64,000 bases of DNA from Brachycybe producta. Taxonomy: Eukaryota > Arthropoda > Diplopoda > Playtdesmida > Andrognathidae. Made by a program: the position numbers and the translations under genes. The DNA is taken from the NCBI GenBank assembly GCA_036925085.1, contig JAUPFP010000008.1, positions 4,613,277-4,677,276 on the forward strand. The letters run 5' to 3'. The notes below the pieces were generated by a model. It was given only the letters and a program-made list of their open reading frames with translations. It had not been told where the DNA came from and made no database searches. Below, one piece after another: positions 1-64,000 of this stretch (positions are counted from its first letter, which is position 1; every line of letters starts with the position of its first letter).

Positions 1-1530
1 AGCGAAGCGTTCACTGGTAACCTAAAACAGAAGGAAGTTCATCGAGCAATTACGATGCATCCCATCAAACATCATTCGCATTTGTATCGTCTTCACAATT
101 ACGTCCAGTCACTTGGAATTCACGATCTACATCAGCGTACCTTAGAACAGTATCGAGACATAAGGAAGATGATGGAGTTTCTTCATTGGAACACTTCGAT
201 CTTGGCCTCGATGGTGACACGGCAATCGATTGTCGCTGGTCACGAAAGTGATGATGATACCGCGAAACGCCTAATGGCCACTTCTTCCGAATTGGGTAAA
301 CCTCCCAGTTTAATGAAAACATTTCCAACAGGTGACACAGAAGTCAACAAATGGGACTTCTTCACAAGTGTAATTTTTTCTCATACAAATTCGAATCCGA
401 GGCGGAAACTAGAAGAGCCATTGAAAGCCACTTTGGACGATGTCGTGAACGAGATCATGGAGATGATCAACAAGTTTTCCAAGCAGAGAGGTAGGGTGAT
501 AGATTTCAAAGACATTCTTTACGGTTATACTAGGCTCAACCATCGTTACGGAGTCGATTACATTCTGGATCTCCTCCTCGTCTACAAGAAGTATCGTGGT
601 CGAAAGATGACGATTCCAGTGAGGAAACACGTGTATTTTCAACAGGCATTCACCGAAATGCAGGTACGAGAAACTGTCACGGATCCATCGACAGAAGTAA
701 TTCATTTCGTGCTTCCACTTTCTGGCCGTTTTAATACTTTTCAACGCTTTATGAAGAACTTTGAAGAGGTTTGTCTCTTTGCGGGTGAGACGGTGTCGCT
801 CACGGTCGTTCTCTTCGAGTACTCGAATGAAGAGACGATGACAGTCGTTTCTATCGTAGAAGAATTACAACGACGTTACTTGAACAACAGACTTCGAGTG
901 GAAGTGATGAAGGGTAATTTTTCGAGAGGAATGGCTCTCGAGAAAGGAGCAGCCGGAGTGAGTAGAGACACTCTGCTCTTTTTCATCGACGTCGACATTC
1001 TAATGACTCGAGAAACGTTACAACGGATCAGGTTGAATACAATTAAGGGGCAACAGGTTTATTTTCCGATCGTTTTCAGCCAGTTCGATCCGAATTTTTA
1101 TTCGTTGAGTACGACCGATACGAAGATGAACGATTCTTTTAGGTTAGACGACGACAATGGATACTGGCGACAGTTTGGATTCGGTCTCGTCGCCCTCTAC
1201 TCGGAAGACCTTCGTAAGATCGGAGGGTTCAATGTCACCATACGTGGCTGGGGTAAAGAGGATGTGGATCTCTACGACAAAGTGGTTACCAGTAATTTGA
1301 CCGTTTTTCGTGCCGTCGATCCGGGTCTTGTTCACGTATTTCATTCGGTGGAATGTGATCCGACACTTCCGACTACTCAGTTGGAAATGTGTTACGGTTC
1401 TCGAGACAACAGTTACGCTAGTGTTTACAAGTTGGCCAGGATTGTCTATGGAAATCCAAAAGTGTTAGAGTATGCTAGAGCTACAAGAAAACAGACAGTA
1501 GCAAAAGATGCCAAAAATGAAAACACATGA
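1..1530 (+). CDS. CHSY1: Chondroitin sulfate synthase, C-terminal part (5' end outside window)
   Basis: The frame is open from the first base to the stop at 1530, so this is the 3' part of a larger gene and the ATG at 55 is internal. The product is a Golgi type II membrane glycosyltransferase that polymerises chondroitin by alternating GlcA and GalNAc addition. Seen: HRAITMHPIK near the left edge matches the CHSY family HQAITLHPNK; then RGRVIDFKDILYGY, a sugar-nucleotide DxD in FFIDVDIL, FPIVFSQFDP, and GGFNVTIRGWGKEDVDLY, the end of the beta-1,4-GalNAc-transferase domain. Length from the HxAIT motif to the end fits CHSY1/CHSY3. All of the visible part is one exon. CHSY1 versus CHSY3 cannot be told apart in an invertebrate. 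No atypical residues in the DxD or GWGxEDVDL motifs. Confidence 0.93.
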   Translation, partial: SEAFTGNLKQKEVHRAITMHPIKHHSHLYRLHNYVQSLGIHDLHQRTLEQYRDIRKMMEFLHWNTSILASMVTRQSIVAGHESDDDTAKRLMATSSELGKPPSLMKTFPTGDTEVNKWDFFTSVIFSHTNSNPRRKLEEPLKATLDDVVNEIMEMINKFSKQRGRVIDFKDILYGYTRLNHRYGVDYILDLLLVYKKYRGRKMTIPVRKHVYFQQAFTEMQVRETVTDPSTEVIHFVLPLSGRFNTFQRFMKNFEEVCLFAGETVSLTVVLFEYSNEETMTVVSIVEELQRRYLNNRLRVEVMKGNFSRGMALEKGAAGVSRDTLLFFIDVDILMTRETLQRIRLNTIKGQQVYFPIVFSQFDPNFYSLSTTDTKMNDSFRLDDDNGYWRQFGFGLVALYSEDLRKIGGFNVTIRGWGKEDVDLYDKVVTSNLTVFRAVDPGLVHVFHSVECDPTLPTTQLEMCYGSRDNSYASVYKLARIVYGNPKVLEYARATRKQTVAKDAKNENT

Positions 1531-2002
1531 CGTCAGTCAATGATTAGTTATGTGGAACCGTTATTAATTTACTTGTACATTGGAACAGGTATTTGCAAAA
1601 AAATGATCGAAGGAACCGACCGTGACGAGAAACTGCAAGACATTCGTGAGGTTTTTGCTCTCGTAGTGGACTTCATCATATAATTCTTGAACGTTGGTAA
1701 CTAATTACTGATTTGTGTGTAGTTTTTCGTTTTAGTTAAATTTACAAATGATAATGAATTTAATTCATGTTCAATGATTCCATTTTTTTTTTTTTATAAA
1801 TTTTCATGAAGCACTTAAAACTTTTATTTCATAATGATGCCTTCGGGAATGTGTGGCATTGATATTTGTCCACAACCTCACTCGATTCTGTAGGTATTTT
1901 TTATTAGACTGGCAATAATAGCTCGAAACCCATGCTTACGATATTGTTTTGAATATTTTTTTTTTCTTGAAGTTTGTACAGGAATCTGATGATGTCGAAA
2001 TA

Positions 2003-2095
2003 GTTGCCTCGCCGTAAGATGAAGCTTGTGACGTAAGAGGGGTTGATAAAAAAAATATAGCATCGTGTCATTTTGTCTTGATTAAAAAAGGGCTT
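2003..2095. repeat. Repeat family B fragment (half element)
   Basis: Starts GTTGCCTCGCCGTAAGATGA and contains GTGACGTAAGAGGGGTTGA. It is clearly related to copies at about 29113-29195 and 38959-39180. Only one arm is present; the palindromic full form is at 38959-39180. Non-autonomous, MITE-like. Confidence 0.75.
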
Positions 2096-2486
2096 CATCT
2101 TTACGGGGCGACAACTAGAATTTTTTTTTTCTTTTCATTTATAAAAGATTTGTTTTAATTTTTCTGTATTACATGAGGTTGAGATCTTTTGTTGATCAGT
2201 TTGTACTGAAAATACAAAACTCAAAAACGTTTTCATTATCGGAGCCTCTTATAAGAAGCAACTTCCACATAGGCCACAAAAGAAAAGCTTTTCTGAGCTT
2301 TTTTGCAATGGGTCTGTGATTTAACTGATTGATGTTTCAGTGCATTTTGCAAATTAACATTTATTTTAGAAAGTCTTCGTGAAACGACAATGTCGAAGAA
2401 GAAGAAGAAAAAAAGTGCCTTAAAATTTGTATACTTTTTAATTCGGCAATTTATCTAATGTGCGTGTTTTTGTGTGTGCAATGAAG

Positions 2487-2508
2487 TTGTGATTATTATT
2501 ATTATTAA

Positions 2509-2556
<48 letters not shown>

Positions 2557-2562
2557 CATCTA
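2487..2562. repeat. ATT trinucleotide microsatellite
   Basis: A nearly uninterrupted run of ATT/TTA units about 75 bases long, with one early interruption. Simple repeat with no coding potential. Confidence 0.95.
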
Positions 2563-5463
2563 AACATAAATATAATTATTAAAAGAATGAATTTATTTTG
2601 ACACTTATCTTCAGCTTTTCTTCAGATTTTTCTGATTTAGTTTAAATTTACTTACGAGGCTTTTTTTATATTATTAGATTTTGATTTATTTCAAACTCTT
2701 TGTTAGCTTTTATTTAATGTATAATCGGATGAAAATCTAAAAGTCATGTTATTCTATATTAGAAATTTAAGCTAAATAGTGAATATATGTGCATGTATAT
2801 GGTAAATTGTGGAATGTGTTGGAGTAGCATAAAAAATATAGGATAGGAAACTAAGAGAAGAAATAGATTTTGGGTGATGAGACAAATTAAATTATTGTTG
2901 TGAAGTAATTATGTATGATTGCGTGGTTGGTAATTTGCATTTGGTGCTCCTCATGTGTTTTGATGGGAAGGTGTTTCATTTGAGCATTTTTGCCGCCAAC
3001 ACATTGATTATGTATTCTCCAATTATGATGACTATGAATACAATGGAGAGAAGGTCTTATTATTCGAAAAAAAAAATATGACATGTAAACACGCACGTTT
3101 TAGTATGTGTGTATCTCTCATACTATCCGTATGGTCAAATTATATGGCTCAGGAGTTGAGTGTGGTGGCCCATGTGCTTGTTTCAGAGCCGTAACTATAG
3201 CTAATTTTGCGCCCGGCGTCCCTGAAAACTGGCACTCTCCTCGTATATAATGCTTCTAGTTATTTCGTGCCCTGAGCTTTTGTGCCAAGGCTGGTGCCTC
3301 ACTTGCCTTGCCTTAATTATGGCTCTGGTTTGTTTTATTATCATAACATAACCAGTATTTAGAATAAATCAAATTTAAGTGAGTCATGTTGTGGCCCATT
3401 TTATAGTTTAATGTTGGGTGCCCATTGTTTTTAGCTATATTGTATTGTGTTTTTCTTCGCACATTTTACCGAGGATGAACATTCGTTTTGAGGGTGTGAG
3501 CATTCGAATGAGTGGCAAATTACATTATAGCCGTGAATTTTTCCTCTTTTGTCAGGTTTGTTGCAGAACAAAATATGGAAGTAACAATAATGACAACACA
3601 AAAAAATCAAGTTTTATTTTTATGCAAATATTTAGATTAGTGAATTATGATTTATTATTAATTTTGGTCATGAATGTTGCTGAGCACCAAGTAAAACAAA
3701 ACAAATTAATTGAGAATAATTATTAGAATTTAAAATGACTTAAAAATCAGCATAAATATATGTGATTTTCACTTCTGTTGTTGTTGTTGTTGTTGTTTTT
3801 GTTAAGCAGTTTAGTTTTCATTGTTTAATTTGACTAATGAGGTTTTTGAGGTAGAAAGATTTATTAAAAAAGCATTTTTTTTTTTTTTTTGGAGAAAACT
3901 CATTAAAAAAATTTTTTTTTTCAGGATTTAAGCAATTTAATCAAAATTATTTGTGTTTAACATTAATAACTTATAATGTAATAGTTTGATTGAATTGATT
4001 GAAATTATCATTTTTGTTCGTGGGACTAGTTAAAGAGAGGATTATTTAATTTTTGAATAATTGAACAAAAAATGTAACCAAATTAATCTTTAATTATGCT
4101 CTTTCTTTTATCAGCATAAAGTTGTAATCGTCTTAAATCGAGATGAAAGTTTGTCAATGGGTTTTGACCTGTTTGTTACAAAGTTATCTTTTCATTTGTG
4201 TACTACTACAGCCACTACAATAAGAAAACAATAGAGTGGGGAAAAGTTAGCTTTTTATTATTAAAAAAAAGAAGGTAGAATGGTGGGGAAATACATAATC
4301 GGATTGTTTTTTGATCGTCCAATGAGCATCTTTTCCTCTTGTTCTAAAAAAAAAAAAGGTATCAACGATTTTTATTTCACCCCTCAAAGTAGTTGAATTT
4401 GAAGCATCATCATCATCATCATCATGAGGGGATCTCGAGTGTGTGTTCCTTGATGAATCTGCTGCTGCTGCTGCTGCTGATGAGGATGATGTCATTTGGT
4501 GGGTTTGGTTGTGTGAATGCCTCTTAAGACCGTTCAGAAAAGTAACCGTCAAGTGCCGCTTTGTTATATGTTCTTTTTATCTCCACAAGAACCAGTCATA
4601 ACTCTAGGAGCATCATTCTGGCGGCTCCACTTGCACCTCATTTGCTTGCAAGTATGATGACAGGAGTCACTCGTCATTTCATTCAGCTGACAAACTGGCA
4701 GCTTTCAACATTTCGGACATCCCACTTAAAAGTTTTCAATGGTTTTATCATTTGACGTTTGGCTAACGTTTTGAGATACGTGTAGTTTATTTTTTAAAAT
4801 TTTATCTGGACTTTTTTTAAATGTAAGTAACAAAAAAATTCTAAAACCTCTTTTTAAAAAAAATTATTCATAAAAATTCATTTTTGACATATATTAGAAA
4901 AAGGATTCGAATATTAAGATGTTTTACGAACAGCTGAATAAAATAAACTTTTTCTAGACAAAAATTAAAAATGTTGTATGCTGAAAGTTTGGGTCATTGT
5001 GAAACTCAGTGTAAAAAGCTAATTTTAAAAGATCTCAACAAGAAATTACCCATAAGTGATTGAGCTTCCTGTGTAGTTTCTAAAACACTATCAAGTTTTG
5101 CCTTTATTTTGCACCTGAAAAACAATAACCAGAATTCAAAATTAATTTAAAAATTAATTTCAAAAGGCAGGATTCAGCATAATTTTCATGATTGTATTTT
5201 TTAAAATAAACTGCTTACAGTAGTTTGAAAAATGCATTTGAAATAGTATATATTTAAAAATTAAATATTACTTTTATAAAACTAGTTTTAAAATAAATCT
5301 CGTCTTTTTTCATAGTTTTTTTTTTCTAAAAAAAAAGTGTTCTCATTGTTTTTCTAAAGCATGTTCAAAAATGAAATAATTTTTTAAATTTCAGTTTTTC
5401 ATGATTTATGTTTGTTTAAATATTTTTTTGCAACATTTTTGTTTTAGATTAAAAAAAAGTAAA

Positions 5464-6477
5464 ATGGAATCGAAAATGTTCGAGTCAAATAACACAAAAT
5501 GTCCCGGTTCTAAATATCATTCACGTCTTCTCACTGAAATGGAACCGTCAGCAGCTGCAACCGTTCATAATTGTCGTAGTTTACGCAAGCACGGTGTAAA
5601 CTTTCGCGAGAAGACCTCTACAACGTCGAAGAAAGACGAGAAGTTTTTCTTTAGTAATATGTTGCGAAGTCTCTTGCATAAGAATAGTGTTTTGAGCGGA
5701 CGAAAGTGTCGCGCGGAAATACCGGGAATAAAGCGAAAAACTCTGGAGGCAAAAAGAGAAACCAGTGACAAAATTTCTATGGGATTGATCAATGTTCCAG
5801 ACAATATTTTTCCATATCCTGGCTTTAGTAATAATAATTTACGATATCCATTTGGTTTTCCGTTCAATTGTTGGCCGTTGCCTTCAGAATTGCCACCATT
5901 GACAACGAGACTTTATGATGCCCTTCCGTCTTCGTCGTCAGCATCGTCTTCATTTCCAATGGACAGTGCCAATGTTGGTCGTTTGTTTCGTGATGTGCCG
6001 TTGGGAGAATTGTGGCTTCGTCAACCTGAACCGAACGTCAGATTGTCAAGAATACATTCCGAGGCAACAGTTTCACCTTTTTGTAGGATGGATAATAGAC
6101 ATTTAGGTTTCTTTAAACGGGCTAAACTCGGTTCTGTTAATAAATTTCGGCCTCATCTTCTGTCAGCTTTCAGTGTTCCAAAATGTAAAAATTTTCAAGA
6201 AGGATCTGCACCAAAGGTGTTACACACATCTCAACCTAATGTACATTATATTCTTCGAAATTTGAGATCCATCTACAGTACTGACTGTCGTACAGAGGTT
6301 GTTGATGTGGCATCAAAAGAAGTGGTGTCCACGTCATCTTTACCAGATTTAAATCAGAGCGATAACCATATCAATAAAGACATAGAGACATCGGCGAAGA
6401 TTTCACCGGATTGTCGACAGTTTTCGGCACTCATCGGATTGGAAATTGTTGTCGATTATGTTAAAAAAAATGATTAA
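5464..6477 (+). CDS. Unrecognised 337-aa protein
   Basis: One long exon, preceded by a good acceptor ending at 5448, so the 5' UTR is probably spliced. I take the first ATG after that acceptor (5464). I do not recognise a family. Visible: a basic, Ser/Thr/Lys-rich N-terminal third with a run of positive charge (KRKTLEAKRET near residue 100); a Pro/Phe/aromatic stretch near residues 120-150 (FPYPGFSNNN, YPFGFPFNCWPLPSELPPL); a Ser run near 160-170; then a polar region ending LIGLEIVVDYVKKND. No signal peptide or membrane span. Codon use resembles the recognised genes and the frame is open for more than 1 kb in AT-rich DNA, which argues for a real gene. It is probably largely disordered and lineage-specific. 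Confidence 0.6.
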   Translation: MESKMFESNNTKCPGSKYHSRLLTEMEPSAAATVHNCRSLRKHGVNFREKTSTTSKKDEKFFFSNMLRSLLHKNSVLSGRKCRAEIPGIKRKTLEAKRETSDKISMGLINVPDNIFPYPGFSNNNLRYPFGFPFNCWPLPSELPPLTTRLYDALPSSSSASSSFPMDSANVGRLFRDVPLGELWLRQPEPNVRLSRIHSEATVSPFCRMDNRHLGFFKRAKLGSVNKFRPHLLSAFSVPKCKNFQEGSAPKVLHTSQPNVHYILRNLRSIYSTDCRTEVVDVASKEVVSTSSLPDLNQSDNHINKDIETSAKISPDCRQFSALIGLEIVVDYVKKND

Positions 6478-7401
6478 GACTCGACATTGGGTGCTTATTG
6501 TGACGATGGCTACATAACTCATGCATGATTTCAAGTGTCGTTTTTTAAATTTCTTTCATTTTTAATACAATATACATTTTAAATAATTTTTTCTCATAAT
6601 GACGTATTTCAGTTAAAATATCACATGAAATTTTTTTTTAAATTTCATATTTTCATTTACAACTTTTGTTAAAATTCATGCAAAACTGCATAACTCTAAT
6701 TACTTAAAAAAATCAGCCATCCTGCATTTTAACTTTATGCCCTTTTGTTTTTATCACCAATTTCTTTTTTTTTTTAAATTTCATTTTGATGATTTTGTTT
6801 CAGGTCTCTGCAGCTGCTTTGAATCACTTCTGTAGATCTAATGGACACACTTCACAAAATTGCTTCCTGTAGCAAATTATAGCTGTATTCAATGGCGCTT
6901 GTAGGCATAGGCACGGTATAGTTTCTGTGCTATACCGGAGGATTGTTTGATAGGGGAGGTGGCGAGTGTGCAAAAGCTATATCTGAAAATGATTACATTG
7001 GGTAGAAAATAGCCTGAAATGAATACACTCAGGCTTGATCAGCCAGCCATTCATAGGCGTTATGTTATGTCCAGACCAATTATCAATTTTCTCTTTCTCA
7101 GTTATCTAGTGTGAAAATATACTGAAACACATGCAGAATTTTTAAAAATCTTTTCCTTATAAATTTCGACGAGGGAAGCAAGCCATAAAAACTGACAGCA
7201 TTTCTTAATGTTTTCCTCCCCATCCTCCTCTTGTAATAATAATAAGAATTTAATTTGGAACCAAAGTGGTAACTGATCTTTGTATAACAATTAAACCCCG
7301 TCAGTTTTACTAAAGAGCATGACATGCTACTGAATAGTGAGAATATGTAAACAGAGGAAGTTAAAGTCCACCGCAATCTAAACTGGACAGTGGGGGCGAC
7401 T

Positions 7402-7627
7402 GAATAAGCGCCAAATTGAACAAACGCCAAACTGAATAAGCGCCAAATTGAACAAACGCCAAACTGAATAACCGCCAAATTTTTGGCTTTTATTCAGTTT
7501 GGCGTTTCTTCCATTTGGCGCTTATTCAGTTTGGCGTTTGTTCCATTTGGCGCTTATTCAGTTTGGCGTTTGTTCCATTTGGCGTTTATTCAGTTTGGCG
7601 TTTGTTCAATTTGGCGCTTGATCAGCG
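7402..7627. repeat. Inverted tandem array of an 18-bp unit
   Basis: The left half repeats units such as GCGCCAAATTGAACAAAC and GCCAAACTGAATAA; from about 7485 the same units continue in reverse complement (TTTGGCGCTTATTCAG, TTTGGCGTTTGTTC) about eight times. The whole can fold into a hairpin of over 200 bases. Open frames across it on both strands come from the repeat and are not genes. Confidence 0.9.
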
Positions 7628-9056
7628 CCACCGGACAGTGGACAGACACTTGATTTGTTTGATGTTTGTGCTCTTTGCTGAACTCTATAATTTTGTCAGC
7701 ATAGCTCTTATTGTCTGAAGAGTTCTTTGAGGGCTCACTTTTGAGTTAGGATCTTGTTTGTTGAATCGCATATCAATTAGTCTACCTTAAGTGAGGAAAA
7801 TTTGATATAGTAAAATTTCACACCTATTAGTAGCTAAATAATACTGTATAACAAAATTAGTATGGTATATGCTAGTATGTTACAAATTGGCATATAAATT
7901 TAATTGATGTGCTAAAAAGTTATTATTTTTTGAAAAGATTTTCAAATTGTGAAAATATCAAAAAATCATTTGTCTATTTTAAACGTTTCTAAAATACTTA
8001 TTTTTTTTAAAGATATCAGCATAAAAATGCTACCTTTACCACATACTAATCTTTTATTATAGATTTTTAAAAAAAAAAAATGCATTCATTTTTTGTTTAA
8101 AGTCGTTAGTACAAAAGTTAACGTAAAATGATTCATGAAAGAAATTATTTTATAAACAATATAAAGAAGTATCTCTGGTAATAATGTATTTTTCATGTTG
8201 TGTTGCTAAAGGGGCTGAAAATTAATTTCAGTCGGGCTCTTATGTCTTAAATTGTGATTCTCCTAATTATACAGTGACTTTTCTATGATGCCTTGTTTGT
8301 ATCCATTTTTATTAACTTGTGTGTCACTCACTCTCTTCTACTTCCTCTTAATATTTTAGGTGTATTCTTTATCAATATTTGAAAAAAGATTTTTTTGTTT
8401 GTTCATTTTTGTCAATGAATTCTTCAACAATTACATTACTGTGTGTTTGTGTCTCTCTCTTTCTGATATTAGATGTTTTCATCTTTCTTGTTTCTTGTCA
8501 AAAGTGTTGCCCTAAAGACTTTTTGTCTTTTGTCTTTGTGTTGTTTATGGAATTTTCTAAGTAGTAGTGCATGTTTGCAAATAGAAAATTGTGAAATGAA
8601 ACGCAAAGAAAATAGTGAAACAGTTGGAGGATAATCTTATTGTTGTGCCCTCTAGATATTTATTGTGGTTTCAAAAAAGGAAGTATTTTAAAGGTTTTTT
8701 AAACTAGAAAGATCTCTTCTTAATCTTTGAAAAGTTCTATAATGTATTGAGTTTTAATTGCTGTCTTAAAAATCAGCACATGGAAAAGATGTTTCATTAT
8801 TTCTATGTGGTCTCGTTTTAGAATAAATATCTTATATTCGAAGAAATTAATTTATGCTGAACCGTAAAAGGTTTGATTCTCACAAAAGCATGTAATACAG
8901 GCCTAGAGATGTAATTATGGAAGGACACAGGTGAATAAAAAGCACAAACCCGGCACTTCAGGCTGTGACCGTAAGCAAGCTGTAAAAATAATTTTAGAAG
9001 AAATTTAATGAATTATTTTAAAAGAAAAGTAGCTCAACGTATAGGACACAAGGAAC

Positions 9057-9295
9057 AGCTGATTTTTGAACTCTGGTTATTCTTCGTTGGAGAAATACTA
9101 AGAAGAAATCGAAAGAATGTTAGAAACTAGAACCGTAGCCGACTCACTTTAATTGTAGTTTCATCATTGCAGTTGGCCCATTTTCTTACTACCATAAGTA
9201 CTTTTTAAGTAACTGAGCTTACCCATCTAGTTTCTAAAACGCTTTGAAGTTTCTATTAATTTTCCTTCTGTAAGACAACCAGAATTGGAGTATTG
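9057..9295. repeat. Repeat family E, palindromic copy
   Basis: The left arm reads CTGGTTATTC...TTAGAAACTAGAA, and the right arm carries the complement (CTAGTTTCTAAAACGCTTTG...ACAACCAGAATT). Related copies lie near 5050-5135, 14590-14700, 36533-36812, 46590-46780 and 60612-60690. No coding capacity. Confidence 0.7.
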
Positions 9296-11788
9296 TTTGC
9301 ACTTTATAACCAACTTTAAAAAGGCCAACAAAATTAAAATGATTTCATGAATAAGACCATACTGTATATTAAAAACCCGAGGTGACATCAACCAAAGAAG
9401 ATCATTATTAGAGTTTTTTTTTCTGGATAATTTTACCAAAAAAAAAATAATAATAAAAAGATGTGTCATAAATATATGTTTGATGCATCCTAATGTGATT
9501 TGTGTCCGCCCTTCTGCTTAAAGGCAAAAAACTTTCATAAATCACAAAATCCAATGTATGTGTGAGAGTCTTAATATCTATAACAAGCACCTGAGACTAT
9601 ATAATACAATGAGGATGTAATTTTTTTGACTGTTGATCTCAACATTTCAATTAGAGGGAGGTTGCTGCTGTTTGATTCAAGAGGTTTTTGCGTGATTTTT
9701 GGTCGTCTGTAAACAAAAGCCGAAAAGACATTATTTGAAATAGAGAAGGGAGTGGGGGGGGCCTCATGTTGTGTGTCTGGAGTCCTTTTTTGTGCATTTG
9801 TTGTTAATTGTTGTGGGGCGTGGTGGAAACAAACAACGAACCATAACAATAACTTTTTGGCCCTTTCCCATAAATCCATTTTGTGTGAATATTACACATT
9901 TAGATAGATAGCAATAAATTGTGGTTGAGATTTGAATCCACACTATGTAATCATTTTTTATATCAATAATTTCTGAACTTATGGGCAACAAACAATAATT
10001 TAATAAAATTAGTTATTATCATGAGATCGATTTTTTTATTAGTAATTTTATGAAATTGATCATTATTATTGTTACAAACCAAATTTTAATAATAAATGAA
10101 ACAAAAGATTTTTTTTCGTTATATAATTTAATTCAAGTTGAAAACTCTTGATTGTCAATTTCATCATGATTGAACGTGGATTTGAACTTATAAGGTTCAG
10201 AACAAGTTTTAATCTGGGTAAAAAAAATAGATTTAGAGAAACTTTTTTCAATCACTGCAGGGTTCAAAACCAACCTTAACCCCCCCTTGGAACTTGGAAC
10301 TACACCCTCATAATACACTGAAGTATTCCACTTATAGGTTGCACGCTATTGAATATTATGGATTATGATTAGAACTTAGCAAGGGTTTATTTGAAAAAAG
10401 CTCCTGTTTACATGTATGGGACAATAAATATTGAAGTGTCATTCAAACAAAAATCTTTTGAAGAGGTTGTTCCAGGCTTCAAAAAAATAGTTTGTTTCAA
10501 TCCAAAATGCAAACACTTACCAGTACTAAAAAGAGTAATTTTGTCAGTTCTACTTCTGAAAGCAAGAAGTGTAATCCATGTTTAGTAAGAAAAGTTAGTG
10601 GTAAAAATTATTGAGTTGACTGAGTTATCAAAAGTAGTGATCTTTTTCAGTTAGAATTAATGTATATTATGTAATGGTTTGTAGCAGATTGTAGTGGTTT
10701 TGAATTGGGCAAAATGGCATCAGAAAGTTTGTCCTAAAACATATTATGTATTAGAAATAAATATTTACTGGTCCAGCATGATTCGTTATTAGTGGTTTTA
10801 TAATAACCCCATTAACTATCAATTCAGTATGAAAAATTATACTCACCCAGTATAAAATTTCTAACTGGGTTTGATTGAATATTTCGTGTTAAAAATCTGA
10901 CGAAAAAATTTTGTGAGTGCTGTAATTTACACCAAAAAACTACAAGCTGAATCGAACTTACATTCAGTATACATTTGATAATTTTTTGTGATTTTAAAAT
11001 TGATTTCAAAGAGAACTTTTTTCTTAGTTGTCTTTAAACTTTAAAGTAATATTTAATGTAACAAATGTTTTTTTTTTTAGAATTCAAACACCCGAGACCC
11101 TTGAATATTACATTAAATCTGTATTATATACATTTGTATTCATACAATGATTACTGCAGTCTAAAAATGTATTACAATGACTTTTCTATACATTCATTTG
11201 TTTGTATATTCATTACGAATGCAAATCAACCAGTCTTACAAGATACACTTTCATCATAAATATAAACAGAGGTTTGTATTTTAATTTAAAGTCTTTTCTT
11301 TTGTTATTCAAGTTTTCTTTCAAGAACTAAAAATGTTTTGTTATCCATAATAATCCATTGAAATCTTTGCTTTTAATTAACATAAAGATAAAACATTATT
11401 CATGAGCATTAACTTCATTTAGCAGTGGAGGAGAGAAATTCTATAAAAGTTTGATCTTCTTGTAACATTAAAAAACAAACTTACGAGCATATGTTTTTTG
11501 TCATACAAATAAATGTAATCAACATTCACTAAAAGTAACTTTTTTTAATGCAGTCCATTCAATGTTATGTGAAATCCTTTCGAAATTTTCACGCGTTAAC
11601 ATAAAAAATGAGATTAAGAGACAAATGAACATGAAAAAAAGCAAATTTTATTATCAAACTAGATGCACATCTTGTATTTTAAGGCAGAAATTTCAATTTT
11701 ATTTTCATTTAAATACAAATTTGACTTAATTTCAAAACGTAAAATAGGTTTCTTTATATTTATTTTCTCTTAGATTAACTGTCGCTCG

Positions 11789-13269
11789 TCACTTGGAATC
11801 CTTTCGGCCTCCCTACAAATCACGAAAAAGAAAAAAACATTTCAGTGAATAGATTTCACTTCGAAACATTCTCTCTCTTTCGAATATCTCACTTGAGCTC
11901 GTAACTGCAGCTGAAGCGAGTGAACTTTCGAACGTTCTTGTTCGAGCGAAACGTGCAAACTGGTGACCTCTTGTGTAAGTTCGTCTTTAACTTTTATCAG
12001 TTCCTCAACCATCAAAATAGAATCGACTTTATCTTTAACTGCAATAGAAAGAAAAGTTTAAAAAAGATTATGTTGTTACAGCTAAAGAAGTTTTACCTTT
12101 CTCCAGAATACTACAGAACTTCATATTGACTTTTTTCAGGTTTCCAATCTCTTCCTAAAACGACAACAAAGTAGATATTAAAATTGGTAAACGCGAAGTA
12201 AAAAAAAAATAATCCCTTTCCTTCATTTGGTTCGCTTCCGAGACGAGTTTCGATATCTGCTTGTCTTTCTCTTCTAGTTCCGCACGACATTGTAACAGCC
12301 TGACGTCTGTCGTATCTCGTTCTGGAAACTATGAACGCAAAACACAATTAAAAACCGAATAAATCCAACCAAAACCAATATGATCTACTTTTGGTTTCGT
12401 CGCTGTTTTTTTCTGTTTCTTTTCTTTCTTTGTTATGAAGGGTTCTTCTGCAACCTCTTCTTCAACGGGCTTTGTATTTGCGTTGTTGAAATTGACGCCA
12501 TTCGAAATAGGTTCTTCTACTTTTGATTTTGACTTTTTTTTCCTGTTTTTACTGGTGGCTGCTGCCGTCGTAGCTTCGTCCACCTTTGTCGTCTGCTTTA
12601 ATGTATCATAATACTGAAAAGAGAACACGTGTTAGTTGAAACGAACGCTTTGAACGATTTTCTTCCAGATTTGCCTCCTTATTTTCTTCGTAGTTCAATT
12701 TGCTTTCAAGTATCGCCTGTTCCAAATTCTTTACAAACTCTCGAGCTTCGGCCTATCGACAAATCGCGAGTAAAAACAAACATTTAAAATTGGGTTTCAA
12801 AACAAGCGATTGGAATCTTATAAGACGAGAACCTCTTCGTATTTCTTTGCGAATTCAACGTCTTTCTTCCCAGGCTTATTCTTTTGAGTTTGTTTTCCAT
12901 CTATAGTTGCTTTTGATGCGGTTTTCTTTTTAGTTTTAAAGTTAAGACCAACTGGAAGTACTTTCGGCTGCTATGTATAGAAATAGAAGCGTTTTAATAT
13001 TATACCTTAAATTAAATCAAGATAATATATAACATTCTAAATCCTTCTTTTTCTCCCTGCCCTCATTTTTTTTCCAGTATAACCTTTTTGGCGACATTTG
13101 TCGTTTCATTTTTTCCTCCTGTTTTTGTATTACTCGTCACGTTCGTCTTCTTTAGTTTTGTTTTAGTGTCCGTCGTTTGTGGCTGCGGCGACGTAACCTT
13201 CTTTTTAACTCTTCTGCTTCCTTGATCTTTCAAAACTGAGAACCTCGAAGCTTGACCGATATCCGCCAT
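11789..13269 (-). CDS. GKAP1: G-kinase-anchoring protein 1 homologue
   Basis: Eight exons: 13084-13269, 12833-12970, 12675-12752, 12389-12613, 12221-12328, 12097-12154, 11893-12038, 11789-11812; 320 aa versus about 366 in human. In vertebrates GKAP1 is a Golgi-associated coiled-coil protein that tethers cGMP-dependent protein kinase I alpha. Seen: N-terminal SRFSVLK; FVKNLEQAILESKLNYEE, equivalent to the vertebrate LEKALLLSKLEYEE; a Lys-rich middle; a C-terminal coiled coil with ELEEKDKQISKL and LTQEVTSLHVSLEQERSKV, near-identical to vertebrate LTIQVTSLHAALEQERSKV; and end GGRKDSK. The ATG lies in AAAGATGGCGGAT, a YY1/TISU-like context. Oddities: intron 3 reads as GC-AG (GAG|GCAAAT) and intron 5 (12155-12220) as GA-AG (ATGAAG|GAAAGG); no GT donor fits the frame in either. 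Confidence 0.88.
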
Positions 13270-14076
13270 CTTTGTTATTCGAATTGTTTACATTTCATGA
13301 CACCACGTGGTTTTCTTAATTCCCTGTGGGTGCCGCCATATTAGTTCACCGTGAATCCGTGATCTGGTATTAAAAAAAAATACAAGGGGGATGACACTAG
13401 GAGTGAATCTCGAACAGTATGACAAGTCGTTTTACTTTTTATTCGTGTTTTATTGGATTAATATAATTCATTTATATTCTGGATATCAATATAAACGCAG
13501 ATAAAAAGTAAAACGGCTTTCTATACTGTCCATACATAACGTTCTGCTGTGAATCTTAGTGAATCTCGTACATATTTTTCTTCTTTGTCGTCACCCTTGA
13601 AAAAAAAAATGTACTGATACCAAGGGAAACGATATAGAAGAAAATCATGTACGAGATTCACGGCAGGTTGTATGTATTACAAGTTAGTTTGAGTTTCTAT
13701 CTGCGTTTTACTGGACGCCCTGAATCGACATAAATTCAGAAAATTCAGTAAATCACGAATAAAATATAAAACGGTTTGCCATATTGTACAAGATTCACTT
13801 TTTCGTGTGTCGTATCCGTTTACTTGTACGTTTTTATGGATGGATTGCGCATCGCAATAATCATATCCATTCGTGTCTGAAAAATAGTTCTCGTATTTCA
13901 TTCGTTACAGAAACGTTTCGTCATTTTATTTTGCTATTTTATTGATACACATTAATTTGTTTATCCATGTTCTAATTCATAATAATATGAAAATATAACT
14001 GAGACCGGTTTTAATAGTTACATCGTCCTTGAAAGCGTGTTATTGCCTATATAGGCTTAAGCCTATATCACCTATG
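13270..14076. promoter_or_regulatory. Shared divergent promoter region of GKAP1 and MTHFS, with family-G repeats
   Basis: About 800 bases between the two starts. Near GKAP1 there is a palindromic E-box in ACCACGTGG (about 13312-13320) and GCCGCCATATTAG (about 13330), a YY1-like site in which the minus strand reads TAATATGGCGGC and opens a 7-codon upstream frame. The middle is two family-G copies (about 13380-13560 and 13590-13915) sharing TACGAGATTCAC, TAAAACGG and a CGTGTGTCG terminus; a third copy is at 61250-61510. No exon seen. Confidence 0.55.
13380..13915. repeat. Repeat family G, two adjacent copies
   Basis: Recurring words GTGAATCTCG, TAAAACGG, GTACGAGATTCAC and ACAAGGGGGATGACAC, in direct and inverted order. 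The related copy at 61250-61510 shares GTACGAGATT, TCGTGTGTCG and GGGGGACGAC. Confidence 0.6.
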
Positions 14077-15283
14077 ATGCCAAGTTTACTTCGTAAAGAT
14101 TGGTTACGTTTGACCTCGATTAATTGGTCAAAAATTAGTAATATAAATTTTGTAGAAGACGTAATTGCAAAGAGATTTTGTACCAGTTCTACATTAGACA
14201 TTGAGAAGATGACTGAGAAAATCAACGAAGAAAAGGGAAAGGTTCGAACGGAATCAAAAGGGAGATTGGCAACACTGTCAAGCGTTGAAAAGACTAGGCA
14301 ATCTGAGATTGTCAGGAATAAGGTGAGAATTCACAACCAATCACGTTCTTTTCGTAGCCACGTGCTTTTCGCTCATTTTCGCGGGAGATTTTATTTTTCG
14401 TTTCTCTCTTTTTAGCTGTTTGCGAATGATGTCTACAAAAACGCAAAAAGGATTTCTATTTTCTTGAGTATTGATGATGAAATTCAGACTTTGCCCATTT
14501 TGAAAGATCTTTTCGATAATGGAAAAACTGTTTTTATTCCTAGATACAGGTCAGGTCATACTTTATTACATTAAAGTGGTTTTAAAAATGTATAAACGTT
14601 CATCAAACTCTTGATTATTATGTCTCTTTCATTAGCAAAATTAAGAGAAATTTAAAAGTATATTAGAAAGTAGAAGGGTAGCTCAATCATTTAATATTAT
14701 ATTCATGTTGATATATCTTTCAAAATAAGCTTTTTATGTCAGTTTTAAAAATGACTTAACTTTAAGCAGACAATATTTTTTAAAAAGTTTATTTTAAAAT
14801 TATAATAAATTGTAATCAAAGAATTAAATAATTAATTTTGAATTTAGCACAGGAAAAATGTGTGCTATGGAAATGGTTCGACTCGACTCTTGGGATGATT
14901 ATGAGACGTTACCTTTGACCCGTTGGAACATTAAGCAACCGTCTTTGGATGACCCCAGAGAAAGTGCTCTCGACGTCGGTATGGGGCATAATTATGCAGT
15001 TTATAAATTTATTTATTAATTTATATTTTTATTATGTTGTTTTTTTCTTTATGATTTAGGTGGTTTAGATCTGGTAATCATGCCTGGTTTGGCATTTACC
15101 AAAGATGGTCACCGACTTGGACGGGGCAAAGGTCATTATGACCGATTTCTCAATCGCTATGTCAGTAGACATCAATTGAAACCAAATACGATTGCGATTG
15201 CTTTCAAGGAACAGATTTTTCCTCATATTCCTATGAGTTCAACGGATTTTCACATAAATGAGGTTTTATTTGAAGATGAGTAA
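14077..15283 (+). CDS. MTHFS: 5-formyltetrahydrofolate cyclo-ligase, with possible mitochondrial form
   Basis: Four exons: 14077-14322, 14416-14549, 14848-14978, 15060-15283, all GT-AG with consistent phases. It converts 5-formyl-THF plus ATP to 5,10-methenyl-THF, the only known route back from folinate. From the ATG at 14209 the protein is 200 aa, like human MTHFS (203). Seen: SRISIFLS-type strand as KRISIFLSIDDEIQ, FIPRYR, WNIKQP, and the ATP-site signature MPGLAFTKDGHRLGRGKGHYD. The frame stays open upstream to ATGs at 14074/14077, adding 44 residues rich in Arg, Lys, Ser and hydrophobics with no acidic residues in the first part and ending AKRFCTSS, which looks like a cleavable mitochondrial presequence. 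Two forms from alternative starts are plausible. A family-E copy sits in intron 2. Confidence 0.92.
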
Positions 15284-16441
15284 ATTGTGACATATTCATT
15301 TAGCCAGATTTTTAGCTACGTTTTTTTATTATAACAAAAATAACAAATTACAATTTAATAAAGAAACTAATTGTCATTTTTACTAATAAATTGATTTGTT
15401 CTATAAACATATCGATATGATTGGTAAATTTTATAACGTTATGACGGTTTTGATCATATGATTAAAAATATTGCAATTTTAGAGTTCTGAACACACGTGA
15501 TTCGTGAATGAAAAAACCCATGGGGAAAAAAATTACTTTCTAAATTTGTTGAATAAAGAATAAAAACAGCGCTCCAGTGATAATACGTCACACATTTGAA
15601 TCCTTGCGGTGTGAACTGCTATGGCGTTTTTCTCATTAACAACAATAATGCCATATGCGATCACTTTGCAAAATCTGTTAATCTTTTCTGTGCTTCAAAT
15701 TCTTTAGATTGGCGATAAGAGTAAAACCCATTCACCTCAACTGAGTCAAAATAGAATATTCGTCCTTGAAAAAGTTTGTTTACTTGTTATATTATTCGCG
15801 TGGGATGAACATTAGGCGCAGCAATAATCCCTATGGAAGTTTGAAATGACACTTTACGATTGTAAAAATGGTTTCATTATTAATTTTAATACATTTTGTA
15901 GTTTTTCTATATATTTTTTGTTATGAATATTGAACATAAATAATATTTGAACTTATGTTACGCTAGTATTTTCGGTTTTTTTATTTTTATATTGTTACAG
16001 CCTAAAAAAATACTAAAATTAAAATTTCTAATTTTAACAGCGACTTCTGTGTAACAGGTGTTGAGGTGTAGACGTAAGAATCTGGTAACGAACAACAGGA
16101 AGGAGGAAGACTGGAGCTAGTGAATTATCCTTCTTCTTAATGGTATTGTCTTAAATTGTGTGATTGGTCGGTCAATCCTTAGGAATGACGTCATAACAAA
16201 ATCTGTTATTTTTTATGGATCGCCAGAATTTATAAGTTTTGCAAAGTATTTTTTTTTGCTTTCAGAATTAGAATTAGAATGACTATCCCGACAGGAAAAA
16301 AATTATTTTCGTTGGTGCCGCCCCCAAAAAAGTGCCGCCCGGGGCAGACCGTCCCCCCCCCCCCCTAGCTACGCTAGTGTTCATATTCCCATCATAATAC
16401 CCACGCGTATCGATTGACAAGCCAAAAATGATCGTGGTTAA

Positions 16442-16652
16442 GCACAGGCAGTTAAAAATCTTGGAGAACTTCAGTTGGCTCTGCCCTTGTTATGACGACT
16501 GGCAACTTCTAATTGGTTTGTTGTGTGGTTCGACGTTGAAAAGGGCGGAGCATGTGACGTCAGACTACATAACCAACCAATTAGAAGTTGCACTCGTCAT
16601 AACAAGGGCGGAGCCAACTGAAGTTCTTCCCGATTTCTAACTGCCAGTGTGT
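16442..16652. repeat. Repeat family A, copy 1 (near-perfect hairpin)
   Basis: The left arm runs ACAGGCAGTTA...AACTTCAGTTGGCT...GCCCTTGTTATGACGA, and the right arm is its reverse complement, ending AACTGCCAGTGTG. The core CAACTTCTAATTGGTTTGTT is shared with copies at 16659, 20578 and 47150. MITE-like, no coding capacity. Confidence 0.88.
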
Positions 16653-16658
16653 ATAAGT

Positions 16659-16875
16659 ACCTTTAAAGACAAGCATCTGTAAACAGCTTCAGAATTTCTC
16701 TGGCTCCGCCCTTTTATGAACGTCATCAATTTCTAATTGGTTTGTTAGTGGGTCTGATGTCACATACCCGCCCTTTTTATTTTTAATTGGTTGGTATTTG
16801 GGCTGGCGTTCATAAAAATGTGGAGCTAAAGAGATTCTGAAGCTGTCTACAGATGCCTTTCCTTTAAGGCCGAGA
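16659..16875. repeat. Repeat family A, copy 2
   Basis: Arms GCATCTGTAAACAGCTTCAG and CTGAAGCTGTCTACAGATGC flank the family core (GCCCTTTTATGAACGTCATC, TTTCTAATTGGTTTGTTA). It lies immediately next to copy 1 but its outer arms are different sequence. Confidence 0.85.
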
Positions 16876-17511
16876 CATGACATAATCACCTTATTGGATG
16901 GTTAGACAAGCCTTGTTTTCATTAGGTTTCGTCACTTGCCCCCTCCTCCTAATTCTGGACTCAAACCTTTGCGGCTTCTGTTGTGTGCAACCCCCTACAG
17001 GCTACACGGTATAAGTAAGTGTGCAACCAAAAAGCTGAAAAAGTAATAAATCTTTCAAATTATTTTTTTCCTCGTCGCTGTGTCACATTTCCGTTTCTTA
17101 AATTTGGCGGGAAACGAGTTTATTATTTGTTGTAGGTAGGGAGTAGGTAAAATAAATTTAACATGAATACATAGGTAGAGATTATTGCGGCGCTCAATTA
17201 CAGAACCTATATAAAGGGCTGTTGCTGGCGCCGTTCGCCGCATTTATTTTCAGTGATAACGAAGTTTTAGTTGTGGGTTTTTTTTTTCCGTCTCAGTTTT
17301 TACCTGAATTAATAATATAAATTGAAAGTGAAACTTTTGAAGTGTTTGATAACCAGCAACAACACTTCTGTATTTGTTTATGCTTGTAATTATTACATTT
17401 GAAACGGCTTCCTTCAATAGAAAACGTAATTTTTTAGTTTATTTATTGATTCGTATGAAGAAGAAAAGAAGTTTTTAAATATATAGCAAACTGTCAAAAA
17501 TATTTCTAAAA

Positions 17512-19253
17512 ATGTCATTTAGTGCCGAACCACTCAATAGAAATCCGTTTGATTTCAATCGCGATAATATTAATGATATTAGCTCAACCGAAGAAGATCT
17601 GTCTCATGACGTTCGGCAGAGACGTCCGAGTCTCCGTGAACGAAGGATTTCACGTCTTGGTGATGAAACGGTTTCTTTGGAAGCGAACCTTCAGCTCAGA
17701 ATTCCTTCATCTTACGGGAATGGTGCTGTAGCTGTGGTGTCGGCACCTGTTGCTGCTGTGATTCCATTCGTTCCTGGGCCATCATCATCATCATCGTCGT
17801 CGTCGTTACAGACTCCGGTTCAAGTAGCCGTTGAAAGCGAACTTCTTTTCGAAAACTTTCTCTTGGAAGAAATTCGAAATGAAGGACTTGAAGAACCGCC
17901 TGATTTTCAACCTGGTTCTTACGTTAGAAATAATACGGCCGCCGTTCTTACCGGAACCGAACCGTCTTTTCATATGGACCAATTCTTCAATTCTACGGCT
18001 CATAAGTAATTTTTTTTAAATATAATTTTGATATTGAAAATGTAATTTCGCAGATTTCACCGAATTTGGATCTAGAACCTTTTCAGATTCTTAAAAACTA
18101 CTAAAATAATATTTGAAATCCCCTCTTGTGATTTTTTTTTTTATTTGAGGAAGTTGAAGGCCTAGGGCGAACAATAACGATCTGATTCCAATACAAAAAT
18201 CACTGCAGTTCCGGTCTTTTTTTTTTAAAAAATTGTTATCAAACTTTTGGCTGAAAACCTAGGATTCAAATCTGAGCGAAATTTTGCTTTGTATATTTTG
18301 ATTTATTATTGTCTGGATAATCTGACAGGAACATTTTTATGGGTTAATAATGCATTCTTACTTAAAGTCTGCAATTTATATTCGTAATACTTTTTTTTTT
18401 TAAACAAAAAAAAATTTTCAAAATGGCGTCACAAGACGAAAATGAAACAAAGAACAAGTTCAGACTTGGCTGATGCAATAACATGTTCAGACAAGCTCAA
18501 ACTTGTTTTTTTGACGCCATTACGTTTGGTTAATTGTCATTGGTTAATAGTTATTGTCGTTGACACGCCCATTTGATTTTCTTCTTCTTCTGACGTTGCT
18601 AGTGATGTCATAAGTGTTGTAGCTCAGAAGTTGTCCATAACCTAATTTCATTTTCGTCATGGAAACAACGGAAGTTGGGGGGGGGGAAAGGCTTGGAAAG
18701 GTGGTGACTTATACTTAAGGCTTTTTTTTCAATATAGAAAGTTGGGGGGGGGGGGAAACTTTTGTGGCTTGTTTGCCACAGTCCTATAGCTGAGTATAGG
18801 CGGTCAATTCCGACTTGTCAATCCTGAGCATGGACAAATAAATGTACACAGTTTTTTTTTTCAATTGACAAAGCTATGCAATGATGTTAAAATAAGCAAT
18901 TAATTAAAACAAGAGAGATAAAAATAGGCAGTGACCACATAATACAAGCCAGAATTGACTGTGTGTATGTGTGTGTACCTGTCTTTTAAACCATATTAAG
19001 TTGTAAACTACAGAATCTCGGTAATCATGACTTCCGGCTAATCCGGACAGGCTTTTGTCATGATATGTTTCTTTTTTTTAGTTTATCAGTGGTTTTTTTT
19101 TTTACTTTTAATTTTTTAATTTAATTAAAGTAAAAACCCGGTAGTTTTCCGCATTATTTGGACTTTCGGTAATTCGGTCCCATTTAGTCCGGATACCTGA
19201 GATTCTACTGTAATACGTTTATAAAAAAAAGTTAAGTGAAACTAATTCTACTC

Positions 19254-19284
<31 letters not shown>

Positions 19285-22200
19285 ACTACCTGTTGTCCTT
19301 TTATGAGTTGGCGCCTAAACATTTAAACTAGTTTAAATTTTTCTACCGGAATCATAACCGTATATGAATGACGTCATCTCTACAGTTATTCTTATAGTAA
19401 TTAGTTCCTCAGTTAGTTCCTGTTCCGAATAATTTTATTATTAGTAGTTATTTATAAACGTTTATATTTTGTAACGGAATCCGAAATAATGCAGATGACG
19501 TCACAAGTTATATAGTTATATAGAACAACAATTATGTGTGTGTGTGTGACGTCACTTTACGTTTACAATGAGGAAAGTGATTCCGTTTATCAAAATTGTG
19601 ATCCATCGGTTTGATTAATTTTTTTTTCTAAACTTATTAAAAACTGACAATTTTTTATTATCTTTTTCATTTGTACCATTTTCACTTTCTGTAAGATTTT
19701 ATCATAAATTGGTACAAACATATGACACCTGTTCACAACTATATTGGGGGGTTGGGTGGTCCACCCTTTTTTTTACCTATGCGCTCACCTCTAATTAACC
19801 CAATCCAAACACCAAATTATAATTAATTATGTCTGTGTCTTATGGTTTTTTTAAAAAAAAAAACGTTACAGAAAATTAGCGACGTGATGAAAATATAATC
19901 AGTTTATTCGTTCGGTTGCCATTTGTAACGTTAATTTGTTGTAACGTTTACATTAACGTAAGACAACATTGTGACAAACAGCAGATCTTTAAACGTTTCT
20001 TTATACGTTCTGTTATTCATCGATTTGCCCAGCAGTATATTGTTACGTCAAGTAGTAATGTACTGTGACGTCACACCGCTGCTAGCTAAATCGCTGAACG
20101 CCGGAAATGTATGTCGATTGACTAGACACAGGCGCTTAACTCTTGCCTTGTCTTGCTCTCGCAAAAACCGTCAATCTATGCGACACATCATTCAGATTTT
20201 TTCAGTTCAATGTAAAGATTGAAGTGGATATTTCTGGTCGAGCAGCAGGTCGTCGTTCGAGTCAATATTGAAGAGTAAAACAAACAAACAAATCCAGTTA
20301 ACAAAATTCACCACATACACTAATTTTGGCATTAAAAAGCCATGGATGGACAAGCCAAAAACCCCTGTTTTACTCTTTTGTGTCCTCCCCCCCCCCCCCT
20401 TGATTATCACGTGTGAGTTTGTTGTTGTTATTGGATGACGAATATGCTTTCGTTTTTTTTTTTTCATTTTATGTGGAATGTCTCACTAGATGAGAATTTC
20501 TAATTTTTCTTCTAAAAGAAAAGTTAAAAGAAATAGTGTAGGAGGAGGTTTATTACGACATTTCTCCTCGTTTATAATACAGGCAGTTCTGCGCAGCGTT
20601 ATGATTTCATTAGCCCAGCCCTTTTATGAACGTCATCAATTTCTAATTGGTTTGTTATTTGGTCTGACGCTCATAAAAGGGGCGGGCAAACGAAATCTTA
20701 GTGCTGGGCAGAACTGCCTGCATTTATAATAAGCGATGTTTGATAGGAGGAGAAAAAAACCATCTTTCAAGGTTTCTAGGGCAATGTCTTTTGAAAATAT
20801 AACTCAAGTTCATTGACTTGTTATATTAAGCAACACCTGTGCAATAAATACAATAAGTAAATATTAGTAAAAATTCTTCTAGAATTAAAAAAAAAAACCA
20901 TTTCTATACTCGAACACATCCAATTCAGTCATAAATTTTATGTTTTGTAATTTACAAGAAAAGTTTGATTTGTAAATTCGTTCCGTATGTATCCGCAAAT
21001 GTACGAGAAAGTGAGCGGCTACGAAATGCGCGAAATGGTTAATAGTTCGGTGGCCGTCAACAACATGATAGCAACGGGTGTTAACGTTGATGTGGCGTTG
21101 GATACAGGTGACAATGTAGAGGTTATGGTTAACACGAGAGATGTGGAGACGCAAACCGATCTCCATCGTCCTTCTTCTTCTTCTTCTTCTATTGAATCCG
21201 AATCGTCCACCTCACTGAATCTACCACAACCACACGAAAGGTAAATCAGTGTTGTTGATCCACTTTCAAACACAATTGAATTTTATAAGAAGAATGTTTT
21301 TTTTTAAAGGGGGGGGGGGGAGGGTCGTTCAACTTTCATTTTGATATTTGGTCAAATGGTGAACCCGGGTGTATCAGTTCCGTTAGAAAAAGATCTTGAC
21401 CACCGCCACCACCACCACCACCGTCGAACACGTCTTCAGTTTTTATTCTCATACAATAAATTGTAGTTAGTAAAAAGAGGAGCTCTTAGAAAAGTAACAG
21501 AAAAGTTAGAAAACAAATTGTTTTCTTTATTGTTTCTTCTAAATAATTCTTCTGAAATAATTTAGAAATGCATTCATATAAACGTTATTACTCTTTATTA
21601 TGAGATAACTGTGCTTTATAGTTTTTTTTTTTAATTATTTGCCAAACAATCACAAAAATGTTGTCGGGTGATCGTGAAAATGTTGCTACTTTGTGTATTT
21701 CCTACGGTATCAGGTGAGTTTTTTTTTAAAAAAATAATAAATGGTGTGAAAAATTCTGAAATTCCTTAACTTGAACTTTTAACTTGATCATGGCCTTATT
21801 CAAAACGTGGATATATACAAATCAAACCTAATATTGATAAACACATCACCTATTTTATGAAACTACTACTATATCTATGAAAACTTCACGATAATACCAG
21901 TAGCCGATGACTTATAGCAATCATTATAGGCCTTTTCACGGCGAACCACTTTTGGTGATCAACTTTCATGGCAAAATCCAATTTGCTTAATTGTTGCCAA
22001 AAACCGATTCCTCGAGTCGACTGCAGTGGTTGGAAAGTGGTCCTAATGTTGTTAAATGAACTGCAAAAAAAAAAACCTTGGGTTGTGTGGTCGATTTTGA
22101 CGACAAGCCAACTGCATTTTGCAGTCCAACTCGACCACAGAAAGTGGCTCATGTGAAAAGGTCCTAAGGATACAACCGTTAAAAGTTCAAAAGCAACGAT

Positions 22201-23816
22201 TTAGAATATTAGAGTAAATCTTTTTCTTTTTTTCGATCATTTTGTTTTTATTGTTTTAAGATTTAATCATTATAAATATGAATCAGTAAAATTATTAGAG
22301 GGAATAAAGCAACACATTCATTCATTGATAATGAATTGATGGATGATAAAAAAAAATGAGTCATTCGTTGGTTTATTTATAAAAATGTAATAATTATGTA
22401 TGACGTTAAATGAGGGAAGTAACAAATTTTAATAAATTGGGAGCCATCTTATTTTGCATTGACGAAAGTCACTTATACAGTAGTATGAGTAACGTGTACG
22501 AGCTTATACATGTGGCACACGTGAGGACATTGACCTTTTCGTTGAGTGTTGTTCCTTTGCAACCAAAAAAAAACAACATTCTCCCTTATAATATATACAT
22601 TCCTATACAGTTATTCACACATAATATTTATGTTATTGAGATTATTATTAATGAAGTGCACACGATATTCCTTTCAATCTTCCATTCGGAAAAATCTAGA
22701 AGTGCTTCTAGACAATTATGTAAAAAAGAATTTCCGGATCTGCTTTGATTTTGCCATTTGCTTATATGAGGTCGCAGAAAGCGGTAACCATTTTACAAAC
22801 GTGACGTCATACTGAAGACTGCCATATTCAATTTAATCTTCTCAAAGATATTGTCATTCCGAACATTTTTTTTTTGTTGTTTAAAGACACTCATCCAACA
22901 CCTTATTTCCGGAAGTTTCTTTATTATTTTTAAACAGATAATGGATATTTTATTTAAGTTTCCGGGCAGAGCTATTTTACTTTCCTAGTTTATTTTATAA
23001 TTTTTTAAAAAAAAATTTGCATAAACGACTTTATTTGATAGGAAGTTAGTATAGAAATAAAGGTTGAAATTGTTTCAACTTTTTTTCAAATTAGAAAAAT
23101 TTTATTTTCATCCAGTTAGTGAAATGACGTCATAGCAGTGGTCAAATTATGTGTTTATTTAATAAATAAAATACGTTTCTTTTTTCTTCTTCTCGTTATT
23201 ATAGCACACCTGTTGGTTTTACTAATCCGATTTTTGCAGACGAAGGAAGGAGACTTCGTTTCATTGCCGATAGTTTTTCTCGATCTCCGGAAAGAAATGC
23301 GGTTCGCGATCGAGCTAGTGCCGTACGTCAGATTGTACCATTTGTTCTAAAAATCTAACTTTCTAAAATTCGCTTAGTGTTTTTTTTTTAAATAATCTCA
23401 GATTAACTTGGAGATGTTGACTCAGGACAATTTCATGGACTTGCTCAACGGTCTGTTTCCAGAAGGAGTGATCACTCTTGAAAGGATCGTCGTTCTCTTC
23501 TTTTACTGTAGGGATGTGGCAATCAGAGCTCTACGTTACAAGGCCAAAGATTACTTTCGTCGATTCCTCGAGTGGTCCGTTGCTTACATTGTTCAGCGAA
23601 TCTGTTGTTGGGTTCATCAGCACGGAGGATGGGTGAGTGACATGGAGCAGACGAGTAGCAACGGTGGTAATAACGATTTTTTGTTTTGTTTTCGTATTGT
23701 AGGCCGTTGTTCTTTCGTCTTCCATCAACTATGTCTCTAAACTAGGTGCAATATTAACTGCTATCGGTATTACTATGCTTATCGCCGGAATCGTTCTCAA
23801 ATGGAAGAAGGGGTAA
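17512..23816 (+). CDS. BCL2-family multidomain protein, BAK/BOK-like, with three candidate first exons
   Basis: Shared exons: 23205-23334, 23402-23632, 23703-23816. Candidate first exons, each with its own ATG and each ending in phase 2 at a GT donor: 17512-18005, 20987-21240, 21658-21713, giving proteins of 322, 242 or 176 aa. These proteins permeabilise the mitochondrial outer membrane in apoptosis. Seen: in the long form an alpha-1-like helix (LLFENFLLEEIRNEGL, residues about 113-128); a BH3 in GRRLRFIADSFSR, comparable with BAK GRQLAIIGDDINR; a BH1 region GLFPEGVITLERIVVLFFY; BH2 CCWVHQHGGW; and a C-terminal membrane anchor GAILTAIGITMLIAGIVL followed by KWKKG. The canonical NWGR of BH1 is ITLER here and the BH3 Gly is Ala. 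The donor at 23335 (ATT|GTACCA) is weak but closes the phase. Pro- versus anti-apoptotic role is inferred only from BAK/BOK resemblance. Confidence 0.82.
18418..18527. repeat. Short inverted-repeat element in intron 1 of the BCL2-like gene
   Basis: Ends AAATGGCGTCACAA and TTTTGACGCCATTA are complementary over about 11 bases; inner parts (ACAAGTTCAGACTTG, CAAGCTCAAACTTGT) also pair. MITE-like; only this copy noticed. Confidence 0.55.
19250..19287. repeat. Poly-C plus AC dinucleotide run
   Basis: About 18 cytosines followed by about nine AC units, inside intron 1 of the BCL2-like gene. Other homopolymer G/C runs occur nearby (18678, 18745, 20390, 21310). Confidence 0.9.
20578..20725. repeat. 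Repeat family A, copy 3
   Basis: Outer arms ATACAGGCAGTTCTG and CAGAACTGCCTG flank the family core GCCCTTTTATGAACGTCATC and CTAATTGGTTTGTTATTTGG. It lies between candidate first exons 1 and 2 of the BCL2-like gene. Confidence 0.85.
21926..22168. repeat. Repeat family D, copy 1
   Basis: Terminal inverted repeats AGGCCTTTTCAC and GTGAAAAGGTCCT, sub-terminal GAACCACTTTTGGTGATC and CGACCACAGAAAGTGGCTC, with internal GACAAGCCAACTGCATTTTG. Related copies at 31124-31320, 44527-44762 and 56890-57105. hAT-like in look, but I found no clear target-site duplication. Confidence 0.75.
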
Positions 23817-25257
23817 GGAACGACGCCGGAAATAAGAACAAAGTAATTCTTGTTCGATTCGTGACTTTTTTAAGTCGCTAAAACAACGAGATGTTTCATT
23901 TTTTTCTGTGACAAGTTATAAACAAAGAAAAATGAAACGCATTTGCTTTTTAAATTTTGTGATAGAAGTTTTCACAAGTATAAATGCAAATGTAAAAAAA
24001 AAATCCGATTAGCCACTGAAAAGAAAAAGCGAAAGTGGCGCACCTACAGTAATCGAAGATGTCAACTGATGACAATCGTTTGTTATGATTGTCGCTCTCT
24101 TTCTGTCCGTCCCTGCTGTTGACTTTATCGAAGTTATGAAAGTTTTGTCTGTTGTTGTAGCTATTCAAGCTGCTATATTTTTTGATTAATTAATTTAATC
24201 ATGTTCTTAAAATTAATTTATGTTCTTTTATATTTATAATATAGGCCTAGGTGTAGGGATCAAATAGTAAAAAAAAATTGTAGTTTTTTTTCCATCCTTT
24301 TAAAAAAGTAACTCTTTTTTTTCAAAAGAATTTTTATAAAATAACAAATGAAATTTGATTGTACTGGTGACAAATCGCTATTTTTTCTATCTAAATATAT
24401 AAGGTCGAAAGTATTATTGATACGAATTATTCGAATGAATATAATTCGATGACCTTTTTTTTAATTTGAGTTTTTTACATTTTTTGTTTTAATGCATAGA
24501 ATTATGTGCATTTTAGCATTTGTCGCAGCATTTTTTTCTCCTTTGCATTTATGTAGTTTAAATATTACTTTTAAAAAATCGTTCATAAAAAATGTGTAAA
24601 TTTATTTAAAAGTTGTGTATTTTGCTCAAGAGGTTATATAATGACTGTGGCGGCCACACTTTTTGCTCATAATAGTTTTACTTTTTAAATAATTAATTCG
24701 AAATATTCAAATTCTTTTACCCATCCAACAACAAAATTTATTATTATTCTTATAACAAGTGTGTGTGGCCTTAAATTTTAACTTTTTTTGTAGCTCTCTT
24801 AAAGTCTAACTTTAAAAATTATCAATCATCTCTAATGATGATGATGTAATATATATTTTGTATAATCAACTTTTTTATAAATTTGTTATCAATAAATAAA
24901 TAAATAAATTATTATAAAATACTGTCTAAAAAAATTTCAGATAATTTTATTTATTTCATTTAATTTATACAGTGGAAACAGTGTAACACAAAGAATTCGG
25001 ATGCTCAGGTCCGCTTCTTTTAATGTGAAATCCTTTTAACATGAAAAAATATCCTGGGCCATTCCACTTTATGTTAAATAATTTCCAACTTTGTTAATAT
25101 TTTAAATAAACACCACTAATCACTATTTTGTTAGTGAGTCAATATATATAATTTTATCTCAATGTATGTTCTTTGAACTTTTTTCGGAACCTGTATAACC
25201 AGGCAGCACCAGCTTTTTTCTGCTTGTTTCCTCCTACAATTTCATTAGTTAAAAATG
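23817..25257. other. Convergent 3' intergenic region
   Basis: Between the stop codons of the BCL2-like gene and CFAP161. AT-rich, with an AATA run and several AATAAA signals near 24890-24905. The plus-strand open frame at 25254 is the shadow of CFAP161 exon 7. No other gene seen. Confidence 0.6.
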
Positions 25258-26451
25258 TTATCGTTGTGGTTCTGCACTGACAATCGACCACATGTTACGG
25301 CCATGGACCGAGTTACGTCCTCCGTCGAGGTAAGTATGCGTCGTAACTTCATGTTCTTCTCCAAATGTCGTTCTGTAAATTGGTGAAAAATGAAACAAAC
25401 TTATAGATGTTAACAATAGTTTTATCTCTCCTATTTTACCTCATTTGGTGTTCTTCTTCCAAACATAGGTTCTGATTGGTGAATATGTGGTTAAGCATTA
25501 TAGGTACGTTTACCTAAAAGTAATTGTTAAAACATGTTGATAGACGGCCGGTTTTAGGGTTCAAAGAGGTAACTGTTATCGTTACAGGTACTGGCGTTCC
25601 CTCGAGTTCGAGTAAATAATCTAATTTTGTCGGTAGGATTTTCCAAATAGTGTAACGAGATGAACGAGACGACAATGTTATTTCCTGGTGTCGAGAAATC
25701 GTAGACGTGTTACCCATGGATGCCATATCACTGTACAGAAACATCTATACAAAAGAACGGTTTAATTATGCGAATTTTCACATCTAAAATAATCAAGATA
25801 ACAATTGTACTGTTTCTTCATCCGATATCATCGAACATACAGCAAACAGATCTCCGTAGGTAACTGGTTTTCTGTGTTTAGTTTGTCTTCCATCAATGCT
25901 ATTAACATAAGTTATTTATCAAATATTGATATTTATTATTGAGTAATTCCTGTTTACCTGACGACGACGAAAGAGTTTCGTACGATTGGTGAACAGTTTT
26001 TCATTGCACATAAAAAGTATCTTGGGCTAAAATCCTTTTGAATTAGATCCATTGAAAGGATATTAACAGATAAACATTGAGAGAACTGTAATCCTAATCC
26101 ATTATGACAGATTTTGACGACGTCTCCAAAGTGAAGAAATCCAGAAGAACATTCAGAAAGAATAGTCTAAAACGAAAAAAGATTTATTTTATTATGAGGT
26201 GGTTTTCTAACATAACAACGAGGAACCTTATTATAAAACGTATCAACGACGTGTTTCAGCTTCTGAGTGATGAGTTTTCCATCTTTTTCTTTATTTAAGA
26301 ATGATTTTTCTCTTTCCTAACAACATCAAAAATTAAAACGTGTCTCAATGAATAATAGAAAAAAATGACGTCAAATTTAAACCTCATTGATGTATTCTTC
26401 TTCTCTCCAATTACCGACAAGTACTTTGGAACAAAAATCGCGTTTTAGCAT
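25258..26451 (-). CDS. CFAP161: Cilia- and flagella-associated protein 161 homologue
   Basis: Seven exons: 26383-26451, 26227-26316, 25958-26166, 25811-25898, 25586-25744, 25440-25513, 25258-25372, all GT-AG; 267 aa (human 301). CFAP161 is a microtubule inner protein of motile axonemes. Seen in order: VGNWREEEYINE (human IGNWNEDVYLEEE), DGKLITQKLKHVV, FLHFGDVVKI (human YIHYGDKVML), SPIVRNSFVVVS, TYGDLFAVCSM, LFLYSDM-type FLYSDMASMGNT, LELEGTPVPV, NHIFTNQNL, FGEEHEVTTHTYLDGGR (human FGKEAEVVAHTYLDSHR), ending SAEPQR. The ATG at 26451 gives an N-terminus aligned with the family start. The gene is probably RFX-controlled through the X-box at 26541. Its presence implies motile cilia or flagellated sperm. 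Confidence 0.9.
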
Positions 26452-26503
26452 AGTCAAAAAACCTATTGTTTCTTCAAACAAAATTAATTATTCAACAGCT
26501 GAT

Positions 26504-26514
26504 AACCGCCATTG
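26504..26514 (-). promoter_or_regulatory. YY1-like element upstream of CFAP161
   Basis: The minus strand reads CAACAATGGCGG, close to the AAnATGGCGGC consensus. Its ATG opens a short upstream frame (MAVISC then stop), so it is not the protein start. Similar elements occur at GKAP1 and TIM44. Confidence 0.45.
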
Positions 26515-26540
26515 TTGTTTACGTCCATGGTTGAATACGC

Positions 26541-26554
26541 GTTGCCATGGTAAC
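26541..26554. promoter_or_regulatory. Palindromic RFX X-box upstream of CFAP161
   Basis: GTTGCCATGGTAAC is a perfect two-half-site match to the RFX consensus GTNRCC-N(0-3)-RGYAAC. It lies 90 bases before the CFAP161 ATG. X-boxes within about 150 bases of the start are the classical control element of ciliary genes in animals. Confidence 0.88.
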
Positions 26555-27121
26555 ATCACTGCGGAGCTTGTAGTTACTTTTTCTTATTAAATGAACCAAA
26601 TTACTAGAATCATTTGTAAAATAATATAATAATACTAAAACAAAATTATATCATTATTAATAAAAACGGGGAATTCATCTCATTTTGTATGATAATTTCG
26701 ATTTCGGACGTCACACTGTTTGTTACGTCACAAAATTCGCTTAACATGCCAGACGTGTCAGCATGACGTCATAATTTAGAAGTCATATGGCGCTACTTTA
26801 GGGTGTACAAACATGACGCGTATGACGTTAAAATTGTACTAAATAATAAACCATATTACTTCGCTCATTAGCTGACTTCAATGGTATTTGAATGTAGATG
26901 GCATGCTTCCAAACGTGACCGGTGATCGATTCACCGATGTCCTCTTTTCATTCTTTGTATTTTTCTACAAATTGGAAAGAGAGAGAAAGTCGCCATATTG
27001 AATTTGGGTGTAGTGAAATTTCTTTGGTGTTGTTTTCGTGGCATTTATGGTGTTCGTGTGATAAGAAAACCCCCTTTTTTTTGTCTGTGTTTTAATCCTT
27101 AAAGAAGTGAAATAGACAGCA
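26555..27121. promoter_or_regulatory. Divergent CFAP161/GOLPH3 promoter region
   Basis: About 570 bases upstream of GOLPH3, with several TGACGTCA or TGACGTCAC-type CRE-like words (for example about 26708 and 26765) and GTCGCCATATTG at about 26990, a classical YY1 core (GCCATnTTG) on the GOLPH3 side. No gene. Confidence 0.5.
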
Positions 27122-30194
<3,073 letters not shown>

Positions 30195-31123
30195 TAGGTT
30201 TTTTTCTCTCCTTTTTCGTCTTCTTTCTCTCTTATTGGTCTCTTTTTTGTTGTTGCTCCTATTATCTCCTCTTTTTTTTTGGTTTTTTCACGGTAAGTGA
30301 CACGCTTTGTAGATGTTTTCGGTATGGATGTGTGAGTGACGCGCGCGCGTTCGCGATCGAGTGACGATGTTGAGCTACGATTCTAATTTTACGTTCTTTT
30401 CAATTTTGTCTTCTTTTTAAAATCCCAATATTTTTCAAACGGTTTTTTGATCTAAAACGAATGATAGGATAGAAAGAAAGGACAAACGAACTTAATTGAT
30501 GGTGTGTCGGAAAATGTGTTTTCGGTAACCTTCTTTCGTTTTTTCTTCAATTTCAATTAGTTTCATTTCTCTTTTTTGGGGGGGATTTCTTTTACGTAAA
30601 AAATTAATAGATTTACATGTATTTGAAGAAAAGAAAAACACTTTTCTGCTTCTTTCAAAAATGTTTTGTACATAATATTAATTATCTAAGGATTCATGAT
30701 ATATCTATATATATATTTGTTGCTTCTTGTATTTCTCTTTCTCGAGACGGCATTGGTTGAGTTTTTAAACAAAAAGAGTTGTTTCTTATGTTTCTGGTTA
30801 TGTTGATGTTTTCTTACGGTGCTGGAAAACGTTACGGAAAAATGAGTGACGCACCGAGGGCGGATATGCATTGTTGTGGCAGACGATTCGCACAATCCTT
30901 AATTAGGTGCGTTCACAGATGAGCAACTTTAGTGGTCGGGATGAATTACAAAAATGTGTCGACATGTTGTTGAAACCGACACAACTCGAATTAACTTGCA
31001 GCGATTGTGAAGTGGTAATAGTGTAGTTCAAAGAACTGCATTATGTGGTCGAGTGATCGGTTACCACTTTTTTTTTTTTGCAGACACATCGACGTAACCA
31101 GAGCATACAACTTTAAACTTGGA

Positions 31124-31320
31124 CCCTTTTCATACAACCACTTTTGGTAGTCGATTTCGATTGCAAAATGTAATTGGCTTGTCAAGTCGACTTTTTTGTT
31201 TGCAGTTCACTCAATAATAACATTGGGGCCACTGTCTAACCATCGTTTTGCCGACAAGCCAACTACACTTTGCAGTTGAAATCGACCTCCAAAAGTGGTT
31301 CGTATGTAAAGGCTCTTATT
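31124..31320. repeat. Repeat family D, copy 2 (hairpin)
   Basis: Arms CATACAACCACTTTTGGTAG and CTCCAAAAGTGGTTCGTATG, with internal ATTGGCTTGTC and GACAAGCCAACT complementary. Another family-D end (GTTCACAGATGAGCAAC) lies at about 30911, so two elements may be nested. Confidence 0.75.
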
Positions 31321-32106
31321 TTCCCGCTTGGCTTTTGTCGCTTCTACCTTTTTTTTAAGATGAAGAGCTGTTTTTTCTCTCCTTCCATTTGTTCCTGTTG
31401 AAAAAAAGAAATCTTTTTCGATGCTCCCAAATAGTAAAAATCAAAGTACTTTTGATTTGTAGACCCAACTAACGAGCTATGTAATGACGTCTTATATTAA
31501 TATATCAGCAATTAGACACCTTTATTAATTGGGGTTCTCACCTTAGCTTTGTTTTTTTTATATTTCATTTTGAAGCATTTGAAATGAAATTGAATTTTCT
31601 TTTGTTGCCCACACAATTTATGAATACGTGTGTGTGTGTGTGTTATTTGAGACTGGACGTTCAATTGTAAAGAAATATATTTCCATTCAGTAATTTATAT
31701 TATTATACCTTATACAATATGTTTTTTTTTTTGCAAATTTGAACGTCTTGGTTGATTGATTGCGCTATTATTTCGAATTGACGCAAGATTTGTGTGAGTT
31801 TTAAGATTTTATCATTCTCTAACGCTGTGGTTTCTATATTTTCTTTTGCGTTTTTAGTTTACATACAAAAAAAAAGATAATCAGAATGCCATTTAAGTTG
31901 GCAATGAATTAATTAATGTGTGTTTGTTAATTCAAGAGAAAGATGTACATATAAAAATACGAGCAAGAACTTACGGACATTATATTAATCGAATGAAGAG
32001 TAAAGTTTGTTAGCTGTAGTAATTTAAATAAAATTGGCTAAAATAAGATTTGTAATGGTCAGATTGAATTTAATGTATTTTTTGATTAATTGTTTTGCAC
32101 GTGCAG

Positions 32107-32286
32107 AGACTTACAGAAGCATTTTTTGGTTCTGAGCTTGACAGCACGTTCTATCAGAATGTGCGATGAGAGTTTGCATCAACGTTTGTTATTTTTCAGG
32201 TGGTCGATGGTCGGGTGGTTGCTCAAAGAACGTTGTTTTCCAAACTTATCAAAAGCAATTTTATTAAATTATTTAAGGTGTTTTAA
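32107..32286 (+). other. Doubtful two-exon coding fragment
   Basis: After a CACGTGCAG acceptor, 32107-32160 reads RLTEAFFGSELDSTFYQN; a 39-base GT-AG intron would join it in frame to 32200-32286 (VVDGRVVAQRTLFSKL...KLFKVF, stop). Both pieces look protein-like and the splice phases agree, but there is no start codon exon in sight, the intron would be the shortest in the window, and I recognise no family. It may be a gene remnant or chance. Confidence 0.25.
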
Positions 32287-33383
32287 AAACATAATATAGT
32301 CAATTACAAACTAAAGGTTATTTTTATGTTGATAATCTTTAAAAAATAAAAACTTTGTATTGCGTTTTGTCAGTTTTGAAAATTCGCTTTTCTTGTCAAG
32401 TTGAATGAAAAAGCCAATAATGAATGCGGTCATTTCCAAAAGGCCATAAAGAGGTTCGTTTTTGAAGATTAAACAAGCCTCGTTGCTTATTCATTTACTA
32501 TTTTGCTTTTTTAAGCTTTCAGTTTTCTAAAACTAACCAAAATAGTCTTAGTCTTTTAGAACCTAAAAACGATGCCTTAATAACGAAAGGTATACTGGCC
32601 GGGTCTCATAACAATTAGTTATCACCAGTTGCGGTGTTGAACCAAATTTACAAAGCTGATGCAGCTGAGTAATTAACAATTCTAGCATCACTGCCACGAT
32701 TTGGATGAAAATAAAGATAGACCATTACCTACCATTTCTAGCAGAAATATTTGGAAATAAAAAGACAGTGAACAAGTTTTAGAATATTGTCAATATGTTT
32801 TGAAGTACAGTCATAATTTAATACAAACGAAAAGGGATAAAAGTATTGTAAATTTATGATATGAAAATGTTAGCGTGTTTAAGAATAAAAAACTTCCATT
32901 TGTAGATGGAAAAACACACTCGTAATTTGGGGGACAAAAACTGATTAAACTACTAATTTGTGGTTTGTTTTCGATTAATGCATTACACACAGCATATTAT
33001 TATTATTTTTATTACAGAAAATAATTACTCTTGTGTGCTTTAGAAGGGTAAGTTTATTGATTAGAACATTTTAGACAAGAAAATTTCCACATTACATATA
33101 ACAGTATACATAATAAGCACTCTTACATATTGTACACTACAATTTGTGCATTGTTTTCTTTGCTCAGTTAATTCTATTTGGAAGCGTTATATGTGGTGCT
33201 TAAACTGATTAATCTTGTTTTCTGTGCTAATCGTTTATTCCATTACTTTTTGATGTTAATGTTTTAATTTTTAACAATGAAGGAATATTTTGTTGCTTTT
33301 TTGTTATTTTTATTTTCAAGTTCTGCATTTATTTAACTTTTGGCATCTTTAGCAACTTTGAAAATTGACCATCTCTTTCGAAA

Positions 33384-34960
33384 ATGTTTCAACCAGATGA
33401 TGAAGCGAATAACTTCCAAGTTGATTTCAATGAAATACTGAAACCAATGTTAACATTTATGAAGTGGTATGGATTGTGGTTTATTCCTGACGATGTTTTG
33501 CAAAAGAAAGTATTTGGATTCAACATTTGGAAGTTGAATTCAATTCTGTTTATCTTTCTTAATTTTTTAACATTCTTTATGTACGGTGGAATTACTGTTG
33601 TCTATGGCCCTACTGTTGACTTTGTCACCTGGGCTATGGCTTGTTTCGTCTGTATTCTTCTCTTTCACAATACTTACACCAGTTGCATCTTTCATTCACA
33701 TTTATCCAAGGGGAGATTTTTGTCTTTCTTCAGACAGTTTCACAAGTTGGTCGAAGGTGAAATGGAAAGAAAACGCTTCAATGTGTTTGTCACCAAGATA
33801 ACTATGAGGGTTTTTCTTATTACCGTTGTAATGAGTATAGTAAACATTTTGGGTAATTAGTTTTCTCCTCATCCCCACCGAACACTCATAGATAGTAACA
33901 AAGAATGTTTCGTTTCATTTTTATTTTAGCATGGATTGCTTTAATGTACGGTAACTTTTACTTGGGCTTGGAAACTAATTTCACTCCGTTGTCGATGGTG
34001 CGACATTTTACGACACCTTGGGTCGAAATAGTTTTCTTTTACGGAACTTACGCAGTTATCGTCGTGGTTCCACATCTTTGTATCTATCACGGATTCTTTG
34101 TACTGAATTGCATGATTTTGAGGTACAGCATTGAACGATTCAATGTATTTTTAGAAGAGAACATCAATTCGACGGATAGCGACAACAATGAGTCCCTGTA
34201 CGAAGAAAGAATCGAATATTTCAGACGCAGAAATCACTTTTTCATTCAGATGGTCAATCTGTTTGACGAATTGTACCAATGGATAACTTTTGAGTACATT
34301 ATTTTGTGTGTTGGGACATCTTGTTTAGCATCTTACTTTATGGTTTTCTTCTGTTCAAATCTTCTGAGTAAATCAATACAAATTATGTGGACCATGAATT
34401 GTTTTGCATCGGCAGCGATTGTTGCATCGGGATCTGTAATTGTGCACGGTGCAGTATGTCACCAGCGATTTCTAATATTTTCTAGGGGCTTACAAAAGCC
34501 TAATTTTAATGCCTTGCATTTTGTTCTTATTCTTAAGTCACGTCGAAGTCTGAAATTTTTACACTCCGCACATTTACGAAGTCGTACTGCTAAACCTTTT
34601 CTTCATGTAAAGTATCGAACTAATTAATCGAATGACAACGATAATGTTTTCAATTTTATTCTCATTTCATATAGTTGTTGTGTTACGCACAACGTATTGC
34701 TGGATCTGAAGTAGGAATAACTGCACTCGGTTTCCTCACCATTACGAAGGAATTTGTCTTAAATGTAAGCTGTTTATTGTTGTCTTTTAAGCTGTGAAAT
34801 TGAGGTCATTTGAAATACTTTTTTCTTATTTTTTCAGTACATTGCTGCATTTTTCAGTTATTTTTTCTTACTGATGCAATTTAGCCCACCAAGAGATTTC
34901 TGCGTTTCTAACTTACATAATACTACAGCTAACACAACATTTGCAGCAAACATTCATTAA
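33384..34960 (+). CDS. Gustatory-receptor-family seven-transmembrane protein
   Basis: Four exons, all GT-AG: 33384-33852, 33930-34606, 34675-34764, 34838-34960; 452 aa. The insect-type chemoreceptor superfamily has an inverted 7TM topology (cytoplasmic N-terminus) and forms ligand-gated cation channels. Seen: MFQPDDE start with acidic N-tail, LKPMLTFMKWYGLWF, then hydrophobic spans at about residues 50-70, 77-97, 137-165, 190-217, 290-310, 325-345 and the last TM. The C-terminal signature is GITALGFLTITKEFVLN, then YIAAFFSYFFLLMQFS, matching TYhhhhhQF with Ser for Thr (SYFFLLMQF). Short introns near the 3' end follow the usual phase-0 pattern of the family. Ligand unknown. Single gene here, no tandem paralogue. 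Confidence 0.85.
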
Positions 34961-35159
34961 TTCATTATTAGTTACATTGGCGCATTTATTTCTGTCAAGG
35001 CCTCTGGGCGCTTTGCGATTTCAGGGCCCTAGGCGTTTCACAATATTTCTTTGAAAATTGGACCTTGCAACAGGTTTCCAAAACGAAGTTGCTATTAGTT
35101 GATGTTTGTAACTAAACGTTTCTGTTAGTTGATGAATGTTCTGTCTTGTTGTTTGTTTC

Positions 35160-35410
35160 CATCTTGAAAATGTGGTGCAACATGTTTCTCTAGTGTAACA
35201 TATCTTGTTGTCTGTGCACAGTTGTCTTTTGATTATTTTCCTTTCTTGCTCCTATGTAGACACTAGTTTTGAGAAACATGGAGCAACAAGTTGCTGGAGT
35301 TTTTTTGTGAAAGCAACATGTTTCTCCTGTGTGGACACAACGGTTCCCCTTGTTGCTAGATGTTTCACACAAATATCTCCACTTGTTGCCATAGTGTGAA
35401 CTGTTAGTTT
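35160..35410. repeat. Inverted-repeat element between GR-like gene and SAAL1
   Basis: Words such as GCAACATGTTTCTC and CTTGTTGC recur in direct and inverted order, with terminal GTGTGAAC... and TGTCCACA... pieces; the stretch looks like a decayed MITE. Open frames on both strands across it are by-products. Confidence 0.45.
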
Positions 35411-35581
35411 AGAGATTTTCATTGTACTGAAATGAATAAATAACTTACAAAACACAACAAATTTATCACAAAATACAATTTATTATAATGCAGATGATAC
35501 AGTTATGCGTATTCTTTGTTGTGTAATTAATATTTCAAATTGTTAAAATGTTTTTATTAGATGAAAGCAAAATGAATGAGA

Positions 35582-38438
35582 TTAATTTAAAATGTCTGCT
35601 ATTTTTTCCAGTTGTTCTTTATGGCTTGTTAAATGCAAACGAATAGAGGAAATTAATTTGTTTCCTTCATTTAATTTAGACATAAAACTGAATATCCTTT
35701 TTATGTCGTTTTGTTCATAATCATTTAAACTCCTTAGAAAAAGAAAACTTGCCTAAGAAATGAAAAAAACAAAAACAATAAGAAACATTAATTAAATTAA
35801 CTACATTGAACTCATAAGAAACGATTCACTGAGCTCTAGTTACACTGGAAGCATATTTATTTAATCTGACGTATTTACATACAAATTCTGACACGATCAT
35901 TTCCATTTTATATTTTCTCTGACTTTGTAATCGAACGAAGAGAAACTTGTTTGACTAACTGTGCTTGTATTTCGGTTCTGTTCCGAGTAATTCGATTTCT
36001 GAATACAGATTTCGCATCGTTTTTTTGGTTCTAGCGTATTTTTCTTATGGCCGTTTTTCATCTGATGACACATCCAGTGTACCTATAACCCTATCTGAAT
36101 ATAACTTTACCTTACGGTTTGACAAAAAATCTTCAATGAGCTCGGCCATCGATTCATCCAAAATAACAATCCTCTCATCTATCTTAGTATCGTTTGTTTT
36201 GTCTTCAGTCATTTTCTTTCCGACCAATTCTAGTAACTTTAACAATGACCGAATATGTTCTATTGCAAATAAATAATTACAATTTACTTGAAACACTGCA
36301 ATGGTTTTATTAAATAATGAACATTCATTTTAACCTTTTTCAAGGATATTAACAACTGTGCCTGAACACAAAGACGTCATTAATATTTGCCAGATCTGCA
36401 CAGCTGATGCAAAACCAACAATTCTTGCTTCTAAATCCACGAAATCATCATCCAAAGCATTCTTGAAATACTTTGAAATGATGTCGAGGATTACTCTTGA
36501 ATGGTTAGCTATCAAATTAAACGAGATCATGCTTAAAGTTGTTTTTAAAGTGTAAACGCTCCTCAAACCCTGGTTATTCTGTCTTTAAGGAGCAAAATTA
36601 AGAGAAACTTGAAAGTGTTTTAGAAACTAGAAGATATTTTAAACGTTTGTCTATAAAAAATTTATTTTGAACGATATCGACAATCAACATGAAAGTGCTT
36701 CTGCTACTGTCTAGTTTCTAACCGATTGTCAATTTCTCATTTGTGTTGCTCCTGAAACGCAAAATAACTTAGACTTTGAAAATCAATTGTTCATAAAACA
36801 TCTTAAAAAACGATTATGAACGAATATGTTAAAAAGATAAGACGCACAGATCGTTTCTTTTCCTTTTTCGGTCATGCTCAGAAGTTGCAAAATGTGAAGA
36901 TAAACATCGATGATTTTCACGTCATTGAATCTTTTTTTATGAACAGGAAAGTAAGTTAAAATTTATTGCTACATTTCATGAGTTTGAATGTTATTTTATT
37001 AATAGACCCAATTTGATAAATGGCTTCGAGGAGAGATTCTACAAATTCCTTGGTTGCCCAGGTTGTGCAGAAATCACAATGGATGTCCAACACGGAATCT
37101 AAGAAGTCGGCTGTAGCTTTCAATAGTAAACCTAACACAAAGAAGGTAAGAATTATTAACTGTTTCTTAATCTAATTGACATTAGAGCTTATAGACACTC
37201 CAGTTTCTGGCTAGCGTTTTGAACAGTAATTCAAGTTGCCATCGCTTCTTGAATGTTGTGGTTGCAATATTCAAAGGTTTTTTTAATTTTATAACCCTTT
37301 AGAATTATGCTAATTTGTTCGACCCATATTAAAGGCCCCTCAAAAAAGTCCATTTATCTGCCTGGCTACCTTTCATTCTTCAAGAACATCTATGCCTAAT
37401 TTTCATGGAGTTTCGATCTGCCAATTGGTTGCTAGAGCCATTTGGGTAACTTTTGAACCTTCAAAATTGATCAAGACTCCTGGAGTACCGTGCAACTCTC
37501 GGAGTGTCTAGGCTTACTTATTACAATTTACCATTCGTAGAACTGGACAAAATGAACGTTAGACGTGGAAGAAAGTTTGGATCTTCTTCGAATAGTTTTA
37601 ACCACGAAGATTGACAAGACGGATTCTCGACACAGGTAGTAAAGAACCTTAAAAGTTCAGTTAATGTTGGTGAATCCGTAGACTCCAGCAGAGACATGGC
37701 AATAGAGACTAATCTTTCATGTTTGGTAACGGCATTGCACCCATCCGTATCGCAAACTATGTTCCCACATATTCCGAACAAGATTTCCTATAGTAAAAGA
37801 AAAACAAAATGATCTTTTTATATTAAACGAAACCCTCGAATATGAAGTTTTAATTTGTATACCGTGAGTCTCGGAAGCGTTCTACTGTATTTGGAAGCGA
37901 GTGAGTCGGTGAAGATATCGGTGGTTGGAATAGTTATAAGATACTTGACAACATCGTTAGATGCGGACATGTCCCAAAGTTGACAGAGATCGTCTTCGAT
38001 ATCCTTGTCTAACTCTCGTATAGTAGCTTCTTCTTCGACATCATCATCAGTCTGAGAACGAGAAACGATCTAAAATTGAGAAGGGAGAAAAAAACCGCAA
38101 TAAGTATTATGATTCAGGTTTCACTAAAGAGATGATTCTCTGTGTGTAAATAACTCAGTCAGTTTCATGATTGTCGCTATAACGAAGCGTTCGCTGTAGA
38201 CAGTGTCGCCAATCGTGTCTCCAGACGCACCGATTCCTAAATGCGAATCATTCAGATCGGGAGGTGGAGAAGGATTACGAGGAGAAGTGCCCGTGTTCCA
38301 CCGGTCGTTCTCCATCTCGTCTTGAGAGTACTCCAGTTCGAGGTCACTTCTGTCAGACTGTAATATCGATTCCATTTCTAAACGACGGTCCACAATCGAC
38401 TTATCTTTCTGTTCATTCATTTGATCACTGTTTAGCAC
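35582..38438 (-). CDS. SAAL1: SAAL1 homologue (serum amyloid A-like 1)
   Basis: Eight exons: 38157-38438, 37863-38069, 37532-37787, 37008-37131, 36844-36930, 36335-36531, 36111-36295, 35582-35752; about 502 aa (human 474). SAAL1 is an armadillo-like nuclear/cytosolic protein linked to cell proliferation; mechanism unclear. Seen: NPSPPPDLNDS and IGDTVYSERF (human NPSPPPP, IGSTVYSKHW), RELDKDIEDDLCQLWDMS (human TELDEEMENEICRVWDMS), GICGNIVC, FILSSSTNG (human FIMSSSTN), DVYLHILQLL (human DVYMHILQLL), then a 60-residue stretch aligning without gaps. The family NPSPPP sits about 55 residues in, after an acidic extension. Intron 1 lacks a GT donor in phase 0; the best reading is GA-AG (ACT|GAGTTA). 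The last exon is supported by phase only. Confidence 0.87.
36533..36812. repeat. Repeat family E copy inside SAAL1 intron 5
   Basis: From CTTAAAGTTGTTTTTAAAG, through CTGGTTATTCTGTC, to about AACATCTTAAAAAACG. Its left end is exactly next to the 5' end of SAAL1 exon 6: the acceptor AG on the minus strand (CTTTAAG) is the terminal sequence of the repeat. Confidence 0.6.
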
Positions 38439-38719
38439 TTAAATAACCTTAAAATTCAAATAGCATAGATGGTTAAAAAGAAGGGGGGTTGGTTTTGTTT
38501 ATACCTGTCTACTTTAATGTTTAGATTTACAGTTTGAAAATGATCGAATTTTATTTTGGTTATTTTTTGTATCATTTTGTGGAAAAAAAGTCATATTCAC
38601 ATTGCCTTAATTTTTTGCCGTATTTTTTTAAAACTATATATCACTGTTAAAATGCTTTTTTTTCCACCTTGAATCCTTTCAACAGGGTTGCAACATACAC
38701 GTTGGAACTTTGTTCAGAA

Positions 38720-38764
38720 GGTTCAAGTAAAGAGAGTAAAGACTTTACTCTCTTTGGTTCAAGT
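38720..38764. repeat. 27-base perfect hairpin flanked by 9-bp direct repeats
   Basis: GGTTCAAGT (38720-38728) and GGTTCAAGT (38756-38764) flank arms AAAGAGAGTAAAG and CTTTACTCTCTTT separated by one A. The arrangement looks like a tiny insertion with a target-site duplication. Confidence 0.85.
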
Positions 38765-38958
38765 GCTATGTTTTCTTATTTCATTTGAATTTCGGGAAAT
38801 TGAATGTACTTTTATTGTTTAAATTTCAACTGTAAGTTGGATTTATATATTTTCATAATCATTGCAGTGAACCTCGCGTGAAAGTTCGTTTATGTAAAAG
38901 TTTACAATAAACTTTGACAAATCTCATTGCCGCATATGTTTATTTCTCTCTTACGAAC

Positions 38959-39180
38959 AAGTATATTCGCAGAAGTTTGTGACGTCAGAGGGGTGGACGT
39001 ATACTTTAGGATTGTGTAATTTTGTCTTATTTAAAAAGGGGTAATAACGAATGAATAAAGGAACCCAAATTGATAACATTTGATATCATCCCTTTTCTGA
39101 CTAAATAACACAATCCTAAATTTGACGTCAACCCCTCTGACGTCACAAGCTTCTTCTTATGATGAGGCAACTGTAAGGTT
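38959..39180. repeat. Repeat family B, full palindromic copy
   Basis: The left arm carries AGTTTGTGACGTCAGAGGGG and TAGGATTGTGTAATTTTGTC; the right arm carries the complements (ACACAATCCTAAATTTGACG, CCCCTCTGACGTCACAAGC). The spacer is about 30 bases. Each arm carries a TGACGTCA (CRE/ATF) palindrome. Confidence 0.88.
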
Positions 39181-39624
39181 AAGAAGTTGACATTTACCTC
39201 TAGCAGTAAAAAAAAAATACGTGAAACCACCGCTCGTACGTAAATTAACTAATTAAAATTGACATTTTTCTTAACCATTAGTCAACATGAAGTAATTATA
39301 AAAATTATCAGCCATTTTAACCAAATATATTGCTATACTTTTTCTTTAAAATACTAAAATAATAAAAAATTCAACATAAAGCAATGACAAATTTAGGATC
39401 CAATGGACTGAAAATGGCGTCTATATGTAATGTGATACATCTGTGACCAATCGGCGTTCACAGTAGGATTTCCGTTTGAATTTTCAGTGTTGCCAGCTTA
39501 TAAATAATATTACTGTACCAAGCCACAGAATAAAGGGAACTACGAAGCCCCGTAAAGGACATACACAATATTAAATAAAGTTAAAAAAAAAGATATGGCA
39601 CCACTTATGGCGTCAAAAAAAGAT

Positions 39625-39938
39625 ACGGCCGCACTTACGGCCGCACTTACGGCCGCACTTACGGCCGCACTTACGGCCGCACTTACGGCCGCACTTACGG
39701 CCGCACTTACGGCCGCACTTACGGCCGCACTTACGGCCGCACTTACGGCCGCACTTACGGCCGCACTTACGGCCGCACTTACGGCCGCACTTACGGCCGC
39801 ACTTACGGCCGCACTTACGGCCGCACTTACGGCCGCACTTACGGCCGCACTTACGGCCGCACTTACGGCCGCACTTACGGCCGCACTTACGGCCGCACTT
39901 ACGGCCGCACTTACGGCCGCACTTAAGGCCGCACTTAA
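39625..39938. repeat. 12-bp tandem array (about 26 copies)
   Basis: Unit ACGGCCGCACTT repeated almost without change; the last two units have AAGG for ACGG. It is GC-rich in an AT-rich setting. Both strands are free of stops because the unit is a multiple of three, so the long open frames here are not genes. Confidence 0.97.
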
Positions 39939-40360
39939 GGAAAAAGTTGTCAACAAAAATGTAAGTTTGTGATTTCTCACACTAGATGGTGTATAAGGTG
40001 ATAAACATTGGCTATTTGACTAAATTGACTACTGTGTCACAGTATTTGTGACAGGCTTTGGATTCAGCACAAAAACTTCGTGTGCCAATTAGAAATTGCA
40101 GTCCTTCATAAACAGGGGTTTTTGTGCTGAACCCAACCGCCTGTGTGTTTATGTGCACACAATATATTTACAAATGAACACACACAAATGACAGATGATA
40201 TATTGAAAGAGATAGCAAACGATATTTTCCCCATATTTTTATGAGCATATTTGGTAAAAAAAAACAAGACATACATCAGTATCATTGAAAACATATTTCA
40301 TAATTGATTATCAAACGAACTCTAGACAAAATGCATTCGTAAGCTCCATCTTTTTTCTTA

Positions 40361-40409
40361 AGTGCGGCCGTAAGTGCGGCCGTAAGTGCGGCCGTAAGTG
40401 CGGCCGTAT
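40361..40409. repeat. Inverted short array of the same 12-bp unit (4 copies)
   Basis: AAGTGCGGCCGT repeated four times, the reverse complement of the array at 39625, in the right arm of the element. Confidence 0.95.
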
Positions 40410-40555
40410 CTTTTTTTGGCGCCATAAGTGGTGCCTTAACTGTGGCCATATCTTTTTTTTGTTTAACTTTATTTAATTTTGTGCATGTCCTTTACAGGGC
40501 TTCGTAGGGAACTTCTTCTCAAGTTCTCCTTATTCTGAATTTCTGTCACATTCTG

Positions 40556-40606
40556 TGACCAAACCATAGCCTCCTTATACTTAGGACAAGGAGGCTATGA
40601 CCAAAC
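40556..40606. repeat. Second small hairpin flanked by 9-bp direct repeats
   Basis: TGACCAAAC at 40556-40564 and 40598-40606 flank a 33-base insert whose ends TAGCCTCCTT and AAGGAGGCTA pair around an 11-base loop. Same design as 38720-38764, different sequence. Confidence 0.85.
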
Positions 40607-41573
40607 TGTCTACAAACCTTGGTCTGTAAACTAGTCGGAATATTTATTAAAACTCGAATGCGAAAAATATTTTAATTAGAATAATTTGTTTTATACAATG
40701 CTTTTATGTCTAGTCTTATTTATAAAAATGAACACATTTTTAGAGATTTTCTTTATTCTAAATGAGAAATTCGTTTTTTATGTGAACGCAAGAGTTATGT
40801 GGCAACACTGTAAAACTGAGTGACGTCATATAATTGGTTTTGCTCGTGTTGCCGAGTTGAGGTTTCTTTTTTTTCTCTTGTTTTCTTCTTAAGAAATAAT
40901 TGGTATGTTTACGTTTTTTCATATATTTTGATGTTTTAATCATTTTTGAATGTGTTAAGTGACATAATTTCTTTTCTATAACTGAATTCGTGTTGGATTT
41001 AAAAGAATTTAAGTAATGGATTTCTTATGAAGTTGAACCTGGCAACCATTGTCGCCATTTTCTGAAAGGGATTCATTGAAAGGGGGAGAAATAGGCAAGT
41101 GGGCGAAGCACCATTAAAAGTTATCATTTGTTTACTTCCTCCTTCATTTCCGTTAAGGAGGGATTGTGCTTGGTTAAAACGACAGCCTAGGGGTTATCGC
41201 CTAAAAACAAAAAAATAAAAGTAAAAATAAAATTTATTTGGCGTTTTTTGCGCGCCTCCAGCGCGCGAACCTATTTAACAGTTCTTTGCTTTGCCCACTT
41301 GCCTGTAAATTTGATTACCAACGAGGGCGTGTCTTAATTAGCAAAGAGGCCAATAGAGGGGGAGGGGCTCACTCATAGGGTGGGCGTGGCTAAGCTGTTT
41401 CGCTTAAAGAAAAGACAACTTGTTTCAAAATTCAATAACTTTCTTATTCCATGACCAATATGTTTCAATTTGTGTCCATATATTCTTTATTACATTGTTA
41501 AAAACAATCTCAAATTTCAAGTGTGTAGCTTTTATAGTTTTTAAGATATTTATTTTTAGAAATTTTTTTCAAT

Positions 41574-41663
41574 TAGTAGCTGCTTAGCCTCTATGCAGAG
41601 GATTGTACAGTTTTTTATTTGCCGTAATTCGCATCTTCGGCGCTTCAGAGGCTAGCGGCTGCT
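41574..41663. repeat. Repeat family C, copy 2
   Basis: TAGTAGCTGCTTAGCCTCTA at the left and CAGAGGCTAGCGGCTGCTA at the right are imperfect inverted repeats. It lies about 200 bases upstream of the integrase/zinc-finger start. Confidence 0.7.
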
Positions 41664-41861
41664 ATCTTTAAAGAGAACGCGTTTTATTAGTGGCACAAAT
41701 CGGAAAGGAAAATAAATTATGGTTTTTCTAAAATGCGTCAATTGCTGTATTGATGAAACATTTAAATTTGTTAGAAAACATAGAATTAAAAAGGCTTACA
41801 AATTAAAATTTAATTATTCAATTTTTTTTTCCTCCAAAAATGTCATTTTCAGAATTGAATT

Positions 41862-44800
41862 ATGTCAACAGAAAAATTGAGTGGGGCTGCTTGGAAGACA
41901 GCCGAAGTGGAAATTCTCGGTCCTTTTCTTACGACTCCATCTGGAAATCAGTTTGTCATTTGTGCTACAGACAAACACACGAATTGGATTGAAGCTGAGT
42001 CGATGGGCGACAACGTTAATGCGAAAAACATTGCTCGTTTTCTTCTGCAAAACATTTCGAGGTTCGAATGCCCTCCAGTAGAATGTTCAGAACGAAATTA
42101 AATGTTGACTCGCAACTTGATTTTTGTATTTTACAGATTAGGTCTTTGTAAATATCGTTTTATCAATATTTTGCCACAATCGATTGAAAACATAGTACAA
42201 GAGATTAAGGTATTGGGTAAAGGATTTGTTGAAGACGAAAATTTATGGGAGAAACTGTTGGAATCGAATTCGTCCAATGACAAAGAACTGTCTGAAGATC
42301 GTCCTGCGTTTCATTTGAGACGAAAGATCTTAGGCGTTGGTTCGAGCGATTGGGACGATAATCTGAATGGGATTCTTTTTGAAATGAGAACGGTTTGTGC
42401 TCCAAAATCCGTTGGTGAAACTCCGTTCCAATTGATGTATGGCCGCTCACATCGTTACGGTTCAGTTCACGTTAACGGACACGACAGTTGTTCAGAAGTT
42501 AAGAAACAGAAAAGAAAAAGTGGACGTCCAAGAAAGATCAATTTGGATGAAGTCAGTTTTTAATTGTTCGTATGATTGATACGATGGTTTTTACTAAACT
42601 ACAATTTCATGTTTAAAATGTGAAAGGTTGTTTTTGAAGAAGATCGAACCAGAGTTGCTGACAGAAAAGTCGTTCATAGCAGATTGTCGCCTCGAACGAC
42701 GAATGCATCCAGCAGACAACCATATGGATTGAGAAAACATCTGAGATCGGCAGCCAAATCAAGTGTGTTTTTTGATTGTTTTGTATTTCATGTGATGTTT
42801 CTCAGTACCTGGCACGATAAGGCTAAGCCTTCCCCCCAAACAGAAATAAACGTGCCACTGAACACTTAACGGTTAGTTTTTTGCTTTTTAAAGGTGTTGT
42901 AAGTCGAATGTTGACTAAATCTCGATTGACACGTTCTAGTCTCAAGGATGAAAACGATTCTAGATCATCACCAGGTTGGTGATTGAATTCACTTTTCGAT
43001 TATAGGATCCGTGCATGAAAATATATAGATCATGATAGCGAAGTAACATTTAACATCTGTTTCATTTATACAGAAAAAGTAAAGTATGAAAGTAAAATTA
43101 CTACTCATGTCTCTTCTCTGAAGAAAGTGAAAAAGACGACAAAAACTTTACCAGAAGAGATATCTACGGTCGAGACGGAGGCAATCATGGAACTCGATGC
43201 AAACGATATCGTAAGTGATGACAGTGATCCGTCGTTGGACGAAAATACAACCTTGAACGATCCTTCGTACAAAGAGGATGATGGAGTTAAAGACGAACTC
43301 AGTTGTTGTAAAGTGAATGATAGAAAAAAGACGAGCAAAAAGGCTGTTGTGAGGTTCCCGAGGGCTAAGAAGGTGAAGGTCCAAAGGAATGTTAAGTTGG
43401 ACCAGTTGAGCGAAGAACAACTTATAGAGATTCAAGGGTTCGAACCAACGGTCTGTCATTTGTGTCCTGAGCGAAAAGCGAGTTTTATTTCAGAGAATAT
43501 ACGGGACGTTCACATGATGTTTCATAAAGAAGGTGTTGATTGGTGGTTCTTTTAATTAATTCATTCGTTTACAAGGTTATATTTTTTTTCTCAAGGTAGC
43601 GATAAATTGCATTGTCCACATTGTAATTTGGAAGAAATGCTGTGGAGTGAAATGCAGATGCATTTGGTGTCTCATTGCGAAGTTCCGATTGCTCTAACAC
43701 TTCCGATCGAATGCTTCACGTACGATGCGAATCGAATTTGACATATTTGCGGTCGTTTTTTTTTTTTCATATTGTGTGACTAATTTCAAATTTTTTATAG
43801 TTGTCGAGGTTGTTCTAAGGTGTTGGGAAGTATTGATGCCGTTGAGAAACATTTGCAGGTCTTCCATCGAAATCGTCCTGTCAGTGTTTGCAACGTTTGT
43901 GGGAAATTATTTAGAAATCATCGACGCTTTGTTGCTCATATCGGTGTCCATTCGGGAATGGAACACACGTTAGTTTCTTTACTGTTATTACGCTGGCTAA
44001 GTTAAAAGTCGGTAGTGAATTTCTTCTTAGGTGCATTAGAATTGTGTTTGCAAATTTAATCACGAGACAGTACGATTTTTTGCATCAACATTGAATGATT
44101 CTTTAAATTCCACAGGTGTAATAATTGTACGTTTCGTGCGAGGTCATTCTGTACTCTTGCAGAACATCAGATCATACACCAGGTATAATTTTATTTAAAA
44201 AAAGTCATGTTTAATTTTATTGTCTTTTAACAAGTTAGTTTTTTTAAACTTATCATTTGAGGGGGCCGGAGTCACTTGTCCTATTTGCAATAGATTGTTT
44301 CCGACTGACTTTCACGTGAAGGACCATCAAAAGAATCACAAAAAGAAAGACAAGGTTAACATTTGCGAATTCTGTGGTAAACAGTTTTATGGAATCGGTG
44401 CCTTAAGGCATCACATACGATATATTCACGGTGACACGGAGCAATTCACTTGTAAACTATGTGATTATATTGGAAAAACGAAAAGTAACTTACAGGTACA
44501 GCTTTTTTTCTCGCCGCCTTTCTTCTTAAGAGCGTTCACAGATGAGAGACTTCTAGTGGTCTAGATGGACTGCAAAACGTGGTCGGGGTGTGGCAGAAAC
44601 CGACCACTGCCAGTTGTTGGCAAGTGGTTCTAGCGTAGTTGAATGAACTGCAAAAAGGAGTCGTTTAGAATCGGCTTGAGTGTTCGATTTCAGCCAAACG
44701 GCGACCGATTTTTGCAGTCCACCTCGACTATTAAAGTCGCTGACGTGTAACTGCTCCTAAAAGTTCAACAACTTATGAAAAGTGGATTTTTTTTTCTTGT

Positions 44801-46111
44801 TTCTCTTTTAAAAAAAAGGGCCACACAAAACGTGTTCATGCAAAACCGTTTAAGTGTCTGAAATGCGACTACGCTTCCTTGTCAGAATCGACACTTCAGA
44901 AACACGTGGACATGTTTCATAACCAAGAGGGTCGGAATCATCCATGTGCACTTTGCCCTTACAGAGGACGGGATTCAAAGACGTTAGCCGAACACTTTCG
45001 AATCCGTCACAAACCGACGGACGGCTTCACTTGTCCTACGTGCAGTGTAGCATTCAAAACGAGGACGCTACTTCGAGATCACATGCCGATGCACACAGGA
45101 GCCAGAGCTTTCTCCTGCAATCTCTGCGATTATACGTGATTACGCCATTTTTTTAAAATATAATTTTACATAATTGCAGCTCTTCTTTGAAATAATTTTT
45201 GAAAGAAGTTCAAAATTTATTTGAAATTTCAAATTGAGCAACACTTAAGAGTAACTGGGTAACTGAATCACTTATTAGTATTTCATGTTGTTATTTTTCA
45301 ATATAAACTTTTTATAGACCAGGGCTGGTTTGAGAGATTTTTCATGTGTAGATGATATGGAATTTTGCCGCCCCTGAAAACAAGAAATCTAACTAAACTC
45401 TAAGCAGCACAAGACTGTGTAAAGGCGCATTTACTAGCGAGATGAAGATGAATTTCTTGTATTGAATTTCTTTTTTTTTTTAGAAAATAAATATTTTCTG
45501 CCCTAGAAAATGCCGCCCTTAACCGCCTACGTCGCCTACACCTAGAATCGGCCCTGTCGATTTTTTAAAATCGAAAAAAATTGAAAAAACTAAAAAAAAA
45601 AAATCGATTTTTATAGATATATCTATATCATATCTATGTGAATTGAGGTTTACAAATATTTTATTGTTTTAGAGCCAAATATCGTCCAACAATGTTTCGT
45701 CACGTGAAGAATAAACATCCTGGTCATACATTGTCAAGCGCCTCTTGCGTTTCTGGACGTGAAAGTGTTACCAGAACGATCGCGAACCGAACTAATCGTA
45801 AATCTAAGGGTACGATGACAAATAAGCTGCCAAGTGAACCCATGGTTGTGGTCGAATCGGAATTTCCGTTCCAAGAATGTGTCGATCGCACGACAGAAGA
45901 AGTGGAAGAGGAGAATCGTGACGCGATCAACAGCATCTCCGATCATAACATGGTTGCAATCATGGATTCGAATCTATTGGCCGAAATGGCAGCTTCGGGA
46001 CACGTGTGTATTCAGTACATTGATAACGTAGTTGAATCGGTAGGTTCGATGGAGACTGTGGACGATACGAAAGACAAATATCACGCGGAACTCACATTTT
46101 CTTGTCTATAG
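41862..46111 (+). CDS. Decayed Ty3/Gypsy-type integrase fused to AT-hook and twelve C2H2 zinc fingers
   Basis: Eleven exons, all GT-AG: 41862-42061, 42137-42551, 42627-42762, 42894-42974, 43074-43532, 43596-43719, 43801-43968, 44116-44182, 44262-44495, 44819-45135, 45673-46111; 879 aa. Residues 1-165 look like a retroelement integrase: LGPFLTTPSGNQFVICATD, KHTNWIEAESM and GETPFQLMYGR are typical of Ty3/Gypsy integrase cores. The expected DLxGP aspartate is Glu, the SDxG segment is spliced out or lost and no PQxxGxxE glutamate is visible, so it is catalytically dead. An AT-hook (KSGRPRKINLDE) follows near residue 200, then a Lys-rich acidic linker and twelve C2H2 fingers between about residues 415 and 760, most spaced as Zn-finger tandem units; two are split by introns. 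Likely a nuclear DNA-binding protein. Start ATG follows an in-frame stop and an acceptor at 41852. Confidence 0.85.
44527..44762. repeat. Repeat family D, copy 3, in intron 9 of the zinc-finger gene
   Basis: AAGAGCGTTCACAGATGAGA at the left and GCTGACGTGTAACTGCTCCT at the right are imperfect inverted ends, with TAGTGGTCTAGATGG and CACTATTAAAGTC-type inner arms. It sits within a GT-AG intron without disturbing the reading frame. Confidence 0.65.
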
Positions 46112-46589
46112 TTGGAGTAACAGTTTGATTTTTTCCCCCCTCCATCGTCACGTTTTTTTTTATTATTTAATTATAAACCTCTCATTTCAGTCAATTTTTG
46201 TTAAGAAAATATTTTGTATTTTATTTATAAAAATTATGAATGTTGTGATGAACAAATATCGATACAAGTAAATATTATAACTGCTATTTTATGTCATTTA
46301 TTTATTCTAAAATAGTGGTTGCTTTAAAATAGCTAATTTTTTAATTGAACAAATTGAATTTAAACTCTTTTCAAAAGCATTAAGAAAAAATTCAGTTTGT
46401 TAGAAATTAAACTAGTAAATAGTTGTGCTAAAAGTGTTTTCACTATAATTTATTTAAAAATAAAAATCTTTCATGAAAAGTTTTTTTAAAAAAATAATTT
46501 TTTTGTATAAAAAAGGGTATTTTAGTTATAAAAACACGTTCAACATAACCGTATATTATTCTAGTTTATAACAAACTTTGAATTTTTAA

Positions 46590-46780
46590 TTAAGGTGGTT
46601 TTAAAGTTGGTTATTCTGTCTTTCAAGTGCAAAATGAAGAAAAACTTAAAATTGTTTTAGAAATTAGAAAGATAGCTTTTTATGCGAGTTTGAAAATGAC
46701 CCAACTTCAAGCTGAAAGATATCAACATGAAAGTCTTCAAGTTTTCATTCGAAACCATTGATAAACCATCTTAAAATGAT
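46590..46780. repeat. Repeat family E copy downstream of the zinc-finger gene
   Basis: GGTGGTTTTAAAGTTGGTTATTC to ATAAACCATCTTAAAATG; the outer ends are inverted repeats. Same inner words (GTTTTAGAAATTAGAAAG, ATCAACATGAAAGT) as the SAAL1 intron copy. Confidence 0.65.
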
Positions 46781-47142
46781 TTATGCCTTGTACACAGATG
46801 AGTTAAATGAATTCAAATTAAATGTATTTAGATGAATTAACGGAATCCAGTTAAGGACATAAACCAAATAAAAATTGACTTTATTATTAATATTTTAAAT
46901 TGAAATACTAAATCAATATTTTGTCAATAGTTTATATATTATATTTAAGTATTAACTCAATATTTTGAGAATCTGAATACATTGAATTCGATATATTGTT
47001 TGTTTGTCCTTCATAGGGCTCTGTAGAACACGTTTGTTATTTAAATGCATTTAAATTATCAGGTGTGTACTAGGTATTACGAAACCCTTTTTTTGTCAAT
47101 TGTGCAAATTTTTTTGTGACAATTGTACAGGCAATTGTGCCC

Positions 47143-47315
47143 TGCATTAAAATTTTATTCGCCCTGCCCTTTTACGAGCGGCAGACCAAATATCAACCAA
47201 TTAGAAATTGAAAAGGGCAGGACATTTGACATCAGACGAAGTATCAAACCAATTAGAAATTGATGACGCTTATAAGAGGGCGGGGCCAATAAAATTTTAA
47301 TATTGGGCTGTCAAT
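47143..47315. repeat. Repeat family A, copy 4
   Basis: Outer arms TTAAAATTTTATTCGCCC and GGGGCCAATAAAATTTTAA flank two inverted CCAATTAGAAATTG words typical of the family core. The outer arms differ from copies 1-3. Confidence 0.82.
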
Positions 47316-47945
47316 TGTAGTGGCATGTGAGTTACCTTATTTAATCAATAGGTGGAGCTTTGAATAATTGATGTCGGTTGCTATGACAACAAAAATTAAA
47401 CTATGTACTGTAAAATGACATGGAAAGTTGAAAACTGAAAGATAATATGAATATTATGATTTCGTGTCAATTTACTGTTTAAAATCAGTTTTATTTTTAT
47501 ACAGCATGTTGATAAATATAAGATGAGTTATAAATAGATGAATTTGTAAGCGTAACGAGTAAAAACGACAAGTTTTATGATGTCTTAAGTTTCATTGTTA
47601 CAAACTTAGTTCTTTCTGGATTTCTTCCAGTTGTATGTTGTTGTTTTTAAGAGACGAAACGATCAACTTCCGCCTTATTTTTGTGTTGGCCTGTGTGAAA
47701 CTAACCCTTTTTCTTTGAAAAATACAGCTGTTAACTTGAGCCTTGAAATCCAGTCTGAAGTTGGAAAAGGGAACGCGAGGACAGGTTTTTTATAAAATCA
47801 AAAGAGAAACTTTTAGGTCAGAATAAACATTGAGACAACACCTTGAACAGGTGTTTGGTCTAAGATAATCGGTTTCACATTTGAATGAACTCTTTATTAA
47901 GGTGGCAATCGTTTTTTTTTTATAGATAAGAGTCGGATCAAAAAA

Positions 47946-50900
47946 ATGAGTCGGAATAAAGGTTGTTTGTCCAAAGTGGTGGCCGTCAACGCTGACCCAA
48001 GTGTGGGACCCACTAAGACGAAATGCACTAAAAAGAAAGTCAAGTAAGTACTATTTTGATCGTTAAAATATAATTATAATGTTTTAAAAGCAAAAATTCT
48101 GGTCGTTTATTGAGTAAGTCGTGGTTTTTCTTGCGTTTTGGCTCTAACTTTTGGTTCCTCAGTAACTAAAACCACATGTGTTACATAATACTTTGTTTTT
48201 GTTGTTGCTTTCCTTTTTTCCCTGTTCTCATGTTGAAGGCCAGAAGAAATTCTCGTTTGTTCCCATCTGGAAAGGCTTAAATCTGCTCTTCGGTCGACAG
48301 CTAAAGACGACGTGGACACCGTACGAACTTCAACTTTCAAGATCTATTCTATTCTTAGGAAGACAGGTGCCTGAATTGGAGTCTTTGTTATTTTCTTTGT
48401 ACATGACATTGTTTTAGAATCATTACTTGCCAAGAAATAGGATTTTTTTCTTTTTTGCTTTGAATGTGTCTTTTGACACTGAAACTGCAAAACTTTCTTA
48501 TGTAACATAAATGTTTGCCAAAATGTTTCTTTCGATGTCAAGTTTACCTCCCCTGAAGAAAAAAAAGGTGTTTGGCAATGAGCCTAAAGAAACGGAACTC
48601 CTTTGACACATCAGATGCCGACAAAATAATAATAATTTAGTTTTGGTTTTTCTTCTTTTTTCTTGTTTTTAAATGAAAACAGATGAAAACGTTGGATTGG
48701 ATGACAGTCTCCCACTTTTAGTCACAACTTTAATGGTGCGTGATAGAAAACAATTTGATATTGGAAGCGATTAGTATATTAATTAGCTTTTTTTTTTTTT
48801 CGAATTTTAGAAGACCCAAGATTCTGATACGATAAGAAATGTTATACAAATTTTTCAGCTTTACTTGGTTCAGAAGACATCAGGTATATCATATTGAGTG
48901 TTTTTAAAAATTTTGTTTAGCAACAGAAATGGTTTAAATTGGTTTAAATTATAAATTCTTGTTTTTTATGCAAAAAACGTAAAAAAAGTGCATGAATTTC
49001 AATGTTTATGTATTTAATTTATATTTCTGTTTAAATCCTCACGTGGTTCATAACATACATATGCCCTTTTTTATGTCAGAACTTGAACGAAATTTTCACT
49101 GAGGTCCACATATTAACTGGTTCTATCATAGTTAATTTTACTATTGGACTTGTTAGAAAGGTTTTATAACAGGGTTTAATTTGATATGGTTTTTCAGAGG
49201 ATTGAATCCTTTCTATTCAAATTATTCAAAATGATTTTTTTTATTCATTAGCGGATTTGCCATTATTTTGTTTTGATTTAGTTGTGGGGTTAATTATTTT
49301 ATTTTGTAGGACAGTCTGCTTCTTTTACAGCGACTCTCCTTGTAAACAACATAACTGGTGCTCTACTTCGTAGCCTCCACTTTGTTAAATTGTCTTCCGA
49401 TGGTGATACTATTCTTTTAGATATATATGGTCTTCTTGCTCAATACGCAAACAAAGGTTTTGAATTCTTTTAATTAATAGTTTTGTCATCGATTTTTAAT
49501 TTATTAATTATTATGTTTGTTTTGAAGATCCAGAGTTTCCAATAAAGGCGAAAAAATCCGATACAATGAAATTGGCAGTGTCTGCTTTAAGAAGAAACTT
49601 TGCAAGATTGCCTGTGATAAAACCTATTTTACAGGTGCTGAAAGCTGCTGCTGTATCCAGTAAGTTCATCTGTTAGGTGTGTCGCGTTACCGGTGGTAAT
49701 TTTTCTTCTTCTCTCGACCTTTTGTTGCAGAACCTTCCAGTTCTTATTTTGGCAAAGAATGCATTTATACACTTCTCTGCCTCATGGAATCACTGGATCG
49801 TAGTCAGACTGGTGCTCTCAAACTCATTCTCGAGACATTAAATCAACTTGCAAAATGCAGTAAGCATGTTTGTTCGAAACGAAATCTGTCGAACAAACCA
49901 AGTTTGCATTTTTTTTTTCATAGGTGTCAATCGTCGTGAAATTGTGATTCTGTCTGGAGTTCCAAAATTTTTATCACTTCTTGAACATTGGGAACGGTTA
50001 GAAGGAATTAACAAGATTCGAATTTTTCGTAGTTCTCTTCATTGTTTGAGCAACATTTCAGAATCAAGTAGCCAAAATATGTAGTTTTTTTTTTAGATTT
50101 AATTAAAATTGTTTTTTAAATCTGTTAGGAATTGGGCGAAATGCGATTATTGAAGCAAACGGAATCCCGCTTTTGTACCGATTGTGTCAGAATCTCCCAT
50201 TATCACAAGAATTCGATACTGTCGTATCACAGATGTCATTTGTCATTCTTAAATGTCTACCGCCGAAATGGCTTCCATTAACAAACGCTTTCAGTGCCGT
50301 TATGTTTGATGTTCCGGAGAGAGAAGACGAAATTCGAAAGCGAGTCGAAGAAACTCAAGGTTTCCTTTTTCTTATATTATTTGGAGGAAAATATTTTTGT
50401 TTTGTCTTTTAACTTTTATTTATTAAAAAAAAGATATTATGAGCACTGGATATGATTCGGACGATGATACGAGTTCTAGTAGTAGTGATGAGACTGAAGA
50501 GGAAAACGAAAAATGCGAGGTGATAATTAAGGCAAATAGAAAATAAACCTGCGAAAATGAATTATTTGCATACTGCTGTTCATTTTGTAATAGAAACATA
50601 ATTAATTAAATGTCAATTAATTGCTTCAATCATATGAAGCAATAATGAAAGGTGCAAAATCAATACGTTTTAGTTTAAAACCCTATTGTAGAATTTCTTT
50701 CTGGCCAAAAATTAATGTTTTTTTAAAGAAGTAATTGACAGTATGCAATTTTATGCAAATTTTCAATCATTATGCAGTTGGTGCGTTTTATGCATATACA
50801 TAACTTATTTAGTATAGTAGAATATGCAAAAGAAGTTGTGTATTTTATGCAAACTTTTAGCCTTGGTTATAATTTAAACTTCTTTTTCAATTTTTTGGTA

Positions 50901-53900
50901 TTTTTTATATTTTCTTTTTCTTCAGGGAAAATGCTGTAAACCATTGTGTAAAGTGCCAAGAGATCTAACTGCATCGGAACTTACGTTCTACAAGCAGTTT
51001 CTAACTGAATTTGATGTGGGTATTCGTTTTCAAAGCGAATCTCTTGATCCTGTTTCAAATGCTTTGTCTTTGGATTCGGAACGTCAAAGTGTGATGGACG
51101 TTGAAACTCCAGCAGTTCGAACTAACAAAGTTAGCAAAGTTTCCAATGATGATTTGCAAAGTATTCTGTCTTGTATCGGTCTTTTCAAGAGTGATTCTAG
51201 TGGTAGTGGTAGTGGTGGTGGTGTTGATATTGGAGACCAGAGTACAAGTGGATTTAGTGATGTCACGATGCAAGAATGTGGTAGTTCAGTTCGAAATTGT
51301 TGTTCTCAACATGAAGGCGGCGTGTGTCACACTTGCAAGACGTTCAGAAACTCTCGTCTTCTAGACGATATAAAGGAGTCGATGAAAGACAGAAAGCAAG
51401 TTGATCAATTTATTCAGTCGTTTGACTTTGCAAAGAATTACGAAGACAATTCTCAGTATACTAAAAATACCGTGCCATTTGTTAAATTGGCCTATCCCGA
51501 AATGAATTCCGATCGTTTCGTTCGCTACCAAGAACCACTTTACAGTAGAGACAATCCAGTGTGCAGGTAGTGAATAGTTTGACCATAAGATTTTTCTTGA
51601 CTTGGTTTCATGGAATATTTTGTTTTGTTTTTTTGAGAACAAAGATATTAGAAAGCCTCGATCGATTGTTTGAGAAGGAGCAAATTGAACAAAAAGTTGT
51701 CTATGATTATGATGCCATGATCGTAGCTCAAGGTCCAAAGAAAGATAGCTTCGAAAAATTGACAAACAACGATCCATCTCGGCTTGGAAAAGTAGATGGA
51801 CCGGAGGGTTGCTTGGAGTTTGAGTCCAGATTTGAATGTGGCAATTTACGAAAGGCGACTATGGTTATTACAATGATTTAATTATGAGGCTATTTTATTT
51901 TTTCTGATCATGTGCAATTTTTTTGTATTTTGTACTTGAACTTTTAAAAAAGTCGCTATGACTGGACCAGTCACATTGGAGTGATTATACATACTTGTGC
52001 AGTGTATTAATTACACTTTGCGGCACCCATGCAAACTTTTGAATCGCTGTATAAAGGCAAACATTTTTATGAGACAAAAACGAGGTTATATTTAAATTGA
52101 CGAGTGCCCCGTTATCCGAGGATTATATTGAACATATAATTAACGTAAATCTAAATGGGTAATTGACAGTATAGTGACGTACTTGAAATTGAAAATGAAA
52201 ACCTTAAACCTAAACACCATAAAAACTGCATGTGATCGAAAAAAATAATGTAGTTGTTTTTTTAAAAACAAAGAATCTGTTTCGCTTAATCGTAAAAGAT
52301 AGGAGCGCACGCTTACGAACTCATCTTAAATCCCGATGTGAACAGTGATCATCATTATCAGTGGTTCTATTTCGAAGTGAGCAACATGGAAGCAGGAATA
52401 CCATATTTGTTCTATATTGTTAACTGTGAAAAAGGAACGTCACAGTTCAGTTATGGTATATAGAATCAAATATAATTATTATAAATATCTTAATCGACAC
52501 TTGAATTTATTTTACTTTCCAAATTTAGGAATGAAACCGTTGTTATATTCTGTGAAAGAAGCTGTTATGGGTCGTCCCGGTTGGACACGATGCGGCACAG
52601 ATATTTGTTACTATCGCAATCATTACAGTTGTCTTCCTGGTTCAAAGGGTAGATCTTACTTCACTGCTCATTTTACCGTCGTCTTTCAACATTCGTATGA
52701 TGTTTGCTACTTTGCGTATCATTATCCATATTCTTACACTTTGCTGAAGGTTATTTGAACATAATTTCTTGGGAGTTCTTTGTTTTAAGTTTATTATTTT
52801 GATTTATTTTCAGAATCATATGCAATTGTGGGATAGCTGTCACAACCGAAAGAATGTCTACTATTGTCGGCAAGTTTTGTGCCACACTCTGAGCCAGAAC
52901 GATGTTCCCATTTTGACGATAACATCTGCGAATCCTTGCGATGTGGCCAAGAGATCGATCGTGTTCTTATCTGCTAGAGTACATCCGGGTGAAACAAACT
53001 CTAGTTGGGTTATGAAAGGTACGGCTAAGTGGCAGTTGAATATGAGCCGTTTGTGGGTAGAATATTAATTATAAATGTGATTTTATCTCTTGTAAGGAAC
53101 TATCGACTTCTTGTTAAGCGACAAGCCGTCGGCCGAGACGCTACGAGAGACTACGATATTCAAAATCATTCCCATGTTGAATCCAGATGGAGTAATCAAT
53201 GGATGGTACAGAAATTCGTACTTTTATATATATATTTTTTTCATGTAAGCAACGTTATTATTTTTAATAGCCATCGTTGTTCACTGAGCGCCGAAGATCT
53301 GAATCGTTGTTGGTTGGATCCGTCACCAAGCGTACAACCGACAGTTTATCACACAAAGACACTTCTTGTAGCTTTAAAACAATTGGGAAAACTACCATTT
53401 GTATTTTGCGACTATCATGGTCATTCTCGCCGTAAGAATGTGTTCCTTTTCGGTTGTGATGGTCAATATAGTTGGTCTTTAAGTGACAGGCAGAGAAGCG
53501 ATGTTCATATTGAGGTATATCAGAAGATTATTTTTGGGCAAGAATGGGACAATGATGATCTTTATTATATATAAAAATTAAGAAATGACATAAGTGTTTT
53601 AAAAATTAAAATATTTAATAATTTTAAATTTTAAACTTTTAGTTTAAAAATATTTAGGCCTTGTAAGAAAAGAAACTATCGTTAATGCTGTCCACACATT
53701 AGCAAGAAAGCAAGAGTACAGAAGTAAATAAGAAATATACAACCTACATACGTCATAATATTTTCTTTTCATTCAAGGCTTATAATAAAAAAAAATCGTA
53801 TAAATGCCAAATTACCCCAATTAATTATTCAAATTAAATTTAGTAATTGTATCGAAATCTTTGGCAATTGAAATTGATTGTCAGCCATTTATGAACTTTA

Positions 53901-54496
53901 AATAATAAAGTTGAGTCTTCTAAAATTCACTTTTCAGGTGTTGCCAAAGATACTTAATCAATTAGCTCCTGCGTTCAGCATCCTAAATTGCAGTTTTACA
54001 ATCGAACAGAATCGAGAGTCGACAGCTAGAGTTACTATTTGGCGTCAACTTGGTGTACAGTTCAGTTATACGATGGAGAGCAGTTATTGCGGCTGTGATC
54101 AAGGACCGTATAAGGTTAACTGATTGCACGTTTTATAACATTCAAAATCGGATTTATAGTAAAATTAATTTGATTGTTTCAGGATTATCACATCGGTATT
54201 TCACAACTTTTGGAGATGGGTTTTAAATTTTGCCAAGGAATTCAATACCTTCAAGAAAAGCTTAAAACCGTTAAAGAAAACCGGTAACTGTTGTGTCAAA
54301 TAGTCGACATATGTTGTAGATTTTTCCATAAAAAGATTTTTTATTTGCAAGTTTATTCGGCAGAGCGAAACAAAGTAAAATTTCATTGGAAGAAGACCTG
54401 TTTAAAACAGAACAATTTGTCGGTCGAGCTGATGCATGCGAAATTAAATCCAATTACTGTGTCCATTTAGTTAATAATACCTCGAGTGATGCCTAA
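47946..54496 (+). CDS. AGTPBP1: Cytosolic carboxypeptidase 1 (tubulin deglutamylase)
   Basis: Twenty GT-AG exons: 47946-48043, 48239-48366, 48683-48735, 48811-48883, 49310-49456, 49528-49659, 49731-49859, 49924-50067, 50129-50359, 50434-50519, 50926-51566, 51638-51863, 52299-52455, 52529-52749, 52814-53018, 53097-53205, 53271-53514, 53938-54114, 54183-54283, 54352-54496; 1148 aa (human 1226). It removes glutamates from tubulin side chains and tails. N-terminal half: armadillo-like helices (exons 2-9) and an acidic serine-rich linker. C-terminal M14 peptidase: N-domain [35 protein letters not shown]; zinc ligands in [10 protein letters not shown] and [25 protein letters not shown]; catalytic Glu in [13 protein letters not shown]. 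The usual Asn of GNHR reads Cys across the exon 16/17 junction. It is a ciliary/neuronal enzyme, like CFAP161 a microtubule protein. Confidence 0.95.
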
Positions 54497-55408
54497 TAAT
54501 GATGTTTTTTTCTTCTTCTCTTATCTACTAATAACTATGCTAATTAGCTGTCGAGATTTTTCTACTCATCTTTTTGAAATTTTTACTATTATAAATTATA
54601 AACAGCCTCCTATTTAATAATTACTCTTTTTCTACCGTATAAAGTTATGCTAATAATTAGGATTATTCTCCAATAGATCTAGTCATTATTACAAAATAAT
54701 AACTTTGCGTTTTGAAAACAACTTTTAAGAAAATTCTCCATTTTAGCAAAAAAAAAACCGTTGATGTTTTTTTTACAAACTTTTTTAAAAACAATTTCCG
54801 TTGTTTCTTAAATTTATTTTCTGAACTCAAAAGCTAGTTTTCTAGTCACGTGTTTACTTTTAAGCCTGCTTAAATTGTTCAATATCAAATTTCAACACAA
54901 GCTAAGTAGAATTTAATTGTAGTTGATTCAAAATGACACGCTAGACTTAATTTTTCTTCTTTACTAAAATGGCAATTTAACTAAGCACAATGGGAAACAT
55001 ACTTTATTACTTGTCCCTTTTCAATCTGCATTTAATTAGTATCAGGATTAATGAAATTATTCCCGCCTCCCTGATTATTACAGAAGTGTTACATAACATT
55101 TTTACATTATTATCACGTAAAAAAATTTTTTAAATTTCTGCTTGAAGCAAAAATTAAACAATTGTTTTATTTCAGACTTTTTATTTTGCTGTATATTTAA
55201 GTAGTTTCACTGGATAGTCTGGACCTCCATCACTACAAAATGTGTAAAATTGTTGGATATTGTGTAGTCATTTCATACAATTCAGAAATTGAAAACACTT
55301 TTGAGTCATTTTTAATCATCTTTATTTTGAACAAAATGAATACACACTGAAATATATAATAGCATTTACAAATGGAGTGTTTGTTGTCAATTAATGGTAA
55401 ACCAAACG
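54497..55408. other. Convergent 3' intergenic region
   Basis: About 900 AT-rich bases between the stop codons of AGTPBP1 and SNRNP27. Nothing recognised apart from possible polyadenylation signals for both strands. Confidence 0.6.
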
Positions 55409-56455
55409 TTAAGCTACAAAATCGAGTGGCCGATTGAAACCGCCCTTTCTGTTCATATATTGTCTATGTATAATCAGGTAAAAAATAGAAGAAATTAGTG
55501 TTTCCATTTTCAAGACAAATAATTTTGTTTCAAAGAGACCTGTATTTCCGTTTGTGGATCGTATTCACGGCAGATGAATTGTTTCCAACGACGTGTTTTC
55601 CTTTAGTCGAATCGAATGAACCGAAACCCATTAGAGTGATCATTTCTACTTCTTCTGCCGATTTCCCTTCCAAATCCGCCTCTGAAAATGAATGATTTTC
55701 AGAAAATTATACGTAACGGGCAAAAAATAGATTTACGAAAGAAAACCTGTAATCTGAGGCTTGCTTGTAAGTTGAGAGATACTTTTAGATTCTTTGACTC
55801 CGTTTCTATCCTTAGATCTAGTATAAAAATTTTCAATTCCTCATTAAGCGACGTTTATTATTTACGCCATTATATTATATATTTTACAAAGAACGGTCGT
55901 TTGAGAGGCTTTTGGTCCGAGACCTCGTACGACGTCTCCTCGGAGAACGAGATCTCGATCTACGACGTCTAGAAGGTGGTGGGGGAGGAGACCGACTTCG
56001 ACTTCTTTGTCTCCGTTCTTCAAACATGAGAAATAAAGGCACAAAAAATGAACCACAAAACTAACGTGCATATAATTTTTTTGAAATTCTATCGATTAAC
56101 AGCCACCTAGCCTCTATTTCTCGCCTTCAACGCAACATATATAACAACTTCACAGCTTTAGCTTAGAGGCTATCAGCTCCTACTCGAAAGAATACCTTGA
56201 TTTTATTTAATTAGTTGACTACCTAATTTTCTTCTTTCCTTATCTCTTGAACGACTTCTCCTCCTTTCTGAAATACAAAATAATATCGACATAAAATATG
56301 CTGTTTTCGAAATAGAAACACAAAATGAAATTGATCTGATTCCTGTTTAATGACGGCCCTATACTCTTGACGTAGTAGTTAGTACCTACGATACCTTTTC
56401 CATGTTTCCTACGTCGATATTCGGGTGATCTTGAACGACTTCGACTTCCAACCAT
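55409..56455 (-). CDS. SNRNP27: U4/U6.U5 tri-snRNP 27 kDa protein
   Basis: Six exons, all GT-AG: 56395-56455, 56223-56267, 55888-56017, 55747-55817, 55540-55681, 55409-55463; 167 aa (human 155). A spliceosome component that helps tri-snRNP and 5' splice-site handling. Seen: an N-terminal RS region ([38 protein letters not shown]), then the conserved C-terminal domain [34 protein letters not shown] and [20 protein letters not shown] at the very end, near-identical to vertebrates. The start ATG (56455) gives the family-typical MxxSRSRSR. Variants of this protein change 5' splice-site choice in nematodes, which is of interest because this window has non-GT donors. It lies head-to-head with TIM44. 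Confidence 0.95.
56098..56190. repeat. Repeat family C, copy 3, in SNRNP27 intron 2
   Basis: AACAGCCACCTAGCCTCTAT at the left and GCTTAGAGGCTATCAGCTCC at the right; same termini as at 27470 and 41574. Confidence 0.65.
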
Positions 56456-56582
56456 TATCACAGCTTTATTTTTATTTGTAATTCTGTTCAAATTTGAGCA
56501 GAATATTTCACAAATGAACAAAAAGAATCTTTGAAAAAAGTTTTGTTTCTTTTCCGCTTGGTGGCGCTTTTTCTCTTTCAAG
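56456..56582. promoter_or_regulatory. Bidirectional promoter of SNRNP27 and TIM44
   Basis: Only 127 bases separate the two start codons. The stretch has no TATA box in a sensible place and ends in CTTTTTCTCTTTCAAG, a pyrimidine-rich initiator-like tract, just before the TIM44 ATG. Both 5' UTRs must be short or overlap the other gene. Confidence 0.6.
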
Positions 56583-56590
56583 ATGGCGGC
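56579..56590 (+). promoter_or_regulatory. TISU / YY1 element covering the TIM44 start codon
   Basis: CAAGATGGCGGC is a full match to the TISU consensus SAASATGGCGGC and to the YY1 site. In mammals TISU directs start-codon choice on very short 5' UTRs and is enriched in mitochondrial genes. The ATG (56583) is the deduced TIM44 start. Confidence 0.75.
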
Positions 56591-59500
56591 GCCCATGATC
56601 ATACGTTTTCCGAGACGTCTGCTATTTACGGTTGTTTTTTTCACTAATTTCACTTCAATTCAATTGTTTTATCCTATTGAATTTGTTATTTTTATGTTTG
56701 TCTTTATGTTTGTCTTATTTTTCTGTTAAAATGGTACATTTTGTGTTTGTGTTAAGTTTATCTTTTAGATGCGTTGACGATCCACGCGCATGACCCGTTT
56801 TCATTTCGATTTGGAGCCGCGTAGACTATAGCTATTAATGTATGAGCTCGTACTACGTTTTCGCGCTTTCCGTGGAACGTAAATGGATGGCTTCACGCAG
56901 TGTCGCAGACCACTTTGTGGTGCGGCTTGCTACACACGTGCCATAACTGAAAACAGTGGCCAGCTTTGAATGTTGGTCACTGGTATGACCTTGATCATCA
57001 TAGTCACTGACAAACAGACGGTGGTCGCCACTTGTGGCCGGGCTCAACCACTCATAGCTACCGTAGTGAAATACAAAAACAGTGGCTCGTGTGACCACCC
57101 TTATCCTAATGCAATGATTTGCTAAAAGGGTGAAGCAGGAATATATCTCCGGAAATTTAACTTTTAACCTTGCGGCTCCAAATCCCTAATCGAAAGAGTG
57201 CATTGTAATTTATATTTGAGCGAAACTAATTGTTCTGTTGTCCTTTTCTATGTGTATTTATGTGTCATATGTTGTCTTGTACAATACAGGTAGCAAGAAA
57301 CAATGGAAACAGACATCTTTGTACACATTCAGACCGTATTTGTAAAGTTCATTTTTTATTAAGAAATGGCGTTTTTAAGGTAAACATTTTTTCAAACTCA
57401 TAAGATCTTAGGATTGTAGACAGAATGAGTAATCTTTTTTTTAGGTTTCTGATCGGGGGTTCGCATCTCCGCCTCAAAGGAAGACGTTCTTGGGCCAGTT
57501 TATCGATAATATTCGTCAGGACATAACAAAGAACAAGGAAATGAAGGAAAGTTTAAAGAAGTTTCGTGAGGAGGCCGAGAAATTAGAACAATCGGATGCG
57601 CTAAAGAAAGCTCGCAAGCGATACGTGAGGATTTAATTGTTTGATTTCGTTGTTGTGACTATATAATATATGGTCTAAGCTAAATCGATAATTTGAATGC
57701 GAGATCATTCGGTTTGTAGCATACTTTGGAATCTGAAACAGCAAAAAGTTCGGCTGTTATCAAAGAAAAACTAGAGGAGCTTAAAGAAAAGCTACAAGAG
57801 GTTTGTTAGTGAGTGTTTCGTTGCCTCAATCCACGTATTTTTGCAATTGAATTTTGTGATTTATTTTCTCGTTTCGTAGACTCTTGAGGAAGCGCAGAAG
57901 ACTGAGATTGCAAAGAAGGCGAGTCAGATCTCCAGTGAGTTTTCTAAATCTGCCAAAGAAGCTGCAGAAGCGGTTTCAGAAAAAACTGAATCTCTTGGCA
58001 AAAGTGGTGCTTTCAAGACGTTGTCACAGGTTTAAATAACTAACCCTTCGTAATTAACAATCTGTTAAAAGAAACTATTTTTTTCATAAAAAGGGAGTCA
58101 AAGCAGTTAAACATGAAATAGATGAAAGCAATTTAGTCAAATCCGGTGTCTATAAATCACCAGGTGAACTAATTGTTTCTACATTTTGAATGAATTGTAA
58201 TCATTCGTGTATGTGTTAAAAACAGAAAAGTTACGCCGTAGGGTCGAAAAGATCGTTAACGAACAGGATCAGGAAATAACTGCAAACACGCAAGTATTTT
58301 TAAATTTGTTTTCTTTGTATTTCACGTCGATTGGTAAAATGTCTTCGTTATTTAGTGAAGCGACAGGAGTCGAGTTACATAAAGACTCGCGGTGGAGTCA
58401 AAGTTGGCAGAATTTTAAAGATAACAACGCTTATGTGAACAGTTTAGTTTCAGTGACTGTTTAACAACTTCATTCAGTTTCTGAGTGTGAAGTTCTGTTC
58501 TTTTAATAGAAGTATTTCACTGGAAAATGAAGTATGACGAGAGCGATAATCCGGTCGTTCGTGCGTCGAGAGCTATCACGGACAAAGTTTCGGACATAAT
58601 AGGTCCAAGGAATGGATTTGTCGATAGTATTATTTAATTTTCATTGTCCATTCTTCTTCGTTTATAGGTGGTATGTTTCAAAAAACAGAATTATCCGAAG
58701 TTCTAACAGAAATCTGCAAAATGGATCCGAATTTTAACAAAGAAGCATTCCTGAAAGAGTGCGAGACCGAAATTATTCCAAACATTTTGGAGGTGATTTT
58801 TTTGCTTTTCTTGTATTTTTTGACAAGTGTTTTGACGTATTTTGTTTTTACTTTGGTACAGGCTCTCGTTAGAGGTGAACTGGCTATACTTCAAGATTGG
58901 TGCCACGAAGCGGCAAGTGTCTGTTTCAAAGATCATCTAACGAATCTTTGAATGTTAACGTTATGTTTGTGTTACGTTGCAGCCTTTTAATACTTTAGCT
59001 GTGCCAATAAGACAAGCTCAAAGTATGGGTTGTAAGATAGAATCAAAAGTGCTCGACATCGGTATCGTAGATGTATGTTTTCCAACTATTTGTTTCTTTC
59101 GATATGACGACAGTACATTTGTTTTCTTAGCTCACGATGGGAAAAATGATGGAACAAGGCCCTGTTTTGCTTATTAGTTTTCAAACGCAACAGATTATGG
59201 TCGTAAGGAATTCTAGTGGCGAAGTCGTAGAAGGAGATCCGGTGAGATTACATTGTTCATGATTCTACAATTATGTCGCCTTTGTAGTCGACCATTTAGC
59301 AATCACGTCCTTCAGAATTCTCAAATTCAAGAAGAACGTGGTCAACAAATGGCAACTTTGAATTAGGAATTGCTTTTTATGTTTAAATAAAGTTTACATA
59401 AAATACACAATAACAGTTGTGCCAAGTGTGTAATAATATGATAAAAATTTAAAACGTGTAAAATGCACAAATTGCATAATTTGTTCAAAAGTTTTGCATT

Positions 59501-60074
59501 TTTCACAAGTTACAAAAAGCTTTGAAACATGCAAAAGATATACGAGAATTTCCCAAATTCAAAAAATGGAAAAAAAATTTTTTTCTTTCTTTTTTTCAAC
59601 AAAAATCGGTAAAAATTTCAACATTTTTATATGCCTACGGGTACGATCGCACAAAGATTTAAAAATTTGTAAAATTAGAAGTTATTTTGACTTCTAAAAC
59701 AATTAAAATAAAATAATGCTAAAATATTATTAAAGGTTAACACATTTAATTAGTTGTGTTTTTGCCATTTAAGATATATTTTTATTTACATAAAATATGC
59801 AATTTTAACTATTGTATATTATACATTTTTTTGGTTTATTTTCTATTTGCATAAAACGCATAATTTCTAAAAACGCATTTTTGAATTTACTTAATTTATG
59901 CTATTATTTACGTAAAAGTTGTTGCCTTAATAATCATGTTTTGTAAAATTTCAGGACAAAGTGGTACGTGTGTTCTATGTGTGGGCTCTGTGTCGTGACC
60001 AGACAGAACTTGATCCTAAAGCTGCTTGGAAACTAATGGACTTATCGGCAAGTACGAGTAAGCAGTGGTTATGA
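56583..60074 (+). CDS. TIMM44: Mitochondrial import inner membrane translocase subunit TIM44
   Basis: Fourteen exons: 56583-56630, 57290-57379, 57445-57624, 57720-57800, 57880-58029, 58094-58163, 58226-58289, 58356-58441, 58510-58602, 58668-58792, 58862-58912, 58983-59072, 59131-59241, 59955-60074; 452 aa, the human length. It anchors mtHsp70 to the TIM23 channel on the matrix side. Seen: presequence MAAPMIIRFPRRLLFT followed by basic residues; FIDNIRQDITKNKEMKESLK (human LLDNVKQELAKNKEMKES); GVKAVKHEIDES; LHKDSRWSQSW; KMKYDESDNPVVRASRAITD; then the lipid-binding Tim44 C-domain with MGKMMEQGPVLLISFQ, GEVVEGDPDKVVRVFYVWAL and CRDQTELDPKAAWKLMD. Introns 7 (AC|GCAAGT) and 11 (GCG|GCAAGT) are GC-AG; the alignments close exactly only with these donors. 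Confidence 0.96.
56890..57105. repeat. Repeat family D relative in TIM44 intron 1
   Basis: CACGCAGTGTCGCAGACCAC at the left; GCCACTTGTGG, CAACCACTCATAGC and GTGGCTCGTGTGACC at the right, complementary in patches. Diverged hairpin. Confidence 0.5.
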
Positions 60075-60231
60075 TGAAGTTTTGTGTTTGTATTGATCAT
60101 CTGATTCATCTCCCTAAAATTCCTTAAGGTTGTTGAGATAATTAAAAAAGAAAAGAATTCTTGATTTAGTATAATAAATTGCAATTTTATTTCAAAAAAA
60201 TACATTTGGTTTAGAAATGTAATCAAATGAT
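60075..60231. terminator. Convergent polyadenylation region of TIM44 and C9orf85
   Basis: Only 157 bases separate the two stop codons. AATAAA on the plus strand near 60172 and TTTATT (AATAAA on the minus strand) near 60187 face each other, so the 3' UTRs must overlap or abut. Confidence 0.6.
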
Positions 60232-61147
60232 TCATGAGTCATTGCCTTCCGATTCGTCATCGGAGCTTAGGTCATCTAGAAAACTATCGAAGTCGTCCTC
60301 GTCACAATCATCCTCCTCCTCGTCGTCCTTCTTTCTACAAGAAGCCTGCAACTCTTTCAGTAATGTATTTGGATCCTTTTCTCCTCCACCCTTCTCTATA
60401 TATCTCAGTAAAGTTCCTTTAAAAAAACATATGAAGTTATTTATACCATGAAACGAAATTCTCTTGTCAGTTCTTACTTCTTTTACGTTCTGGTAGCTTC
60501 TTCACCTGTTTGTCAAAATCTCGCTTCTCACGACTCTGTTCTTTTTCTGACGGTTTTGGGCTGAAACAACGAAATTAAAGCACGTTTTAAAATTTAAATA
60601 CCCTTAAACTTTAGCTATCCTGTCTTCACGAACAAAATTAGGAAAAACATTACAAGTGTTTTACTCGTCTGACGAGTAAAACATGTTAAGCAATTCGCGT
60701 TGAAGTAAAAATTGTAATGAATTTTGAATTTTTGATTAATATGTTACATACGCAATAATATCGTCGCCATTCTGTCCACATTTTGCACAAACTCCACTTT
60801 GTTGAGCGCAGGGGAGACAAATGACGTTATAAGCCTGATGAATTGTCTTCTGTTCACACCTAGTGCTGAGAAAAACACGGGTGTTTGTTTCAATTTAGTA
60901 GCACGTCATGTAATATTTACAGGCACTGAATTTCTTACCATTTCTTGGGTACCGTTAGTGGTTTATACTTTTTGTATTTTATTTTCCATTCAATAATGTC
61001 TTTGCATCTTAAACAGACACCAGAAATGTCCAAGCTGTTGATCTCTTTAATTTTTATTGTTTTGTCGTGAAGATCATTCTTAAATGCAGTCTTGTTTTGA
61101 TGTCTTTGAGGGCGAGTTCTTTGAAAATTACCCTTTTGCGAACTCAT
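60232..61147 (-). CDS. C9orf85: C9orf85 homologue (uncharacterised conserved protein)
   Basis: Four GT-AG exons: 60939-61147, 60752-60865, 60478-60560, 60232-60416; 196 aa. Human C9orf85 starts MSSQKGNVARSRPQKHQN and this one MSSQKGNFQRTRPQRHQN. Seen: GVCLRCKDIIEWKIKYKKYK, then Cys pairs KKCTRCEQKT, VICLPCA and GVCAKCGQNGDD, four CxxC-type pairs that could bind zinc; a basic helix (EQSREKRDFDKQVKKLPERK); LLRYIEKGGG; and an acidic tail (EEEDDCDEDDFDSFLDDLSSDD). Function unknown in any species; the shape resembles small nuclear or ribosome-biogenesis zinc proteins, which is inference. Intron 2 carries a 27-base palindrome. The start lies in TTCGCAAAAGG-rich promoter DNA about 600 bases from the next gene. 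Confidence 0.93.
60657..60683. repeat. 27-base perfect palindrome (13-1-13) in C9orf85 intron 2
   Basis: TGTTTTACTCGTC, one T, then GACGAGTAAAACA, next to a fragment of repeat family E. Same arm and loop size as the hairpin at 38729 but no clear flanking direct repeat. Confidence 0.85.
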
Positions 61148-62225
61148 TTTAGTTTTTTATTTTTTTTTTTAATAAAAAAAGAGCGTTCAGAGCTACATTC
61201 AAGACTACAGTGATTGAACGATCCGAGCGCTTGGAACAAACATGGCCGCGCTCTGCCAAAACAAAAAAAAAACATTAGCCGCCGCCGATTATAAATTACT
61301 GAAGTTTTGCCAAGGGGGACGACATAGAATAAAATTATGTACATAGATTCAAGCATTTGTTGTTACTTTATAATAGCATTTTGTGGGATATCCAGAATAT
61401 AATTGAATTATGAAAATTAATGATAAAATGTTGATAAAATGTAAAACAGTTTGCAATAATGTACGAGATTTATCCTCGTGTGTCGCCGTCCTTGAAAGTT
61501 TTGCTTTGAATCGGGGGCTAGGTTCAAGGCTAGGGTTATGGTTAATTTTATATAAATAATATGAAAAAAAGTCAATAAAATATTTATAATGAAAACAAAA
61601 CATAAATAACTAATTTTAAATAAACGTCATTAATGTTTAAGATTATATTTAAATTTTATATTTTCATTGTGATTTTTTTGTGTTGGAAGTGACGTCAACG
61701 TTGGCGTATTTTGTGCGGGACTACAATTACAAATGAAGCTGCGAAGTAGTAGTTTTTGGCGAAGTTTTTCTTTCTAGAAAACGTGTTTTTTCAGGTAAGA
61801 AAGCTAGAAATACTCAAGAAAACAATAAAAGAAATTGCTCTGATTAATGTGGGTGATGTGGGTCGAGTGTGAATTGTTTAAAAATAGTAGATAAGGAAAC
61901 AAATTCAGATTTGGCGGCAAAATAAAGCGACCGTTTTTTCGCTTCCCTCCATTGTTGTTTCAACATAATATTAATAACATGCATTTTCAGACGTTTTTCT
62001 CCTAAATTACACTCGTTATTAGGCGAGTATCTATTATTTTTAATTGGTTTTGTAAAATTTCACCTGCATTTGTTCAGAAATGCGTTTTTGACGTTGAAAA
62101 GTGAAGAGGAGTTAGTTTCAAAACCGCATTTCTTATTTAACCCTTTGAATTTTTCATATTTGTTTATTTGATTCTAATGTGTTTTTGTTTTTTTAAAGGT
62201 GTTATTTTCCTAGGGTTTTGCATCC
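61148..62225. promoter_or_regulatory. Divergent C9orf85/PWWP promoter region with family-G repeat and a 5' UTR exon
   Basis: About 1.1 kb. Family-G repeat at about 61250-61510 (TACGAGATTTATCCTCGTGT, GGGGGACGACATAG). A likely non-coding first exon of the PWWP gene ends at 61794 with a strong donor (TTCAG|GTAAGA), and an acceptor lies at about 62198-62208, upstream of the ATG. ACATGGCCGCG near 61240 is a weak YY1-like word on the C9orf85 side. Confidence 0.5.
61250..61510. repeat. Repeat family G, third copy
   Basis: CAAGGGGGACGACATAG near 61312 and GTACGAGATTTATCCTCGTG near 61459, as in the pair at 13380-13915. Confidence 0.55.
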
Positions 62226-64000
62226 ATGGAACAAACGTACGCGGTCGGTTCCGTCGTATGGGTGAAAATAACGGGCGGAAAGTGGTGGCCGGGCGAAGTA
62301 TGATGCAAAATCTATTATTTCAACTTTTTTTTTTGTCGATATTCAGTTTATTCATTTGGTCATTTACTTGGTTTTGAAACGAAGGTCGTTTCGTCCGAAT
62401 CTTGTCCCGAGGATGTCACAAAAGGGTTAAAAAAGGATCCCCTTTTTATTGTCAAGTTTTTCGAAGAGGATTATTAGTAAGTAATCAACGGTTACTTCTT
62501 GTTGTTGTTGTTAAGTCGTTTTCATCAGGGTTGTTTATTACATTTTTAGTGAACTTGTGAAAAACGGGAGTCACATTCAACCGTTTCTTTGCTCGCGAGC
62601 TGCGGAATTTGTTAAAAAGGGGCGAGGTAAGTCGCGTATTTTTTATTTTATTCGTCGTTCATCACTTAGTTTCATTTTTTGACATTATGGAGTAAAAAAT
62701 ACGTTGTTTACACTTTTTTGAAAGATTTTTTTTTTGAAATTAGAATAGCGAATGAACCTTGATAAAAAAAATTTCTCGATATCTAATTTTCTTGACTTTT
62801 CAAAAAACGGAATCTCGTTTTTAAATTTACTTTAAGAAGGTTTTCTTATTAATTTTCTTCATAATGTTTAAAAAGTGATAAAAAGGACGGAATTACTTGT
62901 TTCTTAGATGAAGTACATTGTTTTATTTTCATGTTCGCTTTGTAAAGAACTATTAAAATACGATCCACATTTGGAGAAATTTGACAAAGATGTTGCCGAA
63001 GCCGAACAACTGTGCGGAAACATTAGCGACTATGTGATGGATCTCCCATCAGCAGATTCCGATCTCGATATATCTGTTGTATCTAATCACATAGGAAGTT
63101 CTTTTTCTGAGGACAAACACAACCACGGGTCGGCGCTTGTGTCGTCGAGCGTCGTGCAGCCGAAGAACGGAACTGACGACCTATTGCCGTCATTCGGTGG
63201 AGACGTCGACGTTCGAATTCGTACCCAACTGACTCCTGCATCGTCAGTTAGGTCGATGAACTATCTGTGTGACGTTTGCGGCTTTCAAACAAGTCGTATT
63301 GCCAATATAATTCTACATCACAAAAGTCACAGTGACCTTTATCGCCATTGGTCCGGTAAAGGTTCTCCTGATCTCAAAGATCGATCTGTTTTCTCCGACG
63401 GAAGGTTGCCACGTCCAAAAGACAATTCTAAGGCAGTTCAGCGATGTAAGCGCAAGTTGGCTATTAACGACGAAAAGGCGCCGCGAAAAAAGAAGGTAAA
63501 GAAACAATCTGATGTCGGTTCCGTTGTCATCGGAGATGCCGATAGTTCGTTCGATGCCATTTCCAAGATAAAAAGTGGTAAATCGGAAGAGAGTAAACGC
63601 CAGAAGAAGAAGAAAGAAAACGACAGTGATGCTGTGTTTGAGAAGATAAAACGACAAGCGATGAAGAAGATGAATCGAAAGCGTGGCGGTGGAGGAACCT
63701 CCTCTTTCATGGGTACCAGTTCTCTCACTGGGATTTCGGCAATGAAGGGATTGAAGCGTGACGGAGTCTCGGATGAGAGTAGCGACGACGAAGAGTTTTT
63801 AATAATGAGAGAAGATTTTGGCTCGAAAGAAGACGACGACGAGGTTGTCGAAGATGACGAGGAAGGAAAAGTTACAGAAGAGGAGGACAAAATTGTCCAA
63901 GACGAGATAAAAGTTGTGGAAGAGGTTGAAATGATTGTAGAAGAGGAAGGAATATTGGATGTAGTGGAGAAAAAAGCAACCGAATCCGAACGAAAAGAAT
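62226..64000 (+). CDS. PWWP-domain and zinc-finger nuclear protein (3' end outside window)
   Basis: Exons 62226-62297, 62385-62476, 62550-62626 and 62948 to beyond 64000; GT-AG. At least 430 residues seen. Residues 1-80 are a PWWP domain (VGSVVWVKITGGKWWPGEVV, then LFIVKFFEEDYYELV), which reads methylated histone H3 lysine 36 and DNA; the signature is WWPG with an intact aromatic cage. Near residue 195 there is one C2H2-type finger (YLCDVCGFQTSRIANIILHH). The remainder is Lys/Arg-rich blocks (RKKKVKKQS, KRQKKKKE, KKMNRKRGGGG) alternating with acidic runs (SDDEEFL, EDDDEVVEDDEE). Likely a chromatin reader; the exact family (HDGF/PSIP1-like or ZMYND-like) is not decided because the C-terminus is missing. 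Confidence 0.8.

Follow-up and report, generated by a model that had tools for sequence, protein, structure and literature searches.

A Degenerate Integrase-Like Core, an AT-Hook and C2H2 Zinc Fingers in One Predicted Gene of Brachycybe producta

A single predicted gene on the forward strand of the window (the whole stretch of 64,000 nucleotides of the Brachycybe producta genome analyzed here) encodes, in this order, a degenerate integrase core, an AT-hook core, an acidic linker and 12 C2H2 fingers, and an anciently separated copy of the same design lies elsewhere in the genome. We think it reasonably probable from the sequence that the gene encodes a host transcription or chromatin regulator that arose by an old fusion of a dead integrase-like core with a C2H2 protein.

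Gene Structure

The 11 exons of the window gene are separated by 10 introns of 63–537 nt, all GT-AG, with phases that agree throughout, and the spliced frame of 2,640 nt including the stop codon corresponds to 879 amino acids. Stop codons were absent from the spliced frames of both the window gene and its paralogue. The features are as follows (window coordinates).

41862..46111, +, whole coding region, 11 exons (reading-frame splicing; six of the 10 intron positions are common to the paralogue)
41862-42061, 42137-42551, 42627-42762, 42894-42974, 43074-43532, 43596-43719, +, exons 1–6
43801-43968, 44116-44182, 44262-44495, 44819-45135, 45673-46111, +, exons 7–11
41886..42458, +, degenerate integrase core, residues about 9–174, split by intron 1 (42062-42136, phase 2); from element matches, the profile and the intron common to the paralogue
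41862..42061, +, exon 1, with W11, VEILGPF, TPSGN and TD..T.WIEA, and E17 in place of the first catalytic Asp (profile 32.7 bits, residues 10–66)
42137..42551, +, exon 2, with the eroded catalytic section, then the kept block WD..L..ILF.MRT...ETPFQLMYGR, then the AT-hook (profile 16.9 bits, residues 131–174)
42510..42536, +, AT-hook core KRKSGRPRK, residues 192–200, read from the sequence
43074..43532, +, exon 5, linker with basic and acidic stretches (residues about 278–400) and the first, atypical finger
43454..45718, +, array of 12 C2H2 fingers, residues 405–749, across exons 5–11 (patterns, Pfam scan)
45719..46111, +, C-terminal tail with a short motif common to the window gene and the paralogue (MDSNLLAEMAASG / LDASLLAQAAAGG)

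The Integrase-Like Core

Nine integrases of mobile elements from the same genome match the core within residues 9–176 (genome-wide E-values of 2.3e-5 to 9.5e-4), and in tblastn searches several elements align with it along about 160 residues. A profile built from seven of 17 element loci (L002, L004, L007, L013, L016, L017, and L020), the other 10 having been left out as near copies or broken, gave scores of 52.4 and 49.2 bits, whereas the highest-scoring of 2,000 shuffles reached 7.6 bits. Because L013, L016, L017, and L020 were themselves retrieved by searching with the window core, the profile is mildly circular, and the shuffles do not correct for this. HMMER matched only the two blocks flanking the catalytic section, and an hhalign comparison of the core with the integrase profile (99.3%) carried the alignment through 146 columns. 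Taken together, these matches lead us to regard the core as homologous to integrase cores across the domain.

The segments in exon 1 presumably correspond to strands b1–b3 and helix a1 of the core, named after HIV integrase. The eroded catalytic section contains an insertion (C...FIN) common to both copies. In both, the first catalytic acid is a glutamate (E17, within VEI, in the window gene) and the second and third are lost, and the core is predicted not to be an active DDE integrase. AlphaFold prediction for 41862-42551, with intron 1 kept and the single stop codon within it translated as Gln, returned a pLDDT of 30.1, a pTM of 0.21 and no usable model.

An Anciently Separated Paralogue

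The paralogue, on contig C32 at 283–292 kb (C32:283164-291926), follows the order of the window gene: core, GRPRK hook, acidic linker, 14 fingers and a similar C-terminal motif. The two cores are 34% identical. Six of the 10 introns of the window gene are common to both in position and phase, one of them inside the core, and none of 20,000 random placements reached six common introns. Among 157 aligned core codons, 53 specify the same amino acid; fourfold sites match at five of 24 positions vs. 28% expected by composition, and are saturated. In this comparison, which is between two copies of one genome, both copies appear to be under amino-acid constraint, and we judge the duplication to be old and the fusion older still. 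The equal order, the common introns and the saturated fourfold sites therefore argue for one old gene rather than a retroelement beside a gene. A reciprocal search of the genome with the core gave seven matches, to the paralogue (two), the window gene (two), the Ginger1-type element described below together with a fragment on contig C17 (two) and a Gypsy-type element (one), with no third family member among them.

The initial annotation had read the locus as one gene of eleven exons with agreeing phases, an integrase-derived N-terminus with its catalytic acids lost, an AT-hook and twelve C2H2 fingers, and had proposed an old domestication. This description holds up: one frame crosses all 11 exons and the paralogue repeats its order and introns, the integrase profile matches while E17 and two missing acids mark the catalytic loss, KRKSGRPRK and 12 fingers (by the loose pattern) are present, and the saturated fourfold sites and common introns speak for age.

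Origin of the Core

A Ty3/Gypsy integrase had been proposed as the source of the core, with introns gained within it. The best tree, calculated with 14 elements (a single Ginger1-type element among them, the fragment L061 left out), instead groups the window gene and its paralogue with this element, which comes from the genome analyzed here (UFBoot 88, not significant), and the KH and ELW tests exclude two of five other placements. The nearest outside match of the paralogue is likewise the Ginger1-type element (43% over 53 aa, 49% over 43 aa). On the other side, in its first half the window core comes closest to L016/L013 (Gypsy-type) and L056, with the Ginger1-type element behind them, and the AU test excludes none of the five other placements (p = 0.06–0.25), with which a Gypsy source is still compatible. 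The core may thus derive from a Ginger1-type element and not from Ty3/Gypsy, and we treat a Ty3/Gypsy integrase that afterwards gained the intron as a substantial possibility on which we would nonetheless not rely. A tree that unites the paralogue with the Ginger1-type element to the exclusion of the window gene was rejected (AU p = 0.001), which supports, at the level of sequence comparison, a single capture of the core for both copies.

As to the proposal of introns gained in the integrase part, one intron lies inside the core and is older than the duplication. This intron may be inherited, because introns also occur within Ginger1 elements (PMC2836005, PMC12863088); given the possible Ginger1-type source, intron gain is therefore unproven.

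The Ginger1-type element (L039) was so called by arrangement and by eye: it has H2C2 and rve domains by Pfam and, by eye, a stretch resembling GPY/F and an end resembling Ulp1. For the Ulp1-like end, Pfam gave only sub-threshold matches (nearest in kind YopJ-type, E = 0.058) and PDB nothing relevant. The element lacks long terminal repeats, and its terminal inverted repeats amount to one unconvincing 26-nt pair (81%). A Polinton-type context is possible, because a dUTPase frame (Pfam) and a stretch resembling DNA polymerase B (seen only by eye, with nothing by Pfam) lie 3–4 kb upstream.

DNA-Binding Regions and Predicted Function

The AT-hook core of the paralogue, KRLRGRPRK, resembles that of the window gene. 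Taking the motif to be a GRP core with basic residues on both sides, both copies are predicted AT-hook proteins. Of the 12 fingers found by the loose pattern, a stricter pattern recovers 11, the first (405–428) having a long Cys-His spacing. At four predicted contact positions per finger, the five fingers at 614–749 have two to four residues equal between the copies, and the six strict fingers ahead of them zero to two. A phmmer search of PDB with the fingers returned 94 distinct chains, of which the best 60 are finger proteins with CTCF first, a match that we do not take as orthology; one finger search used the last six fingers only as the query. Four other C2H2 loci (L033–L036), considered as integrase-free sisters, share 21–43% identity in the fingers only and gave no sign of orthology.

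Under the reading that we favor, a mobile element, Ginger1-type or Ty3/Gypsy, would have supplied the integrase-like core that became the N-terminus of a C2H2 protein, and duplication into two copies of the same genome would have followed. The C2H2 array would read DNA in the major groove, the AT-hook would anchor the protein to the AT-rich minor groove, and the dead core would act as a self-association or partner-binding module. Regulation by such a protein would be sequence-specific, with repression or an architectural role favored over activation. Two segments on either side of the eroded catalytic section are kept in both copies, namely the first strands together with helix a1, and the WD..L..LF..RT region; we take these segments to be parts of the core dimer in HIV integrase, and as an argument from sequence their retention suggests that a dimer surface may be retained. 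If the core still dimerises, it would be a ready-made oligomerisation module for zinc-finger proteins, and the fusion raises the question of what the host gains from a dead integrase core.

A different role, in which the core still binds element ends or the integration machinery and, with the fingers, targets copies of the parent element for silencing, seems unlikely, although part of the protein stems from a mobile element, the finger contact residues differ between the copies, and the genome is rich in integrase elements (matches were scored for the best 150 of 1,752 candidates). The catalytic section is eroded, and among the best 150 of 1,933 candidates the Ginger1 type was conspicuous in just a single copy and a broken-up fragment. 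Nor did pattern searches of the plus-strand frames find H2C2 upstream: 8 kb ahead of the window gene gave one match, spurious by eye, and 5 kb ahead of the paralogue none, with the proviso that an intron-split domain would escape the pattern. The upstream frames of the two genes gave only short, weak matches to each other (best E = 0.004, 12 aa).

That an integrase relic and an adjoining zinc-finger gene have been joined only on paper is very improbable. The first found exon of the paralogue lacks a start codon, and because of this the 5' ends are uncertain, which leaves such a reading some room. Against it, a single 704-nt exon of the paralogue spans the core and the AT-hook and extends into the linker, the linker intron (window 251 / paralogue 288) is exactly common, and order and strand have not changed since the old duplication.

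A convergent or merely generic similarity to RNase-H folds is scarcely tenable. It could draw on Pfam rve (PF00665), which matches the window core only below the cut-off (12.5 bits vs. 32.6, E = 0.18) and the paralogue core not at all, and on a PDB phmmer search with the core, which returned nothing; it does not account for the correct order of two separate blocks, the score of 52 bits vs. 7.6 in the shuffles, the hhalign result or the long tblastn alignments to several elements. That a retroelement fragment recently entered a zinc-finger gene and is now decaying, as the degenerate core and lost catalytic acids might suggest, is hardly credible with a paralogue that has the core, its intron and the whole order in common, saturated fourfold sites and no stop in either spliced frame.

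Comparison With Known Integrase Captures

The initial annotation did not recall this exact architecture, and the domain order was indeed not found described in the accessible portions of the open-licence literature, but in vertebrate ZBTB11, the closest known design, a C2H2 array also follows an integrase-derived N-terminus (PMC5384227, PMC12062965). ZBTB11, a conserved transcriptional repressor, likewise ends in a C-terminal array of 12 predicted fingers, but its other parts are a BTB domain and the HHCC zinc-binding domain of integrases (PMC5384227, PMC12062965), and those of the window gene an RNase-H-like core and an AT-hook. Of 828 BTB/integrase-zinc fusions, 808 are in chordates (PMC12062965). 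ZBTB11 constructs without the N-terminus rescued a zebrafish mutant, and HHCC point mutants did not (PMC5384227); because of that rescue, an integrase-derived N-terminus need not be essential. A Pfam scan of the window protein and three parts of the paralogue (part of the linker left out) gave no BTB domain up to E = 1, and the pattern search gave no convincing HHCC domain upstream of either gene. It is highly doubtful that a single very old integrase-C2H2 fusion gave rise both to the arthropod family and to vertebrate ZBTB11; the arthropod line would then have kept the RNase-H-like core and lost HHCC while the vertebrate line kept HHCC with BTB replacing the core, both ending in about twelve fingers.

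Among mammalian captures, KRBA2 has KRAB as its partner domain. KRBA2, SCAND3 and NYNRIN are, like the window gene, integrase-derived, intron-bearing host genes, and SCAND3 and NYNRIN are called fusions; the partner domains of these two are instead SCAN and NYN, and the cited portions of the reports describe no C2H2 array for any of the three (PMC3257199, PMC12863088). Vertebrate GIN1 and GIN2 are domesticated integrase-like proteins with introns, from Ginger1/GIN transposons; they differ in keeping HHCC, and the excerpts cited mention no C2H2 array or AT-hook (PMC3424704, PMC2836005). In mammalian GIN1 the residues required for activity are retained (PMC3424704). Imagin of malacostracan crustaceans, which is Ginger1-derived, compares with the window gene in being an arthropod, multi-exon gene under purifying selection with the catalytic acids of its integrase core lost, and possibly in its Ginger1 source; in contrast, it has an H2C2 domain and a YPYY motif with no C2H2 array named in the part cited, lies in an MMUT intron, and encodes a protein mainly cytosolic in oocytes (PMC12863088). 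The host-transposase fusions KRABINER, SETMAR and CSB-PGBD3 (PMC12062965) also place a captured mobile-element protein beside a host regulatory part, but there the element part tends to give DNA binding, whereas in the window gene the fingers would do so and the element part would probably be a scaffold. The integrase captures named in the literature cited here are mostly vertebrate, and the window gene adds an invertebrate case with two anciently separated copies.

Other Observations on the Genome

The SL1 sequence was not found within one mismatch, and neither TTAGGG nor TTAGGC telomere repeats were found. The telomere repeat TTAGG gave 7,679 overlapping matches (499 + 7,180); this repeat and the look of COX1 point to an arthropod and not a nematode, which the genetic code would not show by itself. 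Among five genetic codes tried, COX1 was open under codes 4, 5, 9, and 13 and had stops under code 2 only.

Structure of the Fused Gene and Its Degenerate Core

Reading and splicing the DNA of the window gene (41862–46111, forward strand) yielded 11 exons and ten GT-AG introns of 63–537 nt, with the frame kept across each junction and a product of 879 residues. The initial annotation had proposed that an integrase-like domain, an AT-hook and twelve C2H2 fingers belong here to one multi-exon gene, and both the in-frame splicing and a paralogue with the same chain on another contig bear this out. The fused gene family is real and old.

Pfam detected the fingers clearly and left the core below cut-off (rve, 12.5 bits vs. 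32.6; E = 0.18); because it is blind to the core, other tests of that domain were needed. A search of the animal's own genome (295 Mb, 442 contigs; E up to 0.001) with residues 1–205 returned 12 matches: two to the window gene itself, one to the paralogous locus, and nine to mobile-element integrases (E = 2.3e-5 to 9.5e-4, the first of the nine being a broken copy). Alignments with the element integrases span ∼160 residues; three of the nine lie in loci Pfam-confirmed as integrases (L013, L017, and L020), and the other six were named by likeness. A profile of seven genome integrases, four of which had originally been picked up using the window core as query, gave 52.4 bits for the window protein and 49.2 for its paralogue, compared with 7.6 for the best of 2,000 shuffles, and hhalign of the two-gene alignment against the element alignment gave 99.3%. 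The HMMER profile match falls into two blocks, residues 10–66 and 131–174, between which the catalytic section is eroded: in both genes the first Asp has become Glu, and neither the second Asp nor the Glu remains. The earlier reading of the N-terminus as integrase-like with its catalytic acids lost is thus upheld.

A Paralogue With Shared Introns

Second copy of the fusion:
C32, 278–298 kb (loci L021 and L022): core, GRPRK hook, YGLR motif, acidic linker, and 14 canonical fingers

The C-terminal motif of the paralogue also resembles that of the window gene. Its model was assembled by hand (12 exons, 1,077 residues), with the start codon in an exon outside the model and an alternative acceptor at exon 8 that reads as well as the chosen one. 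Six of the ten window-gene introns match paralogue introns exactly in residue and phase (one of them interrupts the core, another the linker, and four fall among the fingers), a number reached by none of 20,000 random placements; the other four have no counterpart in the same alignment. Amino-acid identity between the copies is 53/157 in the core and 156/346 in the fingers, and dS is saturated, with fourfold sites identical at 5/24 in the core (21% vs. 28% expected from composition) and 16/41 in the fingers (39% vs. 29% expected). Given the shared chain, the shared introns and protein identity at saturated dS, the comparison indicates a single gene whose fusion predates the duplication, with the protein sequence of both copies kept under selection.

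A reciprocal genome search with the paralogue core gave seven matches, comprising the window gene with E values of 1.3e-4 and 2.5e-4, the paralogue itself, a Ginger1-type element and fragment, and one Gypsy-type element, with no third family member among them. When the last six fingers served as query, only the window gene and paralogue exceeded 41% identity over >69 residues; the remaining matches, at or below that identity level, were C2H2 genes. Long C2H2 reading frames are densely clustered at C33:1.888–2.112 Mb, which holds ∼70 of the 133 matches of this search, and at C68:96–128 kb. The first fingers of the paralogue look tandemly duplicated, and an intron there is filled by a attgaataatttttaaaaaa-type repeat (L021:8471–9901, L022:1–728).

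Source of the Core

Ty3/Gypsy-type elements in the genome carry gag, RT, RNase H, and integrase (L038) or RT, RNase H, and integrase (L040). Locus L039 contains H2C2 and rve domains and, by eye, a stretch resembling GPY/F and an end resembling a protease; beside H2C2/rve no RT frame was seen, only one non-LTR endonuclease frame. This arrangement agrees with Ginger1 transposons as described in PMC2836005. Upstream of the integrase, L039:736–1867 holds a dUTPase frame (Pfam 6.1e-12) adjoined by a YTDTDS frame that is DNA polymerase B-like by eye and gave nothing in Pfam. Because of these upstream frames, a protease end unconfirmed by Pfam, and terminal repeats that were looked for with none convincing, a Polinton-type context for L039 is possible, and the frames beside its integrase may be what is left of a Polinton or a virus. 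L039:5136–7006 is the sole full Ginger1-type copy to stand out (a fragment lies on C17); it has Tyr at the place of the first catalytic Asp, and may itself be a relic or be becoming a host gene.

The paralogue core is closest to the L039 element (43% over 53 aa; 49% over 43 aa), and the first half of the window core is closest to Gypsy-type elements and locus L056. In a tree of 14 element cores plus both genes, the window gene and paralogue were joined (UFBoot 100) and the pair was placed beside L020/L039 (UFBoot 88). The AU test did not reject five other placements (p = 0.246, 0.064, 0.153, 0.076, and 0.127), two of which KH and ELW exclude, and rejected the paralogue alone with L020 (p = 0.001). 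These placements and tests support one capture of the core for both genes, and we lean toward Ginger1 as its source, a preference rather than a finding. Since Ginger1 genes can carry introns (PMC2836005, PMC12863088), the core intron may have been inherited if Ginger1 was the source; the core of L039 itself is uninterrupted.

Related Systems and Proposed Function

The closest known design is ZBTB11, a repressor with an integrase HHCC domain, a BTB, and 12 predicted fingers (PMC5384227, PMC12062965), whereas the window family retains another integrase piece, the core, and no BTB was seen in it. Closest by host group is Imagin, a malacostracan gene from Ginger1 with catalytic residues lost (PMC12863088); unlike the window family, it has no C2H2 array named in the accessible portion of that paper. 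Further integrase-derived genes include GIN1/GIN2 (PMC2836005, PMC3424704) and KRBA2, SCAND3, and NYNRIN (PMC3257199, PMC12863088), and among the CENPB and HTH-Psq factors of animals some bear rve signatures (PMC10027918). We found no description of the core, AT-hook and C2H2 architecture in the open-licence literature; ten million proteins were screened in PMC12062965, and its supplement may include such a fusion.

In the proposed working of the protein, the finger array would bind DNA sequence-specifically, the AT-hook would contribute a minor-groove contact, and the dead core would tie molecules or partners together. The five fingers at residues 614–749 keep 2–4 of 4 contact residues between copies, compared with 0–2 of 4 in the six strict fingers ahead of them, and so the copies likely have a core DNA site in common with diverged flanks. 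The core parts retained in both genes are presumably those that form the integrase dimer. A zebrafish mutant is still rescued by ZBTB11 without its N-terminus (PMC5384227), which urges caution about the role of the integrase-derived N-terminus here.

Genomic Context

Other features of the window:
7399–7619: arrays of 16/32-bp units, back to back in opposite orientation
29414–30194: exons of a conserved host neighbor, GOLPH3 (GPP34)
33369–34627: seven-helix-like frames, gustatory receptor-like by eye (Pfam: no family at useful E)
39624–39937: 12-bp repeat, 26 copies of TACGGCCGCACT, upstream of the window gene
40359–40459: four complement copies of the TACGGCCGCACT unit plus a 42-bp repeat, 0.4 kb further on, upstream of the window gene
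53029–53574: cytosolic carboxypeptidase exon by eye (raw frame: nothing in Pfam)

Telomere repeats in this genome are TTAGG (7,679 overlapping exact 30-mers), with no TTAGGG or TTAGGC 30-mers, and the nematode SL1 sequence is absent from it. On mitochondrial contig C442, COX1 reads through without stops under codes 4, 5, 9, and 13 and has stops under code 2. By eye this COX1 resembles those of arthropods, and together with the telomere repeat it makes an arthropod the probable source of the DNA. Gene order on this contig (L044, L045; genes named by eye) is rearranged: nad4 and nad5 share the cox1 strand, nad1 lies on the opposite strand, and the cox1–cox2 interval is without tRNA-Leu. Nuclear copies of cox1 occur at C17:3.33–4.03 Mb and C1:12697416–12698753, the latter almost full length with one TAA.
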